Assembly: GCF_000166775.1 (NCBI RefSeq)
Contig: NC_014720.1
Span: 186,001-250,000, forward strand
DNA length: 64,000 nucleotides
Source: Caldicellulosiruptor kronotskyensis 2002
Lineage (GTDB): Bacteria; Bacillota; Thermoanaerobacteria; Caldicellulosiruptorales; Caldicellulosiruptoraceae
Direction: 5' to 3'
The notes below the pieces were generated by a model. The model saw only the letters and a list, made by a program, of their open reading frames with translations, was not told where the DNA came from and did no database searches. The translations under genes and the position numbers were made by a program. Shown here piece by piece: positions 1-64,000 of this stretch. Every line of letters starts with the position of its first letter. Position 1 is the first letter of the stretch.

Positions 1-1
1 T

Positions 2-3000
2 TCGTTAGTTTTAGTATTTGCTTTGATTTTGAGCTTTTTTGCACCTGCGAGTGCTCAGACAAATACAAGGAATGACATTTCAGGTCATTGGGCTGCAGGG
101 GAACTGACAAAATGGATATCAAAAGGCATCTTGCAAGGTTATCCTGACGGGACAATTAGGCCTGATAAGAGTATTACAAGAGCTGAATTTGTTATGCTTT
201 TGGACAGAATATTCAAATTTGTTGATAAAGCAAATCTTTCTTTTGCAGATGTGAGTACTAATAGCTGGTATGCCGATGCAGTAGCTAAGGCGACTGCTGT
301 AGGTGCAATTATTGGTGATACTAATGGTAAGTTTCGGCCAAATGATCCTATTAGTCGTACTGAGGCAGCTGTTATACTTTCAAGAATATTCAATCTGGAA
401 GCAACAAATGAAAGTGTTTTAGACAAATTTAGCGATTCAGACAAGATTCCAAGTTGGGGTAAAGAAGCATTAAGTGCGATGATTGAAAAAGGGTACATGA
501 AAGGAAGAAGCGGTAACGTTATCGCACCAAATAGTCCCTTGACACGAGCAGAATTCGTAAAATTAATAGATAAAATTGTAGGTGAACTTGTAACCACTGA
601 AGGCACACGCACAGGCAATGTAGCTGGAAACCTTGTTGTTAATACTAAAAATGTGACTTTGAAAAATATGGTTATTGATGGTGACCTATATTTAACTCAG
701 GGTGTAGCAGAAGGAGCTGTTCAACTTGAAAATGTTGTGGTTAAAGGTCGCACTATAATTAAAGGCGGAGGCGAGATTGTTATAGATAATTCGTCAATAG
801 CAGACAAGCTTTTCGTTGAAAAAATGAAAGGGAACAAAAGGATTATAGCAAGTGGTTCTACAGAAATTAAATCAGTAGAATTGGGTTGTGCCGCTACTTT
901 GCAAGAGGACAAAATCAGCGGCAAAGGCATTCAAACTGTAAGAGTTCTTCCAACAGTTTCTTCTATGCAAGAAATTAACTTACACGGAGATTTTGAACTT
1001 ATCTCATTAGAGGCAGCAAACGCAAAAGTAAACATAACTAAAGGTTTGATCAAGACTTTTGAAGTAAAATCAACTGCAACGAATTCAAGCATCCAGGTTG
1101 GCAACGAAGCTAAGATTGAAAAATTAACTGTCAATGCAAAGGTAGAGGTGAAAGGGCAAGGCGTTATTCAGAATGCTAAGATAAATGTCTCTGGTGTGAC
1201 AATGGAGAGAAAACCAGCAAATGTAGAAACTGCACCAGGTGTGACTCTAAATGTTGTTTCTAAAGAGGAAGCGGATAAAAAAACATCAGGTAACACTGGC
1301 GAGTCCATATCTCAAGGACCTGCGATTATTACACTGCCAGTTACTACTCCTGTATTGACTTCTCCACAAGCACCTACCGGTCTTAATATTAAGTCAATCT
1401 CGACAAATTCTATTGAGTTAAATTGGTTGCCTGTAAATGGAGCGTCTTATTACAATGTATATCGAGCATTTAGCAGCGCTGGTCCATACAAAAAGATTAA
1501 TACCACGGCTATACAATCAACTACTTATACCGATACAAATCTAATTGCAGGCACTGCCTACTACTATAAAGTTTCTGCAGTTAATGAATATGGAGAATCG
1601 AAATTGTCAGAGGCAGTTGTTGCAACTACACAGACTGCACCAGAGGGATGGAAACTTGTGTGGAGTGATGAATTCAACGCTACGCCAGCACCTGGGGTTG
1701 ACGAAAACAAGTGGACGTATGAAATAGGCGGCGGTGGGTGGGGTAACAATGAGCTTCAGTATTATACTAATAGTATCAAGAATGTATATATAGAACAAGA
1801 TCCTGATAATCCCAATAACGGATTTTTAGTTATTAAAGCAATAAAGGAAGATTACAAAGGATATCATTATACTTCGGGGAGAATTAAGACAGCAGGGAAA
1901 TTTGAATTTACCTATGGCAGGGTAGAAATGAGAGCAAAACTACCCTACGGTCAGGGCATATGGCCAGCTTTCTGGATGCTTGGGAGCAATATCAACACAG
2001 TTGGGTGGCCAAATTGTGGTGAAATTGACATAATGGAGTTTGTTGGCAAAACACCAACAAGAATTTACGGAACAATTCATGGACCAGGTTACAGTGGTGA
2101 CAATAGTATTGGCGCATGGCATGAATATCCAAAAGGGTTTACTGATGATTTTCATACCTATGCAATCGAGTGGGAACCCAATGTAATTCGTTGGTATTTT
2201 GACGGTGAATTGTATCAGGTAAGAACAGTATCTGATTTGGTAGGCAAAACATGGGTATTTGATCATGATTTTTATATAATTCTTAACTTGGCAATAGGAG
2301 GCAATTGGCCAGGAAGTCCTGATGCATCAACGGTATTTCCACAAAAATTTGTCATTGACTATGTACGCGTATTTCAACGTGAAAGTGGAGAGTATCCAGC
2401 TGCACAGTACAGAAATCTAATCCAAATAAAAAGCATTGGTAATGGCAAATTTGTATGTGCAGACAAATACAATGGCGACTACCTCTACGCCAATAGATCA
2501 TCTGCAGGAAGATGGGAAATGTTTGAATTAAAAGACCTGGGAAATGGCAAGGTTGCATTAATAAGCTTATTGAATTATAAATATGTAAGCGTATACGGGG
2601 AGAATAACTCATTAATCCCTAACAAAGAAAGTGTAGGGTTATCAGAGACTTTCCATGTTGTTGATAATGGTGATGGAACAAAGTCTTTGAAATCTATGAT
2701 TAATGGGAAATATGTGACCATTGCAAGTAACTCACTTTTAACAGCAACTGCTGAGACAATTGGTGAAAATGAGAAATTTACTTTTATCGACTGTTCGCCA
2801 CCTTCATCACCAGCAGAAGTGAATGCAACTTCGACCTCAAATTATTCTGTTAGCTTAAGTTGGTCGCCAGTTGAACGTGCAACAGGTTACAATATATATC
2901 GTTCAGAAAACAGTAGTGGGCCGTATACAAAAGTTAATGCTACTGCTATAACTTCTACAACATATACTGATTCAGATGTTGATGCAGGCAAAACCTACTA

Positions 3001-6000
3001 TTATAAGGTTTCTGCAGTGAATGAGTATGGCGAATCTGCTTTATCACAAGCAGTTTCAGCAACCACTCCAGTTATGACAACAGTACCGGCACCACCGACA
3101 GGACTGATGATGGTATCAAGTACCGAAGATTCGATAGAATTGAGCTGGATGCCTGTTAAAGGTGCACTTTACTATAATATCTATAGATCTGCAACCAGCA
3201 ATGGACCATTTGAAAAAATCAACCAAGAAGGTATACAAAACACAAGTTATAAAGACACTAACTTAAATCCAGGTTCTGTTTATTACTATAAAGTTTCTGC
3301 AGTGAATTCAATAGGTGAATCAGAACTTTCAGAAGCGCTTTTCGCAACAACTACTGGATATGGAATTGTAACATCTGGCACCACAACTAAATATTATTCA
3401 TATATAATTGCACTAGCAAACTCAAAAATTGTTCATGCGGATTCAACAAGTACTCCTCTTACAGCAAGTGCTAATGAAGCAACAACAGATTCTGAGTTAT
3501 TTGAGATCATATTCAAGAGTGACGGCGGAGTAGGCTTTGCTTCTAAGTCACTAAACAAACTTGTATGTGCTGATACACTTAACAACAATAATTACAAACT
3601 TATTCCAAGAACTAACTATAGTACTACACCTGGAGGTTGGGAAACATTCTTCATTGAACCACAAGGTGATGGAACTGTAGCAATTAAGGCTAATAATGGT
3701 GGGAAATATGTAACTGTAGATCCCGTAACTGGTATATTAGCTGCAACAAGCAGTACAGTAGGGAAGAACGAAAAGTTCATTATTGTAACACCGCAAGCTG
3801 CTGGAGCCCCTGGTAATCTTACTATAACAAAAACATTATACAATTCAGTCAGTTTGAGTTGGACAGCACCATTAGCTTCTGTCATAACAGGTTATAATGT
3901 ATATCGTTCTACAACAAGTGGGGGACCATATACAAAAGTTAATGACACTCTTTTAACATCACACAGCTATACGGATACAAAAGTCTCAGCCGGTACTACT
4001 TATTACTATGTTGTTGCTGCTGTAAATGCAAGAGGAGAGGCGTATTCTAATGAAGTTACTACAACAACACTTAATGGTCCATTGGCTGCAGTGCCAACCG
4101 GGCTTGACATAGTTTCGAGTACTGCAAATTCTATTACTTTAACATGGAATGAAGCGCTTGGCGCTGAAGGCTATAACATATATCGATCAACAAGTAGGTT
4201 TGGGAAATATGTAAAAATCAATTCAACTCCAATACTATCAACCACTTATACTGATGAAAATTTGGATAGAACCTCCTATTACTATAGAGTTACAGCAGTC
4301 AACGAAAATGGAGAAACTGATTTATCAGAGCCAATCTCGTTAGAGATGAAACTATTTGGACCAAATGTTTATATATTTGACCCAGCAGATGATATTTCAC
4401 TAGTTCAAAAAGTATGTTCGGATATATTTGCCCAGATGGAGAGAGCTCATTTTAGCAGTGATGGAAACGGACTGTTTAACAACAGATATGCACTTTTGTT
4501 TAAACCAGGCACATACAACATTAGCTTAAAAGTTGGCTTCTATACCCAGGTTGCTGGTTTGGGTCGACTGCCTGATGATACCACAATACAATCTATGACT
4601 GTCGATGCTAAATGGAAACCCAATAACAACGCAACTCAGAATTTCTGGCGTTCCGCAGAAAATCTTGCAGTAAATAGTAACACTATGTGGGCAGTATCAC
4701 AAGCAGCACCGTTAAGACGTGTGCACATAAGAGGTAACTTAACACTGCATGACAGCGGAGGATGGTCAAGTGGAGGATTTTTGGCAGATTCTAAGATTGA
4801 TGGTACGGTATATTCTGGTTCACAGCAACAGTGGTTCTCAAGAAACGACACATGGGGAAGCTGGAACGGCCAAGTTTGGAACATGGTCTTTGTAGGAGTT
4901 GACAATCCTCCAGCTGGGACATGGCCAGCTACAAAGTATACTACTGTGGACCAAACACCTATTGTGAGGGAAAAGCCATTCCTCTATATTGATGAATCAG
5001 GTAACTACTTTGTATTTGTCCCAGACCTGAAGACAAATTCTAAGGGAATTTCATGGTCGAACGGCATGGGTGCAGGAAGATCCATACCGCTTAGTGAATT
5101 TTACGTTGCACGTCCTGAAACAGACACTGCTGCAACTATCAACGCTGCACTTGAACAGGGCAAGCATCTTTTGTTAACACCTGGGATATATCATCTTACT
5201 GAGCCTATTCATGTAACAAAACCCAACACTGTTGTGCTTGGTCTTGGGTTTGCAACGGTAGTTTCAGACAACGGAGTTACACCTATGTTAATTGATGACG
5301 TAGATGGAGTTATAGTAGCAGGGATTATCTTTGATGCTGGACCAGTAGAGTCAAAAGCCTTACTGCAGATAGGAACAGCTGGCAGCAGTGCGGATCATTC
5401 AGCTAATCCTGTATGTATTAGCGACGTTTTCTTCAGGGTTGGAGGACCACATCTTGGTAAGACAGAGGCGTGCCTTGTTATCAATAGTAACAATGTAATT
5501 GGTGATGATCTCTGGATATGGAGAGCTGACCATGGATATGGTGTTGGTTGGGATCAAAATACAGCTAAAAACGGCTTGATCGTAAATGGTAATGATGTTA
5601 CAATGTATGGACTTATGGTAGAACACTTCCAGGAATATCAGACGCTTTGGAATGGTAATGGAGGAAGGACATACTTCTATCAGAGCGAAATACCATATGA
5701 TGTTCCATATCAGGAGAGCTGGATGAGCAATAATGGTACTGTAAAAGGGTATGCATCATATAAAGTGGCAGATATGGTAACCTCTCATGAAGCATGGGGA
5801 CTTGGAATTTACAGTTACTTTAGAGATGCTGATGTTGATCTTGATAGAGCAATTGAAGTACCCAATCATCCAAATGTTAAAATTCACAACGCATGTACAG
5901 TGATGTTAGCAGGATACCCAGGCATTCTCCACGTTATAAATAATACAGGTGATCCAGTAATGGTAGCAGGTCAAAGAGCTGAGGTTACTGAATATTGTAA

Positions 6001-6670
6001 CAATGTGGATCAGCCAGTGATAGTACCTTCAACTGGCTATTATGAAACACCACAAGTTGTAACAATTACCTGTCCAACTGAAGGAGCAACAATTATCTAC
6101 ACCCTAGACGGTTCTACACCGTCCCGTACAAATGGAATAGTTTACACTGGGCCGTTTACTGTGCCTCTTGGAATCACAACTATAAAAGCAATGGCATACA
6201 AAGATGGTATGAACGATTCCTATATAGCAATTTCGACTCTTTACATTGGTGTGTTGTCTTTAAATAAACCTGCTACTGCATCGTCAGTAGCTACTAATAA
6301 TCCGGGTAATACCCCAGATAAAGCTGTAGATGGTAATCTTAACACCAGATGGGAATCTGCATATTCTGATCCACAGTGGATAACAATAGATCTTGGAACT
6401 GTATGCAGCATAAACACAATAGAAATAACTTGGTACAGTGCGAATTCATATGCAAAAGACTTCAAGATACAAGTTTCCAATGATAATTCAACCTGGACAG
6501 ATGTTTACAGTGTCACAAACTTGACTCTTTCATCACCGTATATTTCTAAAATTAATTTCAGCTCGCCTGTAACAGGAAGATATGTGAGGATGTATGGAAC
6601 TCGAAGAAGTGCAAGCTATGGATACTCAATTAAAGAGTTTGTAGTATTTGGAACTGTAGCTGAACAGTAA
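2..6670 (+). CDS. SLH-anchored GH16/GH55 beta-1,3-glucanase (5' partial)
   Basis: Cell-surface enzyme predicted to hydrolyse beta-1,3-glucans such as laminarin or callose. The frame is open at the left edge and reads hydrophobic residues into an APASA-Q signal-peptidase site, so the true start is upstream. Module order by approximate position: three SLH repeats (70-580); a linker; FnIII (1365-1635); GH16 (1640-2395) with the catalytic motif GEIDIMEF near 2020; a fascin-like beta-trefoil (2410-2800); two FnIII (2800-3350); a second fascin-like domain (3390-3795); two FnIII (3795-4350); a GH55-type beta-helix region (4360-6015); a chitobiase/HexA C-terminal-like domain (6025-6240); and an F5/8-type C (CBM32-like) domain (6255-6665). 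SLH repeats bind secondary cell-wall polymer. GH16 is endo-acting and GH55 usually exo-acting, so one chain could do both steps. GH16 is certain from its motif; GH55 is recognised from overall character only. Confidence 0.88.
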   Translation, partial: SLVLVFALILSFFAPASAQTNTRNDISGHWAAGELTKWISKGILQGYPDGTIRPDKSITRAEFVMLLDRIFKFVDKANLSFADVSTNSWYADAVAKATAVGAIIGDTNGKFRPNDPISRTEAAVILSRIFNLEATNESVLDKFSDSDKIPSWGKEALSAMIEKGYMKGRSGNVIAPNSPLTRAEFVKLIDKIVGELVTTEGTRTGNVAGNLVVNTKNVTLKNMVIDGDLYLTQGVAEGAVQLENVVVKGRTIIKGGGEIVIDNSSIADKLFVEKMKGNKRIIASGSTEIKSVELGCAATLQEDKISGKGIQTVRVLPTVSSMQEINLHGDFELISLEAANAKVNITKGLIKTFEVKSTATNSSIQVGNEAKIEKLTVNAKVEVKGQGVIQNAKINVSGVTMERKPANVETAPGVTLNVVSKEEADKKTSGNTGESISQGPAIITLPVTTPVLTSPQAPTGLNIKSISTNSIELNWLPVNGASYYNVYRAFSSAGPYKKINTTAIQSTTYTDTNLIAGTAYYYKVSAVNEYGESKLSEAVVATTQTAPEGWKLVWSDEFNATPAPGVDENKWTYEIGGGGWGNNELQYYTNSIKNVYIEQDPDNPNNGFLVIKAIKEDYKGYHYTSGRIKTAGKFEFTYGRVEMRAKLPYGQGIWPAFWMLGSNINTVGWPNCGEIDIMEFVGKTPTRIYGTIHGPGYSGDNSIGAWHEYPKGFTDDFHTYAIEWEPNVIRWYFDGELYQVRTVSDLVGKTWVFDHDFYIILNLAIGGNWPGSPDASTVFPQKFVIDYVRVFQRESGEYPAAQYRNLIQIKSIGNGKFVCADKYNGDYLYANRSSAGRWEMFELKDLGNGKVALISLLNYKYVSVYGENNSLIPNKESVGLSETFHVVDNGDGTKSLKSMINGKYVTIASNSLLTATAETIGENEKFTFIDCSPPSSPAEVNATSTSNYSVSLSWSPVERATGYNIYRSENSSGPYTKVNATAITSTTYTDSDVDAGKTYYYKVSAVNEYGESALSQAVSATTPVMTTVPAPPTGLMMVSSTEDSIELSWMPVKGALYYNIYRSATSNGPFEKINQEGIQNTSYKDTNLNPGSVYYYKVSAVNSIGESELSEALFATTTGYGIVTSGTTTKYYSYIIALANSKIVHADSTSTPLTASANEATTDSELFEIIFKSDGGVGFASKSLNKLVCADTLNNNNYKLIPRTNYSTTPGGWETFFIEPQGDGTVAIKANNGGKYVTVDPVTGILAATSSTVGKNEKFIIVTPQAAGAPGNLTITKTLYNSVSLSWTAPLASVITGYNVYRSTTSGGPYTKVNDTLLTSHSYTDTKVSAGTTYYYVVAAVNARGEAYSNEVTTTTLNGPLAAVPTGLDIVSSTANSITLTWNEALGAEGYNIYRSTSRFGKYVKINSTPILSTTYTDENLDRTSYYYRVTAVNENGETDLSEPISLEMKLFGPNVYIFDPADDISLVQKVCSDIFAQMERAHFSSDGNGLFNNRYALLFKPGTYNISLKVGFYTQVAGLGRLPDDTTIQSMTVDAKWKPNNNATQNFWRSAENLAVNSNTMWAVSQAAPLRRVHIRGNLTLHDSGGWSSGGFLADSKIDGTVYSGSQQQWFSRNDTWGSWNGQVWNMVFVGVDNPPAGTWPATKYTTVDQTPIVREKPFLYIDESGNYFVFVPDLKTNSKGISWSNGMGAGRSIPLSEFYVARPETDTAATINAALEQGKHLLLTPGIYHLTEPIHVTKPNTVVLGLGFATVVSDNGVTPMLIDDVDGVIVAGIIFDAGPVESKALLQIGTAGSSADHSANPVCISDVFFRVGGPHLGKTEACLVINSNNVIGDDLWIWRADHGYGVGWDQNTAKNGLIVNGNDVTMYGLMVEHFQEYQTLWNGNGGRTYFYQSEIPYDVPYQESWMSNNGTVKGYASYKVADMVTSHEAWGLGIYSYFRDADVDLDRAIEVPNHPNVKIHNACTVMLAGYPGILHVINNTGDPVMVAGQRAEVTEYCNNVDQPVIVPSTGYYETPQVVTITCPTEGATIIYTLDGSTPSRTNGIVYTGPFTVPLGITTIKAMAYKDGMNDSYIAISTLYIGVLSLNKPATASSVATNNPGNTPDKAVDGNLNTRWESAYSDPQWITIDLGTVCSINTIEITWYSANSYAKDFKIQVSNDNSTWTDVYSVTNLTLSSPYISKINFSSPVTGRYVRMYGTRRSASYGYSIKEFVVFGTVAEQ

Positions 6671-6684
6671 GCTTTTCTTTGATT

Positions 6685-6733
6685 TAAAATATGAGACAGG
6701 GAAATTGTTATTATTTCCCTGTCTCATATTTTA
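6685..6733. terminator. bidirectional-looking terminator after the glucanase
   Basis: A perfect inverted repeat of 21 bp with a 7-nt loop lies just after the glucanase stop. The arms begin and end in A/T runs, giving a U-rich tail on the plus strand. Confidence 0.85.
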
Positions 6734-6813
6734 TTTCTGCCATATTGTATATAGGAGTACTACTTTCTTTATACAATTAGGAGATTCCACTATAAATGAA
6801 TGGAGGAACAAAA

Positions 6814-8001
6814 ATGCTTAAAATCAAAGATGAAGGTATAAAAGATAGATTTAAATTTAGCAACTCACCTTTGGTGAGCAAAGCCTTTGTAGGAGAAGTT
6901 CTTAAACTGGTGCTTTCAAAACTTGATAGGATGATAGAAAAGTTTGGTGATAAGTTTCCATCACCTGCAAGCAAAGCTCTCAAATACGACGTTGTAGGTA
7001 ATATCTACTGGACCTCATCATTTTACACTGGTATGCTTTGGCTTGCATATGAAGTCACAGGTGAGGAGAAATACAAGGACTTGGCAAAAAGGCATTTAGA
7101 TAGCTTTGAAAAAAGACTCAAAAGTAGGATCCACATAGATACCCACGACCTTGGATTTTTATATACTCTTTCTTGTGTTGCATGCTACAAAGTTACAGGA
7201 GATGAAAGAGCAAAAGAAGTTGCTATAGAAGCGGCAAAACAGCTTTGTACAAGGTACTGGGAAAAACCTGGTATAATTCAGGCGTGGGGTGCAATGGATG
7301 ACCCTGTCCAAAAAGGTAGGATAATAATAGATTGTTTAATGAACCTTCCGCTTTTGTATTGGGCAAGCACGCAAACAGGGGATAAAAAGTTTTTTGATAT
7401 AGCTCGCATGCACGCACAAATGACTGCTGAAAATATAGTAAGAGAAGATGCTTCAACTTTTCATACTTTCTATTTTGATGTTGAAACAGGTAAGCCTTTG
7501 TACGGATCAACTCATCAAGGATATTCAGATAGTTCTTGCTGGGCAAGAGGACAGGCTTGGGGGATATATGGATTTGTGTTGAGTTATAAGTACACACGGG
7601 ATTGGATTTTCATTGATATAGCGAAAAAACTTTTGAATTATTTTCTTAACAGATTGCCAGAAGACTGTGTGCCTTATTGGGATTTAGTTTTTACAGAAGG
7701 TGAGCAGCCAAGAGACAGCTCAGCAGCAGCAATTTGTGCATGTGGGATATTAGAGATGTTAAAGTTTTTACCACTTTGTGATGAGTACAGAGAGTATTAT
7801 GAAAATGCAGCAAAAAATATAGTATTTTCGTTATCAACAAAGTACTTAGCATCTCAAGACCTGGACTCAGACGGTTTGCTTTTGCACGGCGTTTACAATA
7901 AACCAAAAAATGAAGGTGTGGATGAACACACAATATGGGGTGATTATTTCTTTTTCGAGGCATTGGTAAGATTTTTACAATACTGGCATGAGTACTGGTA
8001 A
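6814..8001 (+). CDS. GH88 unsaturated glucuronyl hydrolase
   Basis: Cytoplasmic enzyme expected to remove 4,5-unsaturated uronate from the non-reducing end of oligosaccharides released by polysaccharide lyases. Family signs: HDLGF early in the (alpha/alpha)6 barrel, IIDCLMNLPLLYWA, the GYSDSSCWARGQAWGIYG stretch, and VPYWDL followed by RDSSAAAI. The Asp of HDLGF and the Asp of IIDCLMN correspond to the conserved catalytic Asp pair. There is no signal peptide. An in-frame ATG lies at 6796, but the Shine-Dalgarno GGAGG at 6802-6806 sits inside that longer frame and serves the ATG at 6814 with 7 nt spacing, so the shorter start was chosen (395 aa). It stands alone between two terminators. GH105 is the main alternative family; the motifs favour GH88. 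Confidence 0.85.
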   Translation: MLKIKDEGIKDRFKFSNSPLVSKAFVGEVLKLVLSKLDRMIEKFGDKFPSPASKALKYDVVGNIYWTSSFYTGMLWLAYEVTGEEKYKDLAKRHLDSFEKRLKSRIHIDTHDLGFLYTLSCVACYKVTGDERAKEVAIEAAKQLCTRYWEKPGIIQAWGAMDDPVQKGRIIIDCLMNLPLLYWASTQTGDKKFFDIARMHAQMTAENIVREDASTFHTFYFDVETGKPLYGSTHQGYSDSSCWARGQAWGIYGFVLSYKYTRDWIFIDIAKKLLNYFLNRLPEDCVPYWDLVFTEGEQPRDSSAAAICACGILEMLKFLPLCDEYREYYENAAKNIVFSLSTKYLASQDLDSDGLLLHGVYNKPKNEGVDEHTIWGDYFFFEALVRFLQYWHEYW

Positions 8002-8035
8002 ATAAAAGGCTTTCTGCAAGGAGGCCTTTTATTTA
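7999..8035. terminator. convergent bidirectional terminator
   Basis: A 12-bp perfect stem runs from the GH88 stop codon to the stop codon of the opposing DUF72 gene. A/T-rich outer arms supply a U-tail in both directions. Confidence 0.8.
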
Positions 8036-8776
8036 TAAAACATTTTCCAAAATCTTTACTAAATTTTTGGCATTTTCTACTGCGTAGCCATTAAAATCGT
8101 TATTAAAATATACATAAATTTTTTCACAGATCTCAGAATATACCTTTATATCCATTGCAAAGTTTTTAAGCTGATCTTCTGAATAACTTGAAGAGAACAT
8201 TTCTTTTGGACCATGAAATCGAATATATGCAAAATTAGCAGTTATAATTTTTTCTTTTGGATAGCGACTCGAATCCGCAATTACAAATGCTATGTTTTTG
8301 CTTCTTAAGATGTCATATATATCATCTACAAACCAACTTTTATGCCTAAATTCAATTGCAAATCTAAAATTTTCTTTGCCATCCAAGAAATTCAATAATC
8401 TTTTGACATTTTCCTCATCAGCTTTAAAGCTTGGTGGTAACTGTAACAAGATTGCTCCAAGCTTTTCTTTCAGCAATTTTACTCTGTCTTCAAACTTTTT
8501 CCACTCATCTTCAACATCCAGAAACCTTTTTATATGGGTTATAGTTCTGGGAGCTTTTAAGGAAAAAACAAAGTCAGCCTGTGAAAAGTTCAACCAGTTC
8601 AGGACAGTTTTTTCTTGAGGAAGCCTATAAAAACTTGAATTAATTTCTGTTGTTCTAAAATGCATTGCATAAAACTCAAACATTTTAGATGTTGGCAATT
8701 TTTCAGGATAAAATATACCTCTCCAGTGAGAATATGAAAAACCAGATGTGCCAATATAAATTTTTACATTATTCAT
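8033..8776 (-). CDS. DUF72 (YecE-like) family protein
   Basis: Protein of about 247 residues in the DUF72/YecE TIM-barrel family, whose biochemical role is not established. Typical signs are the N-terminal IYIGTSGFSYSHWRGIFYP, the TTEINSSFYRLP motif, FSLKAPRTITHIKR, LLQLPPSFK, the FRHKSWF segment and IRFHGP near the C-terminal third. A longer frame starts 30 nt upstream, but a purine-rich GGGGGAGAGG lies immediately before the ATG at 8776, and family members start close to IYIGTSG. It converges with the GH88 gene and lies just downstream of the sugar-binding-protein operon, so it may be co-transcribed with that operon. Nothing in the context shows its role. Confidence 0.85.
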   Translation of the reverse strand: MNNVKIYIGTSGFSYSHWRGIFYPEKLPTSKMFEFYAMHFRTTEINSSFYRLPQEKTVLNWLNFSQADFVFSLKAPRTITHIKRFLDVEDEWKKFEDRVKLLKEKLGAILLQLPPSFKADEENVKRLLNFLDGKENFRFAIEFRHKSWFVDDIYDILRSKNIAFVIADSSRYPKEKIITANFAYIRFHGPKEMFSSSYSEDQLKNFAMDIKVYSEICEKIYVYFNNDFNGYAVENAKNLVKILENVL

Positions 8777-8807
8777 ATGCCTCTCCCCCAGTTTATGAGA
8801 AACCACA

Positions 8808-9896
8808 CTACTTTGTTATATATACCTCATCCCATGTATGAAAATTGTCTTTTATAACAGTATCATTAATATTGGTTTTGTCAACACCTATTGGGTCAAT
8901 AAAAAAAGTTGGAACGTTTTTGTAACCATTATTAATAGTGTAATTAGGCTTTAGAAGTTTGCCTTTTATTAGCCTGTCAACTATATCAAGCGTGAGGTCA
9001 ACAAGCTTATCGATGGGCTTATAGACAGTCATAAGCTGAGTGCCCTTGACAATCCTTTGACATGCTGAGATGTCTGCATCCTGGCCTGTAACAGGTACAC
9101 TGCCAGCAAGCCGCTTTTCCGAAAGTGCCATAATCGCACCCTCAGCAAGTGAATCGTTAGAAGCTAAAACTGCATCAATTCTTTTTCCCTCTTCTAAAAG
9201 GTTATTGACATAATTATATGCATATTCCTTTCTCCAGTTATAACAGTATTTTTCTAAAAGACTATTGATTTGTTTTTTCTGAATAAGTGAATCTAATACT
9301 TTGTGATAGCCTTCCTTTATCATCTGAACGTTATAATCCCCTGGGTCACCAAGTAGAAAGACGTAGTTTCCATAGGGAACTTTTTTCAAAAGCCATTTTG
9401 CCATAAGCTCCCCTACTTTGTAATTGTTAAAAGAGACATATACATCTATGTCACTGTTTTTCACAAGTCTGTCATAACTTATAACTTTTATTCCTTTCTT
9501 TTTAGCAAGATTTACTGCACTGCTACATTTTTCATAGTTGTTAGGAACAATAATCAAAATATTTATATTTTTGCTCAAAAGATATTTCACCTGATTTATT
9601 TGTTCAACATCGTTCTCATTTGCGTTGACCCATTCAACCTCATATCCTTTTTCATGTGCTTTTGCAATCAATATGTCCCTGTCTTTGAACCATCTTTCCT
9701 CCTTTAGTGTACCCATTGCAAAGCCAATTCTCACTTTTGATGGTTTAAAAACCTTCTGTTCATTTTTAGAAATATCAGGAATATGTGCAATTAAAATCAC
9801 AATGCCTACTACAACAAAAATCAACAAAAAAATAACCCAAAAAATTTTAGCTCTACTTCTTTTTGATATTTTTTTACTTTTATAAATATGGTTCAT
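8808..9896 (-). CDS. membrane-anchored xylose-type binding protein (XylFII-like)
   Basis: Extracytoplasmic sugar sensor rather than a transport component. It has a basic N-terminus, one strong membrane helix at about residues 17-38, and a type 1 periplasmic-binding fold. It is clearly paralogous to the xylF product downstream: both carry the EERW-KDRD segment, ISYDRL, a VSF-N-KVGEL stretch and VTGQDAD. It has no cleavable signal and is the last gene of an operon with a LytS-type kinase and a YesN-type regulator. In Clostridium beijerinckii the homologous arrangement XylFII-LytS is known to sense D-xylose through direct contact between the anchored binding protein and the kinase. The same role is inferred here; the sugar could also be another aldose. 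Confidence 0.82.
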   Translation of the reverse strand: MNHIYKSKKISKRSRAKIFWVIFLLIFVVVGIVILIAHIPDISKNEQKVFKPSKVRIGFAMGTLKEERWFKDRDILIAKAHEKGYEVEWVNANENDVEQINQVKYLLSKNINILIIVPNNYEKCSSAVNLAKKKGIKVISYDRLVKNSDIDVYVSFNNYKVGELMAKWLLKKVPYGNYVFLLGDPGDYNVQMIKEGYHKVLDSLIQKKQINSLLEKYCYNWRKEYAYNYVNNLLEEGKRIDAVLASNDSLAEGAIMALSEKRLAGSVPVTGQDADISACQRIVKGTQLMTVYKPIDKLVDLTLDIVDRLIKGKLLKPNYTINNGYKNVPTFFIDPIGVDKTNINDTVIKDNFHTWDEVYITK

Positions 9897-9917
9897 CCCA
9901 TCATCCCTCTTCTAAAA

Positions 9918-11477
9918 TTATATTGAATTTATATCTACTGATGAGCTTCTAAAGGCAGAGGGTGTCATTCCAGTGAACTTTTTGAAAGCTTTGATAAAAT
10001 AGTTCGGGTCAGAAAAACCAACAGCAAATGATATTTCCTTTATACTCTTTGATGTATTTTTCAGAAGCTGACAAGCCTTTTGAATTCTAAGCTTTGTAAG
10101 GTATGTCTTGAAACTTACACCTGTGTATTTTTTAAACAATTTACTGAAATAATATGGGTTAAAGTTAAAAGTTGAGCTTATCTGTGAAAGTGTAATTTCC
10201 TCACTGTAGTTTTGGTTTATAAATTCTATTGCTTTGTTAATCGAATCATTGTTTATAATCTGTTCATGTTTGGTTTTTGCCTTGCTAAAAAGTGTAAGCA
10301 CAGCTTTTTTAAATATTTCTACAATCTGTTCATAAGAAGAATTAAGTATTTGCGGAATTAATTTTTCTACATCAATAGACTCATCGCTTGTTGCTATTCC
10401 AGTTTCAAGCAATAACATTATAATAAGTTTTATCACTTTGTATTTTAGGTTATTTTCCCCAAAAAGTTCAATGTATAATTTGCAAAGCTGGGTTATATAG
10501 TTTTCTATCATTGGAATTTGTGTTGGGTTGTTGATAGAATGAATCAGTTTTGCTTCTAAATTTTCTGTCAATAGAAGGAGATGCTCGTTTTCTTCGTTTT
10601 CTTCTGGGAATTCCAAGTCAAGGGTTGAATAGTATGCCTCCCAGAATGCATTTTCATATCCTTCTTCTAAGTAATAAAGGTCACTAAATCCAATTTTGAT
10701 ACTATTCCAGTAAGGTTTTTGTTTTAGAATTTCTTGAATTTTTTCTTGCAAAACCTCTGCTTCTTTCTGTGATTGAGACGGGAAAAAACAAATAAGATAC
10801 TCACCCATGCCAATTGATGTTAAAGCTTTGTGTTCAAAAGAGATTTTTATGTCTTTTCGGATATTGTCAAGTTCTTTGAAGCTTGAGACCAAATCACTTT
10901 TGTCTTTGAGTGTCAAAACCATTAAAAACCCGCTTTTAAGATTTATTCCAAAGATTTTTTCATATTGATTTACATCAACAATATCGAATGCATTTTTGAA
11001 TATTAAGGTAGGTATAAAACTGTTTTCAAGCAAGTTTCTCATCACAATCAGCTGTGCATTTTTTTCTATGTTCTCTTTTGTCCTTGCCAAAATGCTATCT
11101 ACTTGAGCTATTGCAGAGTGCATAGTTGAGATTATATCTTCTATTGAATACGGTTTTAGGATATATGCAAATGCCTTTTCCTTTATTGCTTTTTTGGCAA
11201 ACTCAAACCTGTCGTATGCAGAAACAATAATAAAAATTGGAAACTCTGAATTTTTCATTTTTCTGTACTCTTCTATAAGTTCAAGTCCATCTAAGTCTGG
11301 CATTTTAATGTCTATAAAAGCTATATGGTAAGAATAAAAAAGCAAATTTTCAAGTGCTTCTCTACCTGATGTAAATATAGAAATTTCAAAATCTGTATTC
11401 AGATTATTTTCAAGTATAAATTTAATAGAATCCACAACTATTTTTTCATCGTCAGCAATTAAAACTTTATACGTCAT
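9918..11477 (-). CDS. YesN-type response regulator (REC + AraC HTH)
   Basis: DNA-binding response regulator of 519 residues. An N-terminal receiver domain (about 1-125) carries the DDE acidic pocket, phospho-acceptor Asp in IDIKMPDLDG, and a conserved KPYS near residue 110. A long middle region has no recognised fold. Two AraC-type helix-turn-helix motifs lie at the C-terminus (about 415-510), with the NPYYFSKLFKKYTG and FSDPNYFIKAFKKFTG-MTP signatures. The reading frame overlaps the upstream kinase gene by 4 nt (ATGA), indicating translational coupling. The likely target is the divergent xylF-xylG-xylH promoter region and perhaps its own operon; this is inferred from position. Confidence 0.9.
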   Translation of the reverse strand: MTYKVLIADDEKIVVDSIKFILENNLNTDFEISIFTSGREALENLLFYSYHIAFIDIKMPDLDGLELIEEYRKMKNSEFPIFIIVSAYDRFEFAKKAIKEKAFAYILKPYSIEDIISTMHSAIAQVDSILARTKENIEKNAQLIVMRNLLENSFIPTLIFKNAFDIVDVNQYEKIFGINLKSGFLMVLTLKDKSDLVSSFKELDNIRKDIKISFEHKALTSIGMGEYLICFFPSQSQKEAEVLQEKIQEILKQKPYWNSIKIGFSDLYYLEEGYENAFWEAYYSTLDLEFPEENEENEHLLLLTENLEAKLIHSINNPTQIPMIENYITQLCKLYIELFGENNLKYKVIKLIIMLLLETGIATSDESIDVEKLIPQILNSSYEQIVEIFKKAVLTLFSKAKTKHEQIINNDSINKAIEFINQNYSEEITLSQISSTFNFNPYYFSKLFKKYTGVSFKTYLTKLRIQKACQLLKNTSKSIKEISFAVGFSDPNYFIKAFKKFTGMTPSAFRSSSVDINSI

Positions 11478-12961
11478 AAAGTATTCACCTCATTTTTTGG
11501 AAGCTTTGAGTAATCTATTATAAATGGTACTTTTATTATGACTTTTGTTCCACCTTCAACATTTGATTCTATATATAAAGGTCTTTCAACACCGTAAAAA
11601 TACGAAAGACGTTTTGCGATGTTGTTAAGCCCTATCCCAGTTGTTTTATTATCTTCAAATGAAAAGTTTTTCAAATCTTCAAGTATCTCTTCTTCGATGC
11701 CCCTTCCGTTGTCCCACACAACAATCTCTGCGTTTTCTTCAACTTTGCGTGCTACAATCTTGATAAGTCCGCTTTCTTTTTCTTTGAATCCATGCACAAT
11801 AGCATTTTCAACAAGTGGCTGAAGTATCATGCAAGGCATAAGTAAAAGTTTTGTCTCATCTTCAACATCAATTTCAAGAGTTATCTTGTTACCAAATCTC
11901 ATGTGATATATATACATGTAATTATTGACATTTTCTATTTCATCTTCTAACCTTACAGTTCTGTTTATATTGTGAACAACGTATCTTAAGTAACTTGAGG
12001 TTCTGAGCAAAATTTCATATGTCTGCTTTGCATTTTCAAACATGGCTATCTGAAGAATTGTGTTTAAAGTGTTAAATAAAAAGTGAGGGTTTATCTGAGC
12101 TTGCAGGTTTTTAAGCTCTGCTTCTTGCAATGCCTGCCTATATTTTATCGCTTCAATCTTTTGTTGGGCATACATTCTTTCAATTTCAGCTTTTTCTTCA
12201 AGTTTTTTAACCATATCTTTTATGTTAAAAATCATGTTAGAAAAAGACTGGTACAAAACTGCAACTTCGTCGTTAGAAGAATATTGTGGAAGCTGAGCTT
12301 CTAAGTTACCATGTGCTATCTTGTTTGCCACCTTTGATAGATTAATAATTGGTGTTGTAAAACTATTGCTGAAAACTATGCTCAGTAATGAGGCAAATAA
12401 TGTCCATATAAGTATTACCAGTGTATTGATTCTTCTTATGTCATTTAACTGTTTTTGTGATCTATGATGAATCTGCATTGTGAATTTTATCTTCTGTTCG
12501 CTAAATTTTTCAAGATAATCATTTAAAAATTTTGAGAAATCAAGATATTCAGAATAAGTTTTGGAAAGTGGCAAATTTCCTTTCTTGTAAATTACAAGTC
12601 GTTCGGTTAGCTTGCTAAGGTGTTCAAATATGGTGATTAAGTTTGTATAGTATAGAAATTCTTCTTTTGTTGTAATTTTGTTTTCAAGAGCTGTTAGTTT
12701 TTCGTCAATTGCGTTAAGAGAACCATAGACAGAGAGCATAGAATCAGAGTCTCCAGAGATTAAATATCTTTGAAGATTAGAATTTAGCAAAGATATTTCT
12801 TCTTTGGTTGTATTGATTGTATTTATTGTTTCAAATGTTTCGTTTACCAGACTTACAATGTAACTATTGTTGTACTGGATTAAAATGTCGATTGCAAGCA
12901 ATGACAAGATTATTATAAAGAAAAATGTAAGAAGCTTGCTCTGCACAGAAAAAAACTTCAT
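11474..12961 (-). CDS. LytS/YesM-type sensor histidine kinase
   Basis: Membrane sensor kinase of 495 residues. Transmembrane helix 1 is at about residues 8-28, an extracytoplasmic helical region follows to about 175, then transmembrane helix 2 (about 178-200) and a HAMP domain. A coiled coil leads into the His_kinase domain with NPHFLFN (phospho-acceptor His near residue 293). A HATPase_c domain follows with the N-box NAIVHGF, DNGRGIEEE and GIGLNNIAKRL. Its extracytoplasmic part is too small and helical to be a sugar-binding fold, which agrees with sensing through a partner protein. It lies between two anchored binding-protein genes and overlaps the regulator gene. Confidence 0.92.
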   Translation of the reverse strand: MKFFSVQSKLLTFFFIIILSLLAIDILIQYNNSYIVSLVNETFETINTINTTKEEISLLNSNLQRYLISGDSDSMLSVYGSLNAIDEKLTALENKITTKEEFLYYTNLITIFEHLSKLTERLVIYKKGNLPLSKTYSEYLDFSKFLNDYLEKFSEQKIKFTMQIHHRSQKQLNDIRRINTLVILIWTLFASLLSIVFSNSFTTPIINLSKVANKIAHGNLEAQLPQYSSNDEVAVLYQSFSNMIFNIKDMVKKLEEKAEIERMYAQQKIEAIKYRQALQEAELKNLQAQINPHFLFNTLNTILQIAMFENAKQTYEILLRTSSYLRYVVHNINRTVRLEDEIENVNNYMYIYHMRFGNKITLEIDVEDETKLLLMPCMILQPLVENAIVHGFKEKESGLIKIVARKVEENAEIVVWDNGRGIEEEILEDLKNFSFEDNKTTGIGLNNIAKRLSYFYGVERPLYIESNVEGGTKVIIKVPFIIDYSKLPKNEVNTL

Positions 12962-12973
12962 TTTTAATCACCT

Positions 12974-13948
12974 TTATTCGATAACGTTAAAATTTGTTGA
13001 GATATGAGAAGATGCATGACCAAACTTTTTCCAGCTAAGTATTGCCTCACAAAGCTTTTGGGCAATCAAATCTCCTTTGTCATTTATAATTCCATTGATT
13101 ATCTTTTCTTTAACATATTTTTGAAGTTTTTCATTTGTACCAGCACCAATTACAATGAATTTGTCAAGCTTATTAAAGGTTATAATATTTTGAGCAATTG
13201 TAAGTGTGTCTGTTTCACTTCCAATATAAATTACATTGAATTTCTGTTTGTCTTCTAAAATGAGCTGTCTTGCAACCTCCTCAGATGGGAATGCAGGGTA
13301 TTCAAAATTAAAGTTTTTTATACTAATTTCTTTTATACCTTTGGATTTTAAAAAGTCAGTAAGCCCTTTTACCTCAAGCGTTCCGCCAATTGTTGTATAA
13401 AAAGGATTGATAATTGCAATTCTTAAGTCTTTAGGTATACTGTTTTTTTCATTTAAAACTTTATATATAATCTTTCCAGCTATCTTGCCTTTATAATAAT
13501 AATCAATTCCTACAAAAACATCTTCGTATCTAAAGAGCATATCATTAAATAGGGATACAATAAAAATATTATTGCTTTTAATAATTGGCAACATTTGAGC
13601 AATTTCTTTTGAATTATATATATTGCACATAACAATTGCATCTGGTTTTGTCACAGTTGCCAATTTCAAATATTTATATGCTTCTTCAGAGGTGTTATAA
13701 AATACAATATCACTTATAATTCCCTGCTTTTCTGAGATATCTTTATATTTTTCCAAAAACCAGTTCCAGTATGTCTGATTTTGAGGCAATATCATCATTA
13801 TTCTTACTGAATTTCTAAAGTTTGTTTTTTTATCTGTTACATTTATAAATCTTATATTATAAATATCATACAATGCAATGGCTACAAAGATAATTGCGCT
13901 GAAAAAAGCTATCAATCTAAAGCTCAAATTTTGCATTCTTTTTCGCAT
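12974..13948 (-). CDS. membrane-anchored periplasmic-binding-protein-like receptor
   Basis: First gene of the sensing operon. It encodes a basic N-terminus, one membrane helix (about residues 8-30) and a type 1 periplasmic-binding (Peripla_BP_4-like) domain starting VRIMMILPQN. It is only distantly related to the XylFII-like protein at the other end of the operon and lacks that protein's EERW and TGQDAD motifs. The frame is open to a TTG 24 nt upstream, but the GGGAGG there is itself the ribosome-binding site for the ATG at 13948, which is chosen. The gap to the kinase gene is 12 nt. It is presumably a second ligand-binding input to the kinase; its ligand cannot be told from sequence. Confidence 0.75.
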   Translation of the reverse strand: MRKRMQNLSFRLIAFFSAIIFVAIALYDIYNIRFINVTDKKTNFRNSVRIMMILPQNQTYWNWFLEKYKDISEKQGIISDIVFYNTSEEAYKYLKLATVTKPDAIVMCNIYNSKEIAQMLPIIKSNNIFIVSLFNDMLFRYEDVFVGIDYYYKGKIAGKIIYKVLNEKNSIPKDLRIAIINPFYTTIGGTLEVKGLTDFLKSKGIKEISIKNFNFEYPAFPSEEVARQLILEDKQKFNVIYIGSETDTLTIAQNIITFNKLDKFIVIGAGTNEKLQKYVKEKIINGIINDKGDLIAQKLCEAILSWKKFGHASSHISTNFNVIE

Positions 13949-14092
13949 CTTTGCTTTTTCCTCCCTCAACAACCATTATAGCATTTTTGACACACAGCAC
14001 CCTATAGTAATTTTTTGATTTCAAAAAAGTGCTATTCGTCTTGTAATGAAAATTTAATAATTCCACCAACACGTCAAAAAATAATAGTGTAT

Positions 14093-14121
14093 TTGAAAAT
14101 GTTTATTGTTAAAATGATATT
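14093..14121 (+). promoter_or_regulatory. candidate sigma-A promoter for xylF-xylG-xylH
   Basis: TTGAAA (14093-14098), a 17-nt spacer and GATATT (14116-14121) precede the xylF ribosome-binding site in the 214-nt divergent gap between the sensing operon and xylF. The -10 box is imperfect. The rest of the gap is AT-rich, and no clear operator was found. Confidence 0.35.
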
Positions 14122-14162
14122 GCAAATCAAACAAAAAAATTTGATAAGGAGGTTTAATTGTA

Positions 14163-15218
14163 ATGAAAAAATCACTATTAAGAATTGTTGCCATTTTTGT
14201 TGCGGTTGCCTTCATAGTTGGTATTGGCTATGCAGTTGTTCCAAAGTATGCAAGTGCAAAATCTTCTAAAAAGCAAATCAAGATTGGGTTGTCCTTAGCT
14301 ACTTTGCAGGAGGAAAGATGGCACAAAGACAGAGATGAATTTGTAAAAGCAGCTCAAAAGCTTGGTGCAAAAGTTTTAGTTCAGGCTGCTAATATGGACG
14401 ATGTAAAGCAAAAAGAACAGTGTGAGAATTTAATTAGCCAGGGTGTAGATGTTCTTGTTATAGTTCCAAACAATGCAGAAGTTTTCACATCCATAATTGA
14501 AGAAGCTCACAAGGCAAAAATACCAGTAATTTCATACGACAGATTAATTAAAAACGCAAATGTTGATCTTTACATCTCATTTGACAATATAAAAGTTGGT
14601 GAACTTCAGGGTAAATACTTAACATCAAAGGTTCCAAAGGGCAACTACTTTGTATTCAGAGGCGCTCCAACAGACAACAACGCAACACTCTTCTATCAAG
14701 GTGCTATGAAGTATATCCAGCCACTTGTAAAGAGCGGAAAAGTTAAAGTTCTCTTTGACCAGCCAGTAAAAGATTGGAAACCAGAAGAGGCTTTGAGACT
14801 TTGTGAAAATGCTCTTACTGCAGCAAAGAACAACGTTCAAGGAATCTTGGCACCAAACGATGGAACAGCTGGCGGAATCATTCAGGCTCTCAAAGCACAG
14901 GGGCTTGCTGGCAAGGTTGTTGTAACAGGTCAGGATGCTGATCTTGCAGCTGTTAAGAGAATTGTTGAGGGTACACAGACAATGACAGTGTTCAAAGATG
15001 TGAGACTTTTAGCTAAAAAAGCTGCTGAGGTTGCAGTTGAGCTTGCAAAAGGCAAGAAGGTTTCTCAGCTCAAAGATGTAAATGGCAAGGTTTACAACGG
15101 AAAACTCAATGTTCCATCAATACTTTTGACACCTGTTGCTGTTGATAAGTCTAACATCGACAAGGTATTGATTCAGAGCGGTTGGTTTACAAAAGAACAG
15201 GTTTATGGAAAGAAGTAA
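14163..15218 (+). CDS. xylF: xylose-type ABC transporter substrate-binding protein
   Basis: Extracytoplasmic binding protein of a CUT2-class sugar importer, expected to bind D-xylose or a related monosaccharide. The N-terminus has a basic start, a hydrophobic helix (about residues 7-27) and an ASA-like cleavage site. There is no lipobox cysteine, which is unusual for a binding protein in a monoderm bacterium. The mature region starts IKIGLSLATLQEERW and contains ISYDRL, the APNDGTAGGIIQAL stretch and VVTGQDADLAAVKR, all typical of XylF. A strong AGGAGG lies 9 nt before the ATG. It is followed by a hairpin and then the ATPase and permease genes. Substrate is assigned by family resemblance only. 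Confidence 0.85.
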   Translation: MKKSLLRIVAIFVAVAFIVGIGYAVVPKYASAKSSKKQIKIGLSLATLQEERWHKDRDEFVKAAQKLGAKVLVQAANMDDVKQKEQCENLISQGVDVLVIVPNNAEVFTSIIEEAHKAKIPVISYDRLIKNANVDLYISFDNIKVGELQGKYLTSKVPKGNYFVFRGAPTDNNATLFYQGAMKYIQPLVKSGKVKVLFDQPVKDWKPEEALRLCENALTAAKNNVQGILAPNDGTAGGIIQALKAQGLAGKVVVTGQDADLAAVKRIVEGTQTMTVFKDVRLLAKKAAEVAVELAKGKKVSQLKDVNGKVYNGKLNVPSILLTPVAVDKSNIDKVLIQSGWFTKEQVYGKK

Positions 15219-15250
15219 TTTGAGATTTCAGCTATAAAGCTTGGCTGATT

Positions 15251-15286
15251 TTCTGGGAAGGGGTGGGCTTTTGCCCCTTCTCAGAA
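15251..15286 (+). terminator. partial terminator/processing hairpin between xylF and xylG
   Basis: A 13-bp stem with one G-U pair and a 10-nt loop, followed by TTTAATTTT. Its place between the binding-protein and ATPase genes fits the usual excess of binding protein over transporter. Confidence 0.6.
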
Positions 15287-15320
15287 TTTAATTTTGAAGG
15301 GGTGAAGGTGGTATTTTAAG

Positions 15321-16838
15321 ATGAGCGAATATATTCTTGAGATGGTGCACATAACAAAAGAATTTCCAGGTGTCAAAGCACTTGATGATGTAACTTTTAG
15401 GGTCAAAAAAGGTGAAATCCACGCTCTTGTTGGTGAAAATGGTGCAGGAAAATCCACTTTGATGAAGATTTTAAGTGGTGTGTATCCGTATGGCACATAC
15501 AGCGGTGATATTTTTATTGAGGGCAAGAAACAGCATTTTAGAAATATTAAAGACAGCGAACATGCAGGTGTTGCAATAATTTACCAGGAGCTGACCCTTG
15601 TTAAAGGCATGACTGTAGGTGAGAATATCTTTCTTGGCAGAGAGCCAGTTGTAAACGGGATTATAAACTGGAATAAGGTCTATGCTGATTCTAAAAAACT
15701 TTTTGAAAAGCTAAACATTGAGATAGATGTTTATGAAAAAGTTGAAAATTTAGGAATAGGCCAACAGCAGATGGTTGAGATTGCAAAGGCTATTTCAAAA
15801 GATAGCAAGATTTTAATTCTTGATGAGCCAACAGCAGCATTAACAGAGAGTGAAACAAGGCAGCTTTTCAGAATTTTAAAAGACCTCAAAAACCACGGGG
15901 TTACCTGCATATATATCTCTCACAGACTTGAAGAAATATTTGAGATAGCAGATACAGTAACAGTTTTAAGAGATGGTAAAACAATTTCAACAGACCCAAT
16001 ATCAAATCTCACTGAAGATGAGATAATAAAAAGAATGGTTGGGCGAGAACTTACTCAAAGGTATCCAAAAGTGCCACACAAAGCAAAAAGAACAATTATG
16101 GAAGTTAGAAACTTTTCTGTTTATGACAAAGATAATCCAGAAAAGAAAATAATAGATAATGTAAGCTTTGAGATAAAAGAGGGAGAAATTTTGGGTATAT
16201 CAGGACTTATGGGGGCTGGCAGAACAGAACTTTTTATGAGCATATTTGGAGCATATCCAGGAAGAAAAGAAGGAGAAATTTGGCTTGAAGGGAAGAAAAT
16301 AAGTATAAATAACCCCAGAGAGGCAATAGAACACGGGATATGTTATCTTTCAGAAGACAGAAAACGATATGGGCTTGTGCTCATGATGGATATAAAAGAC
16401 AACATATTGCTTCCGAACTACCAGAAGTTTGCAAACGGTGGGATAATAAATATTCCAAAGTCACTCAGCACAGCTTTGGATTATGTTGGCAAGCTCAGAA
16501 TTAAAATAGCTTCACCTTTCCAGCAGGTTATGAATTTAAGCGGTGGTAACCAGCAAAAGGTTATTATTGCTAAATGGCTTTTAGCAAATCCAAAAATATT
16601 AATTCTTGATGAGCCTACAAGAGGTATTGACGTTGGTGCAAAGTATGAAATTTATAACCTTATGAACCAGTTTGTTGACCAGGGTGTAGGAATTGTTATG
16701 ATTTCATCAGAACTTCCTGAGATTTTGGGTATGTCAGATAGAATACTTGTTATGCAAAAGGGCAAAATTGCAGGTGAGCTCATGGCCGAAGATGCAACTC
16801 AAGAAAAGATTATGACTTTAGCAACAGGAGGAAGATAG
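15321..16838 (+). CDS. xylG: sugar ABC transporter ATPase (two ABC domains)
   Basis: Cytoplasmic ATPase of 505 residues that powers the CUT2 sugar importer. The N-terminal ABC domain has Walker A GENGAGKST, a signature region LGIGQQQMVEIAKA and Walker B ILILDEPTAAL. The C-terminal domain has the degenerate Walker A GLMGAGRTE normal for this class, a full signature LSGGNQQKV and ILILDEPTRGIDVG. Length and domain layout match XylG/RbsA/MglA. The permease gene begins 3 nt after its stop. Direct linkage with xylF and the permease makes the transporter assignment firm; the exact sugar is inferred. Confidence 0.9.
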   Translation: MSEYILEMVHITKEFPGVKALDDVTFRVKKGEIHALVGENGAGKSTLMKILSGVYPYGTYSGDIFIEGKKQHFRNIKDSEHAGVAIIYQELTLVKGMTVGENIFLGREPVVNGIINWNKVYADSKKLFEKLNIEIDVYEKVENLGIGQQQMVEIAKAISKDSKILILDEPTAALTESETRQLFRILKDLKNHGVTCIYISHRLEEIFEIADTVTVLRDGKTISTDPISNLTEDEIIKRMVGRELTQRYPKVPHKAKRTIMEVRNFSVYDKDNPEKKIIDNVSFEIKEGEILGISGLMGAGRTELFMSIFGAYPGRKEGEIWLEGKKISINNPREAIEHGICYLSEDRKRYGLVLMMDIKDNILLPNYQKFANGGIINIPKSLSTALDYVGKLRIKIASPFQQVMNLSGGNQQKVIIAKWLLANPKILILDEPTRGIDVGAKYEIYNLMNQFVDQGVGIVMISSELPEILGMSDRILVMQKGKIAGELMAEDATQEKIMTLATGGR

Positions 16839-16841
16839 GTT

Positions 16842-17963
16842 ATGAATTTGAAAAAAAACTTGCGAACTTACACTCTCATAATCGCAATTCTCCTTATATG
16901 GACAATATTTACAGTACTTACTGATGGGAATTTTCTAACACCAAGAAATCTTTCAATGCTTGCAAGACAGATGGCAATCACAGCTCTTGTTGCAATTGGT
17001 ATGGTATTTGTAATTGTTGCAGGGCACATTGACCTTTCGGTTGGTTCTGTTGTCGGATTTACTGGTGCTATTGCTGGTGTTTTGCAGGTTTGGAATGGGT
17101 GGTCAACTCCTGCTACAGTTATTGCAGTTTTGATAGTTGGTATTATAATTGGTATATGGCAAGGATACTGGGTTGCATACAGGGGCGTTCCAGCATTCAT
17201 TGTTACACTGGCAGGCATGCTTGTGTTCAGAGGCGGTGTGCTTTTAGCAAGCAAGGGTATTACAATATCACCTTTTAAAGATAGTTTTAGGTTTATCGGG
17301 CAAGGATATTTGAATAAAGCTTTGAGCATTGCATTTGGGGCTGTCTTAATTGTTGGGTATCTTCTTTTAACAATTAGCCAGAGAAATAGAAGGAAAAAAT
17401 ACAACTTAGAAGTTTTGCCAATGGGCTTAGAGATTGCAAAAGCTACAGTTGTAATTGCTCTTATTGTTGCATTTACGGGCGTTATGATAAGCTATGAGGG
17501 AATTTCTATTCCTGTTCTGATACTTGTTGTGTTTACAATCCTGCTAACATTTGTCTCTCAAAACACAACATTTGGAAAATATGTGTATGCAATAGGTGGG
17601 AACAAAGAAGCAGCAAGTCTTTCGGGTATAAACATTAGAAATGTGACAATGAAGATTTTCATTCTCATGGGATTTTTATCAGCACTGGCTGGAATTGTTT
17701 TAACATCAAGGCTTGACGCTGCAACATCTGGTGCTGGAACAAATATGGAGCTTGATGCAATTGCTGCAGCAATCCTCGGTGGAACAAGCACACTTGGCGG
17801 TGAAGGAACAGTTCCGGGTGCTATCATAGGTGCACTTATTATGGCAAGCATAGACAACGGTATGAGCCTTTTGAACTTGGAATATTCATATCAGCTGATT
17901 GTAAAAGGCTTGGTGTTAGTATTTGCTGTATGGCTTGATATTATGTCAAGAAAGAAAGCATAA
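16842..17963 (+). CDS. xylH: sugar ABC transporter permease
   Basis: Polytopic inner-membrane permease of 373 residues and roughly ten hydrophobic helices, partner of the double ATPase before it. Family marks are the VAGHIDLSVGSVVGFTGAI stretch near the first helices and the C-terminal region DAIAAAILGGTSTLGGEG followed by VPGAIIGALIMASIDNGMSL, both typical of BPD_transp_2 (XylH/RbsC) proteins. It is translated from an ATG just after the ATPase stop, so the two are coupled. It closes the xylFGH operon; an inverted repeat with a tiny open frame follows. Confidence 0.9.
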   Translation: MNLKKNLRTYTLIIAILLIWTIFTVLTDGNFLTPRNLSMLARQMAITALVAIGMVFVIVAGHIDLSVGSVVGFTGAIAGVLQVWNGWSTPATVIAVLIVGIIIGIWQGYWVAYRGVPAFIVTLAGMLVFRGGVLLASKGITISPFKDSFRFIGQGYLNKALSIAFGAVLIVGYLLLTISQRNRRKKYNLEVLPMGLEIAKATVVIALIVAFTGVMISYEGISIPVLILVVFTILLTFVSQNTTFGKYVYAIGGNKEAASLSGINIRNVTMKIFILMGFLSALAGIVLTSRLDAATSGAGTNMELDAIAAAILGGTSTLGGEGTVPGAIIGALIMASIDNGMSLLNLEYSYQLIVKGLVLVFAVWLDIMSRKKA

Positions 17964-17981
17964 AATATTAGTTTTTTAGAG

Positions 17982-18052
17982 GGCCATAGCTTAAAAGGAG
18001 TATTTTTATGTTACTTAAGAGAAATATTTTAAGGTATTTAAAAGCTATGGCC
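17982..18052. repeat. 11-bp inverted repeat with 49-nt loop after xylH
   Basis: GGCCATAGCTT at 17982-17992 is repeated in inverted orientation at 18042-18052. The 49-nt loop holds a good ribosome-binding site and the start of a 16-codon frame. It is not a canonical terminator because of the loop size. Confidence 0.6.
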
Positions 18053-18058
18053 TTTTAA
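18008..18058 (+). CDS. possible 16-residue leader/small peptide
   Basis: ATG-initiated frame encoding a very short basic-hydrophobic peptide (MLLKRNILRYLKAMAF). AAAAGGAG lies 7 nt upstream, as good as the ribosome-binding sites of the real genes here. The frame lies inside the loop and right arm of the inverted repeat between xylH and the chemoreceptor, so its translation would open that structure. Function unknown; it may be chance. Confidence 0.3.
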   Translation: MLLKRNILRYLKAMAF

Positions 18059-18062
18059 ACTT

Positions 18063-18092
18063 TTGGGTGACAAAAGAATTTGGGTTTATAAT
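18063..18092 (+). promoter_or_regulatory. candidate promoter of the chemoreceptor gene
   Basis: A perfect TATAAT (18087-18092) lies 18 nt downstream of TTGGGT (18063-18068). The -35 box is weak. It sits about 30 nt before the receptor start and after the inverted repeat. Confidence 0.45.
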
Positions 18093-18123
18093 CTAAAAAT
18101 ATATTTATGAAAGGTGGCTATTT

Positions 18124-20247
18124 ATGAAATCATGGGCAAGACTTAGGGCAAATTCTTTATATAAGATATTCAAAAAAGGTAGCCTTGCTCAGAAACTAAG
18201 TGTTTTTGTATTAGTTTTATTGCTGATTCCAATAACAATTATTGATATTTTTTCTGTGTCGAAAGCAGTAAATTCGGTGATAAGCGAAAGCAAAAAGTCG
18301 TATTTGATTGCGACAAACTCAACAGCACAGTATTTTCAAGTCTTATTTGAAACAGCTAAAAATGCTGCAATTCAATTAATGTCAAATGACAGCATACAAT
18401 CTTTTTGCACAGGAGAAAGCCAAAATCTAAAGGACGAAAATGAAAAGGCAAAAATAGCCCAGGATGCCAAAAATATTATTGCAAATCTTGTGGTTACATC
18501 TGAAATGTTCTCTGGTGCCTACATATTAACAAATAGACAAACTTCACTGATGTTTCCATCTATACCGTTTGATTACCTTGATATCAATAAAGTAGCGAAT
18601 TCAAAATGGTACAAAACGATTATGGATTCGGCAGGATATGTTTTGATAGATTCTCATAGAGAAAACTTTGATGAGGTTGCTGAAAATGGCAACAGTCAGA
18701 TTCCTGCTTATGCATGTTCAATTGGATTTCAATTTAGGGATTTGAAAACTAACCAGATAAAAGGCGTAATGCTTTTGGATATAAAGGAAGAATGGCTAAG
18801 AGAAAAGCTTCAATCTACAGAACTTTCAAAACAAGGCGTAATGACAATTGGTCTTTTACCTAATGGGAAAATAGTTCTTCCATTGGATTGGGAAGACAAA
18901 ATGAATATAAGTGTAAAACCAAATGAAGGATTTGTACAAAAGATTTTATCTCAGGTTAAAGCTGGTAAAAAAGAAGGAGCTTTTGAAATGGTTTATCAGC
19001 AAAAACCATACCTTATAACTTTTTCAAAGACTCAGTATTTTGACTGGACTGTAGTGGGTATGATACCTGTCAGTGCAATAGTAAAAAGTGCACGCAGTAT
19101 GGAAAACGTAATTATATTACTTACAGCTATTTTTACATTAATTGCCATTGTGTTTGGTATACTATTTGCCTTGAAAATAGTAAAGGATATTGAAAAAATA
19201 ACTGATGTTATGGCGATAGCAGAAAAAGGCGACTTAACAAATACAATTAATATAAGGCGCAGTGATGAGATAGGGAGTCTTTCAAGAAGCTTTAACAATA
19301 TGACCAGCAACATAAAAAAGCTTGTAGAAAAGGGTAAAAATTTGACACAGCAGGTAACATCCTCAATAGCATCTCTTACAACAATTGCAACTGAAACGTC
19401 AGCTGCTTCAAACGAAATAGCACGAGCAATTCAAGAGATTGCTGAAGGTGCAGGAAATCAGGCAAAAGAAGCTACAAATGTTTCTGAAATAGTATCACAG
19501 TTTGGTCAGAGAATAGAATCTATTGTTTTTTCTATAGACCAGGTAAATAAACTTTCAAAAGAAGTATTTAATTTATCAGAAAATGGTTTTGAAGCTGTAA
19601 AAAGTTTGGATAAAGCAACTGTTGACACTGTAAATATTACAGATTCAATGATAAGAACAATAAATCAGCTGGCTGAGTATTCAAAATCAATTGGGAAAAT
19701 AATTAATCTTCTTGGTAGCATATCTGAGCAGACAAAACTGCTTGCACTTAATGCATCAATAGAGGCAGCAAAAGCAGGTGAGGCAGGAAGAGGCTTTGCA
19801 GTTGTTGCAAGCGAAATTCGCAAACTTGCTGATATGTCAAAAGAATCAACACGCGAGGTTGATGAAATAATAAAGAAAATAATAAATCAAACAAAAGAAG
19901 CACAGGAGATAGCTGGCAAAGTAGAATTTGTTATAAATAATCAAAACACAGCTGTTGAGACTGTCACAGGTGCGTTTGGTAAAATAAAGTCTGCAGTTGA
20001 AGAATTATTCGAAAAAATAGAAGATATAAATAAGTTAATCTTATCAATAGACAATGAGAAAACAGCAATAATTGAAAGTATAGAAAATATTTCAGCTATA
20101 TCTCAAGAGACTGCAGCATCAACACAAGAGGTTTCAGCGTCGACTGAAGAGCAATTAGCTGCAATTGAAGAACTAAAAGCCATGATTGAAAGACTAAATA
20201 TTTTAGCCCAAGACCTGTATCAAGCAATGCAGGTGTTTAGAGTTTGA
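18124..20247 (+). CDS. methyl-accepting chemotaxis protein
   Basis: Membrane chemoreceptor of 707 residues. Order: a short cytoplasmic start; transmembrane helix (about 25-47); a large extracytoplasmic region of the dCache/PAS-like type (about 48-320); a second transmembrane helix (about 322-345); a HAMP domain with the DEIGSLSRSFNNM motif; and the methyl-accepting signalling domain with the conserved hairpin tip near EQTKLLALNASIEAAKAGEAGRGF (shown by parts EQTKLLALNASIEAA and GRGFAVVA). It has its own ribosome-binding site (AAAGGTGG). Its location directly after a sugar importer suggests a taxis response to the same or related sugars, but the dCache domain itself does not reveal the ligand. 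Confidence 0.92.
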   Translation: MKSWARLRANSLYKIFKKGSLAQKLSVFVLVLLLIPITIIDIFSVSKAVNSVISESKKSYLIATNSTAQYFQVLFETAKNAAIQLMSNDSIQSFCTGESQNLKDENEKAKIAQDAKNIIANLVVTSEMFSGAYILTNRQTSLMFPSIPFDYLDINKVANSKWYKTIMDSAGYVLIDSHRENFDEVAENGNSQIPAYACSIGFQFRDLKTNQIKGVMLLDIKEEWLREKLQSTELSKQGVMTIGLLPNGKIVLPLDWEDKMNISVKPNEGFVQKILSQVKAGKKEGAFEMVYQQKPYLITFSKTQYFDWTVVGMIPVSAIVKSARSMENVIILLTAIFTLIAIVFGILFALKIVKDIEKITDVMAIAEKGDLTNTINIRRSDEIGSLSRSFNNMTSNIKKLVEKGKNLTQQVTSSIASLTTIATETSAASNEIARAIQEIAEGAGNQAKEATNVSEIVSQFGQRIESIVFSIDQVNKLSKEVFNLSENGFEAVKSLDKATVDTVNITDSMIRTINQLAEYSKSIGKIINLLGSISEQTKLLALNASIEAAKAGEAGRGFAVVASEIRKLADMSKESTREVDEIIKKIINQTKEAQEIAGKVEFVINNQNTAVETVTGAFGKIKSAVEELFEKIEDINKLILSIDNEKTAIIESIENISAISQETAASTQEVSASTEEQLAAIEELKAMIERLNILAQDLYQAMQVFRV

Positions 20248-20331
20248 AAATCTACATTGATCACGTGTTAACAAATATTAAATGAGGATTGTATTTAATA
20301 ATTTATAAAGCCTTTTAATCTTACACTTGCC

Positions 20332-20386
20332 AAACTGGAAAAGGGCTTGTACTTTAGCCATTTGTACAAGCCCTTTTTCACAGTTT
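20332..20386. terminator. bidirectional terminator between converging genes
   Basis: A stem of about 17 bp (core AAAAGGGCTTGTAC and its complement) with an 11-nt loop and A/T-rich flanks. It serves both the chemoreceptor and the opposing permease gene. Confidence 0.85.
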
Positions 20387-21590
20387 AATTTCTGAACAAT
20401 ACTTTTTCATTTTCAAACATGCTGGCAGCAAATTTAATTGAAATTATAATATAAACAAGCGATGAAATTATGAAAAGCCCCAAATGTTGTAAATTGACAA
20501 TGTCATAAATTAGTTCTTTTAAAATAGAGATTGCATTTACAAGCGGTAGAACAAAGTATATATCGGTAAGTTCATTTGGCATTTTGTACATTGTAAGATA
20601 TGGAGGAATTACAACAATTAAGCTAATAGGCGAAAGATAACTTTGCCCTTCCTTGAACGATCTTGCATATGAAGCTATGGCAACTTCAATTGCAGCAAAG
20701 ATGATTGCTGTAAGAAATACTACCAAAAGCATTATCAACACTGTTGCAGGCGAAACTGAATAATCTGAAAAAGGAGAGTTTTTATAGGTTGCACCAAGTG
20801 CATTTGGTAAAAGAACAAATGATAAAATAATACCTGTCAAAGAAGAAAGTCCAGCCAAAAGCGACATTATACTTACCGCCAGATATTTGCCAGTGACAAT
20901 TGATGACCTTGTTGCAGCTGTTGTCAAAAGAGGCTCGAGCGTCCCTCTTTCCTTTTCACCTGCTGTAATGTCAATTGCAATGTTTAATCCGCCAAGTGCA
21001 GCCCAGAGAGCTAAAAACATAGGAATTAAAAATGCTAAAATTGTTGCAGACTGCTTCTTGGGTGGTGCAACATTTTCTTTCTTTACAACAATTGGTTCGA
21101 TTATGGAAGGATCTAATTTTTTTTGAACAAGCCTTTGCTTTACAACTTGTTTTGAAAATTCATTTATTAAGTTACTCAGGATATTTCCAACATTAGAAGA
21201 TTTCAAATCAGTTTCATTTGTCAAGATTTGTAAGTTTGTTTGTTTTTCCTGAGAAATCATAATTTCAAAATCTTTCGGGATTATAAGAATAGCCTTAATT
21301 TTGCCATCCTGTAAATCTTTCTTTGGATTTGATGAACTAACAATTTTAAACTCTGATTTCTCAATTATAGATGTTATTGTTTTTGAGTTTTCTTTTCCTA
21401 TAATGCAGATAGGTGTTTTTTCAGGTTTTACTTCAACAGCAGACTTTGTTGCAACTGATGCTATTACAAAGATTATAGGAATAAATAACATAGGCAATAT
21501 TATGTTAACAAGTAGTGCTTTTTTATCTCTGAAAGCATCTTTTAATTCTTTTTTAAATACAATCCACACATGCTTTAAATTCACATTCAT
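20385..21590 (-). CDS. ABC-2 type permease (NatB-like)
   Basis: Membrane component of an ABC exporter, 401 residues. It has an N-terminal membrane helix after KELKDAFRDKKALLVNIILP, a large extracytoplasmic loop (about residues 45-185) and a C-terminal cluster of five or more helices. The conserved AGEKERGTLEPLLTTA segment marks the ABC-2/NatB group. Its start overlaps the stop of the ATPase gene by 4 nt, so they form a transporter pair. NatAB in Bacillus exports sodium, but many relatives export other compounds, so the substrate is open. Confidence 0.88.
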   Translation of the reverse strand: MNVNLKHVWIVFKKELKDAFRDKKALLVNIILPMLFIPIIFVIASVATKSAVEVKPEKTPICIIGKENSKTITSIIEKSEFKIVSSSNPKKDLQDGKIKAILIIPKDFEIMISQEKQTNLQILTNETDLKSSNVGNILSNLINEFSKQVVKQRLVQKKLDPSIIEPIVVKKENVAPPKKQSATILAFLIPMFLALWAALGGLNIAIDITAGEKERGTLEPLLTTAATRSSIVTGKYLAVSIMSLLAGLSSLTGIILSFVLLPNALGATYKNSPFSDYSVSPATVLIMLLVVFLTAIIFAAIEVAIASYARSFKEGQSYLSPISLIVVIPPYLTMYKMPNELTDIYFVLPLVNAISILKELIYDIVNLQHLGLFIISSLVYIIISIKFAASMFENEKVLFRN

Positions 21591-22312
21591 CTTTCCTCAC
21601 CTACCAGTCTTAAGAATACATCTTCAAAGCTGTGACCAGAGAACCTTTGCTTTATCTCATCAATTGATCCAAGTGCCACAAGCTTTCCTTTGTGAATAAT
21701 CACAACCCTGTCACACAGCTTTTCAACCTCACTCATTGAATGGCTTGAAAATATGATTGTTCTTCCTTCCTGTTTACAAAGCCTTATAAAGTCATGTACT
21801 TCTTTTGCGCTTGACACATCCAAAGAGTTTGTAGGCTCATCAAAGAGCATCACTTCCGGATTGTGTATCACAGATCGAACAAAACACACCTTTTGCTTCA
21901 TACCTTTTGAAAATGTTCCAGCAGGCTTGTCAATATAGTCCTGCATTCCAAACTTTTCTGCAAGTTCATTAATTCTCTTTTTTAGATCATTTTTGTCCAT
22001 ATCATGCAAAAGCCCAAAATATTCAATGTTTTCCCGAGCTGTAAGCCTTGCATAAAGTCCGCTTTCACTTCCAAAAAGAATTCCTATCTTTCTTCTTACC
22101 TTTTCTGGTTCTTTTGTGATGTCAAGCCCTGAGATAATAGCTGTGCCAGATGTCGGTTTTAGCATTGTGGCAAGCATCCTTAAAGTTGTTGTCTTGCCAG
22201 CGCCGTTTTCACCAAGGAGCCCGAAAATTTCGCCTTTGTTAATGGTAAAAGATAGCCTGTCAACCGCCCTGACCTTGCCAAAGTCTTTGGTAAGTTCAAT
22301 TAACTCTACCAT
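21587..22312 (-). CDS. ABC transporter ATPase (NatA-like)
   Basis: Cytoplasmic ATPase of 241 residues pairing with the NatB-like permease that follows it with a 4-nt overlap. Walker A GLLGENGAGKTTTLRML, the Q-loop region, signature TFSKGMKQKV, Walker B VMLFDEPTNSLD and the H-loop His in IFSSHSM are all present. The length is normal for exporter-type ATPases. The gene sits downstream of two permease-like genes of the YtrA-type cluster with a gap of about 60 nt and may be part of the same transcript. Confidence 0.9.
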   Translation of the reverse strand: MVELIELTKDFGKVRAVDRLSFTINKGEIFGLLGENGAGKTTTLRMLATMLKPTSGTAIISGLDITKEPEKVRRKIGILFGSESGLYARLTARENIEYFGLLHDMDKNDLKKRINELAEKFGMQDYIDKPAGTFSKGMKQKVCFVRSVIHNPEVMLFDEPTNSLDVSSAKEVHDFIRLCKQEGRTIIFSSHSMSEVEKLCDRVVIIHKGKLVALGSIDEIKQRFSGHSFEDVFLRLVGEER

Positions 22313-22373
22313 TTTTACATCCTCCTGTGGTTTTGATTATTTTGATCAACGACTGGAGATAATTTATATTTTT

Positions 22374-23075
22374 TTACACTTCCCGCCGATAGAGGTATAT
22401 CACATTTACAAGGAATGAAACTGCAAACAATACTATTGAAAAGAGTAAAATGATAATTGAGCTTTTAAAATCAGTATACAAATATATAATAAATGTTGCA
22501 ACTCTTTTATTGGAAGTTGATAATATGTAAAGAGGAAACATTATAGCAGGTAATAACTCAACGGTAGCAACCATTGTTAAAGCAAGTGCAAAAATTGTTC
22601 TGTTTTTTATAAAGAAGACCATAGCTGTCATAAGACAAAATAGAGAAAAGATAAAAAGCGTTGTTGCAAATAGAAAAATAGAAAGAGGAATAATGCTGTA
22701 TGAATATTCTGAGGAGAAAAATAGTTTGGTTGACAATAGACCAATATTAAAACCGAAAACATTCAATAGAATTATTGTTAAATCAAATAAAAAGTCCCAG
22801 ACAGCAATGTGGATTCTTTTTATAGGGGCTACATATAAGAAGTTTAGGTTATAGATATTTGTAGCTATACCAACCATAATAGGATCGTTGTAATAGTATA
22901 TACCTTTATTTATAGTCAATACAGCTAAAATGAAAAGGAAAAGACAATATGCTAATATTAACCGGGCAAATTTTTGATTTAAGAAGATAGAGAAAATGCC
23001 AGACACGACAGCAACAATTAAAGCCATTATAATTACAGTTTTTATGTTTCTAACATACAAAAAATACTCTTTCAT
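22374..23075 (-). CDS. ABC-type permease-like membrane protein
   Basis: Protein of 233 residues with about six hydrophobic helices and no recognised named domain. It starts with a short cytoplasmic segment after GGGAGATGAG. A motif LNFLYVAPIKRIHIAVWDFL resembles DFIVLLPMKRIGIVFSRFL in the neighbouring broken gene, so the two are probably paralogous permease subunits of the ATPase encoded upstream. The role is inferred from position and topology. Confidence 0.6.
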   Translation of the reverse strand: MKEYFLYVRNIKTVIIMALIVAVVSGIFSIFLNQKFARLILAYCLFLFILAVLTINKGIYYYNDPIMVGIATNIYNLNFLYVAPIKRIHIAVWDFLFDLTIILLNVFGFNIGLLSTKLFFSSEYSYSIIPLSIFLFATTLFIFSLFCLMTAMVFFIKNRTIFALALTMVATVELLPAIMFPLYILSTSNKRVATFIIYLYTDFKSSIIILLFSIVLFAVSFLVNVIYLYRREV

Positions 23076-23101
23076 TTTTAGCTCATCTCCCTGTAATTTT
23101 C

Positions 23102-23679
23102 TTAAAATTCTTTTTTGACAAGAAGCTTGTAAGAAATAAAGAGAGAAACAACTGTTAATATGAAAGTATACATAATTAAAATTACAAAAAGTGAAAACAC
23201 ATGATTTTTTAAGAAGAAAATAATCAAAGGCAAAGAAGCGGCAAAGATTAACAACATCCTGATGAAAAACATTATTAACAACTTGGCAAAGTCATTTTTT
23301 CTCATAGCATCATGAGATAACATAAAGGCTGGTTGAAGTACCGCAGTGCTGTTAATTCCTACAAGAAATAATATTAAGCCATAAGCAATGATATCCTCAT
23401 TACTTGAAACGAAGTTTTCTCCAAGCATAAAGTAAAACAAGGAAAGAACAAATACTGTCAGAAAAAATACACATCCAACGTTTCTCAAAAATCGAGAAAA
23501 AACAATGCCTATTCTTTTCATAGGTAGCAATACTATAAAATCCAAGTCGTTCACCAAACTATCAAATATACTTGGAAAAGCAACTATGATAATTAACAGT
23601 GTATAAAAACTTTGAGCAAAATCTTCAAGTAAGTTAAAAATTTATTCAATATGCCCAAAATAAATGTAATCAGCAACAT
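23102..23679 (-). pseudogene. frameshifted ABC-type permease gene
   Basis: A membrane-protein frame of about 192 codons broken near its start. From the ATG at 23679 the frame reads MLLITFILGILNKF and then enters a run of five T on the coding strand (plus-strand A at 23636-23640). After it, the sensible continuation NLLEDFAQSFYTLLIIIVAF lies in another frame and runs through FIVLLPMKRIGIVF to the stop at 23102. One extra T would restore one protein. No ribosome-binding site is visible before the ATG, so the N-terminus may also be incomplete. It is either a real inactivation, phase variation at a homopolymer, or a sequencing error. The intact downstream remainder could be translated from an internal start at about 23557. 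Confidence 0.6.
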
Positions 23680-23706
23680 TTCAGTGAAAAGTATATAAAA
23701 AGATTT

Positions 23707-24582
23707 TTATACAACTTCCAGTACTTCATCCTCCTCATCCCTTCTCACAAGCATAACATAGAACTTTTCAATGGATGGCTTTTCAACCACAAATTCATTT
23801 TGGAAAAGTTTAAAATCTTTTTTGCGGCACAGTGCTTCAAAGGAAAGAGAGCTTTTTTTCAAAGACAAAACTGCACTTTTCGGGATTTTGTCATACTCAT
23901 TTGCAGCTCCCTTCACTATGCAGTAATCATCTTGAATACTTTCACGCGATGAGCTGAACACAATCTTGCCACCATCAATAATTGTTACAAAATCGGCAAC
24001 ATTTTCAATGTCAGACACTATATGTGTTGAGTAAAAGACAGCTTTTTCTTCTGATTGAACAAACTCCTGCAAAATCTCAACAAACTGGTTTCTTGCAACA
24101 GGGTCAAGCCCTGATGTTGGCTCATCTAAAATCAAAAGGTCTGGCCTGTAGGATAGAGCCAAGGCAATTGAAAACTTCATCACTGTTCCTTTTGACAGCT
24201 GGAAAATCTTTTTGTTCTGGTCAATTTCAAAAAGGTCGCAAAGTTTTTTGTAAAGCTTATCATCCCATGTTTTATAAAATGCTTTCATTATCTCTTTTAC
24301 CTCTTTCGGTTTCAGATACCCTGGCACAATTGGATTTTCCAGAACAATTCCAAGCCTTTGTTTGATTTGTACCTCATCACAGTTAAAAGGCTTTTCAAAG
24401 ATTAAAACCTCCCCACTTTCTTTTTTGACAAGGTCAAGAATACACTTTATTAAAGTTGTCTTACCAGCGCCGTTTCTTCCCAAGAGTGCCATTATGTAGC
24501 CACTTTCTAAAACAAGCTCTTTAACTTCAAGCTTAAAGTTTTTGTATGTCTTTGTTAGATTTCTGACACAAAGAGCAATCAT
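23707..24582 (-). CDS. ABC transporter ATPase (YtrB-like)
   Basis: ATPase of 291 residues with Walker A LLGRNGAGKTTLIKCI, signature LSKGTVMKFSIALAL (degenerate), Walker B LLILDEPTSGLDP and H-loop His in YSTHIVSD, plus a C-terminal extension of about 70 residues. It follows the GntR-type regulator: the ATG at 24582 begins one nucleotide after the regulator's stop, and a GGAG lies in the regulator's last codons. Longer in-frame starts inside the regulator gene were rejected. The pairing of a YtrA-like regulator with this ATPase and membrane proteins matches the envelope-stress inducible Ytr-type transporters of Bacillota. Substrate unknown. Confidence 0.85.
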   Translation of the reverse strand: MIALCVRNLTKTYKNFKLEVKELVLESGYIMALLGRNGAGKTTLIKCILDLVKKESGEVLIFEKPFNCDEVQIKQRLGIVLENPIVPGYLKPKEVKEIMKAFYKTWDDKLYKKLCDLFEIDQNKKIFQLSKGTVMKFSIALALSYRPDLLILDEPTSGLDPVARNQFVEILQEFVQSEEKAVFYSTHIVSDIENVADFVTIIDGGKIVFSSSRESIQDDYCIVKGAANEYDKIPKSAVLSLKKSSLSFEALCRKKDFKLFQNEFVVEKPSIEKFYVMLVRRDEEDEVLEVV

Positions 24583-24583
24583 A

Positions 24584-24967
24584 TTAGCCTTCATCTCCTT
24601 TATAAAGTTTTTCAATCATATCAATCAATTTTTTTAGTTCAATTCTCAAAAGCTTTGCTTTCCTGACAACTTTTTGCAAGTCCTCTTCAATCTCTTTTGT
24701 GCCTATGTTAGAAATTTTTTCTCTATCAATCTCAGCAACAAATGTTCCTCTTGACGGCACTGTAACAATAAAACCTTCTTTTTCAAGCTCATCATATGCT
24801 CTTTTGGTTGTGATGACACTGACATTTAGCTCTTTTGCCAAAACTCTGATTGATGGTAAAGCTTCTCCTGCCTTAAGACTTCCTTCTATTATCTGTTTCT
24901 TTATTTGATCTTTTATCTGTTCATATATAGGTTTGTTTGATGTTTGCGAAATCACAAGCTTTAGCAC
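24584..24967 (-). CDS. GntR family regulator, YtrA subfamily
   Basis: DNA-binding repressor of 127 residues. The winged-helix domain (about 10-80) shows the GntR pattern PIYEQIKDQIKKQIIEGSL, LPSIRVLAKELNVS and a TTKRAYDELEKEG recognition helix. The short remaining tail of about 45 residues is helical, as in the YtrA subfamily, which lacks a large effector domain. It is the first gene of the transporter operon and lies just downstream of a perfect palindrome that is likely its own operator, so autoregulation is expected. The inducer is unknown; in Bacillus YtrA responds to cell-wall-active antibiotics. Confidence 0.9.
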   Translation of the reverse strand: MLKLVISQTSNKPIYEQIKDQIKKQIIEGSLKAGEALPSIRVLAKELNVSVITTKRAYDELEKEGFIVTVPSRGTFVAEIDREKISNIGTKEIEEDLQKVVRKAKLLRIELKKLIDMIEKLYKGDEG

Positions 24968-24984
24968 ATTTTTCTTACCCCTTT

Positions 24985-25010
24985 TATATACTGTATATAT
25001 ACAGTATATA
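24985..25010. promoter_or_regulatory. perfect 26-bp palindrome, likely GntR/YtrA operator
   Basis: The half-site TATATACTGTATA is followed at once by its exact complement, 17 nt upstream of the regulator start. Position and symmetry fit an autoregulatory operator overlapping the promoter. Confidence 0.75.
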
Positions 25011-25254
25011 CAGCTTTAATCAGATTGTCAATATTAATTTCAAGCCATCATAAGATATTTCCCATTTGCCACCTTCTATTTTTATCCAAACCTGATTGTC
25101 CTTACACAGTAGTTTGTTTGTATTGAGGGGAATTAATTGATGGGTTAAAATATAGAATGTGTCTAAGTTTTGGATTATTAAAAAGACAGTTTTTGATGAC
25201 AAAAAAATTTAAAAAAATTTGTTAAGAATTAATAAAGAAAAAGGTGATAAGTTG

Positions 25255-25686
25255 ATGTATATATATAATGTGATGAAAACTCTGATAGAGTATGCAAGTC
25301 GTTCAAATGACATTCCAGTTGCTGCAGCCATTGTAAAGAATGGTAAAATTATTAGCATCAAAAGAAATGACAGTAAAAAGGCTATTTACCACGCAGAGAT
25401 TCTTGCCATAATTGACGCCACATCAAAGCTTTCTACAAAGGACTTAAGAAACTGCGAGATGTTTGTGACAAAAGAGCCGTGCCCTATGTGTATGAGTGCA
25501 ATAGTTTTGAGTAAAGTAAAGAGGCTTTACTTTGGTGCAAGGGATTTTAAGATGGGTGCTGCTGAGTCTTGCTTTAATCTTTCACAAAATCCTTTTTTAA
25601 ATCATAAGGTAGAAGTGATAGGAGGAATATGTGAAGATGAGTGCAGACTTCTTTTAAAAAGGTTCTTTGAAGAAAAGCGAAGATAG
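25255..25686 (+). CDS. tadA: tRNA-specific adenosine deaminase
   Basis: Zinc-dependent deaminase of 143 residues predicted to convert A34 to inosine in tRNA-Arg(ACG). The active-site motif HAE (residues 46-48) and PCPMC (75-79) supply the zinc ligands and proton-shuttling Glu. The C-terminal part, with FGARDFKMGAAES, LNHKVEVIGG and a final basic helix, follows TadA closely. The start at 25255 has AAAGGTGAT upstream; a longer in-frame start 36 nt earlier lacks a ribosome-binding site. A guanine deaminase is the alternative, but the C-terminal region favours TadA. The 287-nt gap before it holds only the GntR palindrome and AT-rich sequence. Confidence 0.85.
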   Translation: MYIYNVMKTLIEYASRSNDIPVAAAIVKNGKIISIKRNDSKKAIYHAEILAIIDATSKLSTKDLRNCEMFVTKEPCPMCMSAIVLSKVKRLYFGARDFKMGAAESCFNLSQNPFLNHKVEVIGGICEDECRLLLKRFFEEKRR

Positions 25687-25840
25687 GCTTTCAAAATAGG
25701 TGAGTTTTAATGTTTGTTTGTGTAAAGTAGAATATTTGAGGGTATATATCAAGTAGAAGAGATTTTTCAGGTACAAAAGAGGGATTGATTGTGGTATTTT
25801 TGTTGGATGGATATTATAAAAATTTTGGAAAGAAGGTTGC

Positions 25841-26302
25841 GTGGAGGAGATGGAGAACAAATTTTTACAGCTTGTATTTACAAGTAATCTCCAGCTTGTC
25901 AAAGTAGCAGAAAAAGAGATATTGTCATTTTTAACAAGGGAAACTAATATATCAGCAGATGAGCTTTTAGAATTCAAACTTATAGTGAATGAACTTTTAA
26001 TAAATGCTGTGGTTCATGGAAATAAGGAGGACAGTTCAAAGTCTGTAAAGGTAAAGGTTGGGATAGTAGATAAAAAACTAAGTTACATTGTTGTTGAGGA
26101 TGAAGGGGAAGGCTTTGACATTGACAGAGTATTTAAAGAGTACACCCCATACGATGAAAAGGATGAAATAGAAGATTTGTATGAGTTTGGTCGAGGACTT
26201 ATGATAGTTGCATCACTTTGTGAAAAGGTTAAGCAGAACCAGAAGGGAAACAAAATTGTGGCTGTGAGAAGGCTCAAAAAAGAGGAAGATTGTTATGTTT
26301 GA
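25841..26302 (+). CDS. RsbW-like ATP-binding protein (anti-sigma/serine kinase family)
   Basis: Small GHKL-type ATPase domain (HATPase_c_2) of 153 residues. Motifs: N-box NELLINAVVHGN, G1-box VEDEGEGFD, and G2-like FGRGLMIVASL. Such proteins phosphorylate anti-anti-sigma factors and bind sigma factors, as RsbW and SpoIIAB do. No partner gene is adjacent: a terminator follows directly, and the upstream gene is tadA. The chosen GTG start has GAAGG 5 nt upstream; an ATG three codons later is possible. Function as a stand-alone regulator is inferred from the family only. Confidence 0.8.
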   Translation: MEEMENKFLQLVFTSNLQLVKVAEKEILSFLTRETNISADELLEFKLIVNELLINAVVHGNKEDSSKSVKVKVGIVDKKLSYIVVEDEGEGFDIDRVFKEYTPYDEKDEIEDLYEFGRGLMIVASLCEKVKQNQKGNKIVAVRRLKKEEDCYV

Positions 26303-26331
26303 TGAAGAATAAATAATTAATCTCAGAATGC

Positions 26332-26364
26332 AAGACTGTCAAAAATATGCGACAGTCTTTTTTA
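26332..26364 (+). terminator. rho-independent terminator
   Basis: A 9-bp stem (AAGACTGTC and its complement), a 10-nt loop and TTTTTATTTT tail lie 30 nt after the RsbW-like gene. Confidence 0.85.
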
Positions 26365-26496
26365 TTTTGTACACTTTATTAGAAACATTACAAAAGCTAA
26401 ATAAAAGTCTCTTTTTCTTAATTTTTTGATCTTGAAAGATTTAAAGAAAAAATTATAGAATTCTTAACAAATAAAAATGCTGAGGTGAAAAAGTCA

Positions 26497-27702
26497 GTGT
26501 TTTCTTTGAAAAACTACCTTCCTGATGCTACTTTATCCAAATATATGAAAGTTTTAGTCAAGGCAGATGAAAGTGTTTTTGTAAAGATATTTCTCAACAA
26601 ACAGCTTAAGACAGAAAGATTTATCAGAGAAGATGAGATTTTAGACGCTGTTGTTGAGCTAAATGAAGGAAAAAACCACTTGCAAATTGAAGGTGAAAAT
26701 CTTGAAGGCAATAAGTATGTTTTGAACAAAAGTATAAGATATCTGGAAAAACCGTTTGCAATAGTTGACCAGAACTATGCGGGGTGCGACAAAGATGTTG
26801 CAGGTGGGATAGTTTTTTGCAAAAGTTTAAAAAGCTTAGCTGAAATACTCAAGAAAGAAAACTCTTCATATAAAACTGTGTTTATAAGAAATGGAATTTA
26901 TAGAGAAAAAGTAAATATTGATTCGTCAAGAGTAATGCTAATTGGTGAGGACAGAAACAATACTATTGTAATTTATTCTTTGGCAGCTGGATTTCCTGCA
27001 GAAAACGGAGGAATTTTATCTACTTCTAACACTGCTGCGTTTACAATATCTGGAGAGGATTTTGTTGTTGAAAATATTACATTTGAAAATTGTTTTGATA
27101 AAAATGTTCCGATTGAGCACAGACAAGCTGTTGCAGTAAAAGCATTGGCTGACAGGTTAATGTTTTTCAACTGCGCCTTTAAAAGTACTCAGGATACTCT
27201 TTATGCTGATTTTGGGAGACAGTATTACTATAGATGCTACATAGAGGGAGATGTAGATTTTATTTTTGGTGCAGCAACAGCTGTATTTGAGGAGTGTGTT
27301 ATATGTTCTCTTGACAGGGAAGACAGAAAAATAAAAGGGTATGTTACAGCAGCAAGTACAAAACCAGATAGCCAGTATGGGTTCTTATTTATAAGATGCA
27401 AGCTAATATCCAATATAAGAGAAAAAGAGTGTGTCTACCTTGGAAGACCATGGCATCCATCTTCTGATCCTAACAGGTGGGTAAATGTTGTGTTCAGAGA
27501 ATGTTATTTAGACGAACATATTCACACTGATGGGTGGTGTGAGATGCACGGTTTTTGCCCAGAAAATGAGAGGTTTTTTGAATATAAGAATTTTGGTCCT
27601 GGAAGCTCAATACAAAATCCAAAAAGACCTCAACTTAATGAGAACGAAGCTCAGATGTACACAAAGGAAAAGGTTTTTGGAGATTGGAAAGTAGAGATAT
27701 AG
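26497..27702 (+). CDS. cytoplasmic pectin methylesterase (CE8) with Ig-like leader
   Basis: Carbohydrate esterase family 8 enzyme that removes methyl groups from pectic oligomers. A short Ig-like beta domain (about residues 5-85) precedes the right-handed beta-helix. Catalytic features are STQDTLYADFGRQYY, GDVDFIFGAA (catalytic Asp) and LGRPWHP (active-site Arg). No signal peptide is present, so it should act inside the cell on imported methylated oligogalacturonates. It resembles the CE8 module of the secreted lyase-esterase at 44030, including the preceding Ig domain. A GTG at 26485 is in frame, but GAGGTG (26483-26488) better serves the GTG at 26497. It is a single gene bounded by terminators. 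Confidence 0.85.
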   Translation: MFSLKNYLPDATLSKYMKVLVKADESVFVKIFLNKQLKTERFIREDEILDAVVELNEGKNHLQIEGENLEGNKYVLNKSIRYLEKPFAIVDQNYAGCDKDVAGGIVFCKSLKSLAEILKKENSSYKTVFIRNGIYREKVNIDSSRVMLIGEDRNNTIVIYSLAAGFPAENGGILSTSNTAAFTISGEDFVVENITFENCFDKNVPIEHRQAVAVKALADRLMFFNCAFKSTQDTLYADFGRQYYYRCYIEGDVDFIFGAATAVFEECVICSLDREDRKIKGYVTAASTKPDSQYGFLFIRCKLISNIREKECVYLGRPWHPSSDPNRWVNVVFRECYLDEHIHTDGWCEMHGFCPENERFFEYKNFGPGSSIQNPKRPQLNENEAQMYTKEKVFGDWKVEI

Positions 27703-27723
27703 CAAGCACAGTATTAATAAAGT

Positions 27724-27751
27724 AAAAAGCGGGCGTATGCCTGCTTTTTTA
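27724..27751 (+). terminator. rho-independent terminator
   Basis: Stem of 10 or more bp with one G-U pair around a GTAT loop, followed by a long T run, 20 nt after the CE8 stop. Confidence 0.88.
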
Positions 27752-27887
27752 TTTTTTTCATTTAAAAGTGATTGACCAATCTTGTGTAATTATTTTGAAT
27801 TTTATATTGCAATTCCTCAAAAAATTGAGTAGAATATTAATAAGCTGACACACAAATCCACATGTAAGAAATAGGTGATGAAGAGAG

Positions 27888-28649
27888 ATGCTTTCGGCAA
27901 CGCGCAGGCAAAAAATTAAAGAGATATTGATGGAGAAAAAGAGTGTGACTGTCACAGAGCTTTGCAACATTTTCAACGTATCTGACGAGACAATAAGAAG
28001 AGATTTGAAAAAACTTGAGCAGGAAGGGATAATCGAAAAAAATTATGGTGGAGCTATTTTAAAAGAAGGGGTATCAATAGTTCCACCTATTTCCCAGCGC
28101 TCAAAAGAGTTTATCCAGGAAAAAGAAAGGATTGCACTTGAGGCGATAAATAGAATAAAAGAGGGTATGGTTGTAATTCTGGATACAGGAACAACCACAC
28201 AGCAGATAGCAAGAAAACTCAAGAGTTTTCAGCACATAACTGTGATAACCAATGGCATAAATATAGTAAATGAACTAATAACCAATAACAGTATTAATTT
28301 ATTTTTAGTTGGAGGCAAGGTGAAAAATTCTAACTTTTCAACAGTTGGGCCAGAAGCCCAGAAAGCATTTTTGCAGTTTAGTGCTGATATAGCTTTTATA
28401 GGAACAAGCGGAATTTCTCTTGAAAAAGGACTTACAACCTCTGATGTTTTTGAAGCAGAGGTAAAAAGGGCTATGATAGATAGCAGCAAAGAGGTCATAG
28501 TTGTTGCAGACAGCAGCAAGTTCAAGAAAAATGCAATGGTTTCATTTGCAACATTGAGCAAAGTGTCTGAAATTATTACAGCAGGCGAGATAAGTGATGA
28601 ACTTGTAGAAAATTTCAGGCAAAAGGGTGTGAAGATAACTGTAGTATAA
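27888..28649 (+). CDS. DeoR family transcriptional regulator
   Basis: Repressor of 253 residues. The N-terminal DeoR helix-turn-helix (about 1-57) includes SVTVTELCNIFNVSDETIRR and the motif LEQEGII. The C-terminal DeoRC sugar-phosphate sensing domain has the DTGTTTQQIARKL segment, the VGGKVKNSNFSTVGP stretch and VVADSSKFKKNAM. It is the first gene of a five-gene run encoding a kinase, aldolase, isomerase and dehydrogenase, so it most likely controls that pathway and senses one of its phosphorylated intermediates. The 185-nt gap before it contains a terminator and AT-rich sequence with no clear operator. Confidence 0.9.
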   Translation: MLSATRRQKIKEILMEKKSVTVTELCNIFNVSDETIRRDLKKLEQEGIIEKNYGGAILKEGVSIVPPISQRSKEFIQEKERIALEAINRIKEGMVVILDTGTTTQQIARKLKSFQHITVITNGINIVNELITNNSINLFLVGGKVKNSNFSTVGPEAQKAFLQFSADIAFIGTSGISLEKGLTTSDVFEAEVKRAMIDSSKEVIVVADSSKFKKNAMVSFATLSKVSEIITAGEISDELVENFRQKGVKITVV

Positions 28650-28703
28650 CCATTTCAAAAGAAGCAAAGAGTAGATTTTTACGTTGAAAGGGGCAAACCT
28701 TAG

Positions 28704-30197
28704 ATGGAAAAGATTCTTACCATAGATATTGGAACAACTGCCTGCAAGGTAATAGTGTTTGACCTGCAGGGGAACATCTTGGCAAAAGCAAACAGGGAGT
28801 ATCCAACATACACGCCTCAGATTGAGTGGGCAGAACAAGACCCACTTGACTGGTGGAAAGAAGCAGTAGAAGGTATCAAGCAGGTCGTACAAGTAGCAGG
28901 AGCAGATGACATTGTAGCAATTGGACTTTCGTCGCAAAGAGAGACAGTTGTTCCAATTGATAGGGAAGGTAATGTCTTATCAAGAGCTATTTCGTGGATG
29001 GACAGGCGTTCGCGGGTCGAAGCCGAAGAAATTTCACGTCAGTTTGGAAAAGAAACAATACATAAAATCACAGGTTTGATTCCAGACTCTACATTTACAG
29101 CAACAAAGCTTTTATGGCTCAAAAAACACCAGCCAGAAATTTTGCAAAAAGCTTATGTTTTTCTGCAGCCCAAAGAGTTTATCGGATACATGCTCACAGG
29201 GCAGGCTGCAACAGACCATTCATTGGCATCACGAACAATGATGTTTGACATAAACAAAAGACAGTGGTGGCAAGATATATTTGAGTTTGTGGGGGTCAAA
29301 ACCTCTCAGTTTCCAAGACTTTGTTATGCAGATGAAATCATAGGGTATTTGAAAGAAGATGTTGCAAAATTTTTGGGTCTTAAAAACGGAATACCAGTTG
29401 TAAGCGGTGGTGGAGACAGGCCTTCAGAGGCATTGGGAGCAGGGATTGTAGGAAGCCGTGTTATGGAGTCAACAGGGACTGCCACAAATGTTTCGATGTC
29501 ATCTAATAAAGTGCCAGAAAGTCTTGACCCGAGAGTTGTATGTTCCTGCCATGTGATAAGAGACCACTACTTAATTGAGCAGGGGATAAACACAAGCGGC
29601 ACAATTTTGAGATGGATAAGGGATAACTTTTACAGGGGCGAGAAGGAAAAAGGCGAGAATGTTTATGAGCTAATTGACAATGAAGCTGAAAGTTCAGGTC
29701 CTGGCGCAAACGGTGTTGTACTTTTGCCATTTTTCATGGGTTCACGCGCAACAAGATGGAACCCTGACGCAAAAGGAGTTTTGTTTGGACTGACGCTGAC
29801 ACATTCAAGAGCTGACATTGCAAGAGCTGTGCTTGAAGGAATTTCGTATGAGATAAGAGCATGTATTGAAATTTTAGAGTCTATGGGTCTTAAAGCCGAG
29901 AATATAGTTTCTATGGGGGGTGGCGCAAAGAGCAGAGTATGGAGCAAAATTAAAGCTGATATTTTGGGAAAGGCTGTTGTTGTTGAGAAAGTACAAGAGG
30001 CGGCATCAAAAGGAGCAATGCTTCTTGCTTCATACGCAATTGGTGCAAGGAAAAGCTTAATTGAGGAAAAAAGAGAAGTGCTTTTTGAGTACCAGCCAGA
30101 TAGCAAAAACTACGAAATTTACAACAGAGTATATGAAATTTATAACCAGCTTTACAACTCAGTTTCCCACCTTTATTCAAAAATTTCTCAATATTGA
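28704..30197 (+). CDS. FGGY family carbohydrate kinase (xylulokinase-like)
   Basis: Sugar kinase of 497 residues. Phosphate-binding motif DIGTTACKVIVFD at the N-terminus, SSQRETVVPID, MDRRS, the GGGDRPSEALGAGIV stretch and a C-terminal GGGAKSRVWSKIKADILG match FGGY kinases. The best general resemblance is to xylulokinases, but FGGY members also phosphorylate L-ribulose, fuculose, apulose and others. Its neighbours, a ketose-phosphate-type aldolase and a TIM-barrel isomerase but no transketolase or epimerase, fit phosphorylation followed by aldol cleavage better than the pentose phosphate route. The gene symbol is therefore left blank. Confidence 0.85.
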   Translation: MEKILTIDIGTTACKVIVFDLQGNILAKANREYPTYTPQIEWAEQDPLDWWKEAVEGIKQVVQVAGADDIVAIGLSSQRETVVPIDREGNVLSRAISWMDRRSRVEAEEISRQFGKETIHKITGLIPDSTFTATKLLWLKKHQPEILQKAYVFLQPKEFIGYMLTGQAATDHSLASRTMMFDINKRQWWQDIFEFVGVKTSQFPRLCYADEIIGYLKEDVAKFLGLKNGIPVVSGGGDRPSEALGAGIVGSRVMESTGTATNVSMSSNKVPESLDPRVVCSCHVIRDHYLIEQGINTSGTILRWIRDNFYRGEKEKGENVYELIDNEAESSGPGANGVVLLPFFMGSRATRWNPDAKGVLFGLTLTHSRADIARAVLEGISYEIRACIEILESMGLKAENIVSMGGGAKSRVWSKIKADILGKAVVVEKVQEAASKGAMLLASYAIGARKSLIEEKREVLFEYQPDSKNYEIYNRVYEIYNQLYNSVSHLYSKISQY

Positions 30198-30216
30198 TGG
30201 GTAGGAGGTCTTTGTT

Positions 30217-31053
30217 TTGCTTGTAAATTTGAATCAGGTTTTAAGCTATACAAAAGTAAGAAAGTTTGGTGTGGGGATGTTCAACGGGCTTTCAGCCGAT
30301 TTTTATGAAGGCCTGATCGATGCTGCAGAGCAGCTCAGGTGCCCAATTATTATCGGTGTTGCTGACAGATTTGTTGACAGGCTTGATTTTGAAATGATTG
30401 CAGAGGTCATGATTTTCCTTGCGAAAAGGGCATCTGTTCCAGTTTGTGTTCATCTTGACCATGCAAAGAGTTTGAAAAACATCATGAGAGCAATAAAGGC
30501 TGGGTTTACATCTGTCATGTTTGATGGGTCAAGCTTGCCTTTTGAAGAGAATATAAAGAGAACAAGGGAAGTTGTTGAGATAGCGCATTCTGTTGGTGTG
30601 AGCGTTGAAGGTGAGCTTGGAGTTGTGGGAAGAGGAGATTTTGACTTTAAAAATCCAGAATTTTATACAAAGCCCGATGAAGCTGAAGAATTTGCTCAAA
30701 AGACACAGGTTGATGCTTTAGCTGTTTCGATTGGCACAGTGCATGGTGTTTATAAAGGCGAACCTAAGCTTGATTTTGAAAGGCTTTCTGAAATCAGAAA
30801 AAGGGTTGATTGTTATTTAGTCTTGCACGGTGGGTCTGGTCTTTCTGATGTTGATTTTAAAAAGTGTATAGAATATGGCATAAACAAGGTAAATATATTT
30901 ACAGACCTGACACTTGCTATAAATGCTCAGCTTCCAGAATTTGTAAAACAAACTGAAGATTTAACCCCGGCAATATTTGAAAAGATAAGAGAGATTGTAA
31001 AGCTCGAAGCTATAAAGAAGCTTAAAATCTTTGGCAGTTACAACATTTTATAG
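30217..31053 (+). CDS. class II ketose-bisphosphate aldolase family protein
   Basis: Zinc-dependent aldolase of 278 residues in the fructose/tagatose-bisphosphate aldolase class II fold. Motifs: VCVHLDHAKSL (catalytic Asp and zinc His), SVMFDGSSLPFEEN, SVEGELGVVG, SIGTVHGVYKG (zinc His), VLHGGSGL (zinc His) and INKVNIFTDL (phosphate site). It is expected to split a phosphorylated ketose into dihydroxyacetone phosphate and an aldehyde. The start is a TTG 8 nt after GGAGG. Its place between an FGGY kinase and a sugar isomerase suggests it cleaves the kinase product rather than fructose-1,6-bisphosphate. The true substrate is unknown. Confidence 0.85.
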   Translation: MLVNLNQVLSYTKVRKFGVGMFNGLSADFYEGLIDAAEQLRCPIIIGVADRFVDRLDFEMIAEVMIFLAKRASVPVCVHLDHAKSLKNIMRAIKAGFTSVMFDGSSLPFEENIKRTREVVEIAHSVGVSVEGELGVVGRGDFDFKNPEFYTKPDEAEEFAQKTQVDALAVSIGTVHGVYKGEPKLDFERLSEIRKRVDCYLVLHGGSGLSDVDFKKCIEYGINKVNIFTDLTLAINAQLPEFVKQTEDLTPAIFEKIREIVKLEAIKKLKIFGSYNIL

Positions 31054-31079
31054 ATAAAAATTTATTGGAGGTGTGAAGA

Positions 31080-31991
31080 ATGAACGAGCCAATTAAAAAA
31101 TATTTTAAGATAGGAACAATTCATTTCATGTCATTTCCAGAGGTGATTGGTGGAGAAGGACCAATTGAAGAAACCTTAAAAATAATCTTAGAAGATGATT
31201 ACTTTGATGCAGTAGAAATCACATGGGTAAAAGACCCAGAGGTAAGAAAAAGAGTAGCAAAGATGTTAAAGGATGCACATATAGCAGTTGCGTACGGTGC
31301 ACAGCCTACTCTTCTTAGAACAGGGCAGAACCCCAACGATTTGGACCCAGAAAAAAGAAAACAGGTTATAAACTTTTTGAAAGAGAGGATTGACGAGGCG
31401 ATTGAGCTTGGTGCTCAAGGGCTTGGATTTTTGTCAAGACAATATGATGAAGCAAAAAAAGAGGAAGCATTTGAAGCTTTGGTTGATACAACTTTGCAGC
31501 TTTGCGACTATGCAAAGTCAAAAGGCAATTTCTTGATTGAACTTGAGGTGTTTGACTTTGATATAGACAAAAAAAGCTTGATTGGACCTGCAGAACTTGC
31601 GGCAAAATTTGCAGAGAGAATCAAAAAAGAATATGATAATTTTGGTTTGATTGTTGACCTTAGCCATCTGCCACTTACAAGAGAAACAGCAGAGCAGGCA
31701 CTCCTGCCAGTGAAAGATTATCTTACCCATGTTCATATTGGGAATGCTGTTGTAAAAGACCCAAGCCACCCTGCATATGGTGACAAGCATCCGATGTTTG
31801 GAATAGAAGGCGGCGAAAATGACGTTGAAGAGGTTATTGAGTTTTTAAGAGTATTAAAAGAAATAGGGTTCATGGACCCAACAAAAAGACCAATTTTGAG
31901 TTTTGAAGTAACACCTATGGCAGGGCAAGACCCGAAGATTGTTCTTGCAAGCTCAAAGCGTGTATTAAATGAGGCATGGGCAAGATTATAA
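31080..31991 (+). CDS. sugar isomerase/epimerase (xylose isomerase-like TIM barrel)
   Basis: Protein of 303 residues in the AP_endonuc_2/xylose-isomerase-like TIM-barrel superfamily. Candidate metal ligands and catalytic residues lie at strand ends: ELEVFDFD (Glu), LIVDLSHLPL (Asp), THVHIGNAV (His) and LSFEVTPM (Glu). No signal peptide. It starts 26 nt after the aldolase gene with a GGAGG site and is clearly part of the same operon. The role proposed is conversion of an aldose to the ketose taken by the FGGY kinase, but the fold alone does not identify the sugar; an epimerase of a phosphosugar is equally possible. Confidence 0.8.
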   Translation: MNEPIKKYFKIGTIHFMSFPEVIGGEGPIEETLKIILEDDYFDAVEITWVKDPEVRKRVAKMLKDAHIAVAYGAQPTLLRTGQNPNDLDPEKRKQVINFLKERIDEAIELGAQGLGFLSRQYDEAKKEEAFEALVDTTLQLCDYAKSKGNFLIELEVFDFDIDKKSLIGPAELAAKFAERIKKEYDNFGLIVDLSHLPLTRETAEQALLPVKDYLTHVHIGNAVVKDPSHPAYGDKHPMFGIEGGENDVEEVIEFLRVLKEIGFMDPTKRPILSFEVTPMAGQDPKIVLASSKRVLNEAWARL

Positions 31992-32059
31992 AAGCAGTTT
32001 GATAAAGCAAGAGATAAAAGTTTAACATACCATTCATATTTTTGGGAGGGAGATTCATT

Positions 32060-33031
32060 ATGAAGATACTTGTAACAAGAAGAATAATGGAACCTGCGAT
32101 TGAGCTTTTGAAAAAATATGGTGAGGTTGAAGTAAATCCACACGACAGACCAATGACAAGAGAAGAGCTTCTGTCAGCAATAAAAGACAAGGATGCAGTT
32201 TTAACCCAGCTTGTTGACAAGGTTGACAAAGAGTTTTTCGACCATGCACCAAATGTCAAGATTGTTGCAAACTATGCAGTGGGTTACGATAACATAGATG
32301 TTGAAGAAGCAACGAGAAGAGGTGTTTATGTCACAAACACACCTGATGTTCTTACCAACGCAACAGCTGAGCTTGCATGGGCGCTTTTGTTTGCTGCGGC
32401 AAGAAGAATAGTTGAAGCTGACAAGTTTATGAGAGGTGGACATTACAAAGGCTGGGGACCAATGCTGTTTTTGGGCAAAGGTGTGACAGGTAAAACGCTT
32501 GGTGTGATTGGTGCAGGTAGAATTGGGCAGGCTTTTGCAAGAATGTCAAGAGGGTTTAATATGAAGATTTTGTATTATGACTTTGAAAGAAAAGAAAACT
32601 TTGAAAAAGAGCTTGGTGCCCAGTATGTGCCGCTTGATGAACTCTTAAAAGAAGCTGATTTTATTTCAATACATGTACCTCTCACACCACAGACAAGGCA
32701 TTTAATTGGTGAAAGAGAATTTTCTCTCATGAAACCATCGGCAATTTTAATTAACACAGCACGTGGACCAATTGTAGATGAAAAGGCTTTAGTCAAAGCG
32801 CTTAAAGAAAAGAAGATTTATGCTGCAGGACTTGACGTGTATGAGAGAGAACCTGAGTTTGAGCCAGAGCTGGCTGAGCTTGACAATGTTGTAATGCTTC
32901 CTCATATTGGTTCTGCAACAGAAGAGTCAAGGCTTGACATGGCAATGCTTGCAGCAAACAATATAGTAGATTTCATTGAAGGAAGAGTTCCAAGAACACT
33001 TGTCAATAAAGAGGTTTTGAACAAGAAATAA
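32060..33031 (+). CDS. D-2-hydroxyacid dehydrogenase (glyoxylate reductase-like)
   Basis: NAD(P)-dependent reductase of 324 residues. The Rossmann motif GKTLGVIGAGRIGQAFARM, substrate-binding ANYAVGYDNID, catalytic Arg in INTARGPIVDE, the Glu in DVYEREPEF and the His in MLPHIGSAT are all present. The overall sequence is closest in character to glyoxylate/hydroxypyruvate reductases. A TTG 18 nt upstream is in frame but overlaps the GGGAGGGA that serves the ATG used here. It is the last gene of the DeoR-linked operon, where it may handle a two- or three-carbon acid derived from the aldehyde product of the aldolase. This is inference from position. Confidence 0.87.
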   Translation: MKILVTRRIMEPAIELLKKYGEVEVNPHDRPMTREELLSAIKDKDAVLTQLVDKVDKEFFDHAPNVKIVANYAVGYDNIDVEEATRRGVYVTNTPDVLTNATAELAWALLFAAARRIVEADKFMRGGHYKGWGPMLFLGKGVTGKTLGVIGAGRIGQAFARMSRGFNMKILYYDFERKENFEKELGAQYVPLDELLKEADFISIHVPLTPQTRHLIGEREFSLMKPSAILINTARGPIVDEKALVKALKEKKIYAAGLDVYEREPEFEPELAELDNVVMLPHIGSATEESRLDMAMLAANNIVDFIEGRVPRTLVNKEVLNKK

Positions 33032-33051
33032 TAAAAAATCTTCTTTTGGTG

Positions 33052-33095
33052 AATATTTCCCTGCGGGAAGGAGGTTATTCCCGCAGGGGGATATT
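33052..33095 (+). terminator. strong hairpin ending the DeoR-linked operon
   Basis: Stem of about 18 bp with two G-U pairs, G/C-rich near the loop. The 8-nt loop contains GGAGGTT. The tail is only TTTAAAT, so termination is likely but not classical. Confidence 0.7.
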
Positions 33096-33141
33096 TAAAT
33101 AAGTAAAAAATCGATTATTTTAAAAAGGCAGAAAATAATGC

Positions 33142-33147
33142 TATAAT
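33142..33147 (+). promoter_or_regulatory. -10 element of the IclR/kdg operon
   Basis: A perfect TATAAT 55 nt before the IclR-type gene. No good -35 box lies at the right distance, which suggests an activated or weak promoter. Confidence 0.5.
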
Positions 33148-33159
33148 ATTTTTATGAAT

Positions 33160-33191
33160 AATACGCAACAGCATTTCACAATACGAAACAG
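33160..33191 (+). promoter_or_regulatory. 20-bp-phased direct repeat, candidate IclR operator
   Basis: AATACGCAACAG (33160-33171) recurs as AATACGAAACAG (33180-33191), exactly 20 bp apart with one mismatch. The pair lies between the -10 box and the regulator start, where a bound repressor would block transcription. Confidence 0.5.
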
Positions 33192-33202
33192 GAGAGTAGA
33201 AT

Positions 33203-33976
33203 ATGGCGCAAAATAGTGTACAGTCTGTTGAACGGGCGTTTGAAATAATCGAGGCATTGGCTGTTGAGCCAAGGGGACTTACAGTAAGTGAGCTTTCTGA
33301 AAGGCTTTCACTTCACAAGACAACAGTCCACAGGATACTTCAGACACTTCTTCAAAGAGGGTATGTGCAAAAAGACAGACACACTCTAAGATACAAGCTC
33401 GGTGTGAAGTTTGTTGAAATATCAAGCATATATCTCAATAACATCGAGCTTAAGACAGAAGCACATCCATATTTAAGAGAACTTGTAAAGATGCTCAATG
33501 TGACTGTTCACCTTGCTATACTTGATGAGTTTGATGTTGTGTATATAGACAAAGTAGAACAGGTAAACTCAATAAGGCTATATTCGTCTATTGGTAAAAG
33601 AGTACCAGCATATTGTACAGCTCTTGGGAAGGTTTTACTCAGCAAGTATCAAGACCATGAAATCAAAAAGATACTAAAATCAATTGAACTCAAGCCCTAT
33701 ACACAAAACACTATAACAGACCCAGAGATTCTTTTAAATGAAATAATACTTGCACGAGAGCGTGGCTGGGCAGTTGATAATCAAGAACTGCAACCGTCAA
33801 TCAGATGTATTGCTGCGCCTATTTATGACTACAGAAATGAGATCATTGCTGCCATAAGCATTTCTGCACCTGTGAACATTTTGCCGCCTGAAATGGATGA
33901 AGAAAATGCAAAAAAGGTTGTAGACACAGCAATGACAATCTCAAGCAGGCTTGGGTTTGTAAAAGACAGGTTCTAA
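33203..33976 (+). CDS. IclR family regulator of uronate catabolism (KdgR-like)
   Basis: Transcriptional regulator of 257 residues. The winged helix-turn-helix domain (about 5-68) includes LTVSELSERLSLHKTTVHRI. The C-terminal IclR effector domain has YIDKVEQVNSIRLYSSIG, RVPAYCTALGKVLL and the RGWAVDNQELQPSIRCIAAP segment, which lines the ligand pocket in this family. It is followed at once by the KDPG aldolase, KDG kinase, KduI and KduD genes; IclR proteins in this setting respond to 2-keto-3-deoxygluconate. A phased repeat between its promoter and start is a candidate operator. The KdgR assignment is from context. Confidence 0.88.
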   Translation: MAQNSVQSVERAFEIIEALAVEPRGLTVSELSERLSLHKTTVHRILQTLLQRGYVQKDRHTLRYKLGVKFVEISSIYLNNIELKTEAHPYLRELVKMLNVTVHLAILDEFDVVYIDKVEQVNSIRLYSSIGKRVPAYCTALGKVLLSKYQDHEIKKILKSIELKPYTQNTITDPEILLNEIILARERGWAVDNQELQPSIRCIAAPIYDYRNEIIAAISISAPVNILPPEMDEENAKKVVDTAMTISSRLGFVKDRF

Positions 33977-34018
33977 AAATACTATAAAAACTTAAGATGA
34001 AAGGGGTTTAGCTCTTCG

Positions 34019-34666
34019 ATGGAAAAAGAACAGGTACTTGAGAGAATTCACGAAAATGGGCTTGTGGTTGTTGTAAGGGCTGAGTCAAAAGAAAAAGCTC
34101 TAAAGATAACTGAGGCTTGCATAAGAGGCGGAGCGAGCGCAATTGAGATCACCTTTACAGTTCCAGGTGCAGATGAGATAATCAGACATCTTACAAAAAC
34201 ATACTCTGAAGACAAAATAATAATCGGTGCAGGGACAGTCCTTGACAGCGAGACAGCTCGAATTGCAATCTTGGCGGGTGCAAAGTTTGTTGTGAGCCCA
34301 TACCTCAATCCTGAAATGGTAAAACTTTGTAACAGGTACAGAATAGCTTCAATGCCCGGTGCTATGACAATAAAAGAGGTTGTTGAGGCACTTGAGTGCG
34401 GTGCAGATGTTATAAAAATCTTTCCTGGCGAGCTTTTCGGACCAAAGATTATAAAAGCTTACAGAGGACCGATCCCACAGGCAAGACTTATGCCTACAGG
34501 CGGTGTTGACCTTGACAACGTTGATGAATGGATAAAAGCTGGGGCTTTTGCTGTAGGGGTTGGTGGGAATATAACTAAATACGCTCAAAATGATGACTTT
34601 GAAAAGGTAGAAGAGGTGTGCAGACAGTTTGTTGAAAAAATAAAGATAGCAAAGGGGAAGGTATAA
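34019..34666 (+). CDS. eda: KDPG/KHG aldolase
   Basis: Class I aldolase of 215 residues that cleaves 2-keto-3-deoxy-6-phosphogluconate to pyruvate and glyceraldehyde-3-phosphate, the last step of uronate breakdown. The Schiff-base Lys lies in DVIKIFPGELFG, the catalytic Glu in AIEITFTVPGA, and the phosphate-binding GAGTVLD and MPTGGVDLDNV motifs are present. The length is typical. It starts 42 nt after the IclR gene, and the KDG kinase gene begins 5 nt after its stop, so regulator, aldolase and kinase are one operon. Confidence 0.93.
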   Translation: MEKEQVLERIHENGLVVVVRAESKEKALKITEACIRGGASAIEITFTVPGADEIIRHLTKTYSEDKIIIGAGTVLDSETARIAILAGAKFVVSPYLNPEMVKLCNRYRIASMPGAMTIKEVVEALECGADVIKIFPGELFGPKIIKAYRGPIPQARLMPTGGVDLDNVDEWIKAGAFAVGVGGNITKYAQNDDFEKVEEVCRQFVEKIKIAKGKV

Positions 34667-34671
34667 GCAAG

Positions 34672-35700
34672 ATGTTTGAGGTGACAAGCTTTGGAGAAAT
34701 AATGCTAAGACTCTCACCGCCTGGGTATCAGAGGATTGTGCAGGCGACAAGTTTTGACATCAATTTTGGCGGTGCTGAAGCAAACGTTGTTGTTGCTCTG
34801 TCAAACATCGGGGTGAAGACAAGCTATGTAACACTTCTTCCGCAAAATCCTCTTGGAGATGCTACTATAAACTTTCTGAGAAGATATGGGGTTGACACAA
34901 GCTATATAAAAAGAAAAGGCAGAAGGCTTGGAATTTATTTTCTTGAAAAGGGTGTTGGTCAGAGAGCATCTTCTGTTGTGTACGACAGATCAGACTCTGC
35001 CATAAATGAGATACAGCCCGGGGATATTGAGTGGGAGCAGATTTTAAAAAAGACCAAAATATTTTTTTCAACAGGAATCACTGCAGCTTTATCACAAAAT
35101 GTGCTAAATGAGTTAAAAATGGCTTTTAAAACTGCAAAAAATGCAGGTGCAAAGGTGGCGTTTGACATCAATTACAGGTCAAAATTGTGGAGCTATGATA
35201 GAGCAAATGAAGTGATTTCAGAACTTATGCCGTATGTTGATATTTTAATTACAAACGAAGAGCATGTAAGAAGAGTTTTAAAGATTGAAATGGAAGACAA
35301 ATATTTCGAAGGCATTGATTTGACTGTAGATGGGCAAAAGTTTTTGTTTGAAAGGTTGCAAACAAAGTACCAAAACTTGGAGAGAATAATTCTTGCTGCA
35401 AGAAGGAGTATATCTGCATCTAAAAACATCTTTTTTGCTTATACAAAAGATGAGAATGGCAACATTGTATTTTCAGAAAAACGTGAAATAGAAATTGTCG
35501 ACAGGGTAGGGGCAGGTGACGCTTTTACCGCAGGTGTGCTATATAGCATTTTAAGAGGCATTGAGACTACTCAGATGCTTGAGGTTGCCACATACATGTG
35601 TGCTCTAAAACATACAGTTGAAGGAGATAGTTTGATTGTAACAGAGGATGAGATAAAACAGGTGCTTTGGCAAGATGGCTCAGGTATGATGAAAAGATAA
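34672..35700 (+). CDS. kdgK: 2-keto-3-deoxygluconate kinase
   Basis: PfkB/ribokinase-family kinase of 342 residues. The N-terminal GEIMLRLSPPG, the FGGAEANVVVALSNIG substrate-binding segment, and the C-terminal DRVGAGDAFTAGVLY with the catalytic Asp mark the family. Phosphorylation of KDG gives KDPG, the substrate of the aldolase encoded just before it. GGGGAAGG overlaps the preceding stop as the ribosome-binding site. The length slightly exceeds the usual 310-330 residues. Context makes the KDG assignment firm. Confidence 0.92.
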   Translation: MFEVTSFGEIMLRLSPPGYQRIVQATSFDINFGGAEANVVVALSNIGVKTSYVTLLPQNPLGDATINFLRRYGVDTSYIKRKGRRLGIYFLEKGVGQRASSVVYDRSDSAINEIQPGDIEWEQILKKTKIFFSTGITAALSQNVLNELKMAFKTAKNAGAKVAFDINYRSKLWSYDRANEVISELMPYVDILITNEEHVRRVLKIEMEDKYFEGIDLTVDGQKFLFERLQTKYQNLERIILAARRSISASKNIFFAYTKDENGNIVFSEKREIEIVDRVGAGDAFTAGVLYSILRGIETTQMLEVATYMCALKHTVEGDSLIVTEDEIKQVLWQDGSGMMKR

Positions 35701-35722
35701 AACAAGGGAGGGTTATTTGAAA

Positions 35723-36553
35723 ATGGAAGTTCGATTTGCAATGCATCCAAGCCAGTTTAAAGCTCTTACTACAGAACAGATAAGAAAAGAGTTTTTGATT
35801 GAAAATCTCTTTGAATATGGCAAGATAAACATGGTCTACACTCATGTTGACAGGGTGATTGTCGGTAGTGCTGTGCCGACAGTAGAGGCTTTGGTTTTAG
35901 AAGATGGTTCTCAGATTGGTGCTCAGTATTTTCTTGAAAGAAGGGAAATTGGGATAATCAACATAGGTAGCAGAGGGTATGTAATAGCCGATGGACAAAA
36001 GTTTGAACTTGACAAGAAAGATGGGCTTTATGTTGGGATGTCCACTAAAAAACTTGAATTTGGGAGCGATGACCCTTCAAATCCTGCCAAGTTCTACTTT
36101 GTTTCAACACCTGCTCATAAACAGTATCCAACAGAAAAGATTGATATCAAGCAAACTGAGGCAACTCATCTTGGTTCGCTTTCTGAATCAAACGAAAGAA
36201 CAATCTACAAATACATCCATCCAGACGGGGTTAAAAGCTGTCAGCTTGTAATGGGAATGACAATTTTAGAGCCAAATAATGTGTGGAACACTATGCCATG
36301 CCATTTGCATGACAGACGTATGGAAGTTTACTTCTATTTTGACATGCCAGAAGATGCGTTTGTGTTGCATCTGATGGGAGAGCCGAATGAGACAAGACAC
36401 ATTATTGTGAGAAATGAACAGGCAGTAATCAGCCCAAGCTGGTCGATACACTCGGGTGTTGGAACTAAAAACTACACATTCATCTGGGCAATGGCAGGCG
36501 AAAATCAATCATATTCAGATGTCAATCCTGTTCCAATGAAGGAATTGAAATAA
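35723..36553 (+). CDS. kduI: 5-keto-4-deoxyuronate isomerase
   Basis: Cupin-fold zinc enzyme of 276 residues. It converts 5-keto-4-deoxyuronate, formed spontaneously from the unsaturated uronate released by GH105/GH88, to 2,5-diketo-3-deoxygluconate. The N-terminus (EVRFAMHP, FLIENLF, NMVYTHVDRVIVG) and the metal site CHLHDRRMEVYFYF match KduI closely. A TTG two codons upstream is in frame and better spaced from GGGAGGG, but the ATG matches the usual family start. It is followed 26 nt later by kduD, the next step. Confidence 0.94.
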   Translation: MEVRFAMHPSQFKALTTEQIRKEFLIENLFEYGKINMVYTHVDRVIVGSAVPTVEALVLEDGSQIGAQYFLERREIGIINIGSRGYVIADGQKFELDKKDGLYVGMSTKKLEFGSDDPSNPAKFYFVSTPAHKQYPTEKIDIKQTEATHLGSLSESNERTIYKYIHPDGVKSCQLVMGMTILEPNNVWNTMPCHLHDRRMEVYFYFDMPEDAFVLHLMGEPNETRHIIVRNEQAVISPSWSIHSGVGTKNYTFIWAMAGENQSYSDVNPVPMKELK

Positions 36554-36579
36554 ATAAAACATTTGGAGGTGTTTTTAAG

Positions 36580-37341
36580 ATGATACTTGATAAATTCAAA
36601 CTTGATGGCAAAGTTGCAATTGTAACAGGTGCATCAACAGGTTTAGGTCAGGGAATGGCAATTGCACTGGCTGAGGCTGGAGCTGATATTGTTGGTGTTG
36701 ATTATGTCCCATGTACAGAGACAAAACAGAAAATAGAGGCAATTGGAAGAAGGTTTTTGGAGATTCAGGCAAACTTGATGACCATTGAGCCAATTAACAT
36801 GATTATCGAAAAGACAATTCAGGAGTTTGGTAAGCTTAACATTTTAGTGAACAATGCAGGGATTATCAGAAGATGTGATGCTATTGACTTTACTGAAAAG
36901 GACTGGGACGATGTACTTGCAATTAATCTCAAGACAGTATTTTTCTTCTGCCAAGCAGCAGCAAGACAATTTATAAAGCAAGGAACAGGTGGCAAGATAA
37001 TAAACATCGCGTCTATGCTTTCGTTCCAGGGAGGAATTAGAGTTCCATCATACACTGCAAGCAAGAGCGGTGTTGCGGGTATCACAAGAGCACTTGCAAA
37101 TGAGTGGGCAAAGTACAACATAAACGTAAATGCTATTGCGCCTGGTTATATGGCAACAAACAATACCCAACAGCTCCGTGAAGACCCACAAAGGAGTGCT
37201 GAGATATTATCAAGAATACCTGCCGGAAGATGGGGAACACCTGAAGATTTGCAGGGTGCTGTTGTGTTTTTGGCATCTGATGCATCAGAGTATGTAAATG
37301 GGTGTATTTTGAACGTTGATGGTGGCTGGCTTGCAAGGTAA
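36580..37341 (+). CDS. kduD: 2-deoxy-D-gluconate 3-dehydrogenase / DKII reductase
   Basis: Short-chain dehydrogenase of 253 residues that reduces 2,5-diketo-3-deoxygluconate to KDG. The cofactor motif TGASTGLGQGMAIAL, NNAGIIRR, the catalytic Ser/Tyr/Lys set (IASMLSF, SYTASKSG) and a C-terminal NVDGGWLAR are present. A GGAGG lies 8-9 nt upstream of the ATG. Position directly after kduI and the KDG genes supports KduD over other SDR functions. Confidence 0.92.
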   Translation: MILDKFKLDGKVAIVTGASTGLGQGMAIALAEAGADIVGVDYVPCTETKQKIEAIGRRFLEIQANLMTIEPINMIIEKTIQEFGKLNILVNNAGIIRRCDAIDFTEKDWDDVLAINLKTVFFFCQAAARQFIKQGTGGKIINIASMLSFQGGIRVPSYTASKSGVAGITRALANEWAKYNINVNAIAPGYMATNNTQQLREDPQRSAEILSRIPAGRWGTPEDLQGAVVFLASDASEYVNGCILNVDGGWLAR

Positions 37342-37371
37342 CTTTACTATTTTTTGGAGGGTTATATTAAT

Positions 37372-38010
37372 ATGAACAAATATAAAATGTGGCACAATGA
37401 GCTGATTGCTAAGGACATTGTTGAGAGGCTAAATAGAAAAAAATATAATGCATTTTATGCACCAACCTTGGAAGATGCAAAAAATAAGGTTTTAGAACTT
37501 ATCCCCGAGGGTTCAAGTATTGCCCTCGGGGGTTCTGTTACAATAGAAGAGCTTGGACTTATTGAAATATTCAGAAACGGTCCATATAAACTTTTTGATA
37601 GATACAAACCAATGACTGCTGAAGAAAGGATAGAACTTTTTAGACAATCGCTTTTGGCAGATGTACTTGTCACTTCAACAAATGCAATAACAAAAAATGG
37701 TGAGCTTGTAAATGTTGATTGTTCGGGCAACAGAGTATCTGCTATGATATTTGGGCCAAAAAAAGTAATAATTGTTGCTGGAGTTAACAAAGTTGTAGAA
37801 GACCTTGATGAGGCGTTCAAAAGATTGAAAAAGATTGCACCCATGAACTCTAAAAGAAATAATCACAAAACACCATGTATTGAAACAGGATACTGCATGG
37901 ACTGTCAAATAAAAGCAAGGATGTGCAACTATATAACCATAATCAACCATGGAATGAAATTCGAAGGACGTATAAATATTATTATTGTGCCTTTTGAGAT
38001 AGGATTCTAA
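37372..38010 (+). CDS. LUD (LutC-like) domain protein
   Basis: Protein of 212 residues with a LUD/DUF162 domain. Signs are the GSSIALGGSVTIEELGL segment, ADVLVTSTNAITKNGELVNVDCSGNRV (read in two parts, VLVTSTNAIT and NVDCSGNRV), and VIIVAGVNKVV. The C-terminal part carries four closely spaced Cys (CIETGYCMDC, then C in RMCNY), a possible metal site. LutC proteins work with LutA and LutB in L-lactate oxidation, but neither is present here. The TTG at 37354 is in frame, but GGAGGG just after it serves the ATG used. Role in the uronate operon unknown. Confidence 0.8.
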   Translation: MNKYKMWHNELIAKDIVERLNRKKYNAFYAPTLEDAKNKVLELIPEGSSIALGGSVTIEELGLIEIFRNGPYKLFDRYKPMTAEERIELFRQSLLADVLVTSTNAITKNGELVNVDCSGNRVSAMIFGPKKVIIVAGVNKVVEDLDEAFKRLKKIAPMNSKRNNHKTPCIETGYCMDCQIKARMCNYITIINHGMKFEGRINIIIVPFEIGF

Positions 38011-38095
38011 AAAAATGATGGTCTATCATTAAAATTGTCAATATGAGTTTAAAATTTTCCTTGTATATTTTATGAGAGCATGTTTTGTTCATATG

Positions 38096-38126
38096 TTAAT
38101 ATTTTCATGTCAACATTAATATTTTC
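38096..38126 (+). promoter_or_regulatory. 20-bp-phased direct repeat upstream of GH105
   Basis: TTAATATTTTC at 38096-38106 is repeated exactly at 38116-38126, a 20-bp period, in the 263-nt AT-rich gap before the GH105 gene. Two in-phase sites suit an AraC-type activator. No convincing -35/-10 pair was found. Confidence 0.35.
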
Positions 38127-38273
38127 TTGATGAAATCATTTAGCTTTCAAATTAAAATAGTATTGAAAAAGTGATTTATTGAATATGCACAATATTTAAT
38201 GCAAAAATTCAAATGATATTTTAATTCTGATTATTATCTTTTCACTTATTCGCTAAGAAAGGACGTGGGTTAT

Positions 38274-39395
38274 ATGCAAAAATTAAAACAGCTCGCAAAA
38301 GAAAACTATTCTGTCAAAATGGCAGATAGTGTACTTTTTAAGTTTCCAGATCTTATTGATAAATGGCAATATGACTATGGTGTTGTGTTCAAAGGTTTAG
38401 AATATATTTATGAAAACACCAAAAATGAGAAATATTTTAAATACATAAAGAAAAATATGGACTATTTTGTCAAAGAAGATGGAAGCATAAAAAAATATTC
38501 TCTTGATGAATACAACATAGACCATATAAACAATGGTAAAGCTGTATTGTTCTTGTATAGAAAAACAGGTGAAGAAAAGTACAAAAAAGCAGCTCAGCAT
38601 TTAAGAGAACAGCTCAAGACTCATCCAAGAACGGTAGAAGGTGGATTTTGGCACAAAAAGATATACCCGCACCAGATGTGGCTTGATGGGATATATATGG
38701 GTTCGCCATTTTATGCTGAGTATGCAACTTTGATAGGAAAAGATGAAGCAGAAGAGATATTCGACGATGTTGCAAGACAGGTCATTCTTTGTGCAAAGCA
38801 TACTAAAGACCCAGTGACTGGTCTTCATTATCACGGCTGGGATGAAAGCAGACAGCAAAAATGGGCAAATAAAATCACAGGCTGCTCTCCAAATTTCTGG
38901 GGAAGAGCACTTGGCTGGTTTGCAATGGCAATAGTTGATGTTCTCGATTTTCTTCCACAGAATCACCAATCAAGAGATACAATTTTAGCTATATTCAGGC
39001 AGCTCATTGACGCTGTTTTAAAGTATCAAGACCCAGAGACAGGTGTGTGGTATCAAGTTGTAAACTATATTGGTAAAAATGGTAACTATCCAGAAGCTTC
39101 GGCATCATGTATGTTTGTATATGCACTTGCAAAAGGCATACACAATGGATACCTTTCTTCAAAGTACTTAGATGCATTAGAAAGGGCATATGAGGGGATA
39201 ATTTATAGGTTCTTAGAAAAAGACCACAATGGACATTTGAGCTTAAATGGAGTTTGTATGGTTGCAGGGCTTGGTGGGAATCCGTACAGAGATGGTTCAT
39301 ATGAATATTACATCAGTGAGCCAATAAAAACAGATGATTTGAAAGGTGTTGGAGCGTTTTTGAAAGCTTCTGCATGGGTTGAAAGACTTTTTTAG
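38274..39395 (+). CDS. GH105 unsaturated rhamnogalacturonyl hydrolase
   Basis: Cytoplasmic (alpha/alpha)6-barrel hydrolase of 373 residues. It removes the unsaturated galacturonyl residue from lyase products, feeding kduI. Family signs: GGFWHKKIYPHQMWLDGIYM (catalytic Asp), LHYHGWDESRQQKWA, SPNFWGRALGWFAMA and YPEASASCMFVYALAKG. No signal peptide. The GTG at 38265 is in frame; the ATG at 38274 with AAAGGA 10 nt before it is preferred. The next gene, GH28, begins 39 nt after its stop. YteR/YesR-type activity on rhamnogalacturonan or on homogalacturonan products are both possible. Confidence 0.9.
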   Translation: MQKLKQLAKENYSVKMADSVLFKFPDLIDKWQYDYGVVFKGLEYIYENTKNEKYFKYIKKNMDYFVKEDGSIKKYSLDEYNIDHINNGKAVLFLYRKTGEEKYKKAAQHLREQLKTHPRTVEGGFWHKKIYPHQMWLDGIYMGSPFYAEYATLIGKDEAEEIFDDVARQVILCAKHTKDPVTGLHYHGWDESRQQKWANKITGCSPNFWGRALGWFAMAIVDVLDFLPQNHQSRDTILAIFRQLIDAVLKYQDPETGVWYQVVNYIGKNGNYPEASASCMFVYALAKGIHNGYLSSKYLDALERAYEGIIYRFLEKDHNGHLSLNGVCMVAGLGGNPYRDGSYEYYISEPIKTDDLKGVGAFLKASAWVERLF

Positions 39396-39434
39396 CAGAA
39401 AGATTAAAGTCAAACAGGAGGGCAAAAGTTTAAA

Positions 39435-40778
39435 ATGATTTACAATGTTTGTGATTTTGGTGCGAAAGGAAACGGAGTAGATAAAGACACAGAAGCGTTT
39501 AAAAAAGCAATTGAGGTATGTGAAAAAAACGGTGGTGGAACAGTTTATGTTCCCGCTGGTATTTATCATGTAGGTGCACTACATCTTAAAAGTAACATGA
39601 CACTTTATATTGAAAGCGGTGCTGTGCTGAAATTTTCACAGGATGAAGAAGACTATCCACTTGTATACACAAGATGGGAAGGCGAAGAGATGCAGGTTTA
39701 CTCTCCACTGATATATGCAGAAGATGCAGAAAATGTTGCAGTAGTGGGGTTTGGCACAATTGATGGACAGGGCGAAAAGTGGTGGCGTCTTCACAGAAAT
39801 AAAGAGTTAAAATATCCAAGACCTCGTTCTATCTGTTTTTACAGGTGTAACAACGTTACTATCGAAGGAATAAAGATTATAAACTCTCCAAGCTGGACGG
39901 TAAATCCCATAGAGTGCCAGAATGTTACAGTTCACAATATAAAGATTCAAAATCCATATGATTCACCAAACACAGATGGGATAAATCCGGAGTCATGTAA
40001 AGGCGTCAGAATATCAAACTGCTACATAGATGTTGGTGATGATTGTGTGACGCTAAAGTCTGGAACAGAAGACTGCAAAGAAAGAATACCTTGTGAGAAT
40101 ATTACAATAACAAACTGTATAATGGCACACGGTCATGGCGGTGTTGTTATCGGAAGTGAGATGAGTGGCGGTGTTCGGAATGTTGTTATTTCAAACTGTA
40201 TTTTTGAAGGTACGGATAGAGGAATAAGAATAAAAACAAGACGAGGTCGTGGAGGAGTTGTTGAGGATATAAGAGTTTCGAACATTGTGATGAAAAATGT
40301 GATGTGTCCGTTTGCGTTTTATATGTATTATCACTGCGGCAAGGGCGGAAAAGAAAAGAGAGTTTGGGACAAATCTCCTTATCCTGTTGATGAATCGACC
40401 CCAATTGTAAGGAGGATTTATATAAGCGATGTGGTTGTAAGAGAGGCAAGAGCAGCAGCAGGGTTTTTATACGGTCTTACAGAGATGCCAATTGAAGATG
40501 TTGTATTTTCAAATGTCACAGTTGAGATGGCGCAAAACCCTGAGCCTGAGCTTCCTGCTATGATGAGCTATTTAGACCCCATGGCAAAAAGAGGGTTTGT
40601 CATAAATACTGTAAAGAACATAAGATTTATGAATGTTACTGTACTGGAACAGGAAGGTGCTGCTTTTGAACTTAACAATTGTGAGAATGTAGAGTTTTAT
40701 AGATGCAGAAGCAAAGACACAAATGATTATGAAAAGATTTTGAGTCTGAACAACGTTTCTTCACTTGTTACTGATTAG
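39435..40778 (+). CDS. GH28 polygalacturonase, cytoplasmic
   Basis: Right-handed beta-helix hydrolase of 447 residues acting on alpha-1,4-galacturonan. It opens with VCDFGAKGNGVDKDTEAFKK. Catalytic motifs are SPNTDGINPES, VGDDCVTLKSG, GHGHGGVVIGSE and GIRIKTRRG, i.e. the conserved NTD, DD, GHG and RIK set. No signal peptide, so it likely trims imported oligogalacturonides, as exo-acting GH28 proteins do. It closes the uronate operon and is followed by a 14-bp hairpin. Rhamnogalacturonan or xylogalacturonan as substrate cannot be excluded. Confidence 0.9.
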   Translation: MIYNVCDFGAKGNGVDKDTEAFKKAIEVCEKNGGGTVYVPAGIYHVGALHLKSNMTLYIESGAVLKFSQDEEDYPLVYTRWEGEEMQVYSPLIYAEDAENVAVVGFGTIDGQGEKWWRLHRNKELKYPRPRSICFYRCNNVTIEGIKIINSPSWTVNPIECQNVTVHNIKIQNPYDSPNTDGINPESCKGVRISNCYIDVGDDCVTLKSGTEDCKERIPCENITITNCIMAHGHGGVVIGSEMSGGVRNVVISNCIFEGTDRGIRIKTRRGRGGVVEDIRVSNIVMKNVMCPFAFYMYYHCGKGGKEKRVWDKSPYPVDESTPIVRRIYISDVVVREARAAAGFLYGLTEMPIEDVVFSNVTVEMAQNPEPELPAMMSYLDPMAKRGFVINTVKNIRFMNVTVLEQEGAAFELNNCENVEFYRCRSKDTNDYEKILSLNNVSSLVTD

Positions 40779-40789
40779 TAAGTAAGAAA

Positions 40790-40837
40790 AACAGGGGTTA
40801 GAATATGGGCTTTAAAAGAGCGTTTCTAACCCCTGTT
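40790..40837 (+). terminator. intercistronic hairpin after GH28
   Basis: A perfect 14-bp stem (AACAGGGGTTAGAA and its complement) with a 20-nt loop, with no U-tract behind it. Either a terminator needing help or an RNA processing/stability element. The sequence from here to the next gene (to 40975) is AT-rich. Confidence 0.55.
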
Positions 40838-40975
40838 AACAATAAATATCAATAGCACCACAAATAACAAGTGCTCAAACCATTCTATTTATATTATCTC
40901 ATAAAATTGGGAGGTGTTCAAAAGAAAAATATAACTATAAACACTAAAAAAATAAAACACAGGGGAGGTAAATTG

Positions 40976-43927
40976 ATGAAAAAGAAAAAATTAATAAGCT
41001 TGGTAATTATGTTAGTTTTTTTGGTCAATAGCGTGATTGGAGTTAGCACGGTATTTATGGTAAATGCATTTGCGGGTACATGGCCAGTTACGTGGAACTA
41101 CACAGTAATAGGTGACTCGACATACCAACCAGGCTCGCCTGTTGGTTCATTTGACCATCAGACAGGCAAAATTACTGTCAGTGCAACTCAGGCTGAAATT
41201 AACAGAACGTCCACCCAAACTGCAACAACAGTAGATTATTTTCCTTTTGTATACACGCAGGTCAACAATACTATATTTACAGCCTATGTCTATATTAATG
41301 ACCCAATTTTATTCACTAATGCAAATTCTAACTATCCAAGAGGTGGTTTGATAGTAAGAAACGGGCTTGGAATACAAGATAGCTATTATGCTGCACTTGT
41401 CGAATATAACAGCGCAAGTTCAACAAAGTGGGATTTAAGAGCTCAAAGGAGATTTGGAAGTACAGCAGGTTCATCAACTCGTAGCGCAATATCTTTTCCG
41501 TGTGTATTAAAAATTGTAAGGTCATCATCAACAAATATAGCTGCGTATTATGGTGAAGTTAACACAAACACAGGAGTAATAACATGGTATGGACCAATCG
41601 GTGCAAGGTCTGATGCAGGGGTTTTAAATTCAACATTATACGTAGGTGTTGGTATAGCGGTTCAAGGGAGTAATGGGAATCCGGCAACACTTCAGACAAG
41701 TTTTGTAAGAATAAAAGATGGGGTAGCAGACTCAAATACATCGCCCCAAAATTTATCAGATATATTTAATCTTCCACAAAAGCCACAACTTATAGTAGAA
41801 AGTGGAGATTCGCAGGCAAAACTTATGTGGAGTTATGATAGAAATGCTATTTCTTATGACATATTGCTTTCAGAGGATGGTTCAAACTTTAACCTTGTAG
41901 CATCTAATGTAACAGAAACAAGTGAAGGTCTCTTGGTTGTTCAAGGAAATGCCTTTTATACTATAAACGGTCTTACAAATGGCAAACAATATTTTGTAAA
42001 AGTGAGAGCCAAAAACGAATATGGAGTGACTGAATCAGACCCTGTTATAGTTGTTCCAGAAAAACCAACTCCACCGGCCAAACCAACAGTTATACAAACT
42101 GCATATAGTGATGGCTGGGTTTCAATTAAGTGGAAAACAGTATCCAAAGCTACTTATTACGTTGTATATATAGGTGATGCACCAAATAATTATACAGATT
42201 GGAAAATAGTTAATGATAATGGTCTTCCAAATCAGACATATGAATGTAAGTTTGATAACCTTATTAACAAGAAACCTTATTATTTGAGGCTTTTTGCAGG
42301 GAACAATGTAGGCCTTAGTGAAGGTTCAGATGAAGTTGTGATTGTACCATACCCAATACCTGCAATACCTACGTTTGAAGTAATTCCTGGTGTGCTTGAA
42401 CTTACTGTAAAATGGAATAAAGTAGAGGATGCTGAAAGATATACTCTATATTTAGGGAAAAGTTCTAAAAATTATACTATTAGTGCTATTGTTTATGACG
42501 ATGGCAGCCCATTTTATACCTATACATTCAAGAAATTGGAAGGGTTACAATACTATATTACGATGAATGCAGCGAATAATAGCGGTACAAGTGCAAATGC
42601 CCAAGAAGTTTCAGCAATGCCTTTGCTGCCACAACATTATGTTACAAATTTAGTTGTGTATGACCAGGACAACGCGGCAAATTGGTCGCTTCGATACAAT
42701 TTGCAAGTTGGGAGTAAAATTTTTGGAGACAGAGATTATGCTGTTGTATCCATGCCAACAGTCTTGGAAGGGGCTTATTGGATTAGTACTGCTAATCTTT
42801 CAAGGTCTTATAATGCCACACCAGTGATTGCAAGCTTTATTGTAACAGAGGATGTTGACATATATGTTGCTATTGATTCGAGACTTTATACATCTAATCA
42901 GGTACCAGTGTTCTTGAGTACTTGGGATCTTACAGACTACAAAATAATTGATAACGGGACAAATCCTCAAGTAACATATTTACTCTATAAAAAGTCTTTT
43001 AGTAAAGGTTCGTTGGTTGAACTTGGTTATCAAGGTGTTAGTAGCGGATGTGTATTTTATTTCGTTTTAATGAAAAAACAACTATTTTCCATTGATTCTG
43101 AAGATATTGTTTATACTAATAAACCAGTATATAACATTAAAGGCAAAATATTTGCTGGTGCTTCAGTAACTATTAAGAAGGCTAACGAAATTGTTGCAAC
43201 ATATGATACTGCTGACCAAGATAGAGAATTTAACATAAGTATTAGTCTTCAGGAAGGCGAAAATTTGATAGAGTTTTCAGCTATATCTACCGACGGATAT
43301 ATTTCAAATAGACTTATAAAAATTGTATATGACTCTACCTCTCCTAAGATTACCTTTAAACAAACTCCGGTTGAATACGAAAATGAAACACCTTCAGCTA
43401 TTATAAAGTTTGTTTGCGACGAGGATATTTATATAAACATAAAAGTCAATGAACAAACTGTCTTAGACAATGTATATTGTCCAGCACTACAAGACAAAGA
43501 ACTATTAGTTCCTCTAAGTGAAGGAAATAATACGATATCACTAACAGCAAAAGACAAGTCTGGTAATATAGCCGCATATCAGTGGGTAACAGTTTATGAA
43601 TATATGATTAAAAACATAAGTTTTGTTGATGACTATGAAAATCAGATTACAAGTTTGACAGCAAATGCCGTAATAAATGTCCTTGCAAGGGCAGAAAATA
43701 AGTTAAATATAAGCAAAGATATAGCTATTGTTATTGCATATTACAATAGTGCAAATCAGATGATAGGATATAGTATCTCATATGATACCGTCTTGCCAAA
43801 TTCATCAGAAGAACTTTTGGCGGGAATTCAGATGCCTTCGTATATTAATGGTCTAAAAGTAAAAGCGTTTATATGGAACTCATTGGAAGGAATGATTCCA
43901 CTTTCATCTGTTATTGACCTCAAATAA
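40976..43927 (+). CDS. secreted modular protein, no recognised catalytic domain
   Basis: Exported protein of 983 residues. The ATG at 40976 follows GGGGAGG and opens a signal peptide (about 1-33). Order by rough residue: a concanavalin-like beta-sandwich (35-255, with GGLIVRNG); three FnIII-like domains (265-553); a beta domain of about 150 residues starting VTNLVVYDQDN that resembles accessory domains seen in bacterial pectinases; two Ig-like domains (703-875); and a C-terminal module (876-983) that also ends the lyase-esterase encoded next. No SLH repeats and no catalytic motif were seen. Placement between GH28 and the pectate lyase suggests a pectin-binding or scaffold-like role. An unrecognised catalytic fold remains possible. 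Confidence 0.75.
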   Translation: MKKKKLISLVIMLVFLVNSVIGVSTVFMVNAFAGTWPVTWNYTVIGDSTYQPGSPVGSFDHQTGKITVSATQAEINRTSTQTATTVDYFPFVYTQVNNTIFTAYVYINDPILFTNANSNYPRGGLIVRNGLGIQDSYYAALVEYNSASSTKWDLRAQRRFGSTAGSSTRSAISFPCVLKIVRSSSTNIAAYYGEVNTNTGVITWYGPIGARSDAGVLNSTLYVGVGIAVQGSNGNPATLQTSFVRIKDGVADSNTSPQNLSDIFNLPQKPQLIVESGDSQAKLMWSYDRNAISYDILLSEDGSNFNLVASNVTETSEGLLVVQGNAFYTINGLTNGKQYFVKVRAKNEYGVTESDPVIVVPEKPTPPAKPTVIQTAYSDGWVSIKWKTVSKATYYVVYIGDAPNNYTDWKIVNDNGLPNQTYECKFDNLINKKPYYLRLFAGNNVGLSEGSDEVVIVPYPIPAIPTFEVIPGVLELTVKWNKVEDAERYTLYLGKSSKNYTISAIVYDDGSPFYTYTFKKLEGLQYYITMNAANNSGTSANAQEVSAMPLLPQHYVTNLVVYDQDNAANWSLRYNLQVGSKIFGDRDYAVVSMPTVLEGAYWISTANLSRSYNATPVIASFIVTEDVDIYVAIDSRLYTSNQVPVFLSTWDLTDYKIIDNGTNPQVTYLLYKKSFSKGSLVELGYQGVSSGCVFYFVLMKKQLFSIDSEDIVYTNKPVYNIKGKIFAGASVTIKKANEIVATYDTADQDREFNISISLQEGENLIEFSAISTDGYISNRLIKIVYDSTSPKITFKQTPVEYENETPSAIIKFVCDEDIYINIKVNEQTVLDNVYCPALQDKELLVPLSEGNNTISLTAKDKSGNIAAYQWVTVYEYMIKNISFVDDYENQITSLTANAVINVLARAENKLNISKDIAIVIAYYNSANQMIGYSISYDTVLPNSSEELLAGIQMPSYINGLKVKAFIWNSLEGMIPLSSVIDLK

Positions 43928-43940
43928 TCTCTTTTTAGAA

Positions 43941-43971
43941 GCAGAGGAAGAAACATTTTGTCTTCCTCTGC
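43941..43971 (+). terminator. intercistronic hairpin
   Basis: Perfect 11-bp stem (GCAGAGGAAGA and its complement) with a 9-nt loop and no T run behind it, in the 102-nt gap between two secreted-protein genes. Confidence 0.5.
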
Positions 43972-44029
43972 TCGTGTAAATTATTCAAAGAATGTCCTGG
44001 GGTATATTAAAAAAGGGGGGTAAACTGAA

Positions 44030-47000
44030 GTGAGAAAAAGATTGCTGAGTATATTTGTCATAGTCACATTTTTATTAAGTTTAATGCCTTTTAATTTGAT
44101 AACAAAAGCTGAAAATTTAGTACCTGCCTTTCCTGGTGCAGAGGGTGCAGGAATGTACACAACAGGTGGTCGTGGAGGAGATGTGTATGAGGTTACCAAT
44201 TTGAATGATAGTGGACCAGGGTCGCTAAGAGATGGTGTAAAACTTAGCAATGTTACAATAGTTTTCAGGGTATCAGGAACAATACATTTAAAGTCGGAGC
44301 TCGTAATAAGTGGTTCGAACATTACAATAGCTGGCCAGACAGCACCTGGTGATGGAATTACCATTGCTGACTATGGAGTAAGAATTACAGGCAGTAATAT
44401 TATCATTAGATACTTAAGATTTAGACCTGGAAGTGCAAATATTAATTCTGAACCCGATGCTCTTACAAGCTTTGGTGGAAGCAAAAACATTATAATTGAC
44501 CACTGCTCGTTTAGCTGGTCGGTAGATGAAACACTTTCAATATACAGGACAGAAAATTTAACAGTTCAATGGTGCATAGCTGCAGAAAGTTTGACTATGT
44601 CAGGGCACTGGAAGGGAAGACACGGGTACGGTGGTATCTGGGGTGGATACAATGCAACATGGCATCACAACCTTTTGATGAGCCACACAAGTAGACTTCC
44701 ACGCGTGAATGTAGGTAGCGCTCCAATCCCAGAAGCAAAAGTGGAATTTATAAATAACGTAATTTATAACTGGGGATTTAATAACACATATGGTGGTGAA
44801 AATACTACCTTAAGCCTTATAAACAACTATTACAAACCTGGGCCTGGAACTCAGGATACTGTAATGTCAAGAATTGCGAATCCAACTCCAAATGGTTATC
44901 AGTCATCATGGTATATATCAGGGAATGTTCTTGAAGGTAATAGTGACGTAACAAATAACAACGAATTAGGTATAACTGCAAGTGGCACATATACAAAACT
45001 AACAGAACCTGTAGATATTCCAGGAGAGGTAACCATTCAGGATGCTCAAACTGCATATCAAGAAGTACTTGCTAAAGCCGGTGCTGTATATCCAAAGAGA
45101 GATGCAGTTGATGCAAGACTTGTCAATGAAGTAAAGAACGGTTTGGGAAGATTTATCAACACAGAGGCAGAAGTTGGAGGGTACCCGGAACTGCAATCAG
45201 CACAGGCGCCACAGGACACTGACCATGACGGTATGCCAGATAACTGGGAGATTTCAAATGGTCTCAATCCTAATGATCCGAGTGACAGAAATGGATATAA
45301 ATTTGGCAATGGATATACAAACCTTGAAAATTACCTTAATTCACTTGTAGATATGAACTACGCACCTAAAAACCCAGAGGTAACGATTGTGAATCCAAAA
45401 TATAATGCCATTGTCAATGCAAAATCAGCATTGAAAATTGAGGCCAGAGCAAATGCATTTGACGGGGCAAATATTACCAAAGTAGTTTTCTATGATAATG
45501 GAGTAAAAATCGGTGAGGATACAACAGCACCATTTTCGTATACAATAGGTGCAGTTGAAGAAGGAATACATTATCTTGTAGCTGTTGCCTATGACTCAAA
45601 TGGACTTTCTACGCAATCGACCGCAGTGAGAATATATGCAAAGGGTTCTGATGCTTCTTTACCATGGAAAATTGCTGACATAGGAAATCCAGCAATAAAA
45701 ACTGCTGCGTCGTTTGACAACAATGGAGTTTTGACAATTGCTGCAAATGGTAAGATAGGTGGTTCAACTGATTCATTTGGGTATGTCTACAGAAAGGTTT
45801 ATGGTGATGCTGAACTTGTTGCCAGGATAGATTATCTTGAAAAGGTTGATCATAACGCATTTGCAGGTTTAATGATTAGAAGTTCACTTGATCCTGGTTC
45901 TCCGGCAGCATTTATAGCAAAATCATATGTAAAAGCTGAAAAGCTTACTCAACCAACAGCTGTAAGATTTATCTCAAGACAAGTACCAAATGCACAAATG
46001 CCAAATACAAGCGATGTTGATGCAAGCTCACCAAATACAGTGGTGAATATTGATATATCATGGCTTAAAATAAAAAAAGTGGGTACAGTTGTTGAGGCAG
46101 CATATTCGCTTGATGGTATTACATGGAGTACAATTGGAAGTTATAATCTGGACCTTGGTAATGAATATTATATTGGTTTTGCTGTTGATTCTGCTCAAGT
46201 AACAAATCAGCTTTACAACTATAATGTTGCAAAGTTTTCGAATATTAGTTTAATTGCAACAGATAACTTTATTGAAATATACAATCATGAAAATGACTGG
46301 ATAAATAATGGAGAATATAAAGTAAAAGGTTACGCTAATATGGACGGAAAGGTTACGGTTAAAAATTTAATCAATGGAGATAGCAAAAGTATAGATGTTA
46401 TTAGACAGAGTGAGTTTGAGTTGCCTGTTAAACTTGAGTCTGGTATTAACACAATTGCTGTAAATATGCAGTCAACAGATGCATCAAAAACAAGACAAGC
46501 CGTTTTGAATGTAGTATATGATGACAGACAGCCTTCTATCAGCTGGATATCAAAACCGCAGCCAACTGTTCTTAGCAGTGCATATAAAATAGCATTTTCT
46601 TCAAATGAAGATGTTTATGTTACGTTGTTACAAGATGACATGGTTGTATATCAGGATTGCTATATAAAAGCTAACATACCTGCAACCTTTGATATAAACT
46701 TTGAAAAAGGAAGAAATAAAATTGAAGTTATTGTCAAAGATTTAGGTGGAAATGTAACAAAAGAGGAATTTGATGTTATATACCTTGCAAGTTTCGATAT
46801 CATGGTTGATAAAAACTATGCAGGAAATGATGGAGATATTGTAAATGGAGTAAGAATATTTAAAACTGTTCAAGCAGCAGTAAACAGTGTTCCAACAAAT
46901 AATACAAAAAGAACTGTCATCTTTATTAAAAGTGGAAGATATTATGAAAAGATAACCATAAATTCACCAAACATAAGCTTGATTGGCGAAGATCCAATGA

Positions 47001-48655
47001 CAACGATTTTAACCTATGATGTTGCTGCAGGAACACCAAAACCAGACGGGACTGGAACTTATGGGACATCTGGCAGCGCAAGTGTAACTATTAACAGTGG
47101 AGCTATTAACTTTACTGCAGAAAATATAACATTTGAGAATGCGTTTGATGAAAACCAGCCAATCTCAAGCAAACAGGCTGTTGCTGTAAGGTCACTTGCT
47201 GATAAAATGGTATTTAAAAATTGCAGATTTATAGGCAATCAAGACACCTTGTATGCAGACGCGGGGAGACAATACTTTAAAGATTGCTATATTGAAGGTG
47301 ATGTTGACTTTATATTTGGTGCTGCTCAGGCTGTTTTTGAAAACTGTACCATCTTCTCAGTAGACAGAGCAGGAATTACACCTAAAGGATATGTAACAGC
47401 TGCATCTACAAAAAAGACAGACAATTTTGGTTTCTTGTTTTTAAACTGCAAATTCGTATCAAACGTGACAGTAGCAAATTCAGTTTATTTAGGAAGACCA
47501 TGGCATCCAAGTGCTGATTTGAACAGATGGGTAAATGTTGTAATTAGGGAATCGTATTTGGGTGAGCATATAAACGATTATGGATGGACAGCTATGAGTT
47601 CAACTGATAGCAACGGTAATACAATTTGGTTTTATCCACAAAATGAGAGATTCTATGAATATAAAAACTATGGACCTGGTGCTAAAATAAATGATTTTAG
47701 ACCACAGCTTGATGATGTTATGGCACAGGTTTACACAAAACAGAATGTATTAGATGGCTGGGATGCTGACAGTTTCATAGATACAGTTTATGATCCAATT
47801 AAAGTTTATATTGGGAATCCTCGAAAAGACTCTACAACAAAGATAAATTATACTGTGAACATAGCTGCAGATTCAGACTGCGAACTGACAGTGAAAAAAG
47901 GAAACGAGGTGGTTTACACCAATCCTTCCTACACCGCAAATACACAGATAACTGTTCCAGTTGTTTTATCAGATGGAACAAATAACATACTTATTATTGC
48001 TTCAAAAGCGGGTGAAAATGTAGCAAAACTGATAACTGTAGATTTTATAAACTATGCTCCTGAAATAACAGTTGTTCAAGCACCGGCATCGAAAACCACA
48101 AAATCAACAGTAACGGTAAAAGCAAAGATAAGTAAAAATGGAACTGTAACTTTCAAACGAAATGGAGAAAGTTTAGGAAGCATTAATGTCGAAGCAAATA
48201 AAGAGTTCAGTTACGATTATTCTCTGGTAGAAGGAGAAAATACTTTGGAATTGGTTGTTGTTGATGAAGGTGGAAATATTAGAATAACAACATTCAGAGT
48301 TGTTTACGAGATTGATTGGGGTTCAAATGCTTTTTCAGTTCAGATTGTTCAAGTTAAAAACATAGCTGGTTCTATCTTGAATGCAATAGGTTCTAACAAA
48401 GACATAGTGGTTACTGTAAATATCAAGAACAACACAGGACTTACAAGAACCGGAACAGTAGTAGTTGGAGTGTTTGATTCAACAGGTAAATTGGTTGTAT
48501 ATGCAGGTAAAAAGATATCAATAGAGGCTGGGAAGACTATAACATACAGGGCAGGCTTGAAAATAAATTATGTTAATGGACCATTAGTAAAAGCATATGT
48601 TGTGGATGCTTTAAAGACAAAGAATTATCTTTCTAATATTGCATCATTTAAATAA
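44030..48655 (+). CDS. bifunctional pectate lyase (PL1) / pectin methylesterase (CE8)
   Basis: Secreted enzyme of 1541 residues expected to de-esterify pectin and then cut it by beta-elimination. Order by rough residue: signal peptide (1-27); PL1 beta-helix (30-360) with FPGAEGAG, PDALTSFGGSKNIIIDHCSF and SHTSRLPRVN; a calcium-binding, thrombospondin-3-like stretch (395-422, DTDHDGMPDNWE); Ig-like (445-530); concanavalin-like domain (542-742); two Ig-like (747-920); CE8 (922-1250) with GNQDTLYADAGRQYF, GDVDFIFGAA and LGRPWHP; two Ig-like (1257-1430); and a C-terminal module (1433-1541) shared with the preceding protein. The GTG start is 9 nt after a GGGGGG run. No SLH repeats, so surface retention would need another mechanism. 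Confidence 0.9.
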   Translation: MRKRLLSIFVIVTFLLSLMPFNLITKAENLVPAFPGAEGAGMYTTGGRGGDVYEVTNLNDSGPGSLRDGVKLSNVTIVFRVSGTIHLKSELVISGSNITIAGQTAPGDGITIADYGVRITGSNIIIRYLRFRPGSANINSEPDALTSFGGSKNIIIDHCSFSWSVDETLSIYRTENLTVQWCIAAESLTMSGHWKGRHGYGGIWGGYNATWHHNLLMSHTSRLPRVNVGSAPIPEAKVEFINNVIYNWGFNNTYGGENTTLSLINNYYKPGPGTQDTVMSRIANPTPNGYQSSWYISGNVLEGNSDVTNNNELGITASGTYTKLTEPVDIPGEVTIQDAQTAYQEVLAKAGAVYPKRDAVDARLVNEVKNGLGRFINTEAEVGGYPELQSAQAPQDTDHDGMPDNWEISNGLNPNDPSDRNGYKFGNGYTNLENYLNSLVDMNYAPKNPEVTIVNPKYNAIVNAKSALKIEARANAFDGANITKVVFYDNGVKIGEDTTAPFSYTIGAVEEGIHYLVAVAYDSNGLSTQSTAVRIYAKGSDASLPWKIADIGNPAIKTAASFDNNGVLTIAANGKIGGSTDSFGYVYRKVYGDAELVARIDYLEKVDHNAFAGLMIRSSLDPGSPAAFIAKSYVKAEKLTQPTAVRFISRQVPNAQMPNTSDVDASSPNTVVNIDISWLKIKKVGTVVEAAYSLDGITWSTIGSYNLDLGNEYYIGFAVDSAQVTNQLYNYNVAKFSNISLIATDNFIEIYNHENDWINNGEYKVKGYANMDGKVTVKNLINGDSKSIDVIRQSEFELPVKLESGINTIAVNMQSTDASKTRQAVLNVVYDDRQPSISWISKPQPTVLSSAYKIAFSSNEDVYVTLLQDDMVVYQDCYIKANIPATFDINFEKGRNKIEVIVKDLGGNVTKEEFDVIYLASFDIMVDKNYAGNDGDIVNGVRIFKTVQAAVNSVPTNNTKRTVIFIKSGRYYEKITINSPNISLIGEDPMTTILTYDVAAGTPKPDGTGTYGTSGSASVTINSGAINFTAENITFENAFDENQPISSKQAVAVRSLADKMVFKNCRFIGNQDTLYADAGRQYFKDCYIEGDVDFIFGAAQAVFENCTIFSVDRAGITPKGYVTAASTKKTDNFGFLFLNCKFVSNVTVANSVYLGRPWHPSADLNRWVNVVIRESYLGEHINDYGWTAMSSTDSNGNTIWFYPQNERFYEYKNYGPGAKINDFRPQLDDVMAQVYTKQNVLDGWDADSFIDTVYDPIKVYIGNPRKDSTTKINYTVNIAADSDCELTVKKGNEVVYTNPSYTANTQITVPVVLSDGTNNILIIASKAGENVAKLITVDFINYAPEITVVQAPASKTTKSTVTVKAKISKNGTVTFKRNGESLGSINVEANKEFSYDYSLVEGENTLELVVVDEGGNIRITTFRVVYEIDWGSNAFSVQIVQVKNIAGSILNAIGSNKDIVVTVNIKNNTGLTRTGTVVVGVFDSTGKLVVYAGKKISIEAGKTITYRAGLKINYVNGPLVKAYVVDALKTKNYLSNIASFK

Positions 48656-48662
48656 AATTTGC

Positions 48663-48722
48663 CTGTGATTTAAAACATTTAATCACAGAGAGGGAAGGGG
48701 ATCTTGCCTTTCCTCTCTGTGA
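48663..48722 (+). promoter_or_regulatory. hairpin pair with alternative pairing before the SLH gene
   Basis: A 16-bp stem (arms 48683-48698 and 48707-48722) can form. Its left arm begins AATCACAG, which can instead pair with CTGTGATT at 48663-48670. No T run follows on the plus strand. Confidence 0.45.
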
Positions 48723-48751
48723 AAAATAAAAAAGAAAAGGGGGAAATCCTG

Positions 48752-50401
48752 TTGAAAAAGGTAAAAAAACTCATATCATTGTTTTGTGTTACCTCAATAT
48801 TGCTCTTGATTATTCCAGTATTAGCAGGAAATTTTACAATGAATATAAGTATAGATTCAAATAAAAATCTTGTTATTAATGGCAAAACAAGTGCAAAAGC
48901 TAATGTGACTGTAAAGGTCTTAGACCCGTTTGGGAACATAGATTATTTAGATCAAACAATGACGGATAACGATGGAGGTTATGAATTTAAGTATTCTCTT
49001 TCAGGGAAGGCAGAAGGTGTTTATACAGTTTTTATATACTCAAAAGATTTATCAGCGCCTATATCTAAAACAATAACATACACAACTTCTCAAACAGGTA
49101 GTTCAAGTGTTAATATTGTTTTACCAAGCACAAATACTTCAACTCAGCAGCAAACTCAACAGCAAACTCAGCAACAGACACAACAAACACAGCAAGGTCA
49201 AACAGATCAACAGAAACAGCCTCAACAAGTTCAAACAACAACTATTCAACCTCAGGTTCAAATAATTGGACAAACAGCTATTTCAAAGATTGATGAAAAA
49301 ATATTGGCTCAAACAGTGGCAAGCACTAAGGCAAACGAAAATGGTGAAAAAATAGTCCAGATTTCAATTGCTTCAAAGAGTAATGTTTTTGAGTATGAAC
49401 AAATAATTCCATTAAAAGTAATAAATAATCAAAATGTAGTTTTCAATATTTCAACAAACATAGGACAAATAAAAGTTCCAGCAGATGTAGTTTCAAATTC
49501 GTTAAAGGTGGAAAACTTGAGTGTTAATATAGGCAAAGTAGCAAATGAAGATTTAAACAATATCAAACAATTGGTAGGAAAAAACGTAGAGATGGCTATT
49601 AAAGTTCAAGTCAAAGTTGATAATAAAGTATTAACAGAAGAAAACATGCAAAAACCTGTTATTGTAAAGAGTCAATATACTCCTTCAATTGGAGTTCAAA
49701 CTAAGTATTTAGCGGTGATGAAAGTAACTGAAGATGGTAAAGTTGAACCGGTTGCAAGCGGAATGTATTTTGCAAACAGTAAGGAAATTGCATTTAGAGC
49801 AAAGGATTCGGCAAAGTATGTTGTGGTTGAAAACTATAAAACTTTTGATGACATTAAAAATGTTAGCTGGGCAAAAGAACAAATAGAGGTATTGGCATCA
49901 AAGGGCATAGTAAAGGGAATTGACAATAACAATTTTGCACCGCAAAAGCAGATAACAAGAGCAGACTTTTTGCTGCTTCTTGTGAGAGCCCTTGAACTCA
50001 GCGCACCTGTTAAGGACGATAATTTCAGCGATGTCAAGAAAGGCGATTATTACTATGATGCAGTGGGCACAGCAAAAGCTTTAGGAATAGTAAATGGAGT
50101 TGGAGATGGAAGGTTCAACCCTAAAGGACTTATTACAAGGCAGGATATGATTGTTATGGCTGACAGGGCGTTGAAAATTGCAGGTTATAAATACAGTAAT
50201 AGCAGTAAAAGTATAGATGCTTATGTTGATGCATCAAAGGTTTCGAACTATGCAAAAGAAAGTATACAGAAATTTGTATCAGAAGGATTCATCCAAGGTA
50301 GCAATAACAGTTTAAAACCTACCGATAATGCATCAAGAGCCGAGGTTGCTGTTATCATATATAGATTAATAAATAGCTATTATATACAGCAACTGAAATA
50401 A
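48752..50401 (+). CDS. SLH protein with Ig-like head and glutamine-rich linker
   Basis: Exported wall-bound protein of 549 residues starting at a TTG after AAAAGGGGG. Order: signal peptide (about 1-27); an Ig-like domain (28-115); a Gln/Thr-rich low-complexity linker (about 130-170); a beta-rich middle region without a recognised family (about 175-365); and three SLH repeats at the C-terminus (about 370-545), with ITRADFLLLL, ITRQDMIVM and ASRAEVAVI near their ends. No catalytic motif. It follows the two secreted pectin proteins and could tether them or the substrate to the S-layer, but only the SLH anchoring is established family knowledge. Confidence 0.82.
   Translation: MKKVKKLISLFCVTSILLLIIPVLAGNFTMNISIDSNKNLVINGKTSAKANVTVKVLDPFGNIDYLDQTMTDNDGGYEFKYSLSGKAEGVYTVFIYSKDLSAPISKTITYTTSQTGSSSVNIVLPSTNTSTQQQTQQQTQQQTQQTQQGQTDQQKQPQQVQTTTIQPQVQIIGQTAISKIDEKILAQTVASTKANENGEKIVQISIASKSNVFEYEQIIPLKVINNQNVVFNISTNIGQIKVPADVVSNSLKVENLSVNIGKVANEDLNNIKQLVGKNVEMAIKVQVKVDNKVLTEENMQKPVIVKSQYTPSIGVQTKYLAVMKVTEDGKVEPVASGMYFANSKEIAFRAKDSAKYVVVENYKTFDDIKNVSWAKEQIEVLASKGIVKGIDNNNFAPQKQITRADFLLLLVRALELSAPVKDDNFSDVKKGDYYYDAVGTAKALGIVNGVGDGRFNPKGLITRQDMIVMADRALKIAGYKYSNSSKSIDAYVDASKVSNYAKESIQKFVSEGFIQGSNNSLKPTDNASRAEVAVIIYRLINSYYIQQLK
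49141..49260 (+). repeat. CAA/CAG-rich low-complexity coding repeat
   Basis: Repeated CAGCAAACTCAA-like units encode QQQTQQQTQQ inside the SLH protein. It acts as a flexible linker and is prone to length variation. Confidence 0.75.
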
Positions 50402-50420
50402 TAAATGGCACAAAGCATTG

Positions 50421-50463
50421 GGAATGCTCTTTGAAGGTTTTATAAGCCTTAGAAGAGCATTCC
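50421..50463 (+). terminator. intercistronic hairpin
   Basis: An 11-bp stem (GGAATGCTCTT and its complement) with a smaller inner AAGG/CCTT pairing, in the 99-nt gap after the SLH gene. A short T-rich stretch follows, so it may terminate. Confidence 0.55.
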
Positions 50464-50500
50464 ATGGTTATTTCTAAAATAAAAATGGAGGTGTAAAGAG

Positions 50501-52087
50501 ATGAAAAAATGGAAAAGTATAACTGCTTTAATGTTTGCCTCTATATTTTTGTTGGCTTTATTTGGAGTGTACTCATTTAACATTCCTAAGGTAGAAGCTT
50601 CAAACAAAATTACATTAACCTACTGGGTACCTATGGGAGCAGAACAGGCTTTGCATTATAAAAGTTACAATGAGCTGCCAGCATATCAAATACTACAGAA
50701 GAAAACAGGTATCAAGATTGTATTTAAACATCCACCTCTTAGCAGTTCAGCAGCAAATGACCAGTTCAATCTTATGATAGCTTCAAGACAGATGACAGAT
50801 ATAATAGAATGGGGTTGGAACGGTTATCCAGGCGGGCCACAAAAAGCATTGATAGATAAAGTAATCATCCCTCTTAACGATTATATTCCCAAGTATGCTC
50901 CGAATCTCAATAATCTATTGAAAAAGAATCCTGATATTAGTAAAATGATACGAACAGTTAATGGGGATTATTACTGTTTTCCATCTTTGAAAGAATTGCC
51001 AATTGATGCTTACTATGGTCCTCAGGTTAGAAAAGATTGGCTTGAAAAGTTAAAAATAAATCCTCCAGAGACAGTAGATGACTGGTACAAGATGTTAAAG
51101 GCATTTAAAACAAAAGATCCAAACGGAAATGGGCAGGCTGATGAAAGACCATTTTCTATTTTAAGGGGTGCTTCAAATCCGAGAGCTGCATTTGATTATT
51201 GCAGTTTCTTAGTAGGAGCATGGGGAATTAAAACAGACTTTTTCCAAATAAATGGTAAGGTCAGGTTTGGTCCATTAGAACCTCAATTTAGAAGTTTTAT
51301 GAATACACTCGCAAAGTGGTGGAAAGAAGGGTTGATTGACCCTGATATTTTGACAATGGATAGAAAAGTAATTGAGGCTAACGTATTACAAGATAAGATT
51401 GGTTCTTACCTCGGACTTATAGGTGGTCAAATGGGAACCTATTTAACTGTAAAGAAAGGTACATCTTTTGACTTAATAGGTGTTCAATATCCATCTCTTA
51501 AAAAAGGCGAAAAAGTAAAAATCGGACAAAATGAATATCCATTTACAGGTAGAGGTGCTGCAATATCAACAAATTGCAAAAATATACAAGCTGCTTGCAA
51601 AGTTTTGGACTGGGCATTTAGCAAAGAAGGATATGAGGTGATGAATTTTGGAGTAAAAGGAAAATCTTATATTGTAAAAGATGGAAGACCTGTGTATACT
51701 GACGAAATTTTAAATAATCCTAAGTTAGGACCAAAAGAAGCATTAGGTAAATATGTACCAATATTAGGTGCTTATGTTCAGTCAAGAGAATATAGTTTGC
51801 AAATTTCATTTATGCTACCACAGCAAAAAGAAGCATCCAAAAATTGGTCGAAGGTCACAAATGAAATTGCATTGCCACCGCTATCTCTGTTCTTTACACC
51901 TGAGGAAGCAAGCAAATTAGCAAATATTATGAACGCAGTCAATACATTCTACGATGAAATGTTCCTAAAAATGATGACAGGTAAATATTCAAATTATGAT
52001 GCATTTGTTAAGACATTGAAAAGAATGAAGATAGATGAAGCAATAAAAATATACCAAAATGCATATGACAGGTATATGAAACGATAA
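50501..52087 (+). CDS. extracellular solute-binding protein (LplA-like)
   Basis: Family 1 sugar-binding protein of 528 residues, of the long LplA/YtcQ type that binds oligosaccharides. The signal region (1-34) ends KVEAS and lacks a lipobox Cys. The mature part starts KITLTYWVPMGAEQ, with a conserved DIIEWGW segment, FPSLKELPIDAYYGPQVRKD and WAFSKEGYEVMNFGVKGKSY. LplB/YtcP-type permease genes are absent next to it; the nearest permeases follow another binding protein 5 kb downstream. Its position among pectinase genes suggests a pectic oligomer as ligand; this is not proven. Confidence 0.85.
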   Translation: MKKWKSITALMFASIFLLALFGVYSFNIPKVEASNKITLTYWVPMGAEQALHYKSYNELPAYQILQKKTGIKIVFKHPPLSSSAANDQFNLMIASRQMTDIIEWGWNGYPGGPQKALIDKVIIPLNDYIPKYAPNLNNLLKKNPDISKMIRTVNGDYYCFPSLKELPIDAYYGPQVRKDWLEKLKINPPETVDDWYKMLKAFKTKDPNGNGQADERPFSILRGASNPRAAFDYCSFLVGAWGIKTDFFQINGKVRFGPLEPQFRSFMNTLAKWWKEGLIDPDILTMDRKVIEANVLQDKIGSYLGLIGGQMGTYLTVKKGTSFDLIGVQYPSLKKGEKVKIGQNEYPFTGRGAAISTNCKNIQAACKVLDWAFSKEGYEVMNFGVKGKSYIVKDGRPVYTDEILNNPKLGPKEALGKYVPILGAYVQSREYSLQISFMLPQQKEASKNWSKVTNEIALPPLSLFFTPEEASKLANIMNAVNTFYDEMFLKMMTGKYSNYDAFVKTLKRMKIDEAIKIYQNAYDRYMKR

Positions 52088-52100
52088 TTTGTTTAGTTGT

Positions 52101-52141
52101 GAGAGACTGCAGGGAAAATTTTATTGTCTCTGCAGTCTCTT
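52101..52141 (+). terminator. intercistronic hairpin
   Basis: An 11-bp stem (AGAGACTGCAG and its complement) with a 17-nt AT-rich loop, in the 89-nt gap before the GH43 gene. No U-tract. Confidence 0.5.
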
Positions 52142-52176
52142 ATATAATCTACTGAATTATCGGAGGAGAAGATAGG

Positions 52177-53727
52177 ATGAAAGAAGAAAATTACAAGAAT
52201 CCTATAATTCATGCAGACTATTCAGACCCCGATGTAATAAGAGTAGGTAATGACTATTTTTTAGTTGCGTCAAGTTTTAACTGTGTACCAGGTCTTCCCA
52301 TTTTACATTCAAAAGACCTTATCCATTGGAGGATTATAAACTATGCGGTAAAAAAACTTCCTTCACCTGAGTATGATACACCCCAGATTGGCAAAGGCAT
52401 TTGGGCACCTGCAATAAGATATCACAATGGCAAGTTTTACATATATTTTAGCATACCAGATGACGGGATATTTTGTTGTTATACAGATGACCCTTTTGGA
52501 AAATGGTCAGACATAGTATTAGTAAAAAAAGCAAAAGGTTGGATAGACCCATGCCCGTTTTGGGATGATGATGGTAAAGCATATCTTATTAATGCATTTG
52601 CAAAAAGCAGAATTGGATTTAACAGTAAACTCTGCATCTCCAAGCTTTCAGAAGATGGACTTAGTGTTTTAGACGAAGGGAAAATTGTTTTTGATGGAAC
52701 AAATACACAGCCGACAATTGAAGGTCCTAAGTTATACAAAAGAAATGGATATTATTATATATTTGCGCCAGCAGGCGGAGTAAAATATGGCTGGCAGACC
52801 ATTTTAAGGTCCAAAAATGTTTATGGTCCATATGAAGAGAGAATAGTTTTGCATCAGGGGAATACGTTGATAAATGGACCACATCAAGGAGCATGGATTG
52901 AAACAGAAAAAGGAGAGCACTGGTTTGTACATTTTCAGGACAAAGGACCATATGGTAGGATTGTTCACCTTCAACCTATGACATGGTTCGAAGATGACTG
53001 GTGCATAATAGGGGTTGACCAGAATCAGGATGGAATAGGTGAGCCTGTTTTAGAGTACAGAAAACCTGAGACTGAAGAGGAAAGTAGCCATTTTTATATT
53101 GAATGTTCGGATCATTTTGATAGCGAGAAACTATCTTTTGCATGGCAGTGGCATGCAAACCCGAGAGATGAATGGTATAGCATTGATATCCAAAGGAGCG
53201 TCTTAAAACTTTTTGCTGTTTGTGCAAAGGATTCACAGCAAAAAAGAAGCATGTTTTATATGCCAAATTTACTACTTCAAAAGATACCGGCAGAAGAGTT
53301 CGAAGTTGTAACAAAAATGAAAGCAAATTTTAACACGAAAGGAAGTTCATCAGGACTTATCGTAAGTGGCTATAAATATTCGGCGATAGGACTTGAAAGG
53401 AGAGAGGATGGTAATTATCTTATACAAATATTAGGTGAAATTGTGGGTGCTAATGCTAATGAAAAGATTGTTGAGAGTAAAAAAATAGATGGCAATGAGA
53501 TATATTTAAAGCTTAAGATGGGAAAGGGAGCAAATAGTGAGTTTTTATATAGTGTTAATGGCAAAGAATTTTTTAAATTTGGGCTTGAATTTATTCCCAA
53601 AGAGGATGTGTGGACAGGTTCAAAGGTTGGTCTGTTTTGTGTAAACAGATATGCTGAAGGAAATGTTTTAGAAGAAGATTTTGCTGAATTTGATTATTTC
53701 ATATTTAATTTTTGGGAAGTGTGTTAA
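52177..53727 (+). CDS. GH43 beta-xylosidase/alpha-L-arabinofuranosidase
   Basis: Cytoplasmic five-bladed beta-propeller hydrolase of 516 residues. The base Asp is in HADYSDPDV (about residue 17), the pKa-tuning Asp in GWIDPCPFWDDDG, and the acid Glu in PTIEGPKLYKR. HQGAWIETEKGEHWFVHFQ closes the propeller. A C-terminal beta-sandwich (about residues 300-510) of the GH43_C2/XynB_C type follows, and no signal peptide is seen. This architecture is typical of GH43 subfamily 12-like exo-enzymes releasing arabinose or xylose from side chains. The start has CGGAGGAG upstream. Confidence 0.88.
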   Translation: MKEENYKNPIIHADYSDPDVIRVGNDYFLVASSFNCVPGLPILHSKDLIHWRIINYAVKKLPSPEYDTPQIGKGIWAPAIRYHNGKFYIYFSIPDDGIFCCYTDDPFGKWSDIVLVKKAKGWIDPCPFWDDDGKAYLINAFAKSRIGFNSKLCISKLSEDGLSVLDEGKIVFDGTNTQPTIEGPKLYKRNGYYYIFAPAGGVKYGWQTILRSKNVYGPYEERIVLHQGNTLINGPHQGAWIETEKGEHWFVHFQDKGPYGRIVHLQPMTWFEDDWCIIGVDQNQDGIGEPVLEYRKPETEEESSHFYIECSDHFDSEKLSFAWQWHANPRDEWYSIDIQRSVLKLFAVCAKDSQQKRSMFYMPNLLLQKIPAEEFEVVTKMKANFNTKGSSSGLIVSGYKYSAIGLERREDGNYLIQILGEIVGANANEKIVESKKIDGNEIYLKLKMGKGANSEFLYSVNGKEFFKFGLEFIPKEDVWTGSKVGLFCVNRYAEGNVLEEDFAEFDYFIFNFWEVC

Positions 53728-53805
53728 GAATTTTATCTATGAGATACTTTTATGATTTAATCTTCAAAGACTTTATTTAGCAAAATTTATTTTTTACCCA
53801 ATATA

Positions 53806-53821
53806 ATGTAAACGCTAAAAA
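53806..53821 (+). promoter_or_regulatory. cre-like site (catabolite repression), one mismatch
   Basis: ATGTAAACGCTAAAAA matches the cre consensus WTGNNARCGNWWWCAW at all but one position. It lies 320 nt before the binding-protein gene, in the 413-nt gap. A CcpA role is inferred. Confidence 0.3.
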
Positions 53822-53835
53822 GATTAAAATTTTAA

Positions 53836-53948
53836 ACATCTGAAGATGGTTCATTGGCTGATGAGGCTCTTGTAAATCTTGCAGATTGATAAACAAATAT
53901 GTAAAACAGGCTAATAAAGCAAAAAAACAAAATGTTCCTAAAAATTAA
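53836..53948 (+). pseudogene. possible decayed gene tail
   Basis: Two frames join into a plausible C-terminus: TSEDGSLADEALVNLAD in one frame, then INKYVKQANKAKKQNVPKN and a stop in another. One missing G near 53886-53888 would restore ADWINKY. A good terminator follows at once, as expected behind a gene. No upstream coding body is visible, so this may be a deletion scar or chance. The family is not recognised. The rest of the 413-nt gap is AT-rich. Confidence 0.3.
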
Positions 53949-53999
53949 AGGGGATGCTCATTTGGTGACAAAACATAAATGAGCATCCCCTTTTGTATT
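53947..53999 (+). terminator. rho-independent terminator
   Basis: A 17-bp perfect stem (AAAGGGGATGCTCATTT and its complement), a 13-nt loop and TTTTGTATT tail. It separates the GH43 region from the next transport operon. Confidence 0.85.
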
Positions 54000-54140
54000 A
54001 TATAAACAACATAAAGTAGTAATTTTATGATACCTATTGTAAAGTTAAGTACCTTTTTTAAATATATTTGACCATGTTATTATAAAATTGCACGACTAAA
54101 TCTATAAAAACAAAACAAAAAGTGAAGGGAGGAAGTTAAA

Positions 54141-55457
54141 TTGGTAAAAAATAAAAGGTTAATTGCACTTCTTGTATTAGTAGTTTTTACTTTTTCACTC
54201 TTTTTTACCTTCTCAACAGTTAATTGTGAAAAAGTCAAAGCTGCCTCAAACAAAGTAACACTTCGATTTATGTGGTGGGGAGGTGAAGCACGCCACAAGG
54301 CAACATTAGCTGCAATTCAGGCGTATATGAAGAAATACCCTAATGTAAGAATTAATGCAGAGTATGGTGGTATTGAAGGGTACATGCAAAAGCTTATCAC
54401 CCAGCTTGTGGGAAGAACCGCTCCTGATATTATCCAGATTGACGTTACATGGATAGGAGAACTTTCTGCACAGGGAGATTTCTTTGCAGACCTTAAAACT
54501 TTTAAAGAAGTCAACTTAAAGCCATTTGAAGAGAAGTTTTTAAAAGACTGGTGCTATTCAAATGGGAAACTCATAGGACTTCCAACAGGTGTAAATGCTT
54601 CGGCTATTCACTATAACAAGGACTTTTTTAAGAAATTTGGCATTCCAGAAAACAAGACATGGACATGGGAGGACATATTAACAACAGCTGAGATGGTTCA
54701 TAAAAAAGATAAGAACTACTATCTTTTGAATTTTGATGCAACAGTTTGCTATTATCTTTTAAAGACATATGTGCTTCAGAAAAAAGGTGGAAAATGGATA
54801 AATGATGATTACACAATGGGATTTGATAGAAAGACACTAATTGAGGCGTTCACCTATATTGATAAACTGTTTAAAGTAGGTGCTATTCAACCATTTTCTG
54901 AGAGTGCACCATTCCAAGGAAAACCTGAGCAAAATCCAAAATGGCTCAAAGGCGAGCTTGGGATGCTTTGGAATTGGACTTCAACCTTTGCAGCCAACAA
55001 AGCAAATATACCAAGCCTGTCTATGACAATGATACCTATAATGAAAAATGCAAAGAGCACAGCTGTAACTGTAAGACCGTCCCAGCTTTTAGCGGTGAAT
55101 AAATTGTCCAAGAATCCAAAGGAAGCAGCAAAGTTTATCAACTGGTTTTTAAATGATAAACAGGCTGCACTAATATTGAAAGATGTCAGAGGTGTTCCAG
55201 CAAGCTCAACAGCCAGAGAGGCACTTGAAAAAGAAAAGGCATTAGATCCAGTCATAACACAAATAACATCGGAGGCTCTGAAAAGAGCTGCACCACCTGA
55301 AAATGCACTTTCACAAAATCAAGAGCTTGAGAAAATAGCAACAGATGTTATTCAGCAGCTTGCTTACAAGCAGCTGACACCAACTCAAGCAGCTGACAAG
55401 CTCATGGCACTTTATAAACAAAAATTAGCTGAGATAAAGAGATTGCAATCCCGATAA
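54141..55457 (+). CDS. sugar ABC transporter substrate-binding protein
   Basis: Family 1 extracellular binding protein of 438 residues (CUT1 class). The signal region includes a Cys in STVNCEKV, but the preceding Asn does not fit a lipobox, and VKAAS fits signal peptidase I. The mature part starts KVTLRFMWWGGEARHK, with APDIIQIDVTWIGE, LPTGVNASAIHYNKD and FINWFLNDKQAA typical of the group. The TTG start lies 8 nt after GGGAGG. It is followed by two MalF/MalG-type permeases and a two-component pair, so it is the receptor of that importer. The ligand is probably a plant-wall oligosaccharide. Confidence 0.88.
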   Translation: MVKNKRLIALLVLVVFTFSLFFTFSTVNCEKVKAASNKVTLRFMWWGGEARHKATLAAIQAYMKKYPNVRINAEYGGIEGYMQKLITQLVGRTAPDIIQIDVTWIGELSAQGDFFADLKTFKEVNLKPFEEKFLKDWCYSNGKLIGLPTGVNASAIHYNKDFFKKFGIPENKTWTWEDILTTAEMVHKKDKNYYLLNFDATVCYYLLKTYVLQKKGGKWINDDYTMGFDRKTLIEAFTYIDKLFKVGAIQPFSESAPFQGKPEQNPKWLKGELGMLWNWTSTFAANKANIPSLSMTMIPIMKNAKSTAVTVRPSQLLAVNKLSKNPKEAAKFINWFLNDKQAALILKDVRGVPASSTAREALEKEKALDPVITQITSEALKRAAPPENALSQNQELEKIATDVIQQLAYKQLTPTQAADKLMALYKQKLAEIKRLQSR

Positions 55458-55474
55458 AGCAATTGGATGTATAT

Positions 55475-55530
55475 GGGGCTGTCAAAGAGGCAAAAGCCCT
55501 CCCGCTTTTGAGGTTGGCAGCCCCTTTTTG
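55475..55530 (+). terminator. partial terminator between binding protein and permeases
   Basis: An interrupted stem (outer 11 bp GGGGCTGTCAA, inner 7 bp CAAAAGC) followed by TTTTTG. Its position fits reduced transcription into the permease genes. Confidence 0.65.
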
Positions 55531-55582
55531 TTCAGGCTTTTAGTGTTACAGCATTTTTCTTTAAAAAAGGAGTGACAAATAA

Positions 55583-56479
55583 ATGACAGCAAACTTGAAA
55601 AGAAAAGATTTGGTTGGCCTTTTATATGTTTTGCCATGGCTTGTGGGATTTCTTGTTTTCAAATTGTATCCTTTTATAATGTCATTTGTGTATTCGTTTT
55701 GTGACTATAGTATGCTAAAACCACCCAAGTTTGTAGGACTTTATAACTTCATTTATATGTTCACAAAGGATGAGTTATTTCCAAAGGCACTTTTAAACAC
55801 CTTAAAGTATGTTATAATAACCGTTCCCCTCAAGATTTCGTTTGCTCTTTTTGTAGCAATAATATTAAACATGAAACTGAAAGGAATAAATCTTTTCAGA
55901 ACAGTATATTATCTTCCTTCTATCTTTGGTGGGTCTGTTGCGATTTCAATCTTATGGAGATTTTTGTTTATGAAAGAAGGTATAGTAAACAAATTTTTAG
56001 GATTATTTGGGATAGAAGGTATAAACTGGCTTGGAGATCCCAGAATAGCAATGTTTTCAGTGAGCCTTCTTGCGGTGTGGCAGTTTGGCTCATCTATGGT
56101 ACTATTTTTAGCAAGACTTAAAGAGATACCATCAGAACTTTACGAAGCAGCACTGGTTGATGGAGCATCAAGACTAAAAATGTTTACAAAGATAACTCTT
56201 CCTATGATTTCACCTATAATGTTTTTCAACCTTGTGATGCAGACAATAAATGCATTCCAAGAATTTACTGGACCGTACATCATCACAGGCGGTGGACCTG
56301 TCAATTCCACCTATCTTTTGAGTATGCTCATATATGACAATGCATTTAAGTATTTTAGAATGGGTTATGCGGCAGCACTTTCCTGGGTTCAGTTTGTGAT
56401 AATATTAATCTTTACTGCATTTATATTTAGGTCTTCTACCTATTGGACATATTACGAGTATGATGAAGGGAGGTTCTAA
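55583..56479 (+). CDS. sugar ABC transporter permease (MalF-type)
   Basis: Membrane permease of 298 residues with six predicted helices. The first lies in LYVLPWLVGFLVFKLYPFIMS. The EAA loop ELYEAALVDGASRLKMFTKI followed by LP contacts the ATPase. It pairs with the MalG-type permease that starts 6 nt after its stop. Together with the binding protein upstream it forms a CUT1 importer. No ATPase gene is in the window; such systems commonly use one shared MsmK-type ATPase encoded elsewhere. Confidence 0.92.
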   Translation: MTANLKRKDLVGLLYVLPWLVGFLVFKLYPFIMSFVYSFCDYSMLKPPKFVGLYNFIYMFTKDELFPKALLNTLKYVIITVPLKISFALFVAIILNMKLKGINLFRTVYYLPSIFGGSVAISILWRFLFMKEGIVNKFLGLFGIEGINWLGDPRIAMFSVSLLAVWQFGSSMVLFLARLKEIPSELYEAALVDGASRLKMFTKITLPMISPIMFFNLVMQTINAFQEFTGPYIITGGGPVNSTYLLSMLIYDNAFKYFRMGYAAALSWVQFVIILIFTAFIFRSSTYWTYYEYDEGRF

Positions 56480-56485
56480 AAAAAG

Positions 56486-57343
56486 ATGTACTCCCAGAAC
56501 AAAATAGTAAAAAATACTATTTCTCTTTTTATAACTTATGCTTTTTTGATTCTATTTGGACTGTTTATGATTTATCCACTTTTGTGGGTTGTATCTGCGG
56601 CATTTAAATCAAATGATGAGATATTCAAATCGCTGTCTTTATTTCCCCAAAAAATAGTTACAGACTCATTTATAAAAGGATGGCAGGGGACAGGGCAATA
56701 TACATTTGGTAGATTTTTCGCAAATAACTTTATACTTGTTATCCCAGTTGTATTTTTTACAATAATATCCTCTACACTTGTGGCATATGGGTTTGCAAGG
56801 TTTAATTTTCCACTGAAAAGATTATTTTTTGTGATACTAATTTCAACATTAATGCTGCCAGACTCTGTAAACCTTATTCCAAGATATATTCTTTTCAATG
56901 CATTTGGATGGGTAGATAGTTACAAACCCTTTATAATTCCATCAATGTTTGCATCAACTCCATTTTTTGTGTTTATGATGATACAGTTTATGAGAGGGCT
57001 TCCAAGAGAAATAGAAGAAGCTGCTATAATTGATGGCTGCAACTCTTTCCAGATACTTTTGCGTATAACTGGTCCTCTTTGTAAAACAGCAATGATTTCA
57101 ATGGGAATTTTCCAGTTTATCTGGACTTGGAATGACTTTTTAGGACCCCTTATATATATCAACAGCGTTGAAAAATACACAATTGCCCTTGGACTTAGAA
57201 TGTGTGTTGACAGTGCAGCTGCAATTGCTTGGAACCAAATCATGGCTATGACTGTTATAGCAATGCTACCGTGTATTATCATCTTCTTTGCTGCTCAAAA
57301 ATACTTCGTTGAAGGAATTGCAACAAGCGGAATAAAAGGTTAA
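56486..57343 (+). CDS. sugar ABC transporter permease (MalG-type)
   Basis: Membrane permease of 285 residues with six predicted helices, second subunit of the CUT1 importer. FMIYPLLWVVSAAFKSNDEI at the start, the EAA loop EIEEAAIIDGCNSFQILLRI, and the C-terminal FFAAQKYFVEGIATSGIKG are typical of MalG/LacG proteins. The gap of 6 nt to the upstream permease and the following regulator pair indicate one operon. Confidence 0.92.
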   Translation: MYSQNKIVKNTISLFITYAFLILFGLFMIYPLLWVVSAAFKSNDEIFKSLSLFPQKIVTDSFIKGWQGTGQYTFGRFFANNFILVIPVVFFTIISSTLVAYGFARFNFPLKRLFFVILISTLMLPDSVNLIPRYILFNAFGWVDSYKPFIIPSMFASTPFFVFMMIQFMRGLPREIEEAAIIDGCNSFQILLRITGPLCKTAMISMGIFQFIWTWNDFLGPLIYINSVEKYTIALGLRMCVDSAAAIAWNQIMAMTVIAMLPCIIIFFAAQKYFVEGIATSGIKG

Positions 57344-57431
57344 AGTAAGATATTGGTTTTGTGAAGGATATTTGAATAGTGTTATAATTTTAATTGAAAG
57401 GTGTTTTAAAATAAAAGGGGGCAGACCCTGT

Positions 57432-58190
57432 ATGTATTACAAGATGATTATTGTTGAAGATGAAAGTGAGATAAGACAGGGGCTTTTTACCTGCTTTCCA
57501 TGGGATAAACTTGGCTTTGAGGTTGTTGGCCTGTTTGAAAATGGAAAGCAGGCTTTAGATTATATTTTGCAAAATAAGGTTGATGTTGTTTTTTGTGATA
57601 TTAAAATGTCTGTGATGAATGGAATTGACTTTGCAAGGGTTTTGTTTTTAAATAACATCCCTGTAAAAGTTGTTTTTATAAGTGGTTATCAGGACTTTGA
57701 ATTTGCTCAAAAAGCAATGAAATATGGGGTAAGGTACTACATAACAAAACCAGCAACGTATGATGAGGTAATAGAGATATTTGGGCTAATAAAAAAAGAA
57801 CTTGACCTACAGTCAAAAAATCCGCAAACTCACAGTGAAGAAGAAAAAAAACATGATTTAATTTCTATTGACAATCCTGAAAATGTGATTGAAACTGTAA
57901 AAGAATATATAAATAAAAACTACAAAGAAGCAACCTTAGAGGATGCAGCAAAACTTGTCTATATGAATCCTTATTATCTCAGTCGTCTTTTTAAGTGCAA
58001 AACAGGGAAAAACTTTTCTGACTATTTAATGGAAGTCAGGATGAAGAAGGCTCTTTTGCTCATGAAAATTCCAATATATAAACTCCATGAAATAAGTGAA
58101 ATGGTTGGGTATAAAAATCCCAAAAACTTTACACGGGCTTTCAAAAAATATTTTGGCAAATCCCCATCTGAGTTTGTCCAGGAGAGATAA
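57432..58190 (+). CDS. YesN-type response regulator (REC + AraC HTH)
   Basis: Response regulator of 252 residues. The receiver domain (about 1-120) has MIIVEDESEIRQG, the phospho-acceptor in VVFCDIKMSVMNG and a Lys in YITKPATYDE. A short linker leads to a two-helix-turn-helix AraC domain (about 150-250) with NPYYLSRLFKCKTG and YKNPKNFTRAFKKYFG-KSP. A longer frame upstream lacks support; AAAAGGGGG lies 10 nt before this ATG. The kinase gene begins 6 nt after its stop. It lacks the long middle region of the regulator at 9918. Confidence 0.92.
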   Translation: MYYKMIIVEDESEIRQGLFTCFPWDKLGFEVVGLFENGKQALDYILQNKVDVVFCDIKMSVMNGIDFARVLFLNNIPVKVVFISGYQDFEFAQKAMKYGVRYYITKPATYDEVIEIFGLIKKELDLQSKNPQTHSEEEKKHDLISIDNPENVIETVKEYINKNYKEATLEDAAKLVYMNPYYLSRLFKCKTGKNFSDYLMEVRMKKALLLMKIPIYKLHEISEMVGYKNPKNFTRAFKKYFGKSPSEFVQER

Positions 58191-58196
58191 TCTGTC

Positions 58197-59981
58197 ATGA
58201 AAGGAAAAGATGGCCTCTATAAAAGCAGGTTATTCAAAAGGAATTTTTTCCAAATAGTAATTGTGCCAATTATTATAATACTAATTTTCGGATTTTTTTC
58301 ATGCTTAATAATAGAACAGTATGTAAAAAATGAAATAAACAAAAATTTAGAGACAATGCTAATTCAAAGTGAGAATAATATTGAGCTTATGCTTGGAGAG
58401 ATTGATTATCTTTTTATGGTGTTTGGAATAAACAAGGATGTGACTCTTCAAATAAAAAGAATTTTAAATTCTACATACTTTTCCTTAGAGGATATTTGGC
58501 AACTCAATATGTTTAAAAATGTTTTAAATTCAATCTCGTATTCAAAACCTTTTATACATTCAATTTATGTATATTTCAAAAATCCTGAAGGTAACTTTAT
58601 TGTTACTCCAGATGGTATAACAAATTTTCAATATTTTTATGATAATAAATGGTTTGAACAATATAAAAAGCACAGTGAACTTATGTGGATAGAAAGAAGA
58701 AAAATTCAGCCTTACAACTTTGCTGAAGAATCAGTTGATGTTCTGACAATCTACAAAAAGATAATTTCAGGATACTCAGATTTAGATGAAGGTGTTATTG
58801 TCCTCAATCTTTACTATGACCAAGTAAAAAAGCTTTTGAACCTTCCAAGTTCGATACCTGATCATGCAATGTATATATTAGACCAAAAAGGGAATATATT
58901 AGTATCTAACCAGTCAGATGATTCAAATATTTTGATCACAATTTCTAAGAAACCGGTTAAAAGCTTTTTGACAAAGAAGATAGCTTCAAAAAAATACAAC
59001 TTGACATTTGTATCAGTAATTCCAAAAGACTACCTTTATAGTATACCAATAAAACTTTTTAAAATTGCCATTGTAATGCTATTAATTTTTATAATTATTG
59101 CCTTTAGCGCATCTTATTACATAGCTAAAATGAATTACAGGAACATAAAAAAGATTATAGATACCATAAATTCAGCAACAGAAGGCAGACCTCTAAAAGA
59201 AGCAAATATTACATCTAATGATGAATATGGATATATTATGTATAACGTAATAAAGAACTTCATAGAAAAACACTACTTGACAACACGACTTCAAGCTTTA
59301 GAGCTTTTAGCTTTGCAATCTCAAATAAATCCTCATTTTTTGTTCAACACTTTAGAACACATATATCTAAAAACATTAGCTTTAACAAGATATCCTAATG
59401 AGGTCACAAAGATGATAGAAAATCTATCATCAATTCTCAAATATTCTCTTAGCAATCCACGGAGCACCATATTTTTGAAAGATGAAATCAAAGCAACCAA
59501 AGCATACATAGATCTTGTCAAGGCAAGATATAAAGAAAAATTTGATGTAATCTGGGACTATACTGAGGACGTGCTTGATGTAAAAGTAATGAAACTTCTT
59601 TTTCAGCCTCTGATTGAAAATTCAATCTATCACGGGATAAAACCTTGCGAAAAGAGATGTGGAATAAAAATCAGGATAAGAAAATTAAAAGATACCAGTG
59701 ATTGGCTTTGTATATGGGTAATTGACAATGGAATTGGGATGAGCAAAGAAAAGTTAGAGGAGGTACAAGGCAGGCTTTCACAGGATTTTGACTTTTCAGA
59801 TCATATTGGGCTTTTAAACACCAATGAAAGGTTAAAGCTCATCTATGGGGGTAACTTTAAACTCAAGGTTTGGAGCAAGCTGGGTTTGGGGACAATTGTA
59901 AAAATAATTCTTCCTGTTAATTTTGAGGACCGAAAGGAGAATGAAATAGATGCTAAGAAGACAGGATATTTATATCCGTGA
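58197..59981 (+). CDS. YesM-type sensor histidine kinase
   Basis: Membrane sensor kinase of 594 residues. Transmembrane helix 1 (about 17-37) and helix 2 (about 285-305) bracket a dCache-like extracytoplasmic sensor. HAMP-like and coiled-coil segments lead to the His_kinase motif QSQINPHFLFNTLEHIYLK (phospho-acceptor His near 380), with N-box PLIENSIYHGI and DNGIGMSKEKL in the ATPase domain. It probably senses a wall-derived sugar and drives the neighbouring importer operon through the YesN partner. Its 3' end overlaps the following GH43 start by 32 nt. Confidence 0.92.
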   Translation: MKGKDGLYKSRLFKRNFFQIVIVPIIIILIFGFFSCLIIEQYVKNEINKNLETMLIQSENNIELMLGEIDYLFMVFGINKDVTLQIKRILNSTYFSLEDIWQLNMFKNVLNSISYSKPFIHSIYVYFKNPEGNFIVTPDGITNFQYFYDNKWFEQYKKHSELMWIERRKIQPYNFAEESVDVLTIYKKIISGYSDLDEGVIVLNLYYDQVKKLLNLPSSIPDHAMYILDQKGNILVSNQSDDSNILITISKKPVKSFLTKKIASKKYNLTFVSVIPKDYLYSIPIKLFKIAIVMLLIFIIIAFSASYYIAKMNYRNIKKIIDTINSATEGRPLKEANITSNDEYGYIMYNVIKNFIEKHYLTTRLQALELLALQSQINPHFLFNTLEHIYLKTLALTRYPNEVTKMIENLSSILKYSLSNPRSTIFLKDEIKATKAYIDLVKARYKEKFDVIWDYTEDVLDVKVMKLLFQPLIENSIYHGIKPCEKRCGIKIRIRKLKDTSDWLCIWVIDNGIGMSKEKLEEVQGRLSQDFDFSDHIGLLNTNERLKLIYGGNFKLKVWSKLGLGTIVKIILPVNFEDRKENEIDAKKTGYLYP

Positions 59982-60831
59982 CCCTTTTATTATGCCTGTG
60001 AAAGAAAAAAGGGTGTACTATATGTTTGGTACAACTGATAAAAATTGCTGGGGAAATGAAAAAGCAACAGGCTTTGATTATTATGTAACCTATGACCTTG
60101 AAAATTTTGATGGGCCATATCCAGCATTCAGGCCTCCTCAGAATTTTTGGGCAGACAGAAATTTCTGGGCACCGGAGGTGCACTTTTATAACGGCAAGTA
60201 TTATATGTTTGCAACATTTTGCTCACCTGAGGGGAAAAGGGGGACTGCGATTCTTGTTTCAGATACTGTAGAAGGACCATATGTTGAACACAGTATTGGA
60301 CCTGTTACGCCAAAGGATTGGATGTGCCTTGATGGAACACTTTACATAGATGAAGATTCAAATCCATGGCTTGTATTTTGCCGTGAATGGGTTGAGGTTT
60401 ATGATGGTCAGATTTTAGCAGCAAGACTTTCAAATGATTTGAAAAGAGTTATTGATGAGCCCGTTTTACTCTTTACAGCCTCCAGCGCACCTTGGACAGC
60501 AAGTATAAGAGTTAAAGATGGCAGAGAATGTTTTGTTACAGATGGTCCGTTTTTATTCAGAACCCAAAACGGCACTCTTTTGATGTTATGGTCAAGCTTT
60601 GATAGTGAAAGAAGATACTGTGTTGGAGCTGCAAAATCACTGTCAGGCAATATTTTAGGTCCATGGCAGCACAAACCCGAGCCAATTTTTTCTAATGACG
60701 GTGGTCATGGCATGCTTTTTAGAACCTTTGAAGGTGACCTTATGCTTTCAATTCATAGTCCAAATTCAAGGGGCAGTGAGAGGCCTTTGTTTATAAAAAT
60801 TGATGAGAAAAATTTAGAAAATGAGTTTTGA
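59950..60831 (+). CDS. GH43-family glycosidase
   Basis: Single-domain beta-propeller of 293 residues without signal peptide. The base Asp is in YIRDPFIM (about residue 11), the second Asp in MCLDGTLYID, and the third catalytic position lies in FVTDGPFLFRT, where Asp stands where many GH43 enzymes have Glu. NFWAPEVHFYNGKYYMFATF and DGGHGMLFRTF are further family marks. AAAGGAG lies 9-10 nt upstream inside the kinase gene, and the 32-nt overlap couples it to the kinase. Substrate is probably an arabino- or galacto-oligosaccharide; activity needs testing because of the Asp. Confidence 0.82.
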   Translation: MLRRQDIYIRDPFIMPVKEKRVYYMFGTTDKNCWGNEKATGFDYYVTYDLENFDGPYPAFRPPQNFWADRNFWAPEVHFYNGKYYMFATFCSPEGKRGTAILVSDTVEGPYVEHSIGPVTPKDWMCLDGTLYIDEDSNPWLVFCREWVEVYDGQILAARLSNDLKRVIDEPVLLFTASSAPWTASIRVKDGRECFVTDGPFLFRTQNGTLLMLWSSFDSERRYCVGAAKSLSGNILGPWQHKPEPIFSNDGGHGMLFRTFEGDLMLSIHSPNSRGSERPLFIKIDEKNLENEF

Positions 60832-60839
60832 AAGAGAAA

Positions 60840-60871
60840 AGGGTTTATCCAAAATATTTTGGACAAACCCT
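60840..60871. terminator. bidirectional terminator between GH43 and beta-galactosidase
   Basis: Arms AGGGTTT/AAACCCT enclose the palindrome TCCAAAATATTTTGGA with one mismatch. CACTTTTTT follows on the plus strand and an A-rich stretch lies on the other side. Confidence 0.8.
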
Positions 60872-60878
60872 CACTTTT

Positions 60879-63965
<3,087 letters not shown>

Positions 63966-64000
63966 TCACCTCTTTTAGAAATTGTAACAAGGCTTTGTTT

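Follow-up and report, generated by a model that had tools for sequence, protein, structure and literature searches.

The window analysed here, a stretch of 64,000 nucleotides, belongs to a genome of 2,843,785 bp in a single contig and contains a group of genes for secreted proteins and pectin-degrading enzymes. P0001 lies in a neighbourhood of GH105, GH28, PL1-pectinesterase and GH43 genes (Table 1). A Shine-Dalgarno sequence (GGGGAGG) was found 5' of its ATG at 40976, and full-length orthologs were present in 2 of the 11 other genomes of the genus, with identities of 83% (G002) and 73% (G009). Both orthologs aligned without gaps from end to end, were free of stop codons and shared the start methionine. 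The 983-residue reading frame given in the preliminary description was thus confirmed by the Shine-Dalgarno sequence and the gapless orthologs. An upstream GTG at 40871 was considered as an alternative start and rejected, as it had none of the Shine-Dalgarno or ortholog support of the ATG.

Table 1. Position of P0001, its domains and the neighbouring features in the window.
Feature	Position	Strand	Basis
Stem-loop between GH28 and P0001, 14-bp perfect arms	40790..40837	+	z -6.5
P0001, multi-domain secreted protein, 983 aa, without recognised catalytic domain	40976..43927	+	ORF listing, Pfam/NCBIfam, orthologs, Shine-Dalgarno
Signal peptide, aa 1-33 of P0001	40976..41074	+	Own reading of translation
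N-terminal domain, aa 34-254, possibly divergent DUF1349/concanavalin-like sandwich	41075..41737	+	Weak profile support
FnIII domain 1, aa 268-358	41777..42049	+	Above Pfam cut-off
FnIII domain 2, aa 362-452	42059..42331	+	Below Pfam cut-off, E 3e-4
FnIII-like domain 3, aa 455-549	42338..42622	+	Own reading; Pfam alone does not detect it
VTNL accessory domain, aa 553-705, homologous to 6hpd C-terminal domain	42632..43090	+	Sequence profile and predicted fold
Two Ig-like domains, aa 705-876	43088..43603	+	Below Pfam cut-off; homology to neighbour
C-terminal tail module of P0001, aa 874-983	43595..43924	+	Homology to neighbour's tail
Stem-loop between P0001 and PL1-pectinesterase, 12-bp perfect arms	43940..43972	+	z -5.2
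PL1 pectate lyase-pectinesterase, 1541 aa	44030..48655	+	Pfam, NCBIfam
Tail module of PL1-pectinesterase	48323-48652	+	Related to P0001 tail
Stem-loop after PL1-pectinesterase	48683-48722		z within -3.9 to -6.5
P0006, SLH protein, proposed adaptor	48704..50401	+	Pfam; true start may lie downstream of the listed TTG
Head domain of P0006, about aa 41-135	48824..49108	+	Head profile
Three SLH repeats of P0006	49838..50398	+	Pfam
Stem-loop after SLH gene	50421-50463		z within -3.9 to -6.5

P0001, the PL1-pectinesterase and the SLH protein P0006 are encoded by a cassette of three genes, with P0001 at its head. All three genes were intact in 3 of the 12 genomes of the genus (G000, G002 and G009 only), where their order after GH28 was identical, and all three were absent from the remaining nine, one of which retained a remnant of the SLH gene. 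In G005 the flanks were kept, and the gene that follows the cassette in G000 started about 230 bp after GH28; slightly further on, GH43 was unmatched and a transposase-like frame stood in its place. In G010, GH28 was followed by the remnant, the last 49 residues of P0006 (L137:15444-15587), and then by a GH2 beta-galactosidase that is the counterpart of 60879-63959 in the window. GH28 and the counterpart of this GH2 were likewise neighbours in G001. The remnant and the GH28-GH2 junction in G010 indicate that the cassette was present in its ancestor and was lost there by a larger deletion, of which the remnant would be the scar. In addition, the four stable intergenic stem-loops (z -3.9 to -6.5) had no clear T-run, and scans for promoters and terminators gave nothing above shuffles. 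These stem-loops might influence how much mRNA the genes of the block yield relative to one another.

Scans with Pfam-A and NCBIfam found no catalytic family in P0001 and matched it to no known family of polysaccharide lyases or glycoside hydrolases; for these two collections, the earlier statement that P0001 has no known catalytic motif holds. SLH repeats were absent from P0001 and present in three copies in P0006, and neither cohesin nor dockerin was found in P0001, the PL1-pectinesterase or P0006. No relatives of P0001 were found in viral contigs, and a scan of genome contigs with the whole protein also gave none. A search of the open-access literature found no description of P0001 or of the tail and adaptor described below.

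The preliminary description had assigned to P0001 three FnIII domains, two Ig-like domains and a concanavalin-like domain. The first FnIII domain scored above the Pfam cut-off and the second below it (E 3e-4), while the third was not detected by Pfam on its own. The two Ig-like domains (Glucodextran_B/Big-like) were below the Pfam cut-off, yet they were homologous to those of the neighbouring PL1-pectinesterase, in agreement with the assignment. The N-terminal domain was about 80% identical among the three P0001 orthologs, and it had no match in Pfam, including DUF1349 (PF07081), or in PDB sequences; a search of 395 further genomes of the phylum gave nothing clearly related to it. It was scored only by our own wider profile, which was built from DUF1349-like domains, one of them in the neighbouring PL1-pectinesterase. 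This profile gave the domain 13.6 bits, whereas none of 2000 shuffles exceeded 9.3 bits, and over the 235 ORFs of the window it placed P0001 second, behind the profile's own source, and a GH43 carrying a concanavalin-like domain third. A profile-profile comparison with the DUF1349-like family was colinear but weak (E 0.029, single comparison), and when it was compared directly with the DUF1349-like domain of the neighbour, the N-terminal domain showed no significant similarity. The profile score, which exceeded all 2000 shuffles, weakly supports a concanavalin-like sandwich.

The domain at aa 553-705, termed VTNL here, had no Pfam match. By tblastn it was found in two adjacent genes of Monoglobus pectinilyticus, which read by eye as PL1-type pectate lyases and received no name from Pfam, and in one Rufibacter GH2. 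The Monoglobus pair (L020:2297-9419) is annotated as hypothetical; its C-terminal halves, comprising VTNL and two more domains, were near-identical, and its N-terminal halves were pectate-lyase-like. More carriers came from profile scans with VTNL: two PL10 lyases, a PL11 rhamnogalacturonan lyase from a Ruminococcus MAG, a dockerin/beta-helix protein and additional GH2-malectin proteins of Bacteroidota. This recurrence beside PL1-type, PL10, PL11 and GH2 enzymes bears out the earlier reading of a pectinase-associated beta domain. VTNL is followed in the GH2 relatives by a domain homologous to 7zvo (E 7.8e-11), which we take to be the BT0996-C module.

Structure prediction, which the preliminary description had recommended for each domain, was informative for VTNL (pLDDT 79.5, pTM 0.81), while the single-sequence AF2 model of the N-terminal domain (pLDDT 33) was unusable and was set aside. 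The VTNL model matched the C-terminal domain of the GH2 beta-glucuronidase 6hpd (Z 19.5, rmsd 1.9, 138 residues) and that of the RG-II enzyme GH138 BP0997 (Z 11), and homology to 6hpd was confirmed by the VTNL sequence profile (hmmsearch, E 9.9e-13). Weaker structural matches were galactose-binding-like domains and CBMs; VTNL was not filed under CBM77 (5fu5, Z 3.4) or CBM35 (2w47, Z 3.5), to which the matches were only weak. Because its relatives and fold matches are uronic-acid polysaccharide enzymes, VTNL is an accessory module of such enzymes. In these relatives it is part of a carbohydrate-active enzyme, whereas in P0001 it is accompanied by no catalytic family and stands without an enzyme.

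The final 110 residues of P0001 were related to those of the PL1-pectinesterase, so the shared C-terminal module noticed earlier is real, and it also ends unrelated enzymes beside one type of SLH protein. Within the genus, a combined tail profile also picked up a PL11 lyase of G001 and, in seven genomes, GH53 galactanases. The GH53 galactanases were 91-95% identical to the G000 copy, with only a partial frame in G007. There (L132:5337-6407), GH53 was in frame for its last 346 residues only, with tail and adaptor retained, which suggests truncation or a shift of frame. The PL11 and GH53 proteins had only their last 94-98 residues in common (53-58% identical), which indicates that the tail moves between enzymes. 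Across 249 genomes of the phylum, the tail ended a 1576-aa subtilase in G040/G086 and frames of 588 and 466 aa in G242/G165; in G085 it was internal in a protein without an SLH neighbour. A match in G228 was dismissed as chance, since the frame reads as an HrcA-like regulator.

For every protein ending in the tail, within the genus and in the outside genomes, the next gene downstream, in the same orientation, encoded an SLH protein. Those P0006-like matches of the genus that reached the N-terminal part sat directly after the tails, and the copy numbers of the two were equal in the 12 genomes; in the five genomes without a tail, matches to P0006 were confined to the SLH part. A profile of the N-terminal head domain recognised the tail-adjacent SLH proteins of the genus and of G040/G086 (E 3e-14 to 1e-44), did not clearly recognise the SLH neighbour in G242/G165, and left the other SLH proteins of the set unrecognised. 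The head of a 557-aa paralog adaptor scored 59.8 bits, compared to at most 11.1 bits in 2000 shuffles. In the genus as well as in G040/G086, which represent a single outside genus, every tail locus had a head-bearing SLH gene beside the tail gene. No charge complementarity was seen between tail and head: the tail charge was -3 in P0001 and +10 in the PL1-pectinesterase, and the GH53 tail was acidic. The adaptor beside PL11 in G001 (L110:7629-9880) was split across two frames, with the head in its own frame and in two tandem copies. At 23-6670, the window also carries a 2215-aa protein in which SLH repeats, GH16, FnIII and F5/8 type C domains are joined in one chain.

We consider it probable, with some reserve, that P0001 is a non-catalytic pectin-binding cargo which the SLH adaptor tethers to the S-layer. 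The parts of this explanation differ in strength: on the family scans, P0001 is very likely devoid of catalysis; by analogy with the VTNL carriers, it likely binds pectin; and the gene neighbourhoods offer a tentative argument that its tail docks on the head. In such a mechanism, VTNL, and perhaps also the N-terminal sandwich, would bind uronic-acid-rich pectin, with the FnIII and Ig-like domains serving as spacers. The tail, common to P0001 and the PL1-pectinesterase, would attach to the head of P0006, and the SLH repeats of P0006 would secure the docked complex to the cell wall. P0001 could in this way gather pectin beside the tethered PL1-pectinesterase. Direct support exists for the domain content, the joint presence or absence of the cassette, the adjacency of tail and SLH genes, and the homology of the heads. 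The genes of P0001, the PL1-pectinesterase and the SLH protein adjoin and either co-occur or are all absent, which suggests that this digester of plant cell walls keeps its breakdown of pectin at the cell surface by means of a tail and its anchor. The earlier proposal of a non-enzymatic pectin-binding scaffold thus survives in its first part, as no catalytic family was found, and a cellulosome-type scaffold is unsupported, as there is no cohesin or dockerin.

The docking step is the point at which a second explanation departs. P0001 could be a freely secreted pectin binder whose tail either confers stability or itself binds pectin or a polymer of the cell wall, the SLH protein having a separate role. 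The strongly basic tail of the PL1-pectinesterase would be well matched to a polyanion, for example pectin or a polymer of the wall, the G085 tail has no SLH neighbour, and the interaction of tail and head is itself deduced from the genes. Moreover, some of the findings sit poorly with docking: tails as different in charge as those of P0001 (-3) and the PL1-pectinesterase (+10) would have to share one common head, the SLH protein of G242/G165 is not clearly of the head type, the tail of G085 is internal, and the adjacency of tail and SLH genes may partly be inherited from the duplication of one locus. Lineages with tail or head outside the genus were few. However, the tails of P0001 and GH53 are acidic, and the tails of unrelated enzymes accompany one SLH protein type at equal copy number in 12 genomes; free secretion is therefore, in our estimate, rather unlikely.

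The other two explanations concern what the domains of P0001 do. Lyases and hydrolases occur among concanavalin-like folds, and the N-terminal domain is conserved in the three orthologs without matching any family, so P0001 might be catalytic through a site that has escaped recognition and would most likely lie in this domain. Its profile support, though weak, points instead to a DUF1349-like domain. The preliminary description had also considered a new lyase or hydrolase inside the VTNLVVYDQDN domain; this was judged unlikely because VTNL, which accompanies enzymes and matches the GH2 and GH138 C-terminal domains, occurs in carriers whose catalytic domains lie elsewhere. With VTNL an accessory domain, we regard a hidden enzyme as improbable. 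Slightly more improbable still is a role without specificity for pectin, as a surface adhesin of a general kind or as a structural protein associated with the S-layer: chains of FnIII and Ig-like domains are frequent in adhesins, but the partners of VTNL act on pectin or other uronic-acid polysaccharides and the P0001 gene sits among pectin genes.

Returning to the tethered, non-catalytic pectin binder, the loci point to a broader, still more speculative possibility: in this non-cellulosomal genus, the tail and the head-bearing SLH protein may form a display system independent of cohesin and dockerin that holds the PL1-pectinesterase, GH53 and PL11 together with a non-catalytic pectin-binding partner, the same pair serving other cargo (subtilase) in another family. 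If tail and head bind, they would make a thermostable pair, free of cohesin and dockerin, with which enzymes can be fixed to Gram-positive cells. Such binding would also account for the retention of several pectinases that lack SLH repeats at the surface of a pectin degrader without cellulosomes. VTNL, if it acts as proposed, would be a candidate pectin-binding family common to Bacillota and Bacteroidota.

Among known domains, the C-terminal domain of 6hpd resembles VTNL in fold and sequence, and that of GH138 BP0997 (6hze/6hzf) in fold. In both proteins the domain is joined to an enzyme, whereas VTNL of P0001 stands enzyme-less and its ligand is a proposed one. BT0996-C, a module of an RG-II enzyme, was reported to bind polygalacturonic acid (PMC9843283). 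It is likewise a non-catalytic module of pectin enzymes, and its relative (7zvo) follows VTNL in Bacteroidota GH2 proteins; however, it is the neighbouring domain of VTNL and not VTNL itself, and its binding is not transferable. The proposed system would work like cellulosomes, in which anchoring scaffoldins (cohesin and SLH) hold dockerin-bearing enzymes, in having a separate SLH anchor and a C-terminal docking module. Unlike in cellulosomes, P0001, the PL1-pectinesterase and P0006 have no cohesin or dockerin, tail and head are other domains, and their docking is putative; judged by its domains, the tail and adaptor of P0001 are not a member of the cohesin/dockerin systems. The S-layer xylanase Calkro_0402 of Caldicellulosiruptor, probably also the genus of the present genome, is an SLH-bearing enzyme (PMC7142884). 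Enzymes of this type perform surface-held polysaccharide degradation, as proposed for the P0001 cassette, but they carry the SLH repeats inside the enzyme, whereas in the P0001 cassette the repeats are on a separate protein.
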